Of a stretch of DNA of 64,000 nt, positions 1-64,000 are shown one piece after another. Position 1 is the stretch's first letter. Each line of letters opens with the position of its first letter. The notes under the pieces are model-generated. The model saw nothing but the letters and a program-made list of their open reading frames with translations, was not told the DNA's origin and ran no database searches. Origin of the DNA: an uncultured Pelagibacteraceae bacterium (GTDB lineage: Bacteria; Pseudomonadota; Alphaproteobacteria; Pelagibacterales; Pelagibacteraceae); the NCBI GenBank assembly GCA_902539165.1, contig CACBHY010000001.1, positions 62,001 to 126,000 of the forward strand. The letters are read 5' to 3'. A program made the position numbers and the translations under genes.

Positions 1-573
1 GCAGTTAGAAATATCTGCAACTTTAGATGTTTCCTCAAAATTTGGGCCTTGTTTCATTCCATCCTGATTAATGTCTGTATAAATTAATCTACTAACACCA
101 AAATCATTTACTTCTTTTAAATAATCCAAAGTTAATTTATCAGAATTTTCTTTCCAGCCAGATACTGATAAATATCCATCTTTAGCATCTAAACCTAAAG
201 CAATTTGATTTGGGAATTTTTCACAAGCTTTTTTCAAAAAGTTTTTGTCCTTTATGGCGGCGCTTCCTAAGATTACTTTTTCAACACCAGTATCCGTATA
301 TTTTTGAATACTATCAATACTCCTAACGCCACCTCCTACTTCAATTTTTAAGTCAAATTTTTTAACTATTTCTTGGATAATATCTAAATTTACTGTCTCA
401 CCATTTAAAGCCCCATCTAAATCAACGATATGTAAGTTTTTAAATCCATGATCTTTATATTTTCTAGCTTGTTCCACTGGAGACATTTTGTATTCAGTTT
501 TTTTATCAAAATCTCCTTTAACTAACCTCACACACTTTTTATCTTTGATATCTATTGCTGGGAATATTTTCAT
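1..573 (-). CDS. hisA: HisA, phosphoribosylformimino-5-aminoimidazole carboxamide ribotide isomerase (partial, runs off window start)
   Basis: Reverse-strand translation begins MKIFPAIDIKDKKCVRLVKGDF and contains DLDGAL and VGGGVRS; ATG complement at 571-573; next to hisH/hisB. Confidence 0.93.
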   Translation of the reverse strand, partial: MKIFPAIDIKDKKCVRLVKGDFDKKTEYKMSPVEQARKYKDHGFKNLHIVDLDGALNGETVNLDIIQEIVKKFDLKIEVGGGVRSIDSIQKYTDTGVEKVILGSAAIKDKNFLKKACEKFPNQIALGLDAKDGYLSVSGWKENSDKLTLDYLKEVNDFGVSRLIYTDINQDGMKQGPNFEETSKVADISNC

Positions 574-1200
574 TTATAAATTTATAAAGTTATCAATTAT
601 TTTAAGCCCTATTTTATCACTCTTCTCTGGATGAAACTGGGTTCCAAAAATATTTTCTTTTTCGATAGAACAAACAATATTTGATGAGTAGTCTGTGGTT
701 GCTGACACCACACTCTTATCGTTTGGAACAAGTTCATAACTGTGCACAAAGTACATGTGAGAATTATTTGTTATATCTTTAAAAATTTTACTATCTTTAA
801 CAATATTTAATTCATTCCAGCCAATATGAGGGAGTTTATAGTTTCCATTTTGGTTATCTATTTTAGATACCTTGCCTGATATCCATCCTAGACCCTTGGT
901 TTCTATTTCTTCATAGCCAACATCAGCGAACATCTGTAACCCAACACAAATTCCAAAAATAGGTTTTTTATCGTTAATCGCAAACTCATTTAGAGTTTCG
1001 ACTAAACCGTTAATATTATTTAAAGCATCAACACAACTTTTAAACGAACCTTGTCCTGGCAAAACTAATTTATCACTTGATCTAATTTTTTTTAAATCAG
1101 AGGTTACTTCGATACTTACCTTGTCTCTAGCAACTTCCTTAAAAGAGTTTATTACCGAGCTTATATTACCCGAATTATAATCAACAATTGTGACATTCAT
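574..1200 (-). CDS. hisH: HisH, imidazole glycerol phosphate synthase glutaminase subunit
   Basis: Class I amidotransferase motifs PGQGSF, GICVGLQ, FGTQFHPEKS. Confidence 0.95.
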   Translation of the reverse strand: MNVTIVDYNSGNISSVINSFKEVARDKVSIEVTSDLKKIRSSDKLVLPGQGSFKSCVDALNNINGLVETLNEFAINDKKPIFGICVGLQMFADVGYEEIETKGLGWISGKVSKIDNQNGNYKLPHIGWNELNIVKDSKIFKDITNNSHMYFVHSYELVPNDKSVVSATTDYSSNIVCSIEKENIFGTQFHPEKSDKIGLKIIDNFINL

Positions 1201-1205
1201 TAAAC

Positions 1206-1796
1206 TTATAATGAGCCTTTGGTTGATGGTATGCTTTTTTTATTTCTAGGATCCATCTCTAAAGCATCTCTTAAAGATCTTGCTAAACCTTTATAGCAAG
1301 ACTCTATAATGTGGTGACTATTGTCACCATAAATATTTTCTACGTGTAAAGTAATGCCAGCAGATTGAGAAAAAGCTTGAAACCATTCTTTAAACAGTTC
1401 GGTATCCATCTCCCCAAGTTTTTCCACTTTTAATTTTACTTTCCAGATTAAATAAGGTCTGTTTGAGACATCAATTGCAACTCTAGTTAATGTTTCGTCC
1501 ATTGGAATAACTCTATGAGCATAACGTTTTATACCAACAAATTTTTTAGCAGCTTTTTTTAAAGCTTCGCCAATTGCGATACCTGTATCTTCTGTAGTAT
1601 GATGAAGATCAATGTGTGTGTCACCCTTAGCTTTTACTTTCAAATCAATCAATGAATGCTTTGATAATTGCTCAAGCATATGGTCCAAAAAACCTATTCC
1701 AGTGTCAATTTGGTACTTCCCTTTACCATCAATATTAACTTCAACACTAATACTGGTTTCTTTTGTTTTTCGAGATATTTTTCCTTTTCTAGCCAT
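1206..1796 (-). CDS. hisB: HisB, imidazoleglycerol-phosphate dehydratase
   Basis: [51 protein letters not shown]. Confidence 0.95.
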
Positions 1797-1850
1797 ATAT
1801 ATTTAATGGTATATATACTTAATCTCTTTATATCAATATCCCTTCCTCTA

Positions 1851-1878
1851 CTTGAAGTATCAAAATTAGTTACCATTT
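1851..1878 (+). promoter_or_regulatory. Candidate sigma32 (RpoH) promoter of hslVU: CTTGAAG-N13-TACCATTT
   Basis: Resembles the sigma32 consensus CTTGAA-N13-17-CCCCATNT; lies 7 nt upstream of the hslV ATG. Confidence 0.6.
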
Positions 1879-1885
1879 ATTAATT

Positions 1886-2401
1886 ATGACAACAATTGTA
1901 TTGGTAAGAAAAAATAATGAAGTGGTAGTTGCTGGTGATGGCCAAGTAAGTATGGGAAACACAGTTGTGAAAAGCACTGCTTCAAAAGTTAGGAAAATTG
2001 AAAAAAGAGATGTAGTTGCTGGATTTGCAGGGTCAACTGCTGATGCTTTAACTTTATTTGAAAGATTAGAAGCAAAGATAGAAAAACATGCAGGCAATTT
2101 GTCTAGAGCAGCTGTTGAATTAGCCAAAGATTGGCGAACAGACAAATATTTAAGAAGATTGGAAGCTTTAATGGCCATAGGTGATAAAGAAAATAGCTAT
2201 ATAATTTCTGGCACAGGCGATGTCCTTGAACCCGAAGGTGATGTAATTGGTATTGGTTCAGGTGGAAATTATGCATTAGCTGCTGGAAAAGTTTTAATGG
2301 ATACAGAAATGTCTGCAGAAGAAGTTGCTAAAAAAGCAATTAAAGTTGCATCAGAAATTTGTGTATTTACAAACGATAATATTAAAGTTCACAAAATATA
2401 A
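1886..2401 (+). CDS. hslV: HslV, ATP-dependent protease peptidase subunit
   Basis: N-terminus [28 protein letters not shown]; followed by hslU. Confidence 0.96.
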
Positions 2402-3771
2402 TGGAAAATTCAAACGTAACACCGCTTGTTCCAAAAGACAAAAAAGATAATGAGGATACTTCTTTGGTCAGTTCTCTTTCTCCAAGAGAAATTGTTTCAG
2501 AATTAGATCGATTTGTAGTTGGACAAAATAAAGCAAAAAAAGCTGTTGCGGTTGCTTTACGTAATAGATGGCGAAGACAGGCTTTAAAAGGTGAGATGAA
2601 AAATGAGGTTTTGCCAAAAAATATTCTAATGATTGGTCCAACAGGAGTTGGGAAAACAGAAATTTCAAGAAGACTCTCAAAGCTTGCTGAAGCCCCTTTC
2701 GTTAAAGTAGAGGCGACTAGATTTACTGAGGTTGGCTATGTTGGTAGAGATGTTGAGCAGATAGTTAGAGATCTAATTGAAATTGCGATTGCAATGGAGA
2801 AAGTAAAGAAAAGAAAAGAAGTTTTTGCTCAAGCTCAAAAAGCAGCAGAGGAAAAGGTCTTGGATGCTTTAGTAGGTAAAAAAGCTAGCTTAGCAACAAG
2901 AGAAAGTTTTAGAAAAAGATTGAGGAATGGTGATTTAGATAGCAACGAAATAGAAATTTCTGTAAGTGATAGTGGTTCAGGTGCCTCTTTTGAAATCCCA
3001 GGTATGCCAGGTGCCAATGTAGGTATGATTAATATCAGTGAAATGATTGGTAAATCAATGGGTTCTAAAGAGAAAAAGAAGAAAATGAGCGTTAAGGAAT
3101 CTCATGAAATTTTAATTAATGATGAATCTGACAAACTTATTGAACAAGATAAAATTGTTAAGGCTGCAAAACTTTCAACTGAAAATAATGGGATAGTTTT
3201 TTTAGATGAAATAGACAAAATATCAGCGAGAACCGATAGAGTTGGTGGGGATGTTTCTCGAGAAGGTGTTCAACGAGATTTATTACCTTTAATTGAGGGA
3301 ACTACAGTAAATACAAAACATGGTCCTATTAAAACTGACCATATTTTATTTATTGCATCAGGTGCCTTTCAACTTGCAAAACCATCTGATCTACTTCCAG
3401 AACTTCAGGGAAGATTACCAATAAGAGTAGAATTAGAAGCTTTAACCAGTAAAGACTTTAAAAGAATTTTGAGAGAGCCTGATTTTAGTTTAATTAAACA
3501 ATACGTGGCTTTACTAAAAACAGAAAACGTAGATCTTGAATTTTCAGATGATGGAATTGATACCATTGCCAATATAGCCTCAGAGGTAAATGCAACTGTA
3601 GAAAATATAGGTGCAAGAAGATTACATACTATTATAGAAAAAATTTTAGATGAAATAAGTTTTACAGCAACAGATCGTGCGGGTGAAAAAATTATTATAA
3701 ATAAAGATTATATAAATAAAAACTTAGATAATTTGGTTAAAGATACTGATCTTTCAAAATTTATTTTATAG
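2401..3771 (+). CDS. hslU: HslU, ATPase subunit of HslUV
   Basis: [17 protein letters not shown], Walker [19 protein letters not shown]. Confidence 0.96.
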
Positions 3772-4183
3772 ATTTATTTTTTTTTAAAAAAATATAAAAA
3801 GCACCTTTCCCCCCATCTTCTATACTTGCATCTTTTATTTCATTAATGACATTCATTAAATTTTTATTGTTTTCTATAAATTCTGGTACTGAATATTTTA
3901 AAATACTGAGGTCTTTAGATACGTAGGGATCTTTTTCATTTTGGGAATGAAGACCTTTTCCTGTTACTACGATTAATTTATTAACTTTTTCAGCAAAAGC
4001 AGAATATATAAAATCCTCAATTTTTCTGTTCGCTTGTTCCAATGTGTATCCGTGTAAATCTATAGATTTCGTTTTAAATGATAATCTATTTTGATTTCTT
4101 AAATCTTTATTAGGAAGCTTGTCTTTATTGGAAATAAAGTTTTGCCAATCTTCCTTATCTTTGTCTGAAATTTTATTGGTCAA
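3761..4183 (-). CDS. Smr domain protein
   Basis: [11 protein letters not shown] ... VTGKGLHS Smr signature. Confidence 0.88.
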
Positions 4184-4822
4184 TTAAGTAAGTGTATTTA
4201 CCAATTGCCAGTTAGGATTTACTGAGGTCGTGTCTCTTGAAAAAACCCATGTATCATAAATCTTTTTAATTTTTTCTGGATCCCCAGAAACTATTTTTTT
4301 ATCTTTATCTCTAATACAGGTTATTACTTCCGCAATAAAATCCACTGTTACGTTTAGTATTTTACCAATTTTCTTATGTTCCTTAATTATTGCTGAGTCT
4401 ATACCAATAAAAGTAATTTCTGCATAATGTCCCCTCGCGCTCCGTTCTTTCAATGCTTCATTAAACTGATCATAAATTTGAGTATTCAACAATGGTTTAC
4501 TCGTTGTTATTTTGTTATCGTTATCACTAAAATCTGTAATGATGGTTTCGTAGGCAATTTTTGCACCACTTAAAAATTCCTTTTGAGCACTTTCATCAAA
4601 ATTATCATTTACTTTTTTGGCTTGATTTATTTTAACATTTTTTAAAACCTCTTGAAATTTAGGAGGAGCTTTCCCATCAAAACCGGTTCTTTTGCCTAAA
4701 ATTCCTCTTAATCTTAAAAAAATAAATCCAGCAATCATAGCTAATAAAATTATATCTATATATTCGAAACTGTAATTCATCAGTTTATAGTAATTACTAT
4801 GTTGATTAATTTCAACCAGCAA
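4184..4822 (-). CDS. Tim44-like (TimA) domain protein
   Basis: N-terminal TM segment followed by LRGILGKRTGFDGKAPP; C-terminal Tim44-type domain; typical position next to fxsA/secB. Confidence 0.82.
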   Translation of the reverse strand: MLVEINQHSNYYKLMNYSFEYIDIILLAMIAGFIFLRLRGILGKRTGFDGKAPPKFQEVLKNVKINQAKKVNDNFDESAQKEFLSGAKIAYETIITDFSDNDNKITTSKPLLNTQIYDQFNEALKERSARGHYAEITFIGIDSAIIKEHKKIGKILNVTVDFIAEVITCIRDKDKKIVSGDPEKIKKIYDTWVFSRDTTSVNPNWQLVNTLT

Positions 4823-4838
4823 TTTAGATTAAAGACAA

Positions 4839-5264
4839 ATGAACTCAATTTTATTGTCAATAATTTTAATTCCAATCATAGAAATTTATCTTTTAATAAA
4901 AATAGGTACTCAAATTGGAGCTGCTACAACAATTATACTGATATTTACTACGGCAGTTGTTGGAGTTTATTACGCAAAATATGAGGGTCTAAATACGTTA
5001 AAATCAGGTTTTTCTCAATTAAGTAAAAATGAGACACCTGCTTACGAGGTAATCTCTGGCGCTGCTATAGCATTTGGAGCCTTACTTTTAATCATTCCTG
5101 GTTTTGCAACTGATATCATGGGATTTCTAATTATTTTTCCCATAACTAGAAAATTTTTATTTAATATTTTTTCAAAAAAATTTTCTAAAAGACCAGAAAA
5201 AAAAAATAATTTTATAGATGGAGAATTTGAAGATATAGATGACGACCATGACAAAAAAATATAA
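4839..5264 (+). CDS. fxsA: FxsA family membrane protein
   Basis: IPIIEIYLLIKIGTQIGAATTIILIFTTAVVG, GALLLIIPGFATDIMGFLIIFPITR. Confidence 0.88.
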   Translation: MNSILLSIILIPIIEIYLLIKIGTQIGAATTIILIFTTAVVGVYYAKYEGLNTLKSGFSQLSKNETPAYEVISGAAIAFGALLLIIPGFATDIMGFLIIFPITRKFLFNIFSKKFSKRPEKKNNFIDGEFEDIDDDHDKKI

Positions 5265-5670
5265 AATTTTAGGTAAATATATAAAGGACTTATCCAGTGA
5301 GACACGTGATATAGAAACTTATTTATTCGTAAAAGAATATATAGGCAAGTATCAGTTAAATATTGATATCAATTCAAAAGCTTTGAAAAATAAGCTCATT
5401 GAAATCAGCACTACTTTAAAATACGAAGATAAAGAACCAAATGACAAAAAATCGTATTTTGAAATTGTATACGCAACCATAATAAGACCAAGTGAAGAAG
5501 TTAATGAAAAAAAAGAACTAGAAAAAATTATCTTGTGCGATGTCCAAACAGAAATTTATCCCGATTTAGAAAAAACCTTTTTAAACCTAATGCATAATTC
5601 TGGGTATCCAGAAATTAAAATTGAAAAAAAAATTGATTTCGAAAAACTCTACAACGAAAGATTAAGTTAA
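5239..5670 (+). CDS. secB: SecB, protein-export chaperone (start may be 5248)
   Basis: KYIKDLSSETRDIETYL; LMHNSGYPEIKIEKKIDFEKLY; position between fxsA and dnaQ. Confidence 0.82.
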   Translation: MTTMTKKYKILGKYIKDLSSETRDIETYLFVKEYIGKYQLNIDINSKALKNKLIEISTTLKYEDKEPNDKKSYFEIVYATIIRPSEEVNEKKELEKIILCDVQTEIYPDLEKTFLNLMHNSGYPEIKIEKKIDFEKLYNERLS

Positions 5671-6329
5671 AAAAAGTTCTTTTTCAGATGTTTTTTTAAA
5701 TAGTCTTTATGCTTTTTTAATTCTTCAGTGGTTGGTAAAACAACTTTTTTATAGTAAGCAATATTTTCGTTTAGATCATTGTTAATTTTATTATCCTGGT
5801 TTTGAAAATTCAAAGTAGGCTCCCTTTGATCAATTAAATTAATATAAACCTTGGCTAATAAATCACAGTCAATTAAAGCAGTATGTTGAGTTCTTCTAGA
5901 ATTATCAATCCTAAATCGTTTACAAAGAGCATCAAGGCTGACTGGTGAACCAGGGAATTTGTCTCTAGCTATAATGAGTGTATCTACAATCTCGTTTTCA
6001 ATTTTTTTTTTTCCAAATAATTTCAACTCATTGTTTAAGTGAGCAAGATCAAATTCAGCGTTATGTATTATGAGTTTTTTATCTTTTATGAACTTTAAAA
6101 AATCATCTCCTACTTCGTTAAATTTTTTTTGTTTAGATAAAAATTCATCATTATATCCATGAACTGCTAATGCTTTTTCAGAAACTTTTCTTTCGGGATT
6201 TAAGTAACAATGAAATTTGTTTTTTGTGGGAATTAAATTTTCTAATTCTATACATCCAATTTCAACAATTCTGTGTCCATCTTTAACCGATAAACCCGTT
6301 GTTTCAGTATCGAGAACTACTTCTTTCAT
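5667..6329 (-). CDS. dnaQ: DNA polymerase III epsilon subunit (3'-5' exonuclease)
   Basis: VLDTETTGLSVKDGHRIVEIGCIEL exonuclease motif I; IIHNAEFDLAHLN; HTALIDCDLLA. Confidence 0.93.
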   Translation of the reverse strand: MKEVVLDTETTGLSVKDGHRIVEIGCIELENLIPTKNKFHCYLNPERKVSEKALAVHGYNDEFLSKQKKFNEVGDDFLKFIKDKKLIIHNAEFDLAHLNNELKLFGKKKIENEIVDTLIIARDKFPGSPVSLDALCKRFRIDNSRRTQHTALIDCDLLAKVYINLIDQREPTLNFQNQDNKINNDLNENIAYYKKVVLPTTEELKKHKDYLKKHLKKNFF

Positions 6330-6897
6330 TTTTGAGTATTCTAATAATATTTTTTATCTCATTTGTAACAGATTTTCTTGTAAATTTATTTTTAATTATA
6401 AATTTTGATATTTTTCTTTTATAAGCAAGTGAGAGTTGTATCTTCTTAAATTTGTTTAATATTTTTGGATTAAAATTTTTTCTTCTTTTTAAATTTTTTA
6501 ATATGTCAATTTTTCTGGAGTCAACATAAACTAAAATATCTTTTTTTTTGTTTATTTTATTTTCTAACAACAAAGGTATATCCAAAATAACAAATCTTTT
6601 GCTTTTATGTTTATTTAAAAAAGATCTCATCTTATGTCTTATTTCTTTATGAACTATCTTAATTATTTTTTGTAAATTTGAATTGTTAGCAAGAATTGCT
6701 TTGGAAAGTTGTATTTTATCAATTGGAAAATGATAAATATATTCTGGTAATTTATTTTTTAATTTTTTATATACATTCCTATTTTTCTGATACAATTTTG
6801 AAACTTCATGATCAGCATTAAAAACTGGATACCCAAAATTTTTAGCAACATAACTTTTGCCTGATCCAATATCACCTAAAATCCCAATCCGTATCAT
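6304..6897 (-). CDS. coaE: Dephospho-CoA kinase
   Basis: GILGDIGSGKS P-loop, FNADHEVSKLY, ILDIPLLLE. Confidence 0.92.
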   Translation of the reverse strand: MIRIGILGDIGSGKSYVAKNFGYPVFNADHEVSKLYQKNRNVYKKLKNKLPEYIYHFPIDKIQLSKAILANNSNLQKIIKIVHKEIRHKMRSFLNKHKSKRFVILDIPLLLENKINKKKDILVYVDSRKIDILKNLKRRKNFNPKILNKFKKIQLSLAYKRKISKFIIKNKFTRKSVTNEIKNIIRILKNERSSSRY

Positions 6898-7688
6898 TGA
6901 TCTAAAAGTTTAATTGTTTCATTATTAATAGCCGGTTCTATACCATGCCACAGTTTAAAAGCTAAAAACGCTTGATAAACAAACATTAATTTGCCATTTT
7001 CGTTTTTGTTGCCTAATTTTTTCCCTGTATTTAAAAAAAATGTTTCACTTGGATTATAAATCACATCATAAAATAATTTGTTTTTTCCTATATTGGTAAA
7101 ATTTAAATCGAGTTTATCTTCTTGTTTTAATCCTAGACTAGTTGCATTAACGATTATATCGAAATTCGGGATCTCGCCCCAGTCAATCACTTTAATGTTA
7201 TCAAAAATATTTCTGACTTTCTCTGCTTTTTCTTTTGTTCTGTTACTTATTAAAATTTCTGAAGAGCCCATTTTCATTGATGCGTAAATAATAGAAGGTA
7301 CAACACCACCGGCTCCTAAAATAAAAATTGTTTTCTTGTTGAAGTCAAAATTTATTTTTTTAATAGCTTTTTCAAAACCACCAATATCAGTATTATGACC
7401 GATTACCTTTTGATTTTTCAAATATATTGTGTTCACTGCTTGTGTTGTTTTTGCATCATCGCTCAGTTCATCTAAGTAAGGAATTATTGAATTTTTGAAT
7501 GGCACAGTAACATTCACACCGCTAATATTTCCTTGTTTAACATCTGTAATCAAATTTTTTAATTCATTATTCTCTAATTTTTTTTTTTCATATATTGCAT
7601 CAAGTCCATTCTGTTTAATCCAATGATTGTGCAATTCAGGAGATAGAGAGTGACTTATGGGGTTTCCTACGACTAAATATTTTTTCAT
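6894..7688 (-). CDS. aroE: Shikimate dehydrogenase
   Basis: VVGNPISHSLSPELHN, GVNVTVPFK, GHNTDIGGF, ILGAGG. Confidence 0.95.
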   Translation of the reverse strand: MKKYLVVGNPISHSLSPELHNHWIKQNGLDAIYEKKKLENNELKNLITDVKQGNISGVNVTVPFKNSIIPYLDELSDDAKTTQAVNTIYLKNQKVIGHNTDIGGFEKAIKKINFDFNKKTIFILGAGGVVPSIIYASMKMGSSEILISNRTKEKAEKVRNIFDNIKVIDWGEIPNFDIIVNATSLGLKQEDKLDLNFTNIGKNKLFYDVIYNPSETFFLNTGKKLGNKNENGKLMFVYQAFLAFKLWHGIEPAINNETIKLLDQ

Positions 7689-8272
7689 CTAGTTTCCTCG
7701 AGGTACTCTTTGATTTTCTTAATCGGGAGCCCCATTATGGTGTTTTCATCTCCAATTATTTCTGAGAATAACGTTCTTCCTTCGCCTTCTATTTGATAAA
7801 CATTGTAAGCGTATAATATGCTATCTGGAATTTTGGCAAGATATATTTCTAATTCATTTTCAGTAAAATCTTTCATCTTGAGTCTGGCTTTGTCTGTGTA
7901 ATTCCAAATCATAGATCCATTTTTTGATACACAAACAGAACTTATTAAATGATGTTCCTTGCCATTAAGCTTTTTTAATATTAATAATGCTTCAGCCCTA
8001 TTTTGTGGTTTTGAAATTAGCTCTCCCCTTAAATCAATTACGCTGTCTGCACCTAACACAATTTTTTCATGATTTTTTGAACTAACTTTGTTTGCTTTTA
8101 ATTCGGCTAAATTTTTTGAAATGATTTCGGGTGAAGCTTTTTCATTTAAGAGACTTTGTTTCACCATGTCTTCATCAACGTTTGAGGGCTCAACATTACA
8201 GAATATATTATTTTTTTCTAAAATGTCTTTTCTAACTTTGCTTTTAGATGCTAAAATTATATTATTTAACAT
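7685..8272 (-). CDS. maf: Maf family nucleotide pyrophosphatase (ORF track extends to 8344; start moved to MLNNIILASKS)
   Basis: IILASKSKVRKDIL, VLGADSVIDLRGELISKP, YQIEGEGRTLFSEIIGDENTIMGLP. Confidence 0.9.
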   Translation of the reverse strand: MLNNIILASKSKVRKDILEKNNIFCNVEPSNVDEDMVKQSLLNEKASPEIISKNLAELKANKVSSKNHEKIVLGADSVIDLRGELISKPQNRAEALLILKKLNGKEHHLISSVCVSKNGSMIWNYTDKARLKMKDFTENELEIYLAKIPDSILYAYNVYQIEGEGRTLFSEIIGDENTIMGLPIKKIKEYLEETR

Positions 8273-9089
8273 TATTGGAATATATTTCGTGTATTTTAAT
8301 AATTGATGCGGCCGTTTCCTCCACAGATTTTCGAGTAACATCAATAACGGGCCATTTATATTTTTGAAAAGTTTTCTTTGCTTTCATAACTTCGTCTTTA
8401 ATATCATCAAGATTAGTATAATTTGTATTGTCCTTTTCTTTAAGTGAGTTCATCCTATTTTTTCTTAAATCGGCCAGTCTTTCTGGTTCGGTGCTAAGCC
8501 CAACAACACATGTAAATTGTGGGTCTTTTTTAAGTTTTTCTGGCAAAGAGTTTTCGTTAACTAGGGGTATATTTGATGTTTTAAATCCTTTGTTTGCAAG
8601 GTAAATTGAGGTGGGAGTTTTGCTGGTTCTACTAACCCCTACTAGAATTATATCAGATTTGTCTATTTCATTAAGCAAGTTTCCATCATCATGGTTCATT
8701 GTAAATTGAATAGCTTCTATCCTGTCATAATATTCCTCATTTAAAATATGTTGACCGCTTGGTTCGTGTAAGGCCTTCTGATTAAGAATTTTTGAAAAAT
8801 TTAGAATTAAATTACCCAAAACTCCAAAGCACGGAATTTCTTTGTCATTGCTAGTATTCGCTAGATATTTTGCAAGATTATTATCGACAATTGTATAAAG
8901 TATAATCGAATTATTATTTTTTTTAGCATCTTCCAAAATTTTTAAAATTTGGTTTTCTGTTCTAGTAAAAGAATATGTGTGAATTTTATATTCAATATTT
9001 TTAAATTGTGCCTTTAAGGCCAGAAATATTCTTTCTAAAGTTTCTCCTGTAGAATCAGAAATTAAATAAATTTGATATGTATTGCTCAT
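8262..9089 (-). CDS. ppsR: Pyruvate, phosphate dikinase / PEP synthase regulatory protein (DUF299, PpsR-like kinase-phosphorylase)
   Basis: YLISDSTGETLERI; VGVSRTSKTPTSIYLANKGFKTSNIPLV P-loop-like motif; VIDVTRKSVEETAASI. Confidence 0.92.
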   Translation of the reverse strand: MSNTYQIYLISDSTGETLERIFLALKAQFKNIEYKIHTYSFTRTENQILKILEDAKKNNNSIILYTIVDNNLAKYLANTSNDKEIPCFGVLGNLILNFSKILNQKALHEPSGQHILNEEYYDRIEAIQFTMNHDDGNLLNEIDKSDIILVGVSRTSKTPTSIYLANKGFKTSNIPLVNENSLPEKLKKDPQFTCVVGLSTEPERLADLRKNRMNSLKEKDNTNYTNLDDIKDEVMKAKKTFQKYKWPVIDVTRKSVEETAASIIKIHEIYSNNVK

Positions 9090-9359
9090 GAATAAAATGT
9101 TAATAAATATGTATTATTTTAATATAATTACTCAATTTAATTTTTGTTCATTTACCCTTGTAAAATAAGGGTTTTATTAACATTAATAATAAATTCAATT
9201 AAACAATACACGAATGTTAATAAAGATCAAAAAAGGTTGATTTTTCAGAGTTTTATTTAATTTTAGATGTGGTTAAAACGTTAATATAATGTTTATAATA
9301 AACAATCTTCGTAATCCACAGGATATAATACTAATACTATCTATATATATATATTTAAT
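9090..9359. other. Candidate chromosomal replication origin region (ppsR-hemE intergenic)
   Basis: Divergent-gene intergenic region with three exact AATGTTAATAAA copies (9096-9107 +, 9173-9184 -, 9213-9224 +), one degenerate copy (9277-9288), a hairpin at 9154-9172 and a one-mismatch DnaA box TAATCCACA (9312-9320); same location as origins of other alphaproteobacteria (hemE). Confidence 0.6.
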
Positions 9360-10361
9360 ATGACACCGTTATATGAAGTAATAATAAATAAAAACACAAC
9401 CACTAAACCTGTATGGATAATGAGACAAGCAGGAAGATATTTACCAGAATTTAGAGAAATAAGAAAAGATAATCCCAATTTTATTGAACTTTGTTTGAAT
9501 CACAAATTATCATCAGAAATAACTCTTCAACCAATTAAAAGATTTAATTTGGACGCTGCAATAATTTTCTCTGATATTCTGATGTTACCATATGGGTTAA
9601 GACAGAAAGTTGAATTTAAAAAAAATTTTGGACCTTTGCTTGGTAACTTAGATATTAAATTAATGTCTAAAGTAGATGAAATAGATTTTACTGAAAAAGT
9701 TTACCCGGTTTACAAGGCCATAAAATCTGTAAGTTCTGAAATGAATTTAAAAAATAAAAACACAATCGGTTTTGTTGGTGCTCCATGGACACTACTTGTT
9801 TATATGATAAATCAACAGTCCCCAAAAAAAGAGGTTAAAAAAAGCTTTTTTACAGATGACTACCTAATAAATAGAACTTTATTAATTATCGAAAAGTTTT
9901 TAAAGATTCATATAAAAAATCAAATTGAAAATGGTGCAAATGTGATACAAATATTTGATAGTTGGGCAGGATTATTAGAAGAAAGAGATTATCCAAACTT
10001 TATTTATACACCCACATTAAATTTAGTAAATTATGTAAAATCATTAAACGTTCCTGTAATTTGTTTTCCAAGAGAAATTAAAAATTATAAAGAATTTTGC
10101 GAAATTGTTAAACCAGATGCGGTGAACATTGATTATAATGTTGATCCTTTGTCGATACAGAAAGACATAAAGATTCCAGTTCAAGGAGGCTTAGACCCAA
10201 AAATTTTGTTGACTGATCAAGAAAATATAAAAAAGGAAGCCCTAAAGTATTTAGACATATTTAAAGATCATCCATATATTTTTAATCTTGGTCATGGTAT
10301 CCTGCCCGAAACCAAACCAGAAATGGTTGAATTTTTAATAAAAACCATACGAGATTATTAA
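9360..10361 (+). CDS. hemE: Uroporphyrinogen decarboxylase
   Basis: PVWIMRQAGRYLPEFREIR, AAIIFSDILMLP, FVGAPWTLLVYM. Confidence 0.96.
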   Translation: MTPLYEVIINKNTTTKPVWIMRQAGRYLPEFREIRKDNPNFIELCLNHKLSSEITLQPIKRFNLDAAIIFSDILMLPYGLRQKVEFKKNFGPLLGNLDIKLMSKVDEIDFTEKVYPVYKAIKSVSSEMNLKNKNTIGFVGAPWTLLVYMINQQSPKKEVKKSFFTDDYLINRTLLIIEKFLKIHIKNQIENGANVIQIFDSWAGLLEERDYPNFIYTPTLNLVNYVKSLNVPVICFPREIKNYKEFCEIVKPDAVNIDYNVDPLSIQKDIKIPVQGGLDPKILLTDQENIKKEALKYLDIFKDHPYIFNLGHGILPETKPEMVEFLIKTIRDY

Positions 10362-11360
10362 ATGACAAATGATGACAATCATCCACCCATTAAATTTGGG
10401 AAAACTGGTGTTCTCATAGTCAATTTAGGCACTCCAGACTCTACAAGCTGGTTAGACATCAGAAAATATTTAAAAGAATTTCTATCTGATAAAAGAGTTA
10501 TAGAAGTTAATCCTATAATTTGGCAATTAATTTTAAACTTATTTATATTAACCTTCAGGCCATCCAAAACAGCAAAGGCATATAAGGAGATTTGGATGAA
10601 AAATGAGAACATGTCTCCCCTAATGTATTACACACAAAAACAAAGCGATAAAATCTCTAAATCTTTGCCACTTGATAATTTAATTATAGACTTTGCTATG
10701 AGATATGGAAATCCTAGCATCAAAAGCAAAATTTATAAACTTCAAGAGCAAGGCTGTGAAAATTTAGTAATACTTCCGCTTTATCCACAATACGCGGCCG
10801 CAACAACCGCAACCGTGTGTGATGAAGTTTATAGGACCCTTATGAAAATGAGGTGGCAACCATCTTTAAAAATTATCCCCCATTACGAGTCTGACCCACT
10901 TTACATTGATGCGTTAGTTAAATCTATTAATAAAAAACTTAGTGAAATAAGCTGGAAGCCAGATTTAATAATTGCATCTTATCACGGTATACCTAAAAAA
11001 TATTTTGATAAGGGTGATCCATATCATTGCTATTGTCATAAAACGACCAGACTTATTTCTGAAAAATTTAATTCTGTTGAAATCAAAACTACATTTCAAT
11101 CTAGGTTTGGACCACAAGAGTGGCTGCAACCTTATACTGACAAAACCTTAGAAAGTTTGCCAGCAGAAGGAAAAAAAAATGTCCTTACAATTTGCCCAGG
11201 TTTTTCATCTGACTGTGTAGAAACATTGGAGGAAATTTTAATTCAAGGCAAAGAAAGTTTTATAAACTCAGGGGGAGAAAATTTTGACATGATACCGTGT
11301 TTAAATGACAATAATGACCATATAGATTTGTTGAAATCGCTAATTGAAAAAAATATTTAA
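10362..11360 (+). CDS. hemH: Ferrochelatase
   Basis: GVLIVNLGTPDS, YPQYAAATTAT, ASYHGIPKKYFDKGDPYHCYC. Confidence 0.96.
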   Translation: MTNDDNHPPIKFGKTGVLIVNLGTPDSTSWLDIRKYLKEFLSDKRVIEVNPIIWQLILNLFILTFRPSKTAKAYKEIWMKNENMSPLMYYTQKQSDKISKSLPLDNLIIDFAMRYGNPSIKSKIYKLQEQGCENLVILPLYPQYAAATTATVCDEVYRTLMKMRWQPSLKIIPHYESDPLYIDALVKSINKKLSEISWKPDLIIASYHGIPKKYFDKGDPYHCYCHKTTRLISEKFNSVEIKTTFQSRFGPQEWLQPYTDKTLESLPAEGKKNVLTICPGFSSDCVETLEEILIQGKESFINSGGENFDMIPCLNDNNDHIDLLKSLIEKNI

Positions 11361-11363
11361 TTA

Positions 11364-11798
11364 ATGAATACTTATTTGTTATTTAAATCTTTACACTTAA
11401 TTTCGGTTATCTCCTGGATGGCAGGACTTTTATATCTTCCAAGAATTTTTGTTTATCATGCAGAAAATACATCCGAGGCGAAAGTTTCCGAAATATTTAA
11501 AGTGATGGAGAGAAAACTTTTTTTTTATATAATGACTCCCGCCATGACCCTTTCTTGGTTGTTTGGACTTTTGTTGATTCATAGTATTGGTTTTCACCAG
11601 TTAGGACAGATTTGGATGATACTCAAATTAATATTTGTTGTGATTCTAACAATTTATCACTTTTATTTGGGTAGTATTTTGAGCCAGTTTAAATTGAACA
11701 ATAACTCTCATTCACATAGATTTTATCGATATATCAACGAAATACCTACAATTTTGCTGATTCTAATTATATTTGTTGTTATTTTTAAGCCTATCTAG
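11364..11798 (+). CDS. hemJ: HemJ-type protoporphyrinogen oxidase (membrane protein)
   Basis: [25 protein letters not shown]; follows hemE-hemH. Confidence 0.88.
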
Positions 11799-11862
11799 GG
11801 TTGAAAAAATAACTAGAGTATATATATTATTTTTATTCGATAAGTCCTTATCAAAATCAACC

Positions 11863-13131
11863 ATGAACATACAAGAATTAAAACTAAAATCATCCGAACA
11901 GCTTATTACGCAAGCAGAAGAACTTGGCATAGAAAACGCCAGCACATTAAGAAAACAGGAAATTCTTTTTGCTATTTTAAAAAAAGTTGCAGAGAAAGAG
12001 GAAATTACTGGTGTGGGTGTGCTTCAATTGTTGCAAGACGGATTTGGTTTTTTAAGAGCAATGGAATCTAATTATTTGCCAGGTCCAGATGATATTTATG
12101 TAAGCCCAAGTCAAATAAGAAAGTTTGGTCTAAGAACGGGAGATACAGTTGAAGGTCCGGTAAGGGCACCCAAAGAAGGGGAAAGATATTTTGCATTACT
12201 TCAGGTGAGTAAAATAAATTTTGAAGAACCTGAAAAAGCAAGGCACAAAATCGCATTTGATAACTTAACGCCGCTATATCCTGACAAACAATTGGTTATG
12301 GAAGTTGAAACAACCAAGATAGAAAAGAAAGCTGATCTAACTCCAAGATTAATAGATTTAGTTAGCCCTATTGGTAAAGGACAGAGATCAATAATTATCT
12401 CTCCACCTAAAGCAGGAAAGACAATGATATTACAGAGTATTGCGAACTCAATAGCAAAAAATTATCCAGAATGTTACTTAATTGTATTGCTGATTGATGA
12501 GCGACCAGAAGAAGTTACTGATATGCAGCGAACAGTTAAGGGAGAGGTAATCAGCTCAACTTTTGACGAACCAGCTCAAAGACACGTAGCTGTAGCAGAA
12601 ATGGTCATTGAAAAAGCAAAAAGACTAACAGAACACAAAAAAGATGTAGTAATACTTTTAGATTCTATAACTAGATTAGGAAGAGCTTACAATGCTGTAA
12701 TACCAAGCTCAGGAAAAGTTTTAACTGGTGGTGTAGATGCAAACGCACTTCAAAGACCTAAGAGATTTTTTGGTGCTGCAAGAAATATAGAGGAAGGCGG
12801 ATCTTTAACAATTATTTCAACAGCATTGATTGATACGGGAAGCAGAATGGACGAGGTGATATTCGAAGAATTTAAAGGAACAGGAAATAGTGAAACTGTC
12901 TTAGACAGAAAAATCGCCGATAAAAGAATTTACCCTGCAATTGATATAACCAAGTCAGGAACTAGAAGAGAAGAGCTTTTATTTGACAAAAGTGATCTTC
13001 AAAAAATGAATGTTTTGAGAAGAATAATTGCTCCTATGGGCACTATGGACGCGATAGAATTTATTAACTCTAAATTAAAAGATACAAAAAATAATTCTGA
13101 GTTTTTCAACTCCATGAATAAACCATCGTAA
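11863..13131 (+). CDS. rho: Transcription termination factor Rho (ORF track begins at 11773; start moved to MNIQELK)
   Basis: [74 protein letters not shown]. Confidence 0.96.
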
Positions 13132-13160
13132 GATGTATTTTATTTTCCAAAATTATTTTT

Positions 13161-14747
13161 ATGGATGCAGTAGAAAAAATTAAGTCGCTTAAAAATCATT
13201 TAAATGCTAAAAATTTTAAAAGAGTTATTGAGGGATCAACCAAACTTTTAAAAAAATTACCAAAAAACGATTACTTATTAAACTTAACTGGGATGGCCTA
13301 CCAGGGCTTATCGCAACACAAAAACTCAGTTAGATATTTCAGAGAAGCAATAAAACAGGCTCCTAATAATGTGGCTGCGATGAATAATTACGCAAATTCT
13401 TTAAAAGCCCTTGGTAAACTTGAGACTTCTCAGGAACTGTACCAAAAAATACTAAAACTTAGTCCAAGCTATATTAATGCTTATAATAATTATGCAAATT
13501 TAAAAACAGTTATTAACGATTATAAGGGCGCAATAAAATTATATGAAAAGGCTTTAGAGTTATTAAGAAAAACCCCAAATGTTACTACATCTAGCATTAT
13601 TGGAGTTTTATTTTCTTTGGCTGTTGCTTATCAAAGTGAGAACGATATTGAAAAAGCAAATAAAATTTTAGACGAAATATTTGCAATTGATCCTTTACAC
13701 GTGGGCGCCCATAAACTTGTTAGCTCTATTTCTAAATATTCTAAAGATAACAAAAACTCTTTAGAACATGTAAAAAAAATGGAAGAACTTGATAAAAATA
13801 TTTTAACCAGTGATTATGAAAAAAAAGTAGATATATCCTTTGCATTAGGAAAAGCTCATGAAGATTTAAAAGATTATGAGAAGGCATTCAAATATTTAGA
13901 AACCGCAAATAATTTAAAATTCCAGAAATTTGGGTCAAATCTTGAAGCTGAAAAAAAAGCGATAGAAAATATTATTAAAACTTTCCAAGATATAGATCTA
14001 GAGAAATCAAACGAAGATTCACAAGAAAAAAAAATCATATTCATTTTGGGGATGCCAAGATCAGGAACAACTCTTACAGAACAAATTATAGCATCACATA
14101 GTGAAGTGTATGGAGCTGGAGAATTAATTTATTTACAACAAGTAATTAAAAACAACTTCATTAATGAGTCCAAATATAACAAGCAATTAATTATTGAAAA
14201 TCAAGCTCTATCAAAAAATATCATTTTTTCTGAATACTTAGAATATTTTAATTTATATGATTTGAAGGAAAATATAATCACAGATAAAGCACCACAAAAC
14301 TTCAGATTTATTGGTCTCATAAAAATTTTTTTTCCAAACAGTAAAATTATCCATTGTTACAGAAATCCAAAAGATAATTGCTTGTCTCTGTTTAAAAATA
14401 GTTTTGCTTCAAACACGATGAACTGGACTAACAAGGCAGAAGATATAGCAGAATATTATAATCTATATTCTAAAATGATGAATTTTTGGAAATCAAAAAT
14501 CCCAGACTGTATTCACGACGTTGAATACGAAAAATTAGTAAAAGATAAAGAAAGTGAGATTAAGAAAATTTTAAATTTTTGCAATTTGAAATGGGATGAA
14601 AAATGTTTAAGTCCAGACAAACACAGTAAAACTCCAATTAAAACTGTAAGTGTTTCCCAAGCACGACAGCCGATTTATCAAAGTTCACTAAATAGTAATT
14701 CAAATTATGATAAGTATTTGAATAAAATGTATAGTATCTTGAAATAA
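13161..14747 (+). CDS. TPR-repeat sulfotransferase
   Basis: N-terminal TPR array (YFREAIKQAPNNVAAMNNYANSLKALGK) then PAPS 5'-phosphosulfate-binding-loop-like GMPRSGTTLTEQII and YRNPKDNCLSLFKNSF. Confidence 0.85.
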   Translation: MDAVEKIKSLKNHLNAKNFKRVIEGSTKLLKKLPKNDYLLNLTGMAYQGLSQHKNSVRYFREAIKQAPNNVAAMNNYANSLKALGKLETSQELYQKILKLSPSYINAYNNYANLKTVINDYKGAIKLYEKALELLRKTPNVTTSSIIGVLFSLAVAYQSENDIEKANKILDEIFAIDPLHVGAHKLVSSISKYSKDNKNSLEHVKKMEELDKNILTSDYEKKVDISFALGKAHEDLKDYEKAFKYLETANNLKFQKFGSNLEAEKKAIENIIKTFQDIDLEKSNEDSQEKKIIFILGMPRSGTTLTEQIIASHSEVYGAGELIYLQQVIKNNFINESKYNKQLIIENQALSKNIIFSEYLEYFNLYDLKENIITDKAPQNFRFIGLIKIFFPNSKIIHCYRNPKDNCLSLFKNSFASNTMNWTNKAEDIAEYYNLYSKMMNFWKSKIPDCIHDVEYEKLVKDKESEIKKILNFCNLKWDEKCLSPDKHSKTPIKTVSVSQARQPIYQSSLNSNSNYDKYLNKMYSILK

Positions 14748-14799
14748 ATCTTCAATTAATAAATATTTATAATAATTTTTTTTCAAGGTATATTGGTGC

Positions 14800-16131
14800 A
14801 TGACCATATATGCTTTATCTACTGGGCCTGGTATTTCAGGTATCGCTGTAATTAGAATATCAGGGGAAGAAGCTTCTAAAGTCTTAACTCTTTTAACAAG
14901 TAAGCCCCTACCGAAGCCTAGGGTCGCAGCACTTAGAAAAATCAACAAAATCAACACTTCTGAGCTGATTGATGAGGGTATAATACTATGGTTTCCTGGC
15001 CCTGAGAGCTACACAGGGGAGGATATGGCCGAAATACAGGTCCACGGCAGTAAAGCCGTAGTTGATGCTCTACATAAGAGCATATCAAAAATTGAAAATT
15101 GTCGTTTAGCTGAACCTGGCGAATTTACAAAGCTTGCATTTCAAAATGGAAAAATAAATTTACTTAAAGCAGAGAGTGTTGCTGATTTAATTTCATCTGA
15201 AACTGAAATTCAAAGACAACAAGCAATCAAAATAATGAATGGAAAATCTGCTAATAGATTTAATTTTTTGAGAGAAAAACTTTTAAAAATTTTAGCTCAC
15301 GTAGAGGCCAAAATAGATTTTCCTGATGAAGATTTACCAAAAGATATTTTAAATGAAATAAAAAAAAGTTCAGATGAGGTTTTAAAAAATTTAGAAAAAA
15401 TTTTAGACGATCAAAAAGTTGGAGAGAAAATTAGAGAAGGATTTAAAATTGCCATCCTTGGACCAACTAATGCAGGTAAGTCTAGTTTGCTTAATCACTT
15501 ATCAAATAGAGATGTTGCAATAGTTTCTGAAATTGCAGGAACTACAAGGGATGTAATTGAAACCCATCTTAATATTGATGGTTATCCAGTCATAGTGTCT
15601 GACACTGCAGGTATTAGAGAATCTAAAGATGAAATTGAAAAAAAAGGTATAAAATTATCTCTTAATAGAGCAGAAGAAGCAGATCTTAAGCTTATAGTAG
15701 TAGAAGCAAAAAACCTTAATTTTACTGATGTTTTGAAGGGTTTATTGGATGAAAATGCAATTTTAGTAATCAATAAGTTAGATCTTTTAAAGAAAGATAT
15801 TGATCCAGAAATAAAAAAAATTAATCACGTTCTAATTTCAATAAAAGACAATTTAAATATCGACGCATTAATTCTGAAAATAAAAAATAGTTTAAAAAAT
15901 AAATTCATAACAAGTGAGGATATTTTAATTACCAGAGAACGTCATAGACAACATCTTGAACAATGTTTAAATCATTTAAAAAACTTTAACCAAAAGAAAG
16001 AGATCGAAGATTTTGACAAAGCAGCTGAGGATTTAAGATTAGCAACACGTCATCTTGGAATGATTGTCGGAAAAGTTGATGTAGAGGAGATATTAGGCAG
16101 CATTTTCAACGATTTTTGTATAGGCAAATAA
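14800..16131 (+). CDS. mnmE: tRNA modification GTPase MnmE
   Basis: TIYALSTGPGISGIAVIRISG, GPTNAGKSSLLN, DTAGIRESKDEIEKKGI, C-terminal FCIGK. Confidence 0.96.
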   Translation: MTIYALSTGPGISGIAVIRISGEEASKVLTLLTSKPLPKPRVAALRKINKINTSELIDEGIILWFPGPESYTGEDMAEIQVHGSKAVVDALHKSISKIENCRLAEPGEFTKLAFQNGKINLLKAESVADLISSETEIQRQQAIKIMNGKSANRFNFLREKLLKILAHVEAKIDFPDEDLPKDILNEIKKSSDEVLKNLEKILDDQKVGEKIREGFKIAILGPTNAGKSSLLNHLSNRDVAIVSEIAGTTRDVIETHLNIDGYPVIVSDTAGIRESKDEIEKKGIKLSLNRAEEADLKLIVVEAKNLNFTDVLKGLLDENAILVINKLDLLKKDIDPEIKKINHVLISIKDNLNIDALILKIKNSLKNKFITSEDILITRERHRQHLEQCLNHLKNFNQKKEIEDFDKAAEDLRLATRHLGMIVGKVDVEEILGSIFNDFCIGK

Positions 16132-16248
16132 CAGCTAATTTATCTAGATTTTTAGACAATTTTGACCAAAAATCGCTGGTATTCAACGCTTATTCATCAA
16201 TAATAACAGGAATCTTGTAAATAATTTAATCAGTTATAAGTTTAGCTG

Positions 16249-18120
16249 ATGAAAAATGATTTATCATTTGATGTTGTAGTGATTGGTGGTGGACACGCAG
16301 GTTGTGAAGCTGCTGCAGCTTCTGCACGCTTAGGAGTTAACACTGCTTTATTTACACATAAAATTGAAACTATAGGTGAGATGTCGTGTAATCCAGCTAT
16401 TGGTGGATTAGGCAAAGGTCATTTAGTAAGGGAGATAGATGCTCTTGATGGTGTTATGGGAGAGATCGCTGATAAGTCAGGAATTCAATTTAGGTTGCTG
16501 AATAGAAGTAGAGGTCCCGCTGTTCGTGGGCCAAGAACGCAATCAGATAGATCCTTATATCGAAAATATATGCAAGAAAAACTTGCAAACTATTGTAATT
16601 TAAAGATTTTTTCAGATCCTGTTATTAAGTTCATTTTTAGTAAAAACACCATAAGTGGTTTTATAACTAAAAAGGGAAAAAAAATTAGATGTAGTAAGTT
16701 AATACTAACAACGGGCACTTTTTTAAATGGTTTGATACATATAGGTGATGAAAGAACGCCCGCAGGAAGATATGATGAGAAACCTTCCACAGGCTTAAGT
16801 GAACAACTACAAAAATATAATTTTAAAATTGGACGATTAAAAACTGGAACCCCTCCTCGATTGGATTCAAGAACTATCAATTATAAAAATTTAGAAGAAC
16901 AGTTTGCAGATGATGAGCCTTATTTTTTTTCTTTTTTAACTAAAGAAAATATAAATAAACAAGTATCATGTCGGATGACATATACCAATCACAAGGTACA
17001 CAAGATTATAGAAAAAAATTTGTCTAGAAGCGCAATGTACTCTGGTAGCATAAAAGGAGTTGGTCCTAGATATTGTCCTTCCATAGAGGATAAGATAGTA
17101 AAATTTTCTAATAAAGGACGACACCAGATATTTCTAGAGCCCGAAGGATTAAATGACAATACTATTTATCCAAATGGCATATCAACATCACTTCCAAGCG
17201 AGATACAGCAAGAAATATGTAATAATATCAATGGTTTAGAGGAAGTTAAAATAATTAGACCAGGGTATGCTATAGAATATGACTATATAGACCCTAGGGA
17301 GCTCTTTCTAACCCTTGAAACTAAAAAAATTCACAATCTTTATCTAGCTGGCCAAATAAATGGAACAACTGGTTATGAGGAAGCTGCAGCCCAAGGACTA
17401 ATTGCTGGAATAAATGCAGCGCTATCAATTAAGGGGCAAGAACCATTTATATTGGATAGATCTGATGCTTATATAGGGGTTATGATTGATGATTTGGTAA
17501 CTAAAGGTGTAGCTGAACCGTATAGAATGTTTACTTCTCGAGCAGAATATAGACTTAGCTTAAGAGCGGATAATGCTGATCAAAGATTAACTGGTAAAGG
17601 AATAGAAATTGGATTAATTAAAGATCAAAGAAAGGAGATATATTTAGATAAGTCCCAAAAATTAAAAAATATTTCCCATAGAATGCTTAAATCTCATATT
17701 TCTCCAAATAAAGCTGAAAGTTATGGTATAAAGATAGCTAAAGATGGAATTCTTAGGTCTTCGAATGAAATTTTAACTCAAAAAGGTGTTGATATGGCTA
17801 AAATAAGAGAAATTTGGAGCGATATACCTTATTATGATAACGAAATTGATGAACAGATTGAAATAAATGCACATTATAGAGGTTATTTAAAAAAGCAAAA
17901 AGCCGATATTCTCGCATTTAAAAGAGATGAAAACATAATAATTCCTGAAAAAATTGATTATGACAAGCTTTCAGGGTTATCAAACGAGGTAAAAGCTAAA
18001 TTTAAAGAGATTAAGCCTAAAACTATGGGGCAAGCTTTAAGAATTGATGGAATTACTCCTGCAGCTGTATATATTTTGTTGTCACATGTAAAAAGAAAGT
18101 CTATTAAGCATATAGCTTAA
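16249..18120 (+). CDS. mnmG: tRNA uridine-5-carboxymethylaminomethyl modification enzyme MnmG
   Basis: [60 protein letters not shown]. Confidence 0.97.
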
Positions 18121-18785
18121 TGGATCAAGAAATTATAAATTCTTACTCTAAACTTACTAAACTAAATGTTTCACGTGAAACATTCTTAGACTTTGATAAT
18201 TATATTTCAATGATCCTTCAAAAAAATCAAAAGATCAACATAATTAGCAATAAAAATACTAATAAAAAAGACATAATTGAACGACATTTTGTTGATTCAG
18301 CGCAAATAATTGATATCGTTGACTTTAATTGTAAAACAATCACTGATATAGGCTCAGGTGGTGGTATGCCAGGTATAATTATTGCTATTATGCTTAAAAA
18401 TTTAAAAAAAGATATTAAAGTTAAACTTTATGAAAAAAGTTACCATAAAAGCCATTTTCTTAAAGATGTTTCTGCAAAATTAAATTTAAAAACTGAGATT
18501 ATGCAAAAAAATATTTTTGAAGAAAAAAAAATTGAGACAGGAACAATAATGTCGAGAGCGTTTAAACCAATGCCAATAATTTTGGATTTAGTTAATGAAA
18601 ATTTTTCGAGTTTTTCAAATATAATTTTTTTTATGGGAAAAAGTGGAAGAGACGTTTTAAAAAATACTTTGAAGGATTGGGAATTAGAATATTCAGAAAA
18701 AAAAAGTTTAACAAGTGAAGACTCTTTTTTAATTAATGTAAAAAAATTAAAGCGAAAAAACAAAAAATATATTAAAAAAAACTAG
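18120..18785 (+). CDS. rsmG: 16S rRNA (guanine527-N7)-methyltransferase RsmG
   Basis: NVSRETFLDF, ERHFVDSAQIID, DIGSGGGMPGIIIAI. Confidence 0.93.
   Translation: MDQEIINSYSKLTKLNVSRETFLDFDNYISMILQKNQKINIISNKNTNKKDIIERHFVDSAQIIDIVDFNCKTITDIGSGGGMPGIIIAIMLKNLKKDIKVKLYEKSYHKSHFLKDVSAKLNLKTEIMQKNIFEEKKIETGTIMSRAFKPMPIILDLVNENFSSFSNIIFFMGKSGRDVLKNTLKDWELEYSEKKSLTSEDSFLINVKKLKRKNKKYIKKN
18167..18182. promoter_or_regulatory. parS centromere site TGTTTCACGTGAAACA (ParB/Spo0J binding)
   Basis: Exact 16-bp match to the canonical parS; extends to a perfect 20-bp palindrome AATGTTTCACGTGAAACATT (18165-18184); 0.6 kb upstream of parA. Confidence 0.93.
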
Positions 18786-19579
18786 TGCAAATTATTTCCG
18801 TTATAAATCAAAAGGGTGGGGTTGGTAAAACAACTTCGGTAATCAACTTAGCTGCTGGGTTATCACATCAGAATAAAAAAATTTTAGTTATAGACTTGGA
18901 CCCTCAAGGAAATGCTACCACTGGACTAGGATTATCAAACATAGACAATTCTTCAGAGACAATTTATGGAGTTCTAAATGGGACTAAAGAAATAATTGAC
19001 GTAATCAAAAAAACGAGTTTCAAAAATCTTGATATAATAACTTCTAACGTAGATTTATCTGGTCTTGAAGTTGAGACAGCAGATGACAGCAATAGAGCCT
19101 TCTTACTTAAATTGAAATTAACCGCATATTTAAACAATTCTAGAGGCATATATGATTATATATTGATAGACTGTCCACCATCTTTGAGCTTGTTGACTGT
19201 GATGGCATTGGTCTGCTCAAACTCACTTTTGGTACCACTACAAACTGAATTTTTTGCTTTAGAGGGATTAACTCAGTTGATGAAAACAATTGAGAGAATA
19301 AAAGCAAATCTTAATCCTAATTTAATCATCAGAGGGATACTTTTAACAATGTATGATAAAAGAAATAAACTATCTTCTCAAGTTGAGAAAGAGGCTAGAG
19401 ATTATTTTAATGATAAAGTTTATTCAACAGTGATCCCAAGGAATGTCAGATTGTCAGAGGCACCTTCTCATGGGATGCCAGTTTTGATTTATGATAAATC
19501 TTGCCCAGGTTCAAAAGCATATTTTAATTTTACAGATGAATTTTTAAATCAAGAGAAAACAATGGGTAGTGCTGCTTAA
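18785..19579 (+). CDS. parA: Chromosome partitioning ATPase ParA (GTG start)
   Basis: ISVINQKGGVGKTTSVINLAAGL deviant Walker A. Confidence 0.95.
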   Translation: MQIISVINQKGGVGKTTSVINLAAGLSHQNKKILVIDLDPQGNATTGLGLSNIDNSSETIYGVLNGTKEIIDVIKKTSFKNLDIITSNVDLSGLEVETADDSNRAFLLKLKLTAYLNNSRGIYDYILIDCPPSLSLLTVMALVCSNSLLVPLQTEFFALEGLTQLMKTIERIKANLNPNLIIRGILLTMYDKRNKLSSQVEKEARDYFNDKVYSTVIPRNVRLSEAPSHGMPVLIYDKSCPGSKAYFNFTDEFLNQEKTMGSAA

Positions 19580-20427
19580 TGGATTCAAATAAAATAAAAA
19601 GAGGTCTTGGAAGAGGTCTATCGTCTTTAATAGGAGAGACAAAAATTGAAATTCAGAAAAATCAGTTACCTATAAACGATTTAGTACCCAACAAATATCA
19701 ACCTAGAAAAATATTTGATGAAGAATATCTTAACGAACTTATGAACTCAATTAGAGAAAGAGGAATTTTGCAACCAATTATTGTTAGAAAATCTAATGAT
19801 GATCAATCAAAATTTGAAATTATTGCAGGAGAGAGAAGGTGGCTGGCAGCACAAAAAGTTGGTCTACATAGTGTGCCAGTTGTTATAACAGAGGCAGATG
19901 ATTTAAAATCCCTGGAATTTGCAATAATTGAAAATGTTCAAAGACATGACTTAAATCCATTAGAGGAAGCACAAGGATATAAAAAGTTAATAGATCAATT
20001 TTCATATGATCAAGAAAAAGTTTCAAAATTTATTGGTAAAAGTCGTAGTTATGTTGCAAATGTACTTAGACTTTTGTTGCTTCCTGATGAAGTAGTAAAT
20101 CTAATCGAAAATCAAAAATTGTCCGCAGGCCACGCAAAAATTTTAGTTGGCCTTGCTAATGCTAAATTTGTGGCTGATAAGATTGTTGAAAAAAAACTTT
20201 CTGTTAGACAAGCTGAAAATTTTGTAAAATTTTTTAAAAATAAAAAACAAAAACGAAGTAACATAAAGGACGCAAATATTATGCATTTAGAAATGTCGAT
20301 TGTAAATAAAGTCGGTTTAAATGTTGAGATAAAAAACAAAAAAAACAATAAGGGAAAAATTTCTTTTGAATATAAAGATTTAGATCAATTAAATAAAATT
20401 ATCGAAATTGTAAAAAATAATTATTAA
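19579..20427 (+). CDS. parB: Chromosome partitioning protein ParB
   Basis: RGLGRGLSSLIG, PNKYQPRKIFDEEYL, AGERRWLAAQ, IENVQRHDLNPLEEA. Confidence 0.96.
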   Translation: MDSNKIKRGLGRGLSSLIGETKIEIQKNQLPINDLVPNKYQPRKIFDEEYLNELMNSIRERGILQPIIVRKSNDDQSKFEIIAGERRWLAAQKVGLHSVPVVITEADDLKSLEFAIIENVQRHDLNPLEEAQGYKKLIDQFSYDQEKVSKFIGKSRSYVANVLRLLLLPDEVVNLIENQKLSAGHAKILVGLANAKFVADKIVEKKLSVRQAENFVKFFKNKKQKRSNIKDANIMHLEMSIVNKVGLNVEIKNKKNNKGKISFEYKDLDQLNKIIEIVKNNY

Positions 20428-20428
20428 A

Positions 20429-21415
20429 TCAATGGGCAAGGTTTATTATAAAATCGGTTGTTATATTTAATGAGGATTCAGGTTTTTTTTTAATAATTAG
20501 CTCAATCTGATTTGTTTTTATCATTAAATCCTTGGTTTCTAAGTAATTTAAAGATGTCATTTGCTGCTTCACAATTTGTTTATCTTTCCAAAAAATGGGT
20601 GGTTTAAAAGATGATATTGCAACATCAATGTTATCTTTCTTAATATTTAATTGTTCGTGAATTTTAAGTAGTCTTTTCAATTTCAATAATAAAGTTCTTA
20701 AAATAATTATACAGTCTTCCGAAGTAAAATTGTTTTCATTAAGAATTTTAAGCAACACAGTTTTATTTTTTGATAAACAGCTATCTACTAGCTCTGAGAT
20801 ACTATAATTTTCTGACAAATTAGTAATTTTTAAAACATCTGAAATACTAATTGTTTTTTTATTTAGTGCAAAATTTTCAATTTTTTTTAATTCATTTTTG
20901 AGATTATTTCTATCTCCTGAGGCTCGATCTACAATTATATTTATAAGTTGTTGAGAAATTTTTATGTTTTTTTCTCTCATAAATTTTACAGCAATACCAC
21001 TTAAGGTTTGAAAATTATCTTCATAAACTGGGATGCACGCAACTTTTTTTTCTTTTTCAAAAAATTTTCTTATTTTAGATTTTTTTTCAAGAACACCAGA
21101 CAAAAGTATTATATGTAAGTCTTCAACCTCTTTAGAAATGATATCTTCAATTATATTTAAAATTTTATCGCTTGCTCTATTAATAATAAATACTTTTTCG
21201 TTTTCAAAAAATGATTTATTTGAAATATTCTGTTCAAAATCATTTAAATTTTTAAAAATTTCTGCCTCATCATATTTAAAAAGGTTTTTTGTTAAATTTG
21301 GTAAAAGTATCTCTTCAACCACGTCGTCTAATAGTCCTTTATTGACTCCATAAATAAGAAAAAATTTTATGTTTTTTAAATTGTGTTTTTTTAATTCAAA
21401 ACTTTTTATTATCAT
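20429..21415 (-). CDS. holA: DNA polymerase III delta subunit
   Basis: FFLIYGVNKGLLDDVVEEI, DRASGDRNNLKNELKKIENFAL; leuS-lptE-holA order. Confidence 0.85.
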   Translation of the reverse strand: MIIKSFELKKHNLKNIKFFLIYGVNKGLLDDVVEEILLPNLTKNLFKYDEAEIFKNLNDFEQNISNKSFFENEKVFIINRASDKILNIIEDIISKEVEDLHIILLSGVLEKKSKIRKFFEKEKKVACIPVYEDNFQTLSGIAVKFMREKNIKISQQLINIIVDRASGDRNNLKNELKKIENFALNKKTISISDVLKITNLSENYSISELVDSCLSKNKTVLLKILNENNFTSEDCIIILRTLLLKLKRLLKIHEQLNIKKDNIDVAISSFKPPIFWKDKQIVKQQMTSLNYLETKDLMIKTNQIELIIKKKPESSLNITTDFIINLAH

Positions 21416-21867
21416 GAATAATTAAGATAAAATAATATATCCTCAGCCATATCTTTAATTAAATTTTCTTCAACTTTATTTTGATACTCTTTAAATCTAA
21501 ATTTGTTCTCATCGGCATTATACGTAAAGTCTTTTTTCAAGGTTTTTTCACTGACCAATTTATTATTACTATCTAAAATTTTAAATTTAACAAATATTGT
21601 TGTTCTATAAGAAGTTGCTTGCCCTTTGGAATTTTTTGAAGCTTCAATTACACTCTTATCTGCTTCAATAGTTATTCTATTCAAGTCTTCATCATTTTTA
21701 ATTATCACCAAGGGAAGGCTAACTAAAATTTTTTTGCCTACTTCTGAATTCCCTATTAATTGAATTTCATTAATCTTGAAATTATTATCTTCGTTCTTTG
21801 ATTTATATAATGGTTGATAACCACAAGAGGTAATAAAAAAAATTAACAATATAAAAAATTTATTCAT
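21412..21867 (-). CDS. lptE: LPS-assembly lipoprotein LptE-like
   Basis: Lipobox-like ITSCGYQPLY; between leuS and holA. Confidence 0.8.
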   Translation of the reverse strand: MNKFFILLIFFITSCGYQPLYKSKNEDNNFKINEIQLIGNSEVGKKILVSLPLVIIKNDEDLNRITIEADKSVIEASKNSKGQATSYRTTIFVKFKILDSNNKLVSEKTLKKDFTYNADENKFRFKEYQNKVEENLIKDMAEDILFYLNYS

Positions 21868-24404
21868 TATTTTACGATTAAGTTAATAATTCTATCCTTA
21901 ATATAAATCGTTTTGAACAATTTTTTTTCTAATAAGTATTTATCAAGGGATTTATCATTTTGTATTTTTTCTATAATTATTTTTTCTTTCAAGTTTCTTT
22001 CAACTGATATTACCGATCTTTTTTTTCCGTTAATTTGAACCACAATATTACACATGTCACTTTGAAGAAATTTTTCATTTACTTTTGGCCATGATATTTC
22101 ATCTTTTTCATTTAAACTTTCCAAACACTCATTTATTATGTGGGGAATAACTGGCATCATGACAATTAATATTTTCTTATAATTTTCCCTTAGGTTTGAG
22201 AAATGCAGTTCATTTTCACTAACTTTGTTAAAGAAAGAATAGAATTCGTGGAAAACCGAGATAATAACGTTGTATCTAAAACTTTCCAAAGCATAATTAA
22301 TTTTACTTATTGCTTGATTGACAAAAAAATCTATCTTTTCATTACTTTCGGCAGTCTTCTGTTTAGTTATTTTAAGAATTTTCTCATTCAATAACCAAAA
22401 TTTTTGGACATATCTGAATGCAGATGCCATCCCGCTGTCAGACCATTGAATATCTTTTTCAGGAGGGCTATCAGATAAAATAAAAAATCTTACAGCATCA
22501 GCACCGTATGCTTCAATCATTTTTCCTGGATCAATAGTATTCTTTTTTGATTTTGACATAGACTCAGATGGTCCAACCATAACTTTTTCTTCTGGCCTAT
22601 TTTTTATTAAATATTTTTCACCATCTTCCGAATAAACCTCATCTGGATTAAGCCAATTATTATTTTGATCTTTAAAAGTTTGGTGACAAACCATTCCTTG
22701 AGTAAACAAACCCCGGAATGGTTCTTTTAAATTAAAAGTTTTATTATCCATATCAATAGCTCTTACGAAAAATCTTGAATATAATAAGTGTAGTATTGCA
22801 TGCTCAACACCACCAATGTATTGATCAACAGGCATCCAATATTTTATTTCGTCCTCATTAAAAGCCTTTTCTTTATTATTTGATGAGCAGAATCTTAAAA
22901 AATACCAAGAAGAATCAACAAAGGTATCCAATGTATCAGTTTCTCGAATGCATTTTTTACCGTTAATTATAATTGATTTCCATTCTTCTTGAGTATCTAA
23001 TGGATTTCCATCTGTATTAAACTTTTCAATATCAGGAAGTTTTACTGGAAGATCTTCCTGTGGTATTTTAATTACCTCATTATTTTCATCATAAGCAATT
23101 GGAATTGGACATCCCCAATATCTTTGTCTTGATATTCCCCAATCTTTAAGTCTGTAATTTGTTTTTTTATTTCCTAAATTGTTTTTTTCTAGATATTTAA
23201 TTGTTTCTGAAATTGATTTTTCTGGTGCTGATAAGCCATTTAAAAAATCTGAATTAATCATAACACCTGGACCGGTGTGTGGCTCTGTATCCACAACATA
23301 ATCATCATTCTCATTTTTAGGTTTGACTACCGTTTTAATTTCTAAATTATATTTTTTTGCAAAATCAAAATCTCTTTGATCGTGCGCGGGGCATCCAAAA
23401 ACAGCACCAAATCCATAATCCATTAAAACAAAATTTGCAAAATAAACTGGGACTTTATTCGTATTGTTTATAGGGTTTATAGCCATTAAGTCAGTTTTAA
23501 ATCCAATTTTTTCAGCTTGTGCAATCGACTCTTCCGTGGTCCCAGTTTTTGAACAGTTTTCTTTAAACTTAATGAATTCAGGGTCATTTTCGTAATATTT
23601 TGATAAAGGGTGGTCAACAGAAAGAGCTAAAAAAGAAAAACCAAATAATGTATCGGGTCTAGTCGTGTAGCATTTAATTGAGTTTACTTTATCTGAACCT
23701 TCTATCTTAAAATCAATTTCACATCCAAAGGATTTACCTATCCAATTCTTTTGCATTATTTTAACTTTTTCGGGCCACTCGTCTAATTTGCCAAGATCAC
23801 TAAGTAGCTCTTCAGAAAAATGAGAAATTTTAAAAAACCACTGATTAAGTTTTTTTCTTTCAACAACAGCCCCTGATCTCCACCCTTTTCCATCCACAAC
23901 TTGCTCATTTGCAAGAACAGTATTATCTACAGGGTCCCAATTTACGTAACTTTCTTTTCTATAAACTAATCCTTTATCATATAGGTTTAAAAAAATTTTT
24001 TGTTGATGCTTATAATAATCAGGAGAACAGGTGGAAATTTCTCGTTCCCAATCTATCGAAAGACCTAATTCCTTTAATTGGTCTTTCATATTTTTTATGT
24101 TTTCTTCCGTCCATCTTTTTGGACTTAAATTATTTTGTCTTGCAGCGTTTTCTGCAGGCATACCAAAAGAGTCCCATCCCATAGGATGTAGAACATTGTA
24201 TCCTTGAAGTTTTTTATATCTTGCTAGAACATCACCTATTGCATAGTTTCTTACATGACCCATATGAATCTTTCCAGATGGATAAGGAAACATTTCTAAA
24301 CAATAAAATTTCTCACCATCAGTTTTTAATGCTTTGAAAGATTTATTATTCTCCCAATATTTTTGCCACTTATTTTCAATTATTTTAAAATTATATCTAT
24401 CCAC
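21867..24404 (-). CDS. leuS: Leucyl-tRNA synthetase
   Basis: [38 protein letters not shown] (KMSKS). Confidence 0.97.
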
Positions 24405-24420
24405 GTAGACTCTTTATGAA

Positions 24421-24987
24421 TTACTGTTTATCGTCAGATGTCAGTATGGTATTTAATGGTCTTTTTTTATTTGAATCAACCATATCTTTTTTATATTTCG
24501 CTGCTTTTTTTAAAATTGCAACTTTTAGTTCATTTTCTATTTTAGGATTGCTTTGTAAAACTTTGCAATTCATATCTGTCTTGCATTCTTTACTAAAGAC
24601 TTGAATTTTAAGTGCATCAGCTCTTATTTCATTCGACAAAAATCTTATTGAAATTTTCACTGAGTCATTAGAATCATTTTGATCGCTATACCAGTCTGTG
24701 ATTATAAGACCTCCCCCATAATCTGCAGAAGTTAAAGGCATAAAATCTAATATATCTAAGCTTGCTCTCCACATCTCATTAGAAGTTGCAAAATTAAAAT
24801 CTCCACCTTTTTTATTTCCACCCATTATTTGAAAACCCTTGCCTTCTTGAATGTTTTTTTGAACTCTTTTTTCTGGTTCAGGCGGATAATCTTTCGCACT
24901 TACAGGACGATATATGCCGCAAGAATTAAGATTAGTCACTACCATTAATAGAAGTACCAGTTTAAATGATGTAATTCGTAAATTCAT
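24421..24987 (-). CDS. DUF3576 family lipoprotein
   Basis: Lipobox LNSCGIYRPVSAKDYPPEPEKR; position upstream of leuS as in other alphaproteobacteria. Confidence 0.8.
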   Translation of the reverse strand: MNLRITSFKLVLLLMVVTNLNSCGIYRPVSAKDYPPEPEKRVQKNIQEGKGFQIMGGNKKGGDFNFATSNEMWRASLDILDFMPLTSADYGGGLIITDWYSDQNDSNDSVKISIRFLSNEIRADALKIQVFSKECKTDMNCKVLQSNPKIENELKVAILKKAAKYKKDMVDSNKKRPLNTILTSDDKQ

Positions 24988-25207
24988 TGGGTAATTTTTA
25001 GTAAAACAATCATATACATCAAGAAGTGTGTAAAGGGTAATATTTTGTTAGATCATTCAAAAACCCTTATACAATAGGTGTTAATGGTGTTGCATATTTA
25101 CAACAATATTTTAAAAAATTAGTAAAAGCTTATTTAATAAAGCAAATTTTAATCACAAATGATATTTATAGCCAGTTTATAATTATAAAACAAAAATAGG
25201 AGTAAAT

Positions 25208-26116
25208 ATGAACAACATAACAAAAATTGGATTGACTGCATTAGCAGGCTCTCTAGTTGCTACTTCTGCGTTTGCAGGAGGTATGAGTGTTAGTGGTTCT
25301 GCAAAAGTTACTTACAAAGGTGGAACAGGTAACAGTGCAGCTAACAACTTTAGCAATTCAAAAGGAATTACATTTTCTGGTTCAGGCGAATTAGACAATG
25401 GTTTCACAGTTAGTACATCTTACACTATGACAGATGCTGCGTTCTCAGCTTCAAACGTATCTTTAGATATGGGTGATGCTGGAACACTACATTTCATGAA
25501 TAGTACTGCATTAGCTGGTATCGACAAATACGATGATGTTATGCCAACTGCTGGTGAAGAAGTTTGGGATGATGTAGATAAAGATGACAATGGTGTTGTT
25601 GGTGTACATGCTGATAACGCATTTGGTTACGTTGTATCTGCTATGGGTATGACTGTATCTGCTGGTTACTCAGACGATGCTTATGGAAGAGATACTTCAG
25701 TTGTATTAGTTGCTGATGAGCTAATGGATGGCCTACAAGTAGGTTATGGTATTGGTACAGAAGCTACAAGTGAAACTGCTGAAACAGATCACTCTACATT
25801 GTGGGCGAAGTATACTGTAGGTATGGCAACTGTTGGTTTCCAACGTTCAGCACTTGACAATGCTAACGCTGACGAAGATAGAGATGCAATGGCAATTTCA
25901 TTAGCAATTAATGAAAATATGAGTGTATCTTATGGTGTATCAAGTGTAGAATTCGAAGCTTCAGGAAAAAGTGACGAAGACAGCTCAGGAATTTCTGCCT
26001 CTTACACAACTGGTGGTATGACTATCTCTGCAATATCTAATAAAACAGATGCAGTTGCTGGTTCAGCCGCGACTGATAAAGAATACAGAGAAGTATCAGT
26101 TTCATTCGCGTTTTAA
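25208..26116 (+). CDS. Outer-membrane porin
   Basis: Signal peptide ...SLVATSAFAGGMSVSGSAKVTYKGG; alternating beta-strand composition; C-terminal aromatic REVSVSFAF. Confidence 0.88.
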   Translation: MNNITKIGLTALAGSLVATSAFAGGMSVSGSAKVTYKGGTGNSAANNFSNSKGITFSGSGELDNGFTVSTSYTMTDAAFSASNVSLDMGDAGTLHFMNSTALAGIDKYDDVMPTAGEEVWDDVDKDDNGVVGVHADNAFGYVVSAMGMTVSAGYSDDAYGRDTSVVLVADELMDGLQVGYGIGTEATSETAETDHSTLWAKYTVGMATVGFQRSALDNANADEDRDAMAISLAINENMSVSYGVSSVEFEASGKSDEDSSGISASYTTGGMTISAISNKTDAVAGSAATDKEYREVSVSFAF

Positions 26117-26138
26117 TTAAACCGATATTTAATTATTT

Positions 26139-26169
26139 AAACGGCCCCTTTATGGGGCCGTTTTTTTTT
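26139..26169 (+). terminator. Rho-independent terminator of the porin gene
   Basis: AAACGGCCCC-TTTAT-GGGGCCGTTT followed by a T tract. Confidence 0.93.
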
Positions 26170-26698
26170 GGAAGAAAGAAATACCAGCATAACCAGAAAC
26201 GTTAAGTAATTTTATTTTATTTAGATTAGTTTTTTTAATACCACCAAGCGCAATAAATCTTACCTTATTATTTAAGGTCAAAATATTAAACTTTGAAATG
26301 TTTAAAAAATTGTTTGTTTTTTTAACTTTAAAAGTTGGAGATAAAAAAATTGATTTACACCCTTGTTTTTTTTTAATCAAAATTTCTTTAAAATTGTGAG
26401 CAGATCCAATGATATCAAAATTTTTTGGAATAACGTATTTTATATAGTTTATCTGATGGTTAAATGCAGGGATATAAATACCATTTAGCTTATATTTTAA
26501 AGCAAGTTTGATATTATTAGACAGGAATAGTTTTAAACCATGTTTTTTGCAAAAACTTTTAAGTAAAATTAGTGTACTTGTATTAATGTTTTTTTTATAG
26601 TTACGATAAATTATATGAATATTTTTATTAAGATTTTTTAAATCTGAATAATTATAATCATTTACATAACAATATAACTGAGAGTATTTTTTTTGCAT
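26150..26698 (-). CDS. Thiamine-phosphate synthase (ThiE/TenI)-like TIM-barrel protein, divergent
   Basis: IIGSAHNFKEI, SIFLSPTFKVKKTNNF, FIALGGI superfamily motifs; no canonical VHLGQ motif seen. Confidence 0.7.
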   Translation of the reverse strand: MQKKYSQLYCYVNDYNYSDLKNLNKNIHIIYRNYKKNINTSTLILLKSFCKKHGLKLFLSNNIKLALKYKLNGIYIPAFNHQINYIKYVIPKNFDIIGSAHNFKEILIKKKQGCKSIFLSPTFKVKKTNNFLNISKFNILTLNNKVRFIALGGIKKTNLNKIKLLNVSGYAGISFFQKKTAP

Positions 26699-27343
26699 AA
26701 ATCAATTAATAATCTAAATTTAATAAAAGAGAATTTAAAGTTAAAAGTAAAAGATTACGATAAGACCAAAATTATAGCTGTAAGTAAAACTTTTCCTTCA
26801 GAGAAAATTATGCCATTAATCGAGTATGGACATTTAGATTTTGGTGAAAACAAAGTTCAAGAAGCAATTGATAAATGGTCAGATATAAAATTAAATTTCC
26901 CAAAAATTAAACTTCACCTAATTGGAAAACTTCAAACAAATAAAGTAAAGTTTGCCGTTAAAATATTTGACTATATTCATTCAGTAGATAGTGAAAAGCT
27001 TGCAAAAAAAATTGCTGATGAAGAAATAAAAATAAATAAGAAAATTAAAATATTTATTCAAGTAAATATCGGTAACGAACAGCAAAAATCAGGGATAAAC
27101 AAAAGTCAATTGCAAGATTTTTACTTATTCTGCAAAAAACTAAATCTTAATATTGTTGGATTAATGTGCATTCCACCTGTTGATCAAGATACGATTTCTT
27201 TCTTTAAAGAGATGCAAACTTTAACTCATGATCTTAAACTTAATGAGTTGAGTATGGGCATGTCATCTGATTATATTGAAGCCGCTCGATACTCATCAAC
27301 ATTTTTAAGAATTGGATCTAGTATTTTTGGTCAAAGAGGTTAA
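26693..27343 (+). CDS. YggS/PROSC-family PLP homeostasis protein (TTG start)
   Basis: IIAVSKTFPSEKI, DFGENKVQEAIDKW, HLIGKLQTNKVK, LSMGMSSDYIEAARYSSTFLRIGSSIFG. Confidence 0.95.
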   Translation: MHKSINNLNLIKENLKLKVKDYDKTKIIAVSKTFPSEKIMPLIEYGHLDFGENKVQEAIDKWSDIKLNFPKIKLHLIGKLQTNKVKFAVKIFDYIHSVDSEKLAKKIADEEIKINKKIKIFIQVNIGNEQQKSGINKSQLQDFYLFCKKLNLNIVGLMCIPPVDQDTISFFKEMQTLTHDLKLNELSMGMSSDYIEAARYSSTFLRIGSSIFGQRG

Positions 27344-27831
27344 TAAATTTTAATCTTCGTTTTTTTATTGATAATTTTTAACATTATTAAAAAGTCCTTT
27401 TTTTTAAGTGCAATACATCCAGTGGTTGGTTTGAAATCTTTTGTGAGATGTATAAATATGCAACTTCCCTTTCCAGCAATTCTTTTAGAGTTATATTTTA
27501 TTGGAATTAATAAATCATATTTATTGTCTTTCCTAAAGAGCCTCTCATGATGAACATCATTATTCGTACTTATCAATCTATTATAATATCGAGAGCTTTC
27601 TACATCGTCACACCAGCCCATTGATTTTTTAATCCTTATACATTTTAATTTTGTATCAAGTTTCTTAATACGGTCATTCCTAAAATAAAGTGGCCCAATA
27701 TGAAACATTCCAATAGGAGTATGTTTATCTCCTTCAATTTTTTTTTTAGCTAGTCCTTTTTTTCCAATACAGCAACGAAAATTAAAACTATCTATTTTAA
27801 GAGTATGTTTATTTTTTAAATAAATTATCAT
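27340..27831 (-). CDS. L,D-transpeptidase (YkuD) family protein (ORF track extends to 27945; likely start MIIYLKNKHTL)
   Basis: GDKHTPIGMF, IFIHLTKDFKPTTGCIAL (YkuD HxnSxGC-like). Confidence 0.85.
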   Translation of the reverse strand: MIIYLKNKHTLKIDSFNFRCCIGKKGLAKKKIEGDKHTPIGMFHIGPLYFRNDRIKKLDTKLKCIRIKKSMGWCDDVESSRYYNRLISTNNDVHHERLFRKDNKYDLLIPIKYNSKRIAGKGSCIFIHLTKDFKPTTGCIALKKKDFLIMLKIINKKTKIKIY

Positions 27832-27844
27832 ATCTTGTTTATAT

Positions 27845-28408
27845 ATGGATAGACCAAATTTAATAATATTCAAATTTAATACTTTATATGAAATTTTAAA
27901 AGAGCTAGATGAATATTTGAACTTTGAGATAATTGAAGCTACCAATGAAAAAATTCTTCAAGAATTAAAAATTTCTTCAAAAAATTTTTTGATTTTAACT
28001 TCGAAAAACATCCAAGATGTAGACAAGCAACTTTATTTTGACAATTTACCTATAAAGTTTTTTAAATTATTAGAAAAGATTAATATTAATTTTATCAAAT
28101 CTCAATTTAATCAAAAATCCGAATTAAGTATTGGTAAATATAAACTAAACTTAAACTCAAGGGAATTGATCGAAGAAAATGTTAAACTTAAATTAACTGA
28201 AAAAGAGTCGAATATAATTTTATTTTTATATAATTCTAAAAATCCAGTAACCATTAATCAGCTCCAATCTGAAGTTTGGGGTTATAATTCTAAGTTAGAT
28301 ACTCACACGGTTGAAACTCACGTTTATAGATTAAGAAAAAAGTTACTAAAAAATTTTAACGATAATAGTTTTATTCAAAGTAAAAAAAATGGTTACCAAA
28401 TTAAATAA
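27845..28408 (+). CDS. OmpR/PhoB-type winged-helix regulator with divergent N-terminal receiver-like domain
   Basis: LTEKESNIILFLYNSKNPVTINQLQSEVWGYNSKLDTHTVETHVYRLRKKL winged helix. Confidence 0.85.
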   Translation: MDRPNLIIFKFNTLYEILKELDEYLNFEIIEATNEKILQELKISSKNFLILTSKNIQDVDKQLYFDNLPIKFFKLLEKININFIKSQFNQKSELSIGKYKLNLNSRELIEENVKLKLTEKESNIILFLYNSKNPVTINQLQSEVWGYNSKLDTHTVETHVYRLRKKLLKNFNDNSFIQSKKNGYQIK

Positions 28409-28508
28409 AAATAATAAATTTGCTAAAGAATTGTTTACGAAAAAATATAAATCGAGAATTGTAAAACCTAAAAAAGGAAAAGGAAGTTTCAAGAGAAAAA
28501 AGAGGTGA
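28389..28508 (+). CDS. arfA: ArfA-like alternative ribosome-rescue factor, 39 aa (not in supplied ORF track)
   Basis: MVTKLNKNNKFAKELFTKKYKSRIVKPKKGKGSFKRKKR*; matches the ArfA core (E. coli [29 protein letters not shown]). Confidence 0.72.
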   Translation: MVTKLNKNNKFAKELFTKKYKSRIVKPKKGKGSFKRKKR

Positions 28509-28516
28509 CTTAACCT

Positions 28517-29131
28517 ATGTTAGTTATTGATAATTATATAAAAGATAAAAAAATATTGGAAGCATTTCAGGATGAAAATACATGGAAAAATATGCCTTCT
28601 TTAAATTGGTGGGATGGTTGGTGGAAAACTGAACCTAGGAATATTTTTGAATATTTTACAAAAATAGTTTGGAAGCAAAACACAGATGTAGAGAATAAAA
28701 TAGCAGGATTTGAGTATTGGAGTAATATCCATCAAACAGGAGGTAGTCTTGCCTGGCATGTTGATAAAGATGAGAAATTAATTACAGATAAAAAAGAATT
28801 GGTTATGCCAAGATTTGGTTTGATCTACTATGTTTTAGTTAATGATCTTGAAGGTGGTTATCTTGAAATTGCAAATAGCAGAGAAACTAAAAATATTAAT
28901 CCTGAAAATGTACAAAGATTAAGGGCTATAGAAAATAGACTTATAATGTTTAATCCGTCAAATCCTCATAGAGTAACTGAAATCACTAAAGGCAAAAGAA
29001 GAGCACTACTAGTTAATGCATGGGGAAAAAAACCTTTTACGTTTTTAAAAAATGAGAATGTTAATAGACTACTACCAAGTAGAGAGATTGTTGATATTAA
29101 ATGGGAAAATAAATTTAAAAAAAATTTTTAA
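28517..29131 (+). CDS. 2-oxoglutarate/Fe(II) oxygenase-like protein (prolyl 4-hydroxylase type)
   Basis: GGSLAWHVDKDEKL (HxD) ... GGYLEIANS ... NPHRVTEITKGKRRALLVNAW (distal His and Arg). Confidence 0.8.
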   Translation: MLVIDNYIKDKKILEAFQDENTWKNMPSLNWWDGWWKTEPRNIFEYFTKIVWKQNTDVENKIAGFEYWSNIHQTGGSLAWHVDKDEKLITDKKELVMPRFGLIYYVLVNDLEGGYLEIANSRETKNINPENVQRLRAIENRLIMFNPSNPHRVTEITKGKRRALLVNAWGKKPFTFLKNENVNRLLPSREIVDIKWENKFKKNF

Positions 29132-30054
29132 AGCCTAGCACCAATTTTTTGAATAATAATTGACGATAGTTCAGTTCCTTTTTGAAGACTTTCATCAATA
29201 CTCATTTTATTTGCCACTCCATGCAAATAACCAGCAGCGAATAAATCTCCTGCACCGGTTAGATCTGTTATTTTAAGATTTTGTTTTGCCTTTTGTTCAT
29301 ATACTTGATCTCCATTTATAGCAATTGCACCCTTGTCCCCTCGAGTAATTACGATTTCTTTCTTAATCCTTTTGCTAAAAGAAATAACATCCCCAAATGA
29401 ATTTGTGTTTACTAAAGATAATATTTCTTGTTCGTTTGCAAAAATTATATCTAATTTATTCTGAACCAATTCTAAGAAGTGCTTTTTGTGCCTTTCTACG
29501 CAAAAGAGATCAGACAAAGACATTGCTACTTTATTTGAGTTATTTATTGCCTTATCAAATGCTTTTTTTGGCTCACCTTCGTCCCATAAATATCCCTCAA
29601 GCATGGTAATTTCTGCGTTTTTCAAATCTTTTTCTTTAATATCTTTATCGCTTATTTTTCCAGCAGTTCCTAAAAAAGTACACATAGTTCTTTCAGAGTC
29701 TGGTGTAATTAGTATTAAACAGCTTCCGGTAGGGATAGGTTCATCTTTTTTATCATATAAAAAATTTACTTTTTCTTTTTTAAGACCTTCTTCATATTTT
29801 TGGCCTAATTCATCATTTTTAATTTTTCCTATAAACCCAACTTCGTTACCTAGTTGGGACAAACCTACTATAGAATTTGCAACTGAGCCCCCGGACACTG
29901 TTTCTTCAATTTTAACATCATTAAGTAAATTTCTAAATTCATTCTCATTAATTAATTTCATTGTGCTTTTCGTAAGAGAATTTTTTGACAAAAATGCATC
30001 ATCAACACGACATAGAACGTCTACTATTGCGTTTCCAATTCCTAAAATTTTCAT
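29128..30054 (-). CDS. PfkB-family carbohydrate/nucleoside kinase (adenosine kinase-like)
   Basis: GIGNAIVDVLCRVDD, VSGGSVANSIVGLSQLG, DLTGAGDLFAAGYLHG. Confidence 0.9.
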   Translation of the reverse strand: MKILGIGNAIVDVLCRVDDAFLSKNSLTKSTMKLINENEFRNLLNDVKIEETVSGGSVANSIVGLSQLGNEVGFIGKIKNDELGQKYEEGLKKEKVNFLYDKKDEPIPTGSCLILITPDSERTMCTFLGTAGKISDKDIKEKDLKNAEITMLEGYLWDEGEPKKAFDKAINNSNKVAMSLSDLFCVERHKKHFLELVQNKLDIIFANEQEILSLVNTNSFGDVISFSKRIKKEIVITRGDKGAIAINGDQVYEQKAKQNLKITDLTGAGDLFAAGYLHGVANKMSIDESLQKGTELSSIIIQKIGARL

Positions 30055-30055
30055 T

Positions 30056-30709
30056 TTATGCTTTTAAAGTAGTCACAGGTTTTTTTCTTTTAGGATAACA
30101 AGTAGTACAAATTTTACAAGTCAATCCATAGCATTCTCTTGCTTTGCAGTATTCTCTGCCGTAAAAAATCATTTGGAGATGTAACTTAGACCATGTTTTT
30201 TTTGGAAAAATTCTTTTTAAATCAAGTTCAGTTTGGATTACATTTTTTCCACTCGTAAGACCCCACCTTTGAGCTAATCTGTGAACGTGGGTATCTACTG
30301 CAAAAGCTGGATACCCAAATCCTTGAGACATTACTACGCTGGCTGTTTTATGACCAACTCCTGGCAATTTCTCAAGTTCTTCATAAGTTTTTGGAACCTT
30401 ACCCCTGTGTTCTTCTAAAAGATGTTTTGACATAAAATAAATACTTTTTGCTTTAATTCTAAAAATTCCTATCTTTTTAATTAATTTTTCAATTTTTCTT
30501 CTTCCCAATTTTACAAAATGCTCAGGTTTATAATAATTTGGATAAATATTTTTAGTGACATTGTTCACATTTACGTCTGTACACTGTGCAGATAACAAAA
30601 CAGATACTAAAAGTGTAAAAGTATTTTTATGATTAAGAGGAACTGGTGCTTTAGGGTAAATTTTATTTAAAGTTCTAATTATTAATTTTGCTTTTGCTTT
30701 TTCATTCAT
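30056..30709 (-). CDS. nth: Endonuclease III
   Basis: LLSAQCTDVNVN, LPGVGHKTASVV, AVDTHVHRLAQRWGL, CYGLTCKICTTC Fe-S cluster. Confidence 0.95.
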   Translation of the reverse strand: MNEKAKAKLIIRTLNKIYPKAPVPLNHKNTFTLLVSVLLSAQCTDVNVNNVTKNIYPNYYKPEHFVKLGRRKIEKLIKKIGIFRIKAKSIYFMSKHLLEEHRGKVPKTYEELEKLPGVGHKTASVVMSQGFGYPAFAVDTHVHRLAQRWGLTSGKNVIQTELDLKRIFPKKTWSKLHLQMIFYGREYCKARECYGLTCKICTTCYPKRKKPVTTLKA

Positions 30710-31485
30710 TATGAAAAATCAAGCAAACTTCTCATAGAATATAAACCAGGTTTTTTTTTCATCAACCATTTAGCTGCTGTTAAAGCTCCATCTGAGTATA
30801 AGGCTCTGTCAAAAGCCTCATGATTTAATGTAATAACCTCTTTTCCACTTGAAAATTTTACCTCGTGTTCTCCAATGACCTCACCTTTTCTTAGTGAATT
30901 AAAATTAATTTTTTTTCCATAAGGAAAAGTTTTTTTATTTAAATATTTTTTTCCAGTTAAATTATTTAGTTTTTTGTCTTTGCCATCAGCAATACCTTTC
31001 CCAAGCATCAAAGCAGTACCTGAAGGATAATCTTTTTTATGTTTATGATGTACTTCAAAAATTTTAGTTAAATATTTTTCGCTTAAAGATTTAGAGGCAA
31101 TTTCAGTTAAATACATCAGTAAGTTTACGCCAAGGCTCATGTTGCCAGCTTTTAGAATAGGAATTTTTTTTGAATAATTTTTTATAATATTTTCTTGTCT
31201 TTGATTAAAACCAGTCGTTCCGATAACAACTTTTTTTTTGAGTTTTGAAGCTATTCTTAAGATTTCAATTGTGCAATTTGGTGAAGTAAAATCAATTATA
31301 ACTTCACTTTTTTTAAAAGCATTCTCAGAATTTAATTCAGGTCTAATTCCATTTATTTTTTTATTAATTGTCCTATTTTCTGTAAGGGAGGAAAGTTTAA
31401 AATTTTTATTCGATTTGGCAGATTTGATTAATTGTTGCCCCATTCTTCCCATGCAGCCTGAAATTGTTAAATTAATTTTTTTCAT
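30709..31485 (-). CDS. dapB: 4-hydroxy-tetrahydrodipicolinate reductase
   Basis: ISGCMGRMGQQLI, VIGTTGF, FEVHHKHKKDYPSGTAL. Confidence 0.95.
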   Translation of the reverse strand: MKKINLTISGCMGRMGQQLIKSAKSNKNFKLSSLTENRTINKKINGIRPELNSENAFKKSEVIIDFTSPNCTIEILRIASKLKKKVVIGTTGFNQRQENIIKNYSKKIPILKAGNMSLGVNLLMYLTEIASKSLSEKYLTKIFEVHHKHKKDYPSGTALMLGKGIADGKDKKLNNLTGKKYLNKKTFPYGKKINFNSLRKGEVIGEHEVKFSSGKEVITLNHEAFDRALYSDGALTAAKWLMKKKPGLYSMRSLLDFS

Positions 31486-32317
31486 AACCTAAATCTATCA
31501 AATCTTTTTGGTAATAGGTATTCATTTTGTTCTTTGTTTCATCATTTAAGAGTGTCATCCAATTGTTTTCTTTACCTAAATAAAAAAACTTTGGCTTAGT
31601 TTTTTTAATTTCTATGAAAACATTTTCTTTAAATAAACCGTCTTCCTCAAATTTTTTTAATTTATCGAAAGTGGTACTTTCTATTGAATTTTTAATTTTT
31701 GTCTCATCAACTCTGTTATTAAATTTGCATACTGCATTAATAAAAACAACAACATCTCTAAAAGTTTTATATGGATCTTTTTCCATATCCTCGTATTTAA
31801 TTGATAGCATTCTATAAGCCTTGTTCATCATCCATGATTGATAATGTGTCCTCCAACTCGTTAAATATTCGTATTTTGCGAAATTTTTATTCACTTCTTT
31901 AAAAGTTACCGCATTTTCATTTTTCATATATTCAAAGGACTCGTCATAGGTTTCGAACTGATTATGGTTTTTTGTAGATGTAATTACATTTCTTGGATCT
32001 CTAATTATATAGATTACACCTAATGTATATCTTGGATAGGTAAAATTAATACTTTTTCTAGAGATAAGGGCATTGTGTGTTTTTAGAAATCTTATTTCCT
32101 TTTTATCAAAAATTTTTTTTTGTGAACTTTCCCAATATTTATAAACATCTCCTTTTTCAATGATTTCAGTTTCAAAAAAATCAGCTTTTGGATAACTTTC
32201 AATTAAATCTAAATTTTCGATATTAAATTCCCCGTCCTTTGTCATAAAATATGCTGACAAAAATGCTCTCAACCAGGTGTTTCCACTTTTTGGGTAGGAT
32301 GCCAACCAGACAATCAT
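31472..32317 (-). CDS. Sulfotransferase domain protein
   Basis: WLASYPKSGNTWLRAFLSAY PAPS-binding loop; YIIRDPRNVITS. Confidence 0.9.
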   Translation of the reverse strand: MIVWLASYPKSGNTWLRAFLSAYFMTKDGEFNIENLDLIESYPKADFFETEIIEKGDVYKYWESSQKKIFDKKEIRFLKTHNALISRKSINFTYPRYTLGVIYIIRDPRNVITSTKNHNQFETYDESFEYMKNENAVTFKEVNKNFAKYEYLTSWRTHYQSWMMNKAYRMLSIKYEDMEKDPYKTFRDVVVFINAVCKFNNRVDETKIKNSIESTTFDKLKKFEEDGLFKENVFIEIKKTKPKFFYLGKENNWMTLLNDETKNKMNTYYQKDLIDLGYEKN

Positions 32318-32337
32318 TAGATATTTATCTTATTTTA

Positions 32338-32529
32338 TTATTTGTTTATGAATTTATTCCATATTACTTCATATAATACATAAATAAAGACACTAATGAT
32401 CATAACAATTGAACTAAATAAAACAGATTTACTCCAACTCCCAAACCACAGATAAGAAAAAAAAGATATCCATACCAGTCCTATGATTTGCCAGATGATA
32501 GCTTTATAAAATAAATATTTTTTACTCAT
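32338..32529 (-). CDS. DUF2061-like small membrane protein
   Basis: 63 aa, KAIIWQIIGLVWISFFSYLWFGS...FIYVLYEVIWNK; two TM segments. Confidence 0.65.
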   Translation of the reverse strand: MSKKYLFYKAIIWQIIGLVWISFFSYLWFGSWSKSVLFSSIVMIISVFIYVLYEVIWNKFINK

Positions 32530-32660
32530 AAAAATTCTCCTTAAAGTTAATATTAATTTAATCTTTAAAAAAAATTCTTACGAGTCCTCACTATATACTT
32601 TTTTGATAAATAAATGACAATTCCAATTTTTCCAGAAGTTAAAAATAGTTCTGATCATTG

Positions 32661-33788
32661 TTAATTTTTCCAGAAATCTTTTGCTTTTTGAAAAAATTTT
32701 TTAATACTTGGATTTGACTTATCGTTTTCAATTTCTCTAAATTGTTCCAGTAATTCTTTTTGTTTTTTATTTAAATATACAGGTACCTCTGTTTTCACTT
32801 GAACGTATAAATCACCAAAATCACCTCTTCTCATAAAAGGCATTCCTTTACCTTTCAACCTGAACTGTTTACCATTCTGAGTTCCATCAGGAATTTTAAT
32901 TTTTGCTTTCCCACCATCAATAGTTGGTATTTCAATTGTTGTTCCAAGCGCAGCATCTGCAAGAGAAAGTGGAAATTCAAAAAACAAGTTTTCATCTGAT
33001 CTTTTAAATAAGTCGTGAGAGTGAACATTAATAAACAAATACAAGTCACCAGTTGATCCACCTCTGCTTCCAGCCTCACCTTTTCCTGCTAGCCTAATTC
33101 TTGTTCCATCATCCACTCCTTTAGGAATAGTTACAGATATTTTTTTAGATGTTTGTTTTTTACCTGTCCCATTGCAACCTCTGCAAGGATTTGTGATTTC
33201 TTCTCCATTTCCATTACATTGGGGACAAGTTTGTTGTACCGTGAAAAAACCTTGATTTGATCTTATTTTTCCATTTCCTCCACAATATGAACATCTATCT
33301 GGAGAATAACCTGGTTCACTACCATTACCTTTACAGGTTCCACATTGTTCTGTTGTTGAAAATTTTATATCTTGTTTTTTGCCATTATATGCCTCTTCTA
33401 ATGAGATGGATAAATCATATCTTAAATCTGATCCTCTATTATTAGATTTTCTATTTCTAGATCTTCCGCCTCCTCCGAAATCTCCAAAGAAATCCTCAAA
33501 AATGTCTGAAAAATCTGTTCCACCAAAGCCACTAAAACCTCCACCAGATCTACCACCCCCATTTTCAAATGCGGCATGACCAAAGTTATCGTAGTTTTGT
33601 TTTTTTTCTTTATCGGAGAGTATCCCGTAAGCTTCGCTAGCCTCTTTAAATTTATCTTCTGCTTTAGTATCACCAGGATTTTTGTCTGGATGATATTTAA
33701 TTGCTAATTTTCTGTAAGCTGATTTTAAATCTTCAGGGCTTGCGTTCTTATTAACGCCTAGGACATCATAATAGTCTCTTTTAGCCAT
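32661..33788 (-). CDS. dnaJ: Chaperone DnaJ
   Basis: J domain [16 protein letters not shown]; four CxxCxGxG-type zinc-finger motifs. Confidence 0.97.
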
Positions 33789-33817
33789 TTAATTACCCCA
33801 GACATTAAAATGTCAGT

Positions 33818-35743
33818 TTACGCGCTTTTTTCTTTATTCTCGTCTTTTACTTCTTCGAAATCAGCATCAACAACATTTTCGTCTTTTTTACCCGCATCAT
33901 CTCCACCATCATCTTTTCCTGAATCTGGTTTAGCAGTTTGTTGTGATTTGTAAATTGCTTCTCCAAGTTTCATAGAAGCTTGAACTAAAGCTTCTGTTTT
34001 TTTCTTGATATCTTCAATATTCTCACCTTTTAGAGATTCTTTTACAGCTGATGAGGCATCTTCGATTGCTTTCTTTTCAGCATCAGAAACTTTTGTTCCA
34101 TGTTCTTTTAAGTTTTTTTCTGTAGAGTGGATTAAAGTATCTGCTTGATTTCTAACGTCAACCGACTCTCTTTTTTTCTTATCAGCTTCCTTGTTAGCTT
34201 CAGCCTCTTTAACCATTTTTTCTATCTCTTCATCACTTAGCCCACCCGAAGCTTGAATTTGAATTTTTTGCTCTTTACCTGTTCCCTTATCTTTTGCAGA
34301 AACATTTACAATCCCATTCGCATCAATATCAAAAGTTACTTCAATTTGAGGAACACCTCTTGGAGCTGGTGCAATACCTACAAGTTCAAAGTTACCCAAA
34401 GCTTTATTGTCAGTTGCCATCTCTCTTTCACCCTGTAAAACTCTTATAGACACAGCTGGTTGATTATCTTCTGCAGTTGAAAAAACTTGGCTTTTTTTAG
34501 TTGGTATTGTTGTGTTTTTGTCAATTAGCTTTGTTGAGACACCACCAAGAGTTTCAATACCAAGTGACAAAGGCGTAACATCTAATAAAAGAACATCTTT
34601 TACATCTCCTTGTAACACCCCAGCTTGAATTGCAGCTCCCATTGCTACTACTTCATCTGGATTAACACTTTTGTTTGGGTCTTTACCAAAAAAGTTTTTA
34701 ACTTCTTCTAGAACTTTAGGCATTCTAGTCATACCACCAACCATTACTACTTCGTCGATTTCACTTGCATTAATACCAGCATCTTTTAAAGCTGTTTTGC
34801 ATGGTGGAATAGTTCTAGCAATTAAATCTTCAACTAGGGCTTCAAGTTTAGCTCTAGTCATTTTTAAATTAATATGTTTGGGACCTGTTTTATCTGCAGT
34901 AATGAATGGTAAATTAATATCTGTTTGTTCAGCAGATGATAATTCAATTTTTGCTTTTTCCGCAGCCTCTTTTAATCTCTGCAAAGCAAGTTTATCAGAT
35001 TTAAGATCAATACCGTTATCTTTTTTAAATTCAGAAACCAAATAATCAACAATTGCGTTATCGAAATCTTCACCACCTAAGAATGTATCACCGTTAGTAG
35101 ATTTAACTTCAAACACGCCATCACCCAATTCTAAAATAGAAACATCAAATGTTCCTCCACCTAAATCATAAACAGCAATTTTTTTATTTTGTTTTTTATC
35201 TAAACCATAAGCAAGTGACGCAGCTGTCGGTTCATTTATAATTCTTAAAACTTCTAATCCAGCAATTTTTCCTGCATCTTTAGTTGCCTGTCTTTGGGCA
35301 TCATTAAAATAAGCTGGAACAGTAATTACCGCTTTAGTTACAGCTTGACCTAAATATTTTTCAGCAGTCTCTTTCATTTTCTGCAAGATAAAGGCAGATA
35401 TTTGAGAGGGAGAATATTTTTCTCCTTTAGCCTCAATCCAAGCATCACCTTTTTCAGAATTTACTATTTTAAAAGGAGCTGCCTCAACATCTTTTTTAAC
35501 TGTAGGATCATCAAAGTTTCGTCCTATTAATCTCTTAACTGCAAAAATGGTATTTTCTGGATTTGTTACGGCTTGTCTTTTAGCTGGCTGCCCAATTAAT
35601 TTTTCACTTTCATCAGTAAATGCTACAACCGAAGGGGTTGTTCTTGCACCTTCTGCATTTTCAAGCACCTTGGCTTGCGTACCTTCCATTATGGCAACAC
35701 ATGAATTTGTTGTACCTAAATCTATTCCAATAATTTTACTCAT
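33818..35743 (-). CDS. dnaK: Chaperone DnaK (Hsp70)
   Basis: [33 protein letters not shown]. Confidence 0.98.
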
Positions 35744-35763
35744 AATACTTTAACCTATTCGTC

Positions 35764-35791
35764 ATATAAGGTTTAAATTCCAATCTACAAG
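35764..35791 (-). promoter_or_regulatory. Candidate sigma32 promoter of dnaK: CTTGTAG-N13-CCTTATAT
   Basis: Reverse-strand sequence between grpE and dnaK; same 13-nt spacing as the hslV candidate. Confidence 0.45.
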
Positions 35792-35803
35792 CCAAACTTA
35801 GAA

Positions 35804-36454
35804 TTATTTATCCTCTATATTTTGTTTATTTTCCTCGGTTTTTTCCTCTTTTTTAGAAGTTTTCTTAGATACACCAACTAAAGAAGGTCTAAGTAGCCGA
35901 TCTTTAATAGTAAATCCTTTTTGAATTTCCTGAACAATTGTTCCGGGATCTTTTGTATCATCCTCTATCTCCATCATTGCCTGATGAAAATTAGGGTCCA
36001 ACTTTTTATTCAAGCTATCTATTGCTTTAATATTATTTCTTTCAAAAATCGAAATTGCATCTTTTTTAATAATATCTAAATGTTCTAAGGATTTGTTAAG
36101 AGCATCTGTTCCTTTCAGCTTCTCATCAGTTTCCAAAATTTGCTTTGATCGTTCTAAATTATCAATTAAATTTAATGCCTCTTTAGCAAAATTATAACCA
36201 CCATACTCAAATGCTTCCTCTTTTTCTTTTTCAAACCTTCTTCTTTGATTTTCCATTTCAGCGAAAGTTCTTACTACTTTGTCTTCAAGTTCAGTAATTT
36301 TTTCTTCTGGAGTAGGCTCTTTAATTTCTTCTTTTGCTTCTTGATCTGTATCTTGATTAATTTTACTATCTGAATATTCTTCAGGTTTAGCAGTTTCTTT
36401 TTCTGGCTCTTGATGATCTTTAGAAGTTGTATTTTGGTTTTCTTCTTTTTCCAT
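35804..36454 (-). CDS. grpE: Nucleotide exchange factor GrpE
   Basis: AEMENQRRRFEKEKEEA, DPNFHQAMMEIED, GFTIKDRLLRPSLVGVSK. Confidence 0.95.
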   Translation of the reverse strand: MEKEENQNTTSKDHQEPEKETAKPEEYSDSKINQDTDQEAKEEIKEPTPEEKITELEDKVVRTFAEMENQRRRFEKEKEEAFEYGGYNFAKEALNLIDNLERSKQILETDEKLKGTDALNKSLEHLDIIKKDAISIFERNNIKAIDSLNKKLDPNFHQAMMEIEDDTKDPGTIVQEIQKGFTIKDRLLRPSLVGVSKKTSKKEEKTEENKQNIEDK

Positions 36455-36462
36455 AATGCCTT

Positions 36463-36490
36463 ATATGGTAAGGATTTTAGTAATTTCTAG
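36463..36490 (-). promoter_or_regulatory. Candidate sigma32 promoter of grpE: CTAGAAA-N13-TACCATAT
   Basis: Reverse strand; -10 element nearly identical to that of hslV; 8 nt before the grpE ATG. Confidence 0.55.
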
Positions 36491-37093
36491 ATGCTAAAAC
36501 AAAAAATTAATAAGTTACTCATTGGAACAAATAATAAAGGTAAATTGCGTGAAATTAAGAGTTTACTACCTAAAAACATTAAAATTCGTTCAACATCTGA
36601 ATTTAATCTTAAAAGTCCAATAGAAAACGGAAAAACATTTAAAGAAAACTCTCTGATAAAATCGAAATATTTTTCAAAGAAAACCGGCCTTTTATGTTTA
36701 TCAGATGACTCTGGATTGGAAATAGATCTTTTAAATAAAAATCCTGGAATTTACTCAGCAAGATGGGGTGGAAAGAATAGCGATTTTAATAAGGCTATAA
36801 GAAGAGTATATAGAGAGCTAAATAAAAAAGATAAAAATTGGAAAAGTAAAAAAATTAAAGCGAGATTTATTTGTGCATTGTCTATTTCATACTTAAATAA
36901 AAAAATTGCATGTGTTTTAGGAAAAGTAGAGGGTCAGATTTCCAAACAACCAAGGGGAGGAAATGGATTTGGTTATGATCCAATCTTCATACCTTTAAAA
37001 AAAAGAAAAACTTTTGGGGAAATGGAACCATCACAAAAATATAAGATGGACCATCGATACCAGGCTTTTAAAAAAATTAGAAAATTTTTATAA
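36491..37093 (+). CDS. rdgB: Non-canonical purine NTP pyrophosphatase RdgB/HAM1
   Basis: IGTNNKGKLREIKSLL, SDDSGLEIDLLNKNPGIYSARWGG, GNGFGYDPIF. Confidence 0.95.
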   Translation: MLKQKINKLLIGTNNKGKLREIKSLLPKNIKIRSTSEFNLKSPIENGKTFKENSLIKSKYFSKKTGLLCLSDDSGLEIDLLNKNPGIYSARWGGKNSDFNKAIRRVYRELNKKDKNWKSKKIKARFICALSISYLNKKIACVLGKVEGQISKQPRGGNGFGYDPIFIPLKKRKTFGEMEPSQKYKMDHRYQAFKKIRKFL

Positions 37094-38231
37094 GTTTTTT
37101 ATTTTCAATTTTATAAAAATTTAATTGATGATTAATTTTATTATCTTCAATATCAAAAATTCCAATTTTTCCCTTAAATGAACTTTTTCTATTAAAAACT
37201 TTGTTTAATTTTTTTATATTTGAATTTAATGATAAATAGTAGATTAAACCAGCAAGATCATAGCTCAACAAAGACAAATGAGTAGGATCTTCATTAAAAG
37301 CATTAAAATATTTTATTTTGAAATTTTCAAAATTTTCCTTATTTATTGATGGATAATATAAAGGCTGAATATCTATTTCATTTAACAAATTTTCATCAAA
37401 CCACTGATTTAATGTTATAAAATATTTTTTTTTGGGAAGTACGTCTGTATATAAAAGCGACGTAGCTACACTCTTTAGACTTTCGTCAAAATCTGCAATC
37501 ACTACTGCGTCAAAATTTAAACCCCCTAAAGTATATCTTTTTTCAAGTGATTTGATTCGCTTATCTTTATTTGAATCGTTTGAGTTTTTAATTCTATTTA
37601 TTTCATCCTCTAAGTTTTTTTTCCTAATTCTATAATTAGTAATTTCTTCAATTTGTTTTGTAAGTTCTGTTGGCTCAGTTTTATATTCATAATCTTTATA
37701 AATTTTTATTTTTGAATTTTTCATTCCTTCTTTAACCTCAAATTCATAATCTTGTATGGGTGTTAAAAAAATTGTTCTCTTAATGTTATTTGTTTCTAAA
37801 AATTTTTTAATAGTGTTAAATTGTGATTTAGAATTAATTCCTGCCGAAATAACATTTTTTGGTAGATCTAGTGTTTTGTTTGTTAATGATAGAAAAGTTA
37901 AATCTTTTAATTCATCCAAATAAGCTAAACTTTCATAAAAGACAGGACCAATAACAACTTTTACCCCCATTTCTTTCAACTCAAATGCAGACCTTAAAGT
38001 TTGATTTGCTTTATTTGCAGTGTCTTTTGGATAAATTTCAATTAAATTGCTATCTATATCCTTTATAGCTAGCCCAACGGCTTTAATAATTGAATCTCCA
38101 ATTTCTTTATTAACTCCAGTCATTGGCACCAATAATCCTATTTTGATTTTTTCGTTTGCACTGAGCGCTTGAACAAATGGATAGCAGTAAGCTATAAAAA
38201 TTAAAAAAACAAATTTAATTAATTTAATCAT
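37077..38231 (-). CDS. Penicillin-binding protein activator (LpoA-like) / periplasmic-binding fold protein
   Basis: KIGLLVPMTGVNKEIGDSI...VVIGPVFYESL; next to rsmI as is usual for lpoA-like genes. Confidence 0.75.
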   Translation of the reverse strand: MIKLIKFVFLIFIAYCYPFVQALSANEKIKIGLLVPMTGVNKEIGDSIIKAVGLAIKDIDSNLIEIYPKDTANKANQTLRSAFELKEMGVKVVIGPVFYESLAYLDELKDLTFLSLTNKTLDLPKNVISAGINSKSQFNTIKKFLETNNIKRTIFLTPIQDYEFEVKEGMKNSKIKIYKDYEYKTEPTELTKQIEEITNYRIRKKNLEDEINRIKNSNDSNKDKRIKSLEKRYTLGGLNFDAVVIADFDESLKSVATSLLYTDVLPKKKYFITLNQWFDENLLNEIDIQPLYYPSINKENFENFKIKYFNAFNEDPTHLSLLSYDLAGLIYYLSLNSNIKKLNKVFNRKSSFKGKIGIFDIEDNKINHQLNFYKIENKKLIKIF

Positions 38232-38265
38232 TTTGATGTTACTATAATATTTTTTGAGCTAAATC

Positions 38266-39129
38266 ATGACGATAAAACCACAATATAAATTAAAAGAATA
38301 TAAAAATGGTCTTTATTTAGTATCAACTCCCCTAGGCAATCTAAAAGATATAACTTTAAGAGCAATTGAAGTCTTAGAAAAATCTGATTATATTTTATGT
38401 GAAGACACGCGTGTTTCAAAAAAACTGTTAGATAAATACAAAATTAAATCAAAACTAATTTCAAATCATAAATTTAACGAAAAAAAAAATGTAGTTAAAA
38501 TTATTGAATATCTTAAATCAGGAAATATAATTTCTTTAATATCAGATGCGGGTACCCCAGGTATTTCTGATCCAGGATCAATATTGGTCAATGAATGTAT
38601 CAATAATCACATTAAAATATTTCCTATACCTGGGCCATCAGCTGTTGCTACGGCAGTTTCAATAAGTGGATTTTCAGATATATTTTTATTTTGTGGTTTT
38701 TTTTCAGAAAAAAAAACACAATTAAATTCTGATCTTAAAAAACTTTCTGAATTCAATCACACTTTAGTTTTTTTTGTGTCCCCTAAAAAAATTAATAAAA
38801 TTATACCTGAAATTAGAAATAATTTTGCTGGAAGAAGGATAGTTTTTTGTAGAGAAATTACAAAGATGTTTGAAGAATTTATTCGAACAAATATAGATGA
38901 ATTAGAATTATTTGAAAAAGAGCCAAAAGGTGAGCTAACAGTTGTTATTTCTGAAAAAAAAATAGTTAAAAATAGTTCTCAAAAGTTAAGTGAATCAGAT
39001 AAGAGTATAATTAAGAAAATGATTAATAAACTTTCTACAAAAGAAATCTCAAATATTCTGAATCAATACATCAATGTACCTAAGAAAGAAATATATAATT
39101 ATTGTTTAGACCTTAAAAATGAAAATTAA
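38266..39129 (+). CDS. rsmI: 16S rRNA (cytidine1402-2'-O)-methyltransferase RsmI
   Basis: LYLVSTPLGNLKDITLRAIEVL, CEDTRVSKKLL, SDAGTPGISDPG, PGPSAVATA. Confidence 0.96.
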   Translation: MTIKPQYKLKEYKNGLYLVSTPLGNLKDITLRAIEVLEKSDYILCEDTRVSKKLLDKYKIKSKLISNHKFNEKKNVVKIIEYLKSGNIISLISDAGTPGISDPGSILVNECINNHIKIFPIPGPSAVATAVSISGFSDIFLFCGFFSEKKTQLNSDLKKLSEFNHTLVFFVSPKKINKIIPEIRNNFAGRRIVFCREITKMFEEFIRTNIDELELFEKEPKGELTVVISEKKIVKNSSQKLSESDKSIIKKMINKLSTKEISNILNQYINVPKKEIYNYCLDLKNEN

Positions 39130-39712
39130 AATATTAATTATACTTTTTGTAGGAACAATCTTATCAGGGTGTATGGGTGTTAGTTCACCAGGTTTATTTG
39201 GAACAGGAGTATCAATTGCACTTGATCCAAGAACTGTTGGAACACAAATAGATGATTCTATTATGCAAAAAAGCATTACCGCAAGACTCCTAGCAAAAGA
39301 TAAAAAATATTTTATTTCAGTAAAATCAAAAGTTCTTGATGGAAAGATTTTTTTAACTGGAAAGGTAGACAAACCAGAGGAAAAATTACAAATTACTAAA
39401 TTAGCATGGGAAATAAAAGGAGCCAGATCAGTAAGAAACGACATAAAAATAAAAGAACAGTTTAATTTCAAACAATCAGCTAAAGACCTCTTAATTACTT
39501 CTCAACTACGAACGGCTATTATTGTAAACAAAAATATAAAGGCAACTAATTATCAAATTGATACTTATAAAAAGAAAATCTATGTATATGGAATTGCCTT
39601 AACCTCAGAGGAAAGAGACCTAGTTATAAGTGAGGCCAAAGAAATTCTTGATGTTGAAGATGTGATTGCGAGCATATTGCTTCTCGAAGATTTGAGAATT
39701 CAAAAAGAATAA
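39119..39712 (+). CDS. BON-domain lipoprotein
   Basis: Lipobox LSGCMGVSS; two BON-type repeats (VLDGKIFLTGKVDKPEEKLQITKLAWEIKGARSVRNDI). Confidence 0.85.
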   Translation: MKIKILIILFVGTILSGCMGVSSPGLFGTGVSIALDPRTVGTQIDDSIMQKSITARLLAKDKKYFISVKSKVLDGKIFLTGKVDKPEEKLQITKLAWEIKGARSVRNDIKIKEQFNFKQSAKDLLITSQLRTAIIVNKNIKATNYQIDTYKKKIYVYGIALTSEERDLVISEAKEILDVEDVIASILLLEDLRIQKE

Positions 39713-39717
39713 TTATT

Positions 39718-41997
39718 TTAATATTTTATAATTTCAGATGAGTAAGCAGCTATTGATGCAAGGTTAATTATTTCTGAAGTTGAAGATCTTAAAGGTGCGA
39801 TTTCGATCGGAAGACCTAATCCAATCAAAAGTGGTCCTATGACTTTTGCATCTCCCAAGGTTTTCATTAATTTATAAGATATTGCCGCACTATGCTGTCC
39901 AGGCATTATTAAAATATTTGCTCTTCCAACTATTTTTGCAAATGGGTACAGTTCTTTATATTCTGGATTTAAAGCTACATCTGGTTGCATATCTCCATCA
40001 AATTCAAAATCAACTTTTTGATCCTTAAGGATATCAACAGCATGTTTAATATGCTTTGTTCGGCTTGTTAGAGGTTGACCAAATGTGGAGTGAGAGACAA
40101 AAGCAACTTTAGGATCAAAACCAAAAAGTCTTACCACTCTCGCTGCTGAAATAGCTATTTTCGCCATTTCTTCTGATGTAGGATATTCATGGACACTTGT
40201 ATCCCCTATAAAGATTGTTTTGCCTTTATGAACCACCATGTTTAATCCAAACATAATTTCTCCTTTACGAACATCTACTACCTGTTTTATCTTTTCAAGA
40301 GATGAGCCGAAGCGTCTAGTATTGCCGGTCACAGCTCCGTCTGCATCACCACAGGCTACCATGCTAGTTGCCCAAATGACTCTATCGTTTCTTACTAATC
40401 GATCACAATCTCTTTCAAGAAGTCCGTGATCTCTCTGTAATTTTTTGAACAAATGTTCTACATATCTTTTTCGTTTTTTTTCGTCTTTGGAGTTAATAAT
40501 TTCAATATCAAAATTTTCGTTGTAACCAATATTTTTGATTTGTTCTTTAATTTTGCTCTCTTTACCAACTAATATAGGAATACCTAATTTTGAATTCTTA
40601 AAAGCAATTGCCGCTTTTAATGTGTTCTCGTCTTCTCCATCCGCAAATACAATTCTTTTTTGATTTTTTTTTATAAAGGAATTTATTCCCTGCATAATTG
40701 TGACTGTAGGGTCTAGTCTTTGTTTAAGTTGGTCCTTATAGATATCAAAATCCTCAATGTTTTTTCTAGCTACTCCACTTTTCATTGCAGCTTTTGCTAC
40801 AGCTGCCGGTATCACACTAATAAGCCTTGGATCAAATGTAGACGGAATTATATAATCTTTACCATAATGAGGTCTTTCCCCACCCATAGCAGCAACCACT
40901 TCGTCAGGGACATCTTCTCTTGCAAGTTTCGCGATGGCTTGAGAGGCAGCAACCTTCATTTCTTCGTTGATAGTTTTTGATCTGACGTCTAAAGCTCCTC
41001 TAAAAATATAAGGAAAACCTATTAAGTTATTTACTTGATTTGGATAGTCGGATCTACCTGTTGCAACGATAGCGTCATCTCTAACTTCACTAATTTCCTC
41101 TGGTGAAATTTCAGGATCAGGATTAGCACAAGCAAAGATAATAGGTTTCTTGGTCATTGCCTTAACCATTTCCTTTTTTAAAACACCTTTTGATGATAAT
41201 CCTAAAAATACATCTGCACCTTTGATAGCATCCTCGAGTGTTCTAAGTTTGGTTTCAGCAGCATATCTTGATTTCCATTGGTCAATTCCACCTGGTCTTC
41301 CTTTATAAATTACACCTTTGCGATCGAGCATAATTATATTTTTAGATTTTACACCCGAGTTTATAAATAGTTCCGTGCAAGCTTGAGCTGAAGCGCCAGC
41401 ACCATTTACTACTATTTTTACATTTTTAATTGACTTTTTAGTTATATCTAGTGCATTTATTAATGCAGCTGTTGTTATGATTGCAGTACCATGCTGATCA
41501 TCATGAAAAACAGGAATATCTAAAATCTCTTTTAATCTTTGCTCTATTATAAAACAATCAGGTGCTGCTATATCCTCTAGATTAATCCCCCCAAAACTTG
41601 GTGCAAAATTTTTAATAGAATTAATAATTTCATTTGAGTCTTTCGAGTCTATTTCTAAATCTATAGAGTCTATGTCTGCAAATCTTTTAAATAATACTGA
41701 CTTTCCTTCCATAACAGGTTTTGAAGCGAGGGCACCAAGGTTCCCCATACCTAAAATTGCTGAACCATTACTTATAACTGCAACTAAATTTCCTTTACTA
41801 GTGTAGTCGTATGCTGCTTCAGGATTTTCACTAATCATTTTTACGGGAGCAGCAACTCCTGGAGAATATGCTAAAGCAAGATCTCTCTTGGTAGTCATAT
41901 TTTTAGATGAAATAATCTCTATCTTTCCAGGTTTTCCATCTTTATGAAAGTCTAAAGCCTCCTTATCTGTGTAATGATCTATCTTTGTTTTTTTCAT
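39718..41997 (-). CDS. maeB: NADP-dependent malic enzyme with C-terminal phosphotransacetylase-like domain
   Basis: LALAYSPGVAAP, FHDDQHGTAIITTAA, C-terminal PTA-like domain (ADGEDENTLKAAIAFK). Confidence 0.93.
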   Translation of the reverse strand: MKKTKIDHYTDKEALDFHKDGKPGKIEIISSKNMTTKRDLALAYSPGVAAPVKMISENPEAAYDYTSKGNLVAVISNGSAILGMGNLGALASKPVMEGKSVLFKRFADIDSIDLEIDSKDSNEIINSIKNFAPSFGGINLEDIAAPDCFIIEQRLKEILDIPVFHDDQHGTAIITTAALINALDITKKSIKNVKIVVNGAGASAQACTELFINSGVKSKNIIMLDRKGVIYKGRPGGIDQWKSRYAAETKLRTLEDAIKGADVFLGLSSKGVLKKEMVKAMTKKPIIFACANPDPEISPEEISEVRDDAIVATGRSDYPNQVNNLIGFPYIFRGALDVRSKTINEEMKVAASQAIAKLAREDVPDEVVAAMGGERPHYGKDYIIPSTFDPRLISVIPAAVAKAAMKSGVARKNIEDFDIYKDQLKQRLDPTVTIMQGINSFIKKNQKRIVFADGEDENTLKAAIAFKNSKLGIPILVGKESKIKEQIKNIGYNENFDIEIINSKDEKKRKRYVEHLFKKLQRDHGLLERDCDRLVRNDRVIWATSMVACGDADGAVTGNTRRFGSSLEKIKQVVDVRKGEIMFGLNMVVHKGKTIFIGDTSVHEYPTSEEMAKIAISAARVVRLFGFDPKVAFVSHSTFGQPLTSRTKHIKHAVDILKDQKVDFEFDGDMQPDVALNPEYKELYPFAKIVGRANILIMPGQHSAAISYKLMKTLGDAKVIGPLLIGLGLPIEIAPLRSSTSEIINLASIAAYSSEIIKY

Positions 41998-42045
41998 TTT
42001 TGATAATATGTGTACAATCGGATAAAATTAAGTCTAATATGATTT

Positions 42046-43575
42046 ATGAACTTACTTAAGTCAACAGGCACATTTGGTTTTTATACCATCATAAGCAGAC
42101 TACTTGGCTACCTAAGAGACATTCTTATTGCTATTTTTCTTGGAACTGGCTTTTTGGCTGATGCTTTTTTTGTTGCATTTAGAATTCCTAACACTTTTAG
42201 AAGACTGTTTTCAGAAGGTACTTTCAATGCTGCATTTGTTCCAAGCTACGCATCAGAAATGGTAAGAGGTAAAAAAGAATCTAATAAATTTGCAAATGAA
42301 ATCTTTAATCTTTTATTCTTATGTTTGTTATTAATTACACTAATTGTTCAATTATTTATGCCTGCATTTGTATCTTTAATCGCTCCAGGCTTTGTAGGTG
42401 ATACTTATAAAATGGAACTAGCAATTATATTGACCCGTATCACTTTTCCGTTCTTATTATTCATTTGTTTAGCATCATTTTTTGCGGCAATTTTGAACTC
42501 ACACAATAAATTTGCTGCCGCATCAGGAGCTCCTATAATATTAAATATTGTATTAGTTTTAATCTTATTATTATCGAGTTCTTTAGGAGATACTTTAGTG
42601 TATTATTTATCTTATGGTGTTTCTCTAGCAGGCTTATTACAATTATTATTTCTGTATAAGTTTGCAAGAAAACACTACTTACTTAGAATTAATTTAAAAT
42701 TTAAAATAACAAACAAAGTTAGGGTATTTTTTAAAAAATTATTACCGAGTATTTTTTCATCGGGTGTTACGCAAATAAATATCCTTGTGGGAACCATTAT
42801 TGCTTCTTTTCAGGCAAGTGCAGTTTCATATCTGTATTATGCTGACAGAATATACCAAATTAATTTAGCAATTGCCGGAATTGCAATTGGAGTAGTGGTA
42901 CTCCCCCAGTTGTCAAAACATGTTCAATCTAAGAAAAAAAATAAAATTTTGGTAATTCAAAATAAAGCACTTGAGTTAAGTTTATTTCTAAGTTTGCCCG
43001 CATCTATTGCACTAATACTTGGTTCTGAACAAATAATCTCTGCTTTATTTGGTTATGGATCTTTTAATGAAATTTCAGTTCTAAACTCAAGTCGAGCCCT
43101 TTATTATTTTGCTCTAGGTCTCCCAGCGTTTGCTTTAATTAAAGTGTTCTCTAGTTTCTTTTTTGCAAATCACAATACTAAAACTCCTTTTTATATTTCT
43201 TTAGTTTCTGTGATTTTAAATATTTTGATTAGTGTTTACTATTTTAATGAAATTGGATTTATTATAATACCTATAGCAACAACAATTTCATCCTGGTTCA
43301 ATGGTATAATTTTATTTGTTCTCTTAAAAAATAAAAACTTATTTTCATTCAATAAAATATTTTTAATAAAATTTTTTAAAATAGTCATTGCTTCAATTTT
43401 CATGGGTTTTGTTTTTAAATTTTTATTACACTTATTTCAAAATGAACTTGCATTTGAGCAAACATTTAAATCTTTTTATTTGATATTATCAGCATTATTG
43501 GGCCTAGCGTCTTACCTTATTATTTGCTACTTCATCAAAGCTTTTAAAATAAGCGATATTCAACTAAAGTATTAA
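42046..43575 (+). CDS. murJ: Lipid II flippase MurJ
   Basis: [49 protein letters not shown]. Confidence 0.95.
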
Positions 43576-43579
43576 TTTT

Positions 43580-44581
43580 ATGGGTAAAAAAATATTTTCT
43601 GGTGTTCAACCTACGGGTAATCTTCATCTTGGCAATTATTTAGGTGCAATTAAAAATTTTGTAGAGCTTAATAATGATAATTTAAATAAATGTATTTTTT
43701 GTGTTGTGGATTTACATGCCATTACAGTTAAACAAGATCCAAAAGAATTGAAAAAAAATATTAGAGAAACTGTAGCAACATTTATTGCAAGCGGTATAGA
43801 TCCAAAGAAAAGTATAATTTTTAATCAGTCAGGAGTTGCGGCTCATTCTGAAGGTGCTTGGATTTTAAGCTGTGTAGCTCGTATGGGTTGGCTAAATAGA
43901 ATGACTCAATTTAAAGAGAAAGCTGGTAAAGATAAGGAAAAAGCTAGCGTTGGATTATATTCTTATCCTGTTCTTATGGCAGCTGATATCTTGTTATATG
44001 ATGCCACTCATGTACCTGTAGGAGATGATCAAAAGCAACATCTTGAATTGTGTAGAGATATAGCTCAAAAATTTAATAATGATTTTGGCGTAGAAGATTT
44101 TTTAAAAGTTCCTGAGCCTTTAATTCAAAAAGAATTTTCTAGGATCATGAGTTTAAAGGATGGATCAAAAAAAATGAGTAAATCTGAGTTATCCGATTTA
44201 AGCAGGATAAATTTAGTAGATGATAAAGATCAAATTATCAATAAAATTAAAAAAGCAAAAACCGATCCTTTAGCAATGCCAAAAGATATAAAGGAGCTTG
44301 AAGGAAGGCCGGAGGCACAAAATCTATTAGGAATTTATACAAGTTTAAGCAACGCATCTTTTGAGTCTTCTTTAGAAAAATTTGCTGAAAAAAATTTTTC
44401 AGAATTCAAAGAACACCTATCTGAAATATTAGTTGATAAATTAACACCAATATCTGAAGAAATAAAAAGATTGATTAAAGACCAATCATATCTTGATTCT
44501 ATTCTTCTAGATGGAGTTGAAAAGGCTAACAAAATTGCGTCAAAAAAGATCAAAAACATAAAAGAAATAGTGGGTTTTTAA
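43580..44581 (+). CDS. trpS: Tryptophanyl-tRNA synthetase
   Basis: [24 protein letters not shown]. Confidence 0.96.
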
Positions 44582-44633
44582 CAAAAAATTAATATCAAGT
44601 TTTAATTTTCAAAATATAGACTATATCTTATTT

Positions 44634-45173
44634 ATGTATGTGCAGACTGAAGTAACCCCAAATCCAAATTCATTAAAATTTCTTCCTGGCAAGAAAGTTT
44701 CCAATAGTGGCCCTTATGAAATTACTAATAAGGATCAAATTAATAATGAATTAGTAAGAAATATTTTATCTGTTAATGGAGTTGAAGGTATTTTTTTAGG
44801 ACAAGACTTTTTATCAGTTAATAAAAGTGACCAGATTAAATGGGAAGAAATAAAACACATTGTGATTTCTTTCATAAACGATTTTTATTCTGATGGAAAA
44901 GAGTTTGTTATTGATGAAAATATAAAACAAAACAAATCTAATTTAAACGAAATAGAGCAAAAAATAGTAAAAATCTTAGATCAAAAAATAAGACCAGCTG
45001 TTGCGAGAGATGGTGGAGATATTAAGTTTAAAGAATTTAAAGATGGTATTGTTAAAGTTCAATTACAAGGTAGTTGTTCAGGGTGTCCTAGCTCTACAAT
45101 GACATTAAAGCAGGGAGTTCAAAACCTATTGTGTCATTATCTACCTGAAGTTAAAGAAGTAATTGCTATTTAA
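44634..45173 (+). CDS. NifU-family Fe-S scaffold protein (NfuA-like)
   Basis: N-terminal TPNPNSLKFLPG, C-terminal RPAVARDGGDIKF ... GSCSGCPSSTMTLK. Confidence 0.94.
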   Translation: MYVQTEVTPNPNSLKFLPGKKVSNSGPYEITNKDQINNELVRNILSVNGVEGIFLGQDFLSVNKSDQIKWEEIKHIVISFINDFYSDGKEFVIDENIKQNKSNLNEIEQKIVKILDQKIRPAVARDGGDIKFKEFKDGIVKVQLQGSCSGCPSSTMTLKQGVQNLLCHYLPEVKEVIAI

Positions 45174-45176
45174 ATT

Positions 45177-46250
45177 ATGAATTCGATGATTAAAAAAAAC
45201 CACAAACTATTAAAAAATAAAATCTTAAACATTTTTACAAGATTTTCGTTAAGTGTTTTGATTATTACATCGTTTTTTTATACTGCACCAATTTTTATTA
45301 ATTTTGCAGATAAAAATTTTAATAACAAAGAATTTACAAATAACTCTAAAAATATTTTAAACAAAACCTTGAACAAGGGTAAAATATTTAAAGGGGACGA
45401 TACAGGGATGCAAAGTGGTGAAATGGACCTTCTATATGATATTCTAGAGGAAAATGACTCCGAAATAAATCTTGTAAGATATACCACATCTGAGATCAAT
45501 GCTCTATTCAAGGAAGTGAAATATGACTTGGAAGAAGTAAGAGATACAAAGTTAGTCAAACCTGTCAATATCGGTTTACTTCCTAACGAGATTAAAAACA
45601 TAGAGAGTTCGAAAAAGAGAAAAGAAATATTTATTAAAATTGTTTTGCCTTTAATAGTTAAAGAAAATAACAAAATCAGAATAGATAGAAAAAGACTTTT
45701 TACGATTTTAAGCAAAAATAGTAATACAGATATTGAAAAGAAGTGGTTAGAAAAAAAATATAAACAATATGGGGTAAGACTAAATGATCTTTCGACACTA
45801 AAAATTAGAATGGATGAAATCCCAGTTTCATTAGCAATAGCCCAGGCTGCCAAAGAAACAGGATGGGGAACTTCAAGATTTGCATTAAAGGGCAATGCTT
45901 TATTTGGACAATGGACATGGTCCGGCGAGGGGCTAAAGCCTAAAAATTCTAAAAAAGGTGAAGAGCATAAAGTGATGAAATTTCATAACTTACAGCTTTC
46001 AGTAAGGGCTTATTTAAGAAATCTAAATACTCACTCATCTTATAAGAATTTAAGAAAAGCAAGAACAGAGCTTAGAAATAGAAATAAACTATTGGATAGC
46101 ATAGTTTTATCAAATCATCTTGATAAGTATGCAGAAACGGGAACTGAATATATAGAGGTACTGCAGAAAATAATCACTCAGAATAATTTAAAAGATTTTG
46201 ATGAAGCGCGATTGCTACCATCTAGTAAGGATTTAGAAAGTTTAATTTAA
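45177..46250 (+). CDS. Bax-like glucosaminidase-domain protein
   Basis: N-terminal TM; SLAIAQAAKETGWGTSRFALKGNALFGQWTW. Confidence 0.85.
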   Translation: MNSMIKKNHKLLKNKILNIFTRFSLSVLIITSFFYTAPIFINFADKNFNNKEFTNNSKNILNKTLNKGKIFKGDDTGMQSGEMDLLYDILEENDSEINLVRYTTSEINALFKEVKYDLEEVRDTKLVKPVNIGLLPNEIKNIESSKKRKEIFIKIVLPLIVKENNKIRIDRKRLFTILSKNSNTDIEKKWLEKKYKQYGVRLNDLSTLKIRMDEIPVSLAIAQAAKETGWGTSRFALKGNALFGQWTWSGEGLKPKNSKKGEEHKVMKFHNLQLSVRAYLRNLNTHSSYKNLRKARTELRNRNKLLDSIVLSNHLDKYAETGTEYIEVLQKIITQNNLKDFDEARLLPSSKDLESLI

Positions 46251-47311
46251 TTTGTTTTAATTGGAAATTGAACTCCGAACCATCTCCACTTACCGTCATC
46301 ATTAAGAGAACAATTTACCCTTCCTCTTCTTGGCTCAAATGGTGCTCTAAATTCAATTGACAGTACATTACCAGAAAGAATAGTATTTGACTTTTCCCAT
46401 TTGTTTGCCTCATTTGAGTAACAGTTAATATTAATCAAATTTTTTTGTTCTTCAAAAAACTCAACCATAAATTTAGGAGGATTTGTAGATTTTATTAATT
46501 GTTTTTCTAACGGTAATAATTTTTTAAATTCCAATGGAAAATAATTTATAATTGAACTAAATCTTTTTAACTCACCGTATTTTTCATTAATTGGAAATCT
46601 TGGTAACTCAAATTTATCCTTGTTTACATCAATAACTCCAGAGTGTTGACCAAAAGCAAATTCAAAGTTTTTAGAAATATAATCTCTCATCAATTTAGAA
46701 TATTCACCAAATGGATAAGAAAATAAATTTGGAACATAGCCTAGTTCTTTTAAAAAAATTTTGTTTGCTTTTTCAATATCTAATATAAATTTATCATTGG
46801 TTTCATCAATGAGATAATCATGACTATGTGAGTGGTGTCCAATTAAAGAAAAAGACTCTTTTTCAATTTCTCTAATTTGATCCCAGGTCATATATCCATT
46901 TTTACCCACAGGTTCTGTTGAAACAAATAAGATAAAAGGAATTTTATTTTTTTTAAGGTATGGCCAGGCTTCAAAATAAAAGGAATCAAATCCATCATCA
47001 ATAGTAATGAGTATCTCTTTTTTTAATCTTATAGTGTTAAATTGCTCTTTAAAATTATTGGGATTATGAAACTTAAAGTCTGAATTTTTAATTATCTCCA
47101 TATGTTCTTTGAAAATATCCATTTGAATATTTGTTGATGGATACTTAGATTCATTAAAACGATGATACATAATCGACAGAACTCCTTCATCTTTAGAATA
47201 GTATTTGATATTCTTTTCATCTGCTTTAGAACTAATATTAGAAAACATAATAATTATGAATAAGCTGGTAATAGACGTTACAAATGAAAAAATATTTTTA
47301 ATGATCATCAC
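46247..47311 (-). CDS. Polysaccharide deacetylase family protein
   Basis: ILITIDDGFDSF, IGHHSHSHDYL, FSYPFGEYS; N-terminal hydrophobic signal. Confidence 0.88.
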   Translation of the reverse strand: MMIIKNIFSFVTSITSLFIIIMFSNISSKADEKNIKYYSKDEGVLSIMYHRFNESKYPSTNIQMDIFKEHMEIIKNSDFKFHNPNNFKEQFNTIRLKKEILITIDDGFDSFYFEAWPYLKKNKIPFILFVSTEPVGKNGYMTWDQIREIEKESFSLIGHHSHSHDYLIDETNDKFILDIEKANKIFLKELGYVPNLFSYPFGEYSKLMRDYISKNFEFAFGQHSGVIDVNKDKFELPRFPINEKYGELKRFSSIINYFPLEFKKLLPLEKQLIKSTNPPKFMVEFFEEQKNLININCYSNEANKWEKSNTILSGNVLSIEFRAPFEPRRGRVNCSLNDDGKWRWFGVQFPIKTN

Positions 47312-47642
47312 TGAAGATAATATTTATAATATTACTAAAGAGAATACTAAAATTAATTATGAGAAAATAACTTTAATTCTTAAAGATTTTTTACATTTGA
47401 ATAGTCTGAAATTAGAAGATATTCAAAAAATATATGTTAACAGAGGCCCAGGTAGTTTTGCCGGTATAAGAAATTCTTTATCAGTAGTAAAAGGAATTAA
47501 TGTTGCAAGAAACGTTGATTATTATTGCTATAGTTTTGAAGATTTTAAAGACCAAAAAGATGTAAAATACGAAGATATACCTAATTTGTGTGACAAATTT
47601 AAAATTAAAAAAAATTTGATTAAACCTATTTATTTAAGTTAG
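47256..47642 (+). CDS. tsaB: TsaB-like protein, short (128 aa) (ORF track starts at 47205)
   Basis: MNKLVIDVTNEKIFL, VNRGPGSFAGIRNSLSVVKGI (TsaB GPGSFTGLR motif). Confidence 0.82.
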   Translation: MNKLVIDVTNEKIFLMIITEDNIYNITKENTKINYEKITLILKDFLHLNSLKLEDIQKIYVNRGPGSFAGIRNSLSVVKGINVARNVDYYCYSFEDFKDQKDVKYEDIPNLCDKFKIKKNLIKPIYLS

Positions 47643-47651
47643 AATTAAATT

Positions 47652-48062
47652 ATGCCAGAAACAATTGAGCAAAAATGTTTATCTAAAGGGGTTAAACTAA
47701 CCGATCAAAGAAGAATAATTGCTCAAGTAATGTCCGAATCTTCAGATCACCCAGATGTTGATGAATTATATAACCGAGTTTCTAAAATAGATTCAAAAAT
47801 TAGCATTGCCACTGTTTATAGAACTGTGAAATTATTTGAGGAGTCTGGAATTTTAACAAAGCACGAGTTTAAGGGTGGAAAAGCTAGATATGAAGAGTTA
47901 AATGAAGGACATCACGATCATTTAATCGATGTTAAGTCTGGAGAGATTATAGAGTTTGTGGATGAAGAAATTGAAAAACTTCAAAAAAAAGTTGCAGAGA
48001 AATATGGATATACCTTGGTAGACCATAAACTAGAACTTTATGGGATAAAGAAGAAATCCTAA
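47652..48062 (+). CDS. fur: Fur-family transcriptional regulator (Fur/Mur)
   Basis: LTDQRRIIAQVMSESSDHPDVDELY, ISIATVYRTVKLFEESGIL, GHHDHLIDVKSG. Confidence 0.9.
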   Translation: MPETIEQKCLSKGVKLTDQRRIIAQVMSESSDHPDVDELYNRVSKIDSKISIATVYRTVKLFEESGILTKHEFKGGKARYEELNEGHHDHLIDVKSGEIIEFVDEEIEKLQKKVAEKYGYTLVDHKLELYGIKKKS

Positions 48063-48066
48063 TAAA

Positions 48067-49395
48067 ATGGCACAAAAGATATTTATTAAAACATTTGGGT
48101 GTCAAATGAATGAGTACGATTCTAATAGAATATTTGACTCAGTTAAAAAAATTGGTTTTGAAAAAACAGATAATTATGAGGATGCAAATTGTTATCTTCT
48201 TAACACTTGTCATATAAGAGATAAAGCAAAAGAAAAAGTTTACCATGAAATAGGCAGGGTTAAAAAAATTTTCCGATCTAAACAAAAGCCATTAATAATT
48301 ATTGCAGGTTGTGTTGCTCAAGCTGAAAATCAAGAAATGTTAAATCGCGAGCCTTATATTGACTTAGTTATTGGTCCTCAATCTTATCACAAAATTAATG
48401 ACACCATATTGAGTTACATCCAAAAAAAGAAAAAAATAGAAGAAACAGAATTCGACGCTGTCTCTAAATTCAAATATTTCAGTAAAATAAAAAATGAGAT
48501 TGGAAAAGTATCTTCATTCTTAACTATTCAAGAAGGCTGTGATAAATTTTGTCATTTCTGTGTAGTGCCTTATACAAGAGGACCTGAGTACTCAAGACCT
48601 TTTCAACAAATTATAGATGAGGCAAAATACTTATCTGAAAAAGGGACCAAAGAGATAATACTCCTTGGTCAAAATGTTAATGCATATAATGACGGGAAAA
48701 ATAGATTGTCCAACTTAATTATGGAAATAGAAAAAATACAAGATATTAAAAGAATTAGATATACCACGTCCCATCCAAAAGATATGACTGAAGATTTGAT
48801 AGATGTTTATATAAATTCCCAAAAATTAATGCCACTCATTCATCTGCCAGTACAAAGTGGATCTGATAAAATTTTAGAGTCAATGAATAGAAAACACACT
48901 ATTAAAGACTATCTGCGTATTTTTGAAAAATTAAAAAACATAAATAGTAAAATAGAATTTTCAAGTGATTTCATCATTGGCTATCCCGGAGAAAAAGAGG
49001 AAGATTTTGAAAATACATTAAGTCTAATTGAAAAAGTTAATTTTATTAATTCATATTCTTTTATTTTTAGTGCCAGACCAGGAACAGTTGCTTTTGATTT
49101 AGAACTTACTGACAAAAAAACTTCAATACAAAGATTAGAAAAGATCCAGAACAAATTGTATGAAAATCAAATGAATAGAAATAAACTATTTAAAAACAAA
49201 ACAATCAACGTTTTGGTTGAAAATTTAACTGATGACAAAATCAAAACTTTTGGTAGATCTGAATATATGACATCAGTGGTATTTAATGGTAATAAAAAAC
49301 ATATTGGAAAAATTGTTCCAGTAAAAATTAATAAATTTAATAGAACCACCCTATTTGGTGAAATTGTTGAGGATTTGGATAAAAAGGTAGCATAA
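48067..49395 (+). CDS. miaB: tRNA-2-methylthio-N6-dimethylallyladenosine synthase
   Basis: IKTFGCQMNEYDSNRI, EGCDKFCHFCVVPYTRG, SHPKDM. Confidence 0.96.
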   Translation: MAQKIFIKTFGCQMNEYDSNRIFDSVKKIGFEKTDNYEDANCYLLNTCHIRDKAKEKVYHEIGRVKKIFRSKQKPLIIIAGCVAQAENQEMLNREPYIDLVIGPQSYHKINDTILSYIQKKKKIEETEFDAVSKFKYFSKIKNEIGKVSSFLTIQEGCDKFCHFCVVPYTRGPEYSRPFQQIIDEAKYLSEKGTKEIILLGQNVNAYNDGKNRLSNLIMEIEKIQDIKRIRYTTSHPKDMTEDLIDVYINSQKLMPLIHLPVQSGSDKILESMNRKHTIKDYLRIFEKLKNINSKIEFSSDFIIGYPGEKEEDFENTLSLIEKVNFINSYSFIFSARPGTVAFDLELTDKKTSIQRLEKIQNKLYENQMNRNKLFKNKTINVLVENLTDDKIKTFGRSEYMTSVVFNGNKKHIGKIVPVKINKFNRTTLFGEIVEDLDKKVA

Positions 49396-49398
49396 TAA

Positions 49399-50394
49399 TT
49401 GAGCAGTTTAACAAATAAAAATATCGGTCAATCTTTAAAGTTTGTTTACTCAGATAACAATTCTTTAAGTGTAATATTTCATAATAATGATTTGTTGATG
49501 GGTGTTGTGGGTGAATTTAATAAAAATTTACAAGAACTAGAGAAAGTAACAAATTGTAGTTTGTACTCCAGAGGAAACTCAATTTTAATTAAATCAAATC
49601 CAGAAAAGAATGAATTATTAAAAAATGCTATTCAATTTTTGGCTAATCAGTTCATTAACAATGGAAGCATCGAGAGCAAAGATATAGTTTCTTCAGTAGA
49701 TAAATTTATGATTAATGAAAAAGTTAAAAGTAATAATGTAACTGATATAATTAAAACCCCAAAAAAATCTATAATTCCAAGATCTGAAAAACAAAAGGAT
49801 TATGTAAGAGCACTAAGACAAAAAGATATTGTAATTTCAGCTGGCCCTGCAGGGACAGGAAAAACATTTTTAGCAGTTGCTGTAGGATTGACAATGTTGT
49901 TAGAAAAAAAAATTGAGAGAATTATTTTATCAAGACCAGCAGTCGAAGCAGGTGAACGTTTAGGATTTTTACCTGGAGATATGAAAGAGAAAGTAGATCC
50001 ATATTTGAGGCCCTTATACGATTCTCTTTATGATCTTTTTGATTTTGAAAAAATTCAAAGGATGATTGAAATAGGTGATATAGAAATTGCCCCATTGGCT
50101 TTTATGAGAGGACGAACACTTAAAAATTCATTCGCAATTTTGGATGAAGCCCAGAATGCTACCGATACTCAAATCAAAATGTTTTTAACACGTATTGGAG
50201 AAAATTCTAAAATTGTAGTTAATGGTGATCCCACTCAAATAGATTTGCCAAACAGAGGTATGTCAGGATTAGTGCGCTCAAAACAATTATTAGGACACCT
50301 AAATGAGATATCGGTTGTTGATTTTGATCACTCTGATGTTGTAAGGCATCCACTCGTTTCTAAAATTGTAAAAGCTTACTCAAAGAATGATTAA
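49399..50394 (+). CDS. PhoH-like ATPase (TTG start)
   Basis: AGPAGTGKTFLAVAVGL, RPAVEAGERLGFLPGDMKEKVDPYLRPLYD. Confidence 0.94.
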   Translation: MSSLTNKNIGQSLKFVYSDNNSLSVIFHNNDLLMGVVGEFNKNLQELEKVTNCSLYSRGNSILIKSNPEKNELLKNAIQFLANQFINNGSIESKDIVSSVDKFMINEKVKSNNVTDIIKTPKKSIIPRSEKQKDYVRALRQKDIVISAGPAGTGKTFLAVAVGLTMLLEKKIERIILSRPAVEAGERLGFLPGDMKEKVDPYLRPLYDSLYDLFDFEKIQRMIEIGDIEIAPLAFMRGRTLKNSFAILDEAQNATDTQIKMFLTRIGENSKIVVNGDPTQIDLPNRGMSGLVRSKQLLGHLNEISVVDFDHSDVVRHPLVSKIVKAYSKND

Positions 50395-50848
50395 TATAAA
50401 TGTCTTCTCAGAAGAGAAGGCTTGGTCAAAAAAGCTTAGAAATAAAGAACTTTTTTTTCAAAAAATCTGTAATGCTTTCCCAAAAAAATACAAGTTTTTA
50501 AATAAAAAAGTAAGTTTTACTTTGTTGCTTTCTAATAATAAGAATATTCAAAAATTAAATAAACTTTTTAGAAAAAAAAATAAGCCCACAGATATCTTAT
50601 CATTTCCATTAACTAAAAAAATTAGAATTTCTAAACAAACTTATTTAGGGGATATAATAGTTAGTTATAATTTTATAAACAAACCTAAATCATTAAATAC
50701 GAAACTTTTTAAGGAGAAATTGATCAAATTATTCATTCATGGCTTCCTACATTTATTAGGTTTTGATCATAAAAAAAATAATGATTATATAAAAATGTTA
50801 AAAGAAGAAGAACAAATATATAAGTCTGCAATTTCTAAAATAAAATAA
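50387..50848 (+). CDS. ybeY: Endoribonuclease YbeY
   Basis: KPTDILSFPL, FIHGFLHLLGFDHKKN (HGxLHLxGxDH). Confidence 0.94.
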   Translation: MININVFSEEKAWSKKLRNKELFFQKICNAFPKKYKFLNKKVSFTLLLSNNKNIQKLNKLFRKKNKPTDILSFPLTKKIRISKQTYLGDIIVSYNFINKPKSLNTKLFKEKLIKLFIHGFLHLLGFDHKKNNDYIKMLKEEEQIYKSAISKIK

Positions 50849-50849
50849 A

Positions 50850-52394
50850 TTGACTAAAAAATCATATATTGAATTTATATTTTTAATATTTTTAGGGGCC
50901 GCAACATCCCTGAGCCTACCGCCTTTTAACTATATAATTATTAACTTTATTACCCTAAGTTTATTATTTGCTTTTTTAATAAAGAAGTCAAAAGAAATCA
51001 AGAACAAAAAAATATTCTTTTTTTATGGATGGCTTTTTGGTTTTGGTTATTTCATTACAAATCTTTATTGGATATCAATTTCATTAACTTTTGATGAAAG
51101 TTTTAAGTTTTTGATACCAGTAACATTAATTTTTATTCCAGCTTTTTTAGCATTATTTTATGGACTTATTTCTTTTTTATTTTTAATTTTTAAAACTAAA
51201 AAAATAATTTCATCTTTCTTCATGTTTTCTCTAATTTTTGGTTTAGCAGAGTATGTTAGAGGTTCTATCTTAACAGGATTTCCATGGAATTTAATTGCCT
51301 ATAGTTTTTCAAATCATTTAGAAATTTTAAATATCACCTCTGTTATAGGTACCTATGGATTTAATTTATTTTGCATTTCACTATTTATAAGTCCAGCAGT
51401 ATTTATTTTAAGAGATACAAGAGCTGACATATGGCTCTGCATATTTTTTCTTTTAATTACAATTTTTTTTTATTTTTATGGATCACTGACCAAAAAAGTT
51501 TTTACTGAAGCTGAAATAAATTCTATTGATCATAAAGTTAGAGTTATTGGTTCCAATATTAAATTAGATAGATTTTATTCTAATATTGAACCAATAACAG
51601 CTATTGAGGATTTAATTGAGCTCAGTGAACCTGATAAAAATGAAAAAATTATTTTTATATGGCCAGAGGGAATACTGCCAGGAATATCACAAGAAAAAAT
51701 AGTTGATTACAAATGGTTATTTGAAAATCATTTTAATGAAAATCATTTATTAGTCCTTGGTATAAATAGTAAATCTGTTGATAAAGGTGTTATTAAATAT
51801 TTTAATTCTCTGTCTGTATATGATCACAGTTTAAATTTATTAAATTCATATGATAAAAATAACCTTGTGCCGTTTGGAGAATTTTTACCACTTGAACACA
51901 TACTTAAAAATATTGGCTTAAAAACTTTAGCTAATAATTATCAGTCTTATTCAAAAGGAAGCGAGAGAAATATAATTAAAATTAACGAAGGCAATTACCC
52001 CCTAAAATTTTTACCCCTAATTTGTTATGAAATAATTTATTCTGGAAGAATTTTTAATAATGCAGATTTTGATTTTATAATAAATATTTCTGAGGACGGG
52101 TGGTTCGGTCAATCTATTGGACCCAAACAACATTTTATTCACAGTATATATAGAGCTATCGAGAGTGGTAAATACGTTTTGCGTTCTTCGAATAATGGAA
52201 TATCAGCTATAATAAATCCAATTGGTGAAATTGAACAAGAAGTTAGTTTTAACGAAACAGGCTATATTGACTTTAGTCAATTTAAAAAAATTCAACCAAC
52301 AGTATTTTCTAAATATGGAAATAAAATTTTTGGTTTAATAATTTTATTGTATATTTTTATAATTTTTTCATTTAATAGAATTAATAATGAGTAA
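50850..52394 (+). CDS. lnt: Apolipoprotein N-acyltransferase (TTG start)
   Basis: [49 protein letters not shown]. Confidence 0.94.
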
Positions 52395-53557
52395 TTTAAA
52401 AAATTTTCTTTTCACTAGCGAGTCAGTTTCAGAAGGACACCCGGATAAAGTTTCAGATAGAATTTCTGATATGGTAGTTGATAGTTATCTTTCAGGAGAT
52501 CCATTTTCAAGAGTAGCTTGTGAAACACTTACAACAACAAATAAAGTCGTTTTAGCTGGTGAAGTAAGAGGTCCAGAAATTAAAGAAAATAATTTGATTG
52601 AAAAAGTAAGACACTGCATAAAAGATATTGGTTATGATCAAGATGGTTTCACTTGGAAGGAAGCTACAAAAATAGAAAGCCATCTTCATTCCCAATCATC
52701 TGATATAGCAATGGGTGTAGATTCTTCAGGCAATAAAGACGAAGGAGCTGGAGATCAAGGAATAATGTTTGGTTATGCATGCAATGAAACAGAAGAGCTA
52801 ATGCCAGCACCCATTCATTACTCACACAAAATTTTAAGACTAATGGCTGAGGATAGAAAGTCTGGTAAACTCAAAAATATTGAACCAGACTCTAAAAGTC
52901 AAGTTACCTTCGAGTATGTTGATGGAAAACCAACAAAAGTTAAATCTGTAGTTATTTCATCACAACATTCTGCAGATGTAAATCAAACGCAGGTTAGAGA
53001 TTTATTAAGACCTTATATGATAAACTCTATTCCAAAAAAATTTTTTAGACGGTTTCAATGAAGAGGAGTTTTATGTAAATCCAACAGGCAAGTTTGTTAT
53101 TGGAGGGCCTGATGGTGATTGTGGTCTAACAGGAAGAAAAATTATAGTTGATACTTATGGAGGTGCTGCACCTCATGGTGGGGGAGCATTTTCAGGAAAG
53201 GATCCAACTAAAGTTGATAGGTCAGCAGCTTATGCAGCAAGGTATATTGCAAAAAATGTAGTTGCCTCAAAAATCGCTAACAAATGTTTAATTCAATTAG
53301 CATATGCAATAGGTGTATCTAAACCGTTATCAATTTATGTTGATTTATTTGATAACGATGTTGAAAAAAATAAATTTGTTATAGAAAAAATTGATGATAA
53401 TTTTAACTTAAGCCCAAGAGGAATTAGAGAAATGTTAAATCTAAATAAACCTATATATGAAAAAACAGCTGCATATGGTCATTTTGGAAGAAGCCCAGAA
53501 GAAAATGGCTCTTTTTCTTGGGAAAAAACAGACAAAATAAAAGCCTTTTTAAAATAG
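52387..53557 (+). pseudogene. metK: S-adenosylmethionine synthetase, split by a frameshift at ~53034-53046 (frame 1 to 53061, then another frame to 53557)
   Basis: N-part [20 protein letters not shown]; continuing frame gives ...[73 protein letters not shown]...[14 protein letters not shown]. One extra base in the A7T6 tract. Confidence 0.9.
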
Positions 53558-53613
53558 TTTCTGTTGAATTAAAAAAAAACTTTACTATATTGCCCTTACA
53601 TTATTGAAGTTAC

Positions 53614-53640
53614 AAAATGGGCTTTAGCCCATTTTTTTTT
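53614..53640 (+). terminator. Intrinsic terminator/attenuator immediately upstream of nusA
   Basis: AAAATGGGC-TTTA-GCCCATTTT followed by a T9 tract. Confidence 0.88.
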
Positions 53641-53655
53641 GGAATAAATAAATAA

Positions 53656-55209
53656 ATGTTAAATAAAAGAGCAGATAAACTAGAATTACTAAGAATTGCA
53701 GAAGCCGTAGCCTTAGAAAAATCAATTGATAAAGAGCTAATTATAAGTTCAATGGAAACGGGTATCGCAAAAGCGGCTAAATTTAAATTTGGTCAAGAAA
53801 ATGAAATTAAAGTTTCAATCAATAGAGATAGTGGAGATATTGAACTTTTTAGAAAATTAATAATTGCCGAAAATCCAGAAAATGCAAATACAGAAATAAA
53901 ATTAGAGGATGCAATTAATTTAAATGAAATTAATAAAGACAAGGCGATTGGTGATGAGGTTCTTCAGCCTTTACCATCTTTTGATTTTGGAAGAATTGCT
54001 GCGCAAACTGCAAAACAAGTTATCAGCTTCAATGTTAGAGAGGCCGAAAGAGAAAGACAATTTAACGATTTTATAGATAAAAAAGATTCAATTTTAAGTG
54101 GTATAGTAAAACGATTAGAATTTGGAAATGTAATTGCTGATTTAGGAAGAACTGAAGCAATCATTCAAAAAAATGAATTAATTCCAAGAGAGAATATTAA
54201 GGCTGGAGATCGTATTAAGGCTTATTGTTATGATGTAAGAAGAGAACCAAGAGGACAACAAATCTTTTTATCAAGAGCTCACCCTAAATTTATGGAAAAA
54301 CTTTTTGTCCAAGAAGTGCCTGAAATTTATGATGGGTTAATAGAAATTAAATCTTCCTCAAGAGATCCTGGAAGTAGAGCAAAAATATGTGTTAAAGCTG
54401 TTGATACTTCACTAGATCCAGTCGGAGCCTGTGTAGGTATGAGAGGATCAAGAGTTCAGGCAGTGGTGAATGAATTGCAGGGTGAAAAAATTGATATTGT
54501 TAATTGGTCAGAGGATCCAGCTATTTTAGTATCAAATGCTTTATCTCCAGCAGAAGTTCAAAGAGTAAATGTTGATGTAGAAAGAAAAAAACTTGATGTA
54601 ATACTTACAGAGGAAAATTTAAGTAAAGCCATTGGTAGAAGAGGTCAAAATGTAAGACTTGCAACAAAGTTATTAAATTATGAAATTAATATAATGACTG
54701 ATGCAGAAGACTCTGAGAGAAGACAGTTAGAATTTAAAGAAAAAACTGAAAATTTTGTAAAAAATTTAGAATTAGACGAGACGCTTGGTCAGTTATTGGT
54801 AGCAGAAGGTTTTTCAACAATTGATGACATCAAAGACAGTTCAGCAGAAAATTTAATGAAGATAGAGGGTATTGAAGAGGATACTGCAAAAGCGCTTATA
54901 GAAAGAGCTCAAGAATTTCATCAAAAGGATCAAGAAGATATATCGACAAGAATTAAAGAATTAGGTCTTGAGGATACTTTAATAAATTTAAAAGGACTTA
55001 CTCCAGGAATGTTGGTTACTCTAGGAGAGCAAAAAATTTTAACATTAGAAGATTTCGCAGATCTAGCATCTGATGAATTAACTGGTGGTTTTGACGTGGT
55101 AAAAGGTGAGAGAGTAAAAATTCAAGGATACCTGGAAGATTTTGCCTTATCAAAAGAAGAGGCAGATGAACTAATTATGTCTGCTAGAAACATTGTTTAT
55201 AAAAATTGA
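53656..55209 (+). CDS. nusA: Transcription termination/antitermination factor NusA
   Basis: S1/KH domains: DPVGACVGMRGSRVQAVVNELQGEKIDIV, AIGRRGQNVRLATKL. Confidence 0.97.
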   Translation: MLNKRADKLELLRIAEAVALEKSIDKELIISSMETGIAKAAKFKFGQENEIKVSINRDSGDIELFRKLIIAENPENANTEIKLEDAINLNEINKDKAIGDEVLQPLPSFDFGRIAAQTAKQVISFNVREAERERQFNDFIDKKDSILSGIVKRLEFGNVIADLGRTEAIIQKNELIPRENIKAGDRIKAYCYDVRREPRGQQIFLSRAHPKFMEKLFVQEVPEIYDGLIEIKSSSRDPGSRAKICVKAVDTSLDPVGACVGMRGSRVQAVVNELQGEKIDIVNWSEDPAILVSNALSPAEVQRVNVDVERKKLDVILTEENLSKAIGRRGQNVRLATKLLNYEINIMTDAEDSERRQLEFKEKTENFVKNLELDETLGQLLVAEGFSTIDDIKDSSAENLMKIEGIEEDTAKALIERAQEFHQKDQEDISTRIKELGLEDTLINLKGLTPGMLVTLGEQKILTLEDFADLASDELTGGFDVVKGERVKIQGYLEDFALSKEEADELIMSARNIVYKN

Positions 55210-55219
55210 TTGATGAGCT

Positions 55220-57439
55220 ATGGAAAAAAAAACAAAATTAACAATATCTGGCTCAGCCAAAAAATCGATCAAACATATCGAGATTGCTAAAACTCAAAGC
55301 AAAAACGCTGTTGTCATAGAAAAGCAAACTGGAAAATTTCCAAATAGAGGGGGTTCTTTTAGACCTTACCCAGGTAAACCAAAACCAACCTCTTCATTTA
55401 ATAGGGGTACTGGAATTAAACCATCTTTTGCACCAAAATCATCCCCTATAACAAATGATTTTGAAAGACGTAAGCTTGCAGAGCAAAGAGCTACAAAGAG
55501 ACTTAAAGGGGATAGTGACGGAAAAGATAAAAAAACTTTAAAGTCAGGAACAAAGAAAAGAGAATTAAAATTAACAGTTTCAAGGGCTCTAAGTGATGAA
55601 ATAGAGGCACGAGAAAGAAGTTTAGCCTCAGTTAAAAGAGCAAGATTAAAAGAGAATAAAAATTTATCTAAGGATCAAAATCAAGAAAGTCTTAAACCAG
55701 TCAAAAGAGATATCAATATTCCAGAAGCTATTACTGTTAGAGAGCTAGCTAATAGAATGGCTGAACAATCCAGCAATGTGATTAAATATTTATTCGGTAT
55801 GGGGGTAACAGTTACAATCAATCAAACACTTGCAGCAGATACAGCTGAGTTTTTAGTTAAAGAGTTTGGACATAATCCTATTAGAGAAGAAAAAGCAGAG
55901 GAAATAATTCAGAAAATAAAAGCAACAAGAGTAGAAAATTTAAAAAATAGACCCCCAATTGTTACAGTGATGGGACACGTTGATCATGGTAAAACATCAG
56001 TCCTTGATGTTTTGAGAAGTGCAAATGTTGTATCAGGAGAATTTGGTGGAATAACTCAACACATCGGGGCCTATCAAATTGAAAGCCAAGATAACAAACT
56101 AACTTTTATTGATACCCCAGGTCATGCAGCTTTTACAGAAATGAGAGCAAGAGGGTCAAAATTAACAGATGTGGTTGTATTAGTAGTTGCCGCAGATGAT
56201 GGTGTGAAGCCCCAAACAATTGAATCAATTAAACATGCAAAAGCAGCAAATGTTCCAATTGTTGTTGCAATTAATAAATGTGATCTTCCAGATGCAGATC
56301 CGCAAAAAATTAAAAATCAATTATTAGAACACGAGTTGGTTGCTGAAGATTTATCAGGCGATACTTTAATGGTAGAGATTTCAGCAAAGACAAAGTTAAA
56401 TTTAGATAAACTAGTTGAATCTATAATTCTTCAAGCTGAAATTTTAGATTTGAAAACTGATTATGAGTCTAAAGCTACAGGAATAGTGTTAGAGTCTAAA
56501 ATAGATGTAGGTCGAGGACCCGTTGCAACAATTATTGTAACCACAGGAACTCTTAAAAAAGGAGATTTTTTTGTAAGTGGATTGAAGTGGGGGAAAGTTA
56601 GAGCAATAATCAATGATAAAGGTAAAAATATTGATGAAGCCTCACCATCTACTCCAGTTGGAATTTTAGGTATTAATGGTGCAGCAAAAGCAGGAGATGA
56701 TTTTATTGTTCTTGAGAGTGAAAAGGAGGCTAAAACATTAAGTGAAAACAGAGCAGAAGAGACAAAGGATGGAAAAAACCCTTTAACATTCGCTACACAA
56801 GAATCTGCATTTTCAGATAAATCTTCAGAGGAATTAAATTTAATTATTAAATCTGATGTACATGGATCTTCTGAAGCAATTAAAAATGCGATTAGTCAAA
56901 TTAAACATGATGAAGTTAAACCTAAAATTATTTTAGCAGATATTGGAATGGTTACAGAAACTGATGTTACTTTAGCAAAAGCATCGAATGCTGTGTTAAT
57001 TGCTTTTAATGTTAAGCCAAGTAAAGAAGCAAAAAAACTTGCTGAAAATGAAAAAATAAAAATTTCTTCATACAACATTATCTATGAAGTACTAGATTAT
57101 ATTAAACAAAAAATGTCGGGACTATTAACCCCAGATGTTCAAGAAACTATAACTGGATCAGCGCAAATTTTAGAAATTTTTAAAGTCTCTGGAGCGGGTA
57201 AAGTTGCAGGTTCAAAAATCACCGAAGGAGAAATTACTAGTACCTCAGATGTTAGAATTATTAGAGATGGAGCTATCATTTATACTGGAAAAGTTGGAAC
57301 TATTTTTAGAGAAAAAAACCAAGTAAAACAGGTTAGTGATGGACAAGAATGTGGAATAACAGTTAAAGATTATATGGATTTCCAAAAAAATGACACAATA
57401 GAAGCTTTTAGTGTTACATCAACAGAGAGGTCAATTTAA
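55220..57439 (+). CDS. infB: Translation initiation factor IF-2
   Basis: [44 protein letters not shown]. Confidence 0.97.
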
Positions 57440-57807
57440 TGGCAGATAGAATAGGAAAACCAATTTCACAAAGACAGCTTCGAGTTGGAGAAATGATCAA
57501 ACAGTCTTTAAGCATGATTTTTATAAGAAATGAGGCTAAGGTCCCCAATTTAGAAACAAACACGATAACGGTTACTGAGGTTAGAATGAGTCCAGATTTA
57601 AAAATTGCTAAAGCATATGTACTTCCATTAGGAGGAAAAGATGCTGAAGAGACAATAAATACATTAAAAGAGTACTCATTTTTAATAAGAAAAATTTTAT
57701 CACAGAAAGTGGTTATGAAATTTTTACCAAAATTACTTTTTAGAAAAGATGAGTCTTTTGAGTATGCGGAAAAAATAGAAAACTTAATAAAACAAACAAA
57801 TAAATAA
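57439..57807 (+). CDS. rbfA: Ribosome-binding factor A
   Basis: QRQLRVGEMIKQSLSMIF, VTEVRMSPDLKIAKAYVLPL. Confidence 0.93.
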   Translation: MADRIGKPISQRQLRVGEMIKQSLSMIFIRNEAKVPNLETNTITVTEVRMSPDLKIAKAYVLPLGGKDAEETINTLKEYSFLIRKILSQKVVMKFLPKLLFRKDESFEYAEKIENLIKQTNK

Positions 57808-57820
57808 GGAAAAACGAGGC

Positions 57821-58069
57821 ATGAACAAAAAGGCACAAGAATTAGCAATGCATGATAAAGATACTGGATCATCTGAGATACAGATTGCTTTGTTAACAGA
57901 GAAAATTGAAACTCTCTCTAAACATATAAAGCAATTCAAAAAAGACAAACATTCGTCTGTTGGATTGTTGAGAGCAGTCAATAGAAGAAAGAAATTGTTA
58001 GAATACTTAAAGAAAACAAAAATGGATTCTTACAAAAATGTACTGTCGAAATTGAATTTAAGAAAATAG
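57821..58069 (+). CDS. rpsO: 30S ribosomal protein S15 (short N-terminus)
   Basis: KDTGSSEIQIALLTEKIETLSKHIKQFKKDKHSSVGLLRAVNRRKKLLEYLKK. Confidence 0.94.
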   Translation: MNKKAQELAMHDKDTGSSEIQIALLTEKIETLSKHIKQFKKDKHSSVGLLRAVNRRKKLLEYLKKTKMDSYKNVLSKLNLRK

Positions 58070-58121
58070 AAGTCAAGATAGATAGAATGGAACGAAACGA
58101 ACGAAACGAAATGGAAATGAA

Positions 58122-60194
58122 ATGTTTAAAGTACACAAGAAGGAAATAGAAGTAGCAGGAAAGAAAATAAGTTTAGAAACTGGTAAAGTAGCAAGACAAG
58201 CAGACGGAGCAATTATCGCAACATGTGGTGAAACAGTTATTCTAGCAACAGTCGTTGGAGCAAAGAAAGTAAATCCAGATATGGATTATTTCCCTTTATC
58301 AGTCAACTATCAAGAAAAATATTATGCAGGTGGAAAGATCCCTGGTGGATATTTTAAAAGAGAAGCAAGACCAACTGAAAGTGAAACATTAATCTCTAGA
58401 TTAATTGATAGACCAATCAGACCTTTGTTTCCTGATGAATTTAAAAATGAAGTACAGTTGTTGCCAACGGTAATTTCTTACGACAAAGAAAACCAACCAG
58501 ATATTCTAGCAATCACTGCTTCGTCAGCAGCGTTAGCTATTTCAGGAATGCCATTTATGGGTCCTGTAGGTGCCTCTAGAGTGGGCTATATTGATGGTAA
58601 GTATATTCTTAACCCATCAAAAGAAGAGTTGGAAAATTCAAGTTTAGATTTAGTTGTGGCAGGCACTAAAGATGCAGTGCTTATGGTTGAGTCTGAAACA
58701 TCAGGTTTATCTGAGGAAGTAATGTTAGCAGCAGTTAAATTTGGTCACGAGGGATTTGTTCCAGTAATTGAAATGATTGAGGAACTTGCAAAAGAATGTA
58801 GAAAACCTGAGTGGACTGTTGAGAAGAAAGATTTATCTGAAGTTAAACAAAAACTTGAGGAAACTTTTACAGAAGATTTAACAAAAGCTTTTGCTACAAG
58901 AGATAAACAAGATAGATCAAATCAGATTTCAGAAATTACTGATAAAGCTAAAAAGCTATTTGAAGAAAACGAAAATTATTCTGATCTTGATGTTAATTCA
59001 CAGCTGAAAAATCTAGAGAAGAAAATTGTTAGAACTGATATTCTTAAAAATAAAAACAGAATTGATGGTAGAGGATTATCTGATGTAAGACCTATCGAAT
59101 GTGAAGTTGGTGTTTTACCAAGAACTCACGGTTCTGCTTTGTTTACTAGAGGAGAAACACAAGCAATTGTTGTAACCACTTTAGGTACATCTGATGATGA
59201 ACAAAGGATTGAAAGTCTAGATGGTCTTCAAAGAGAACGATTTATGCTTCACTATAATTTTCCTCCTTTTTCAGTCGGTGAAACTGGAAGAATTGGAACT
59301 GGTAGACGTGAAATTGGTCATGGAAAACTTGCTTGGAGAGCGATCAACTCTTCATTACCTTCAAAAGAGGCATTTCCATACACTTTTAGAATAGTATCAG
59401 AGATTACTGAGTCTAATGGTTCATCTTCAATGGCTACTGTTTGTGGAGCATCTTTAGCATTAATGGATGCAGGTGTTCCGATAAAAGAACCAGTTGCAGG
59501 TATTGCAATGGGTTTAATTAAAGAAGGAGATGATTTTAGTGTCTTATCAGATATTTTAGGTGATGAAGATCACTTAGGGGATATGGACTTTAAAGTTGCT
59601 GGAACTAAAGATGGAATTACTTCACTTCAAATGGATATCAAAATTACTGGTATCACTTTTGAAATCATGGAGCAGGCTTTAAAGCAGGCTAAAGATGGAA
59701 GAATTCATATTTTAGGTGAGATGAATAAGGCCTTAGGCGAATCTAGATCTGATGTTGGAAAACACACTCCAAAAATGGAACAAGTAACTGTTGATAAAAA
59801 AGACATTGCTGCTGTAATTGGAAAAGGTGGAGCAACTATTAGAGAGATCGTTGAAAAATCAGGTGCAAAAGTAGATGTAAATGATGAAGGAGTTGTAACG
59901 GTTGCTGCTCCTGATGAGGTGTCTAGAAACATCGCTATGCAAATGATCAAAGATATTACTGCAAAAGCTGAAATGAATAAAATTTATTCAGGAAAAGTTA
60001 TGAAAATCATGGAGTTTGGTGCATTTGTTAATTTCTTAGGAAAACAAGATGGACTTGTTCATATTTCAGAACTAGCAGATAAAAGAGTTGCAAAAGTTAC
60101 TGACGTTGTCAAAGAAGGCGACGAAGTAAAAGTTAAAGTAATTGGTTTTGATAGAGGTAAAGTTAAACTTTCTATGAAACAAGCTGCCGAATAA
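58122..60194 (+). CDS. pnp: Polyribonucleotide nucleotidyltransferase (PNPase)
   Basis: [24 protein letters not shown] domain [15 protein letters not shown]1 domain. Confidence 0.97.
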
Positions 60195-60218
60195 TTAATA
60201 ATTTAAATTAAAATTCTA

Positions 60219-60251
60219 ACCCCTGGAATGAAAGCTCCGGGGGGTTTTTTT
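60219..60251 (+). terminator. Rho-independent terminator downstream of pnp
   Basis: ACCCCTGGAATGAAAGCTCCGGGGGGT followed by TTTTTT. Confidence 0.85.
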
Positions 60252-60253
60252 GT

Positions 60254-60279
60254 GGGGCATTCGGTAACAGAACGTCTCT
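60254..60279 (+). repeat. 26-nt hairpin element copy A: GGGGCATTCGGTAACAGAACGTCTCT
   Basis: 20/26 identical to copy B at 60569-60594; stem GGGGC/GUCUC uses G-U wobbles. Confidence 0.7.
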
Positions 60280-60344
60280 GTGACAATCATTTATAAGTTT
60301 AATTTTTAACGAGTGCTAATTAAAACAACAACAAAAGGAAAAAT

Positions 60345-60551
60345 ATGAAAAAATTTTTAATTTTATCAATATTAATACTTTTTTCTAACTCAGCATACGC
60401 TGGTTCATGTCCAATGATGGTCAAAAATTTGGATAGCAAAATTGAAGAAATTCAAAAAATGCGAGATGCGGGAATGAAGGCTCACGAAGCTGGAGATCAT
60501 GCAAAATCTGAAGAATTATTGAATAAAGCTTTAGAGTTAATTAAAAGTTAA
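60345..60551 (+). CDS. Small secreted protein, 68 aa, unknown function
   Basis: Signal peptide MKKFLILSILILFSNSAYAGS followed by a short helical, charged mature segment with SCPMM. Confidence 0.75.
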   Translation: MKKFLILSILILFSNSAYAGSCPMMVKNLDSKIEEIQKMRDAGMKAHEAGDHAKSEELLNKALELIKS

Positions 60552-60568
60552 TAAAAAAAAATAATTAA

Positions 60569-60594
60569 GGGGCACCTGGCAACAGAACGCCCCT
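60569..60594 (+). repeat. 26-nt hairpin element copy B: GGGGCACCTGGCAACAGAACGCCCCT
   Basis: Stem AGGGGC/GCCCCT (with A60568); all six differences from copy A are C/T transitions. Confidence 0.7.
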
Positions 60595-60622
60595 AATATT
60601 TTTAACTAAATTTAACTATATT

Positions 60623-61408
60623 TTAGCTAATATTCTTAGGATCTGGCATCCCAACCTTATTATATCCAGCATCTACATAGTGAATTTCACCAGTGACACC
60701 GTTTGCAAGGTCACTTAGTAGATATAATGCCGAATTTCCAACATCATGGATATCAACGTTTCTTTTGAGTAATGAATGATCTTCATTCCATTTATATAAG
60801 AATTTTGCGTCTCCAATTGCTGAAGCTGCTAAAGTTTTAATAGGTCCTGCACTTATGGCGTTTACTCTCATACCTCTAGCACCTAAATCTCTTGCTAAAT
60901 ACTTAACACTAGATTCTAGTGCAGCTTTGCAAACACCCATTACATTATAATTTGGAATAGCTTTATTCGCTTCATAACTTAATGTGATTAAGCTTCCACC
61001 CTCCTTCATTACTTTAGATGCCTCTTTTGCAACTTCCGTAAATGAAAAACATGAAATTAACATACTTCTTAAAAAGTTTTCTCTAGTTGTATTTAAATAT
61101 TCACCAGATAATTCTGATTTATCAGAAAATGCAATTGCATGAACTACAAAATCAATTTCACCCCATTGCGATTTAATATCTTCAAATAATCTTGTTACAT
61201 CTTCTTTTTTTTCTACATCACAACTAAATGTAACTTTTGAATTTAATTTTTCTGCTAAAGGAATAACTCTTTTCTTTAAAGCATCACCCAAATATGTAAA
61301 TGCAAGTTCAGCTCCAGCTTCAGCAAGTTTTTGTGAAATACCCCAAGCAATAGATCTTTCATTGGCAACACCCATTACCAATCCTTTCTTACCTTTCATC
61401 AAACTCAT
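60623..61408 (-). CDS. fabI: Enoyl-[ACP] reductase FabI
   Basis: GKKGLVMGVANERSIAWGISQKLAEAGAELAFTYLG; LSYEANKAIPNYNVMGVCKAALE. Confidence 0.96.
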   Translation of the reverse strand: MSLMKGKKGLVMGVANERSIAWGISQKLAEAGAELAFTYLGDALKKRVIPLAEKLNSKVTFSCDVEKKEDVTRLFEDIKSQWGEIDFVVHAIAFSDKSELSGEYLNTTRENFLRSMLISCFSFTEVAKEASKVMKEGGSLITLSYEANKAIPNYNVMGVCKAALESSVKYLARDLGARGMRVNAISAGPIKTLAASAIGDAKFLYKWNEDHSLLKRNVDIHDVGNSALYLLSDLANGVTGEIHYVDAGYNKVGMPDPKNIS

Positions 61409-61410
61409 GT

Positions 61411-62622
61411 TTATACTTTCTCAAAAATTAAAGCAGCATTAGTTCCACCGAAACCAAAACTATTAGACATCACTGTATTTAAAGTCGCTCCTGTCTCGGT
61501 TTTAGCAACTATAGGAAACTTTTTAGCCTCTTCATCCATTTCACTAATGTTAGCGGAACCTGCTATGAAATTATTTTTCATCATAATCAAACAATAGATC
61601 GCTTCATGAACTGATGCAGCTCCTAAGGGATGTCCTGATAGTGATTTAGTTGAACTAATTTTTGGAATATCATCTTCAAAAGTATTTTTAATTGCATTTA
61701 GCTCTGTGATATCTCCAACTGGAGTAGAAGTTCCATGAGTATTTATATAATCAATTTTATTTTTAGAGGTTGCCATAGCCATCTTCATACAACGCACTGC
61801 CCCTTCTCCTGATGGAGCTACCATATCGTATCCATCTGAAGTTGCTCCATAACCAGTTAATTCCGCGTATATTTTAGCCCCTCTTGCTTTAGCATGTTCG
61901 TATTCTTCAAGTACTAACACCCCTCCACCACCTGCAATTACAAAACCATCTCTAGTTTTGTCATAAGCTCTTGATGCGGTCTCTGGGGTATCATTATACT
62001 TCGATGTTAAAGCAGTCATGGCGTCAAACATTGCAGTCATTGCCCAGTGAACTTCTTCACTCCCGCCTGCAAAAACAATATCTTGCTTACCCATTTGAAT
62101 TAGTTCCATCGAGTTTCCAATACAGTGTCCACTTGTTGAACAAGCTGAACTCATTGTGTAGTTAGTACCTTTAATTTTAAACGGAACGGCAAGAGTAGCT
62201 GAAGCTGTACTGGCCATTGTTCTTGGAACAATAAACGGTCCCATTAGTTTTGGAGTTTTGGCTCTAGTTTTATCGGCTGCTAAGATAACGTTTTCAATTG
62301 AGGGTCCACCAGAACCCATCACTATCCCAGTTTTAAAGTTACTAACTTCACTTTCTTCCAATCCAGAGTCTTCGATTGCCTCTTTCATTGCTATATAGTT
62401 GTAAGCAGAGCCTGAACCCATAAATCTAATTGTTTTTCTATCAATATGATCCTCAAGTTTTATATTTGGTTTTCCATGAACATGGCATTTAAGATTATGT
62501 TCTTTATATTCCTCTGCATAAGAAATTCCTGATTTCGAATTTACTAAAGATTGATGTACTTCTTCTTGATTATTGCCTAAACACGAAACAACTCCTAAAC
62601 CTGTAATAACTACTCTTCTCAT
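61411..62622 (-). CDS. fabB: Beta-ketoacyl-[ACP] synthase I FabB
   Basis: [63 protein letters not shown]. Confidence 0.96.
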
Positions 62623-63122
62623 TATTTAAATAATCCTACTTTTAAGCTATCTGCTGAATATATTTTTTTATCATCTGCGAAAACGAAACCATTTGCAAGT
62701 CCTACAGTTGTTCCCCCTGGGGACATAATTTTCTTCATATCAATCTTATACGTTACTAACTTAACATTTTTCAAAACTTCACCTGTGAATTTTACAGTTC
62801 CAACTCCTAGTGCTCTACCCTTACCAGGGTTTCCAAGCCAACCAAGGTAAAAACCGACTAACTGCCACATAGCATCCAACCCTAAACAACCAGGCATAAC
62901 AGGATCTGATTTAAAATGACAATCAAAGAACCAAAGATTGTCTTTAATGTCTAATTCAGCTTTTAAGGATCCCTTATTAAAAGTCCCAGTATTGTCGTTA
63001 ATCTCAGTTATTCTATCAAACATTAGCATTGGAGGAAGGGGTAATTTAGCATTACCAGGCCCAAAAAGTTCACCATTTCCACAAGTAATTAGGTCATCGT
63101 AGCTATAGGAGTTTTTTTTCAT
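62622..63122 (-). CDS. fabA: 3-hydroxydecanoyl-[ACP] dehydratase/isomerase FabA
   Basis: [38 protein letters not shown]. Confidence 0.96.
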
Positions 63123-63193
63123 AAAAATTGAATTCCCTTATTACTTGATTTAATGATAATATAATATAATAAAACAGTATATATTGTTCTTAG

Positions 63194-63210
63194 TTTAGAA
63201 TTGTTATAAA
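63194..63210. promoter_or_regulatory. Candidate Irr/ICE-box operator TTTAGAATTGTTATAAA
   Basis: 13/14 match to dyad TTTAGAA-N3-TTCTAAA; 5 nt before the irr ATG. Confidence 0.5.
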
Positions 63211-63215
63211 AAACT

Positions 63216-63644
63216 ATGTTAAAAAACATGAATTTTATTGAAAAATTGCGAGAAACTGGGCTTAGACCTACAAAGCAAAGGGTTAAAATCTGTGAGATTT
63301 TGTTCAATAGAGAAAAAACATTTCATTTTACAATTAATGATCTTGCAAAAAAAATATCTGAAGAGCTAAACGAAAAAATATCTCTTGCAACAGTTTATAA
63401 CACTGTCCATGCATTACAAAAAAAAGGATATTTGAAAGAAATATCAATCAACTCTGATAAAAGTTATTTTGATACAAATACTTCTGTCCATCACCATTTT
63501 TACGATGAAGATACTCAGCAATTAATTGACTGTGATGAAAACGAGATAGGAACAGTCAATGTTAAAAAAAATATAACTGGAAAAAAAATTAATTCAGTGG
63601 AAGTTCTGGTTAGAGTTGCGAGTGATAATCAAAATCAAAATTAA
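63216..63644 (+). CDS. irr: Fur-family iron response regulator Irr
   Basis: LRPTKQRVKICEILFNREKTFHFT, LATVYNTVHALQKKGYLKEI, HHHFYDEDT; adjacent to fabA-fabB-fabI. Confidence 0.88.
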   Translation: MLKNMNFIEKLRETGLRPTKQRVKICEILFNREKTFHFTINDLAKKISEELNEKISLATVYNTVHALQKKGYLKEISINSDKSYFDTNTSVHHHFYDEDTQQLIDCDENEIGTVNVKKNITGKKINSVEVLVRVASDNQNQN

Positions 63645-63673
63645 TTTAATATTATCAGTAACTTAAATTATAT

Positions 63674-63690
63674 ATTATAATTATTCTAAA
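63674..63690. promoter_or_regulatory. Candidate second ICE box ATTATAATTATTCTAAA upstream of rubrerythrin
   Basis: 12/14 match to TTTAGAA-N3-TTCTAAA; 3 nt upstream of the TTGACA -35 box at 63694-63699. Confidence 0.4.
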
Positions 63691-63751
63691 CTGTTGACAA
63701 TCAATTTAAAACTATTATATGGTTAGCAATCATTAAACTAAGGAGAACATA

Positions 63752-64000
63752 ATGTCATTAAAAGGAAGTAAAACAGAAGAAAACTTAAAAGAAGCATTTG
63801 CTGGCGAAAGTCAAGCAAACAGAAGATATCTTTACTTCGCACAAAAGGCTGACATCGAAGGATACAATGATGTAGCTACAGTTTTTAGATCAACTGCCGA
63901 AGGTGAGACAGGTCACGCACATGGTCATCTAGAGTATTTAGAGGAAGTTGGAGATCCTGGAACTGGTATGCCGATTGGTGAAACTAAAGCAAATTTAGCA
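63752..64000 (+). CDS. Rubrerythrin (partial, runs off window end)
   Basis: MSLKGSKTEENLKEAFAGESQANRRYLYFAQKADIEGY; RBS aggag; not in supplied ORF track. Confidence 0.93.
   Translation, partial: MSLKGSKTEENLKEAFAGESQANRRYLYFAQKADIEGYNDVATVFRSTAEGETGHAHGHLEYLEEVGDPGTGMPIGETKANLA

Follow-up and report, generated by a model that had tools for sequence, protein, structure and literature searches.

The Caulobacter origin has been placed experimentally between hemE and COG1806, and the Rickettsia origin is located there too; both carry CtrA and IHF sites (PMC1914354). The origins of Wolbachia, Ehrlichia and Anaplasma are likewise adjacent to hemE in A+T-rich reduced genomes, where the ppsR neighbor has proved replaceable. 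Their neighbor is COG1253; these bacteria have CtrA and, in most of them, CtrA sites (PMC1914354). The basal unwinding system (BUS) of bacterial origins joins a DnaA box, a short spacer and DnaA-trios with the consensus 3'-GAT-5', whose middle adenine is conserved (PMC8287927). From the box outward, the trio strand runs 3'->5' (PMC6669920).

Here we analyzed a window of 64,000 nucleotides from an uncultured member of the SAR11 family Pelagibacteraceae (C1:62001-126000 of an assembly of 1,207,928 bp in 26 contigs, 93% complete). We predict, with a probability of about 0.9, that the ppsR-hemE spacer is the oriC of the SAR11 (Pelagibacteraceae) genome, at which DnaA would act on an array of relaxed boxes and a trio unwinding element. 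Synteny and a switch in GC skew support this reading, as do the clustered DnaA boxes, the conservation of an unwinding element and a parS close by. It upholds the earlier note, which had proposed an origin in this spacer partly by analogy with the hemE-adjacent origins of Caulobacter and Rickettsia.

The ppsR-hemE spacer and its DnaA-box array

The location between hemE and COG1806/ppsR is seen in the window and in nearly all Pelagibacteraceae loci examined. The order ppsR-spacer-hemE, present in 37 of 40 further loci, is general within the family. In the window, the flanking gene blocks are those described before, and the hemE ATG lies at 9360. With 17.8% GC, compared with 30.0% in the window, the spacer is above genome level in A+T content, as is characteristic of hemE-flanking alphaproteobacterial oriCs. 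A perfect parS and the parA-parB genes lie about 9 kb from the spacer, where the earlier note had put them. The features are listed in the table below.

Features of the putative SAR11 origin region, in window coordinates
Feature	Positions	Strand	Remarks
Putative oriC, 270-bp ppsR-hemE intergenic spacer	9090..9359	.	17.8% GC
ppsR-like gene (COG1806/DUF299), left boundary	8262..9089	-	Identified by sequence features and synteny
hemE (uroporphyrinogen decarboxylase), right boundary	9360..10361	+	
Relaxed DnaA box TTATTAACA, first 12-mer	9098..9106	-	Family-spacer position 9; relatives: TTATCAACA / TTATACACA / TTATAAACA
Relaxed DnaA box TTATTAACA, second 12-mer	9174..9182	+	Position 85; relatives: TTATAAACA / TTATTCACA / TTATCCACA / TTATCAACA
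Relaxed DnaA box TTATTAACA, third 12-mer	9215..9223	-	Position 126; common to near relative L179
DnaA-like box TTAACCACA	9268..9276	-	One mismatch to TTATCCACA
Degenerate box ATATTAACG, fourth copy of the earlier note	9279..9287	-	Column ~190, TTATTAACA/TTATCAACA in relatives
Relaxed DnaA box TTATAAACA	9290..9298	-	Position 201
Anchor DnaA box TAATCCACA	9312..9320	+	Oriented to the unwinding region; relatives: TTATTCACA, TTATTAACA or TAATTCACA
Five DnaA-trios, 4 nt past the anchor box	9325..9339	-	Top ATA ATA CTA ATA CTA = bottom 3'-TAT TAT GAT TAT GAT-5'
A+T-rich stretch (tctatatatatatatttaat)	9340..9359	.	Presumed continuation of the duplex-unwinding element
parS centromere palindrome TGTTTCACGTGAAACA, perfect	18168..18183	.	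Within rsmG/gidB
parA-parB (ParA/ParB-like ORFs)	18785..20427	+	

Several further observations concern the locus and its surroundings. A terminator-like stem-loop (ACCCTTGTAAAATAAGGGT, then T-rich) occupies 9154-9172 and reaches into the second DnaA box. Such a structure almost never arose in shuffles, and the stem is seemingly not conserved among relatives. The spacer has no Rfam match to an RNA element, and CcrM GANTC sites are not enriched in the family spacers (12 versus 10.9). In two loci of genus g9 (L177, L178), the hemE homologues are only ~31% identical and have neither ppsR nor boxes upstream; there, hemE is possibly replaced or paralogous, and the origin has possibly moved. Elsewhere in the window, 27845-28408 encodes an OmpR/PhoB-type DNA-binding protein of 187 aa. 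Its family matches fall mainly in the C-terminal DNA-binding half, and its receiver part seems degenerate or lost. Short OmpR/PhoB-type matches of this kind also occur near the origin in genomes G003 and G026.

The spacer holds exact copies of the 12-mer AATGTTAATAAA at 9096-9107 (+), 9173-9184 (-) and 9213-9224 (+), with the coordinates and strands reported earlier. The degenerate fourth copy AACGTTAATATA (9277-9288), the TAATCCACA box and the A+T-rich stretch before hemE are likewise present. The whole assembly contains five copies of AATGTTAATAAA; the two outside the spacer are intragenic, in a ThiF/MoeB-like gene (L004) and an adenylate-kinase-like gene (L005). The reverse complement of the 12-mer, TTTATTAACATT, includes TTATTAACA, a relaxed DnaA box of the form TTATNNACA. 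It keeps the frame TTAT-NN-ACA of TTATCCACA and differs from it in the two central bases alone. The sixth base of this commonest box is A instead of the C of the classical consensus. The single near-consensus DnaA box counted by the earlier note is therefore too few, since the 12-mers are themselves relaxed boxes and two further sites, TTATAAACA and TTAACCACA, had been overlooked. Four of the 12 TTATNMACA sites in the window fall in the spacer.

The family yielded 29 usable ppsR-hemE spacers, which we compared with dinucleotide-preserving shuffles. TTATNNACA occurs 82 times in these spacers against 10.2±3.3 in shuffles (maximum 20), a comparison that overstates independence because the spacers are phylogenetically related. 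The rearranged control word ACANNTATT is not enriched in the 29 spacers (7 versus 10.5). In 11 held-out genomes, which were not used in forming the hypothesis, TTATNNACA occurs 38 times against 3.9±1.9. There it ranks first of 140 letter permutations, and the runner-up is the same word read one base out of register. The sites recur at fixed positions and strands, namely 9 (-), 85 (+), ~190 (-) and ~200 (-), with a final (+) box next to hemE, and one and the same position can read TTATTAACA, TTATCAACA, TTATACACA, TTATTCACA, TTATCCACA or TTATAAACA in different relatives.

Across SAR11, the 9-mer TTATNNACA, in the DnaA-box frame, is conserved and varies mainly in its two central bases. The earlier note expected the 12-mer to be shared by related genomes; alignment of the spacers bears this out for the TTATNNACA sites at fixed positions but not for the exact 12-mer, which is found in a minority of the spacers examined. 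Since relatives vary the spelling within TTATNNACA and only a minority keep the 12-mer, the conserved object is the DnaA box. Sampling thirds of four complete genomes, we found the densest TTATNMACA cluster at the hemE spacer in three of them; in G043, the hemE spacer is not the top box cluster. The higher density relative to the rest of the genome applies to relaxed boxes and not to perfect TTATCCACA. Several genomes (L025, L027, L028 and L031, and L142, L146 and L149 of genus g3) share a TATGGATAAACTGTACACAACTA-like block on the upstream side of the anchor box, possibly two additional DnaA boxes.

DnaA-trios beside hemE

Positions 9312-9339 of the window read TAATCCACA-GGAT-ATA-ATA-CTA-ATA-CTA. 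The distance from box to trios agrees with the description of the BUS (PMC8287927). A BUS requires three or more consecutive middle-adenine trios 0-16 bp from a DnaA box; the window has a 4-nt gap followed by five such trios. As in the BUS described for Bacillus subtilis and other bacteria, the box is followed by a 4-nt spacer, at least three in-phase middle-A trios and then A+T-rich DNA. The SAR11 element, known here from sequence, differs in that its tandem upstream box is weak and many of its trios are 3'-TAT-5' instead of 3'-GAT-5'; three of the five in the window start with T on the bound strand.

To examine the family, we located the anchor box nearest hemE blind to the downstream sequence in 66 spacers. 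Top-strand NTA (bottom 3'-NAT-5') appears at offsets 4, 7, 10, 13 and 16 in 35-41 of the 66 spacers each, against 1-9 spacers at other offsets after the anchor box (20 at offset 2). A run of three or more consecutive trios begins at offset 4 in 23 of the 66 spacers, which are related and therefore not independent; the shuffle mean is 3.1, with a maximum of 8 over all offsets. In genera g4 and g2, the anchor box is degenerate and no more than 1-2 trios are present. In Pelagibacterales family f2 (L190-L204), a sister family, CTA-repeat arrays such as CTACTACTACTACTA, or shorter forms, are kept beside hemE, and relaxed boxes are fewer. The nearest divergent neighbor of hemE in f2 is a Maf-like gene and not ppsR, which also sets this family apart from Wolbachia, Ehrlichia and Anaplasma.

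Chromosomal position and alternative readings

For GC skew, four complete genomes of the genus were each sampled at twenty stretches of 20 kb, which we pooled relative to hemE. The pooled skew is negative on one side of hemE and positive on the other, a coarse switch with a resolution of ~±60 kb, single genomes being noisy. The best switch point lies at +0.05 of the genome (bootstrap median +0.02, 5-95% -0.04 to +0.06), and the contrast at hemE was reached by 0 of 5000 permutations. Third-codon-position skew in one genome gave the same pattern, with more noise. The flip near hemE that the earlier note anticipated is thus obtained in the pooled data (-4% to +6% of the genome), but dnaA, ~64 kb from hemE in each genome, falls inside the same interval, and the weak skew does not separate the two loci.

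On this ground, the origin might be sought at or near dnaA, with the hemE spacer merely a DnaA-titration or regulatory locus. The pooled contrast is marginally higher at dnaA (0.078 versus 0.071), and G043 alone also favors it (0.067 versus 0.041 at hemE). A published skew survey that included Pelagibacter put oriC at the dnaA start by rule, namely whenever skew and dnaA agree within 7% of the chromosome (PMC2031905). However, in eight genomes we found no TTATNMACA cluster in the 3.2 kb around dnaA, and the alphaproteobacterial precedent is hemE (PMC1914354). We regard an origin at dnaA as highly unlikely; if the survey's rule was applied to Pelagibacter, the origin would have been misplaced by ~64 kb. 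There is also little chance that the repeats serve solely as promoter or regulator elements for ppsR and hemE. These genes form a divergent pair whose promoters are both presumably within the spacer, yet sigma-70-like matches are at chance (3 versus 4.4), and the hemE-side element persists where the neighbor is not ppsR. DnaA-box identity, trio phase and the skew switch are not predicted by a promoter role. A double role as origin and promoters is possible, and since the promoters presumably lie in the spacer, initiation may be coupled to ppsR and hemE.

The repeats themselves allow two other interpretations. The earlier note saw in the 12-mer a possible lineage-specific site for an initiator or regulator, an iteron separate from DnaA boxes. 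Three exact copies within 270 bp, where ~0.001 are expected, and the absence of a perfect TTATCCACA from the spacer agree with this suggestion. Relatives, however, have other TTATNNACA spellings at the same alignment positions, including the textbook TTATCCACA, TTATACACA and TTATTCACA, and the flanks are not fixed beyond A+T bias. Meanwhile, DnaA domain IV of the source genome aligns to E. coli domain IV (PDB 1j1v) with the RPRQ and RDHTT recognition motifs unchanged. A separate iteron is very improbable on these grounds, and we reject a novel-initiator repeat that is unrelated to DnaA boxes and conserved in itself, as the conserved unit is TTATNNACA. A Caulobacter-like origin under CtrA control, in which the GTTAAT words are CtrA half-sites (TTAA-N7-TTAA), would fit the TTAA in every 12-mer and the position homologous to the Caulobacter origin. 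But in the family spacers TTAAN7TTAA is not clearly enriched (24 versus 16±6) and TTAACCAT is absent. A model search of the OmpR-type regulators in the assembly (93% complete) found no CtrA ortholog, with scores of 117 and 137 bits against the CtrA cutoff of 350, or no match. Pelagibacter has also been reported without a ctrA ortholog (PMC2877005). We consider CtrA control extremely unlikely and do not claim the Caulobacter-type CtrA subclass for the spacer. The IHF consensus WATCAANNNNTTR, which may miss real sites, occurs neither in the spacer nor in 15 of 18 genus spacers.

Predicted initiation and relation to known origins

We return to the spacer as the predicted oriC. DnaA would bind the positionally conserved relaxed boxes (TTATNNACA, mostly TTATTAACA), one near each end and inverted boxes between them, with the anchor box next to hemE (TAATCCACA in the window) setting its position. 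Most likely, a DnaA-ATP filament would then cross the 4-nt gap onto the bottom-strand DnaA-trios and stretch this strand, and the A+T-rich stretch up to the hemE start would open. The opened stretch would serve helicase loading, leading to initiation.

Based on its position, box cluster, A+T content and skew, we assign the spacer to the hemE-flanking alphaproteobacterial origins, without Caulobacter-type control. It shares the flanking genes, an A+T-rich intergenic region and several DnaA boxes with Caulobacter crescentus Cori and the Rickettsia prowazekii ori. In contrast to these, it comes without a CtrA ortholog or clear enrichment of CtrA sites, lacks the IHF consensus, is shorter (270 bp) and has mostly TTATTAACA boxes. 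The spacer is well supported as a new CtrA-less, A+T-adapted origin of this known kind, not a new system. What is new is modest: boxes with an A+T-rich spelling, a trio element that extends across the family, and no CtrA. The lack of CtrA, the shifted box spelling (TTATTAACA, A for C at position 6) and the mixed TAT/GAT trios might together reflect an A+T-adapted, regulator-poor orisome timed by DnaA alone, perhaps with an altered DnaA box preference, an idea that we put forward tentatively and hold to be possible rather than probable.

Few bacterial groups in the ocean are as abundant as SAR11, and estimates of replication rate from metagenomes need an origin and a terminus. For such estimates, both have been derived from coverage and not from sequence (PMC9589681). 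An oriC defined in the sequence down to its boxes and unwinding element would provide a fixed anchor for metagenomic replication-rate estimates. The spacer is also a candidate for building replicating plasmids in SAR11 genetics, and it offers a natural example of a hemE-type alphaproteobacterial origin apparently working without CtrA.
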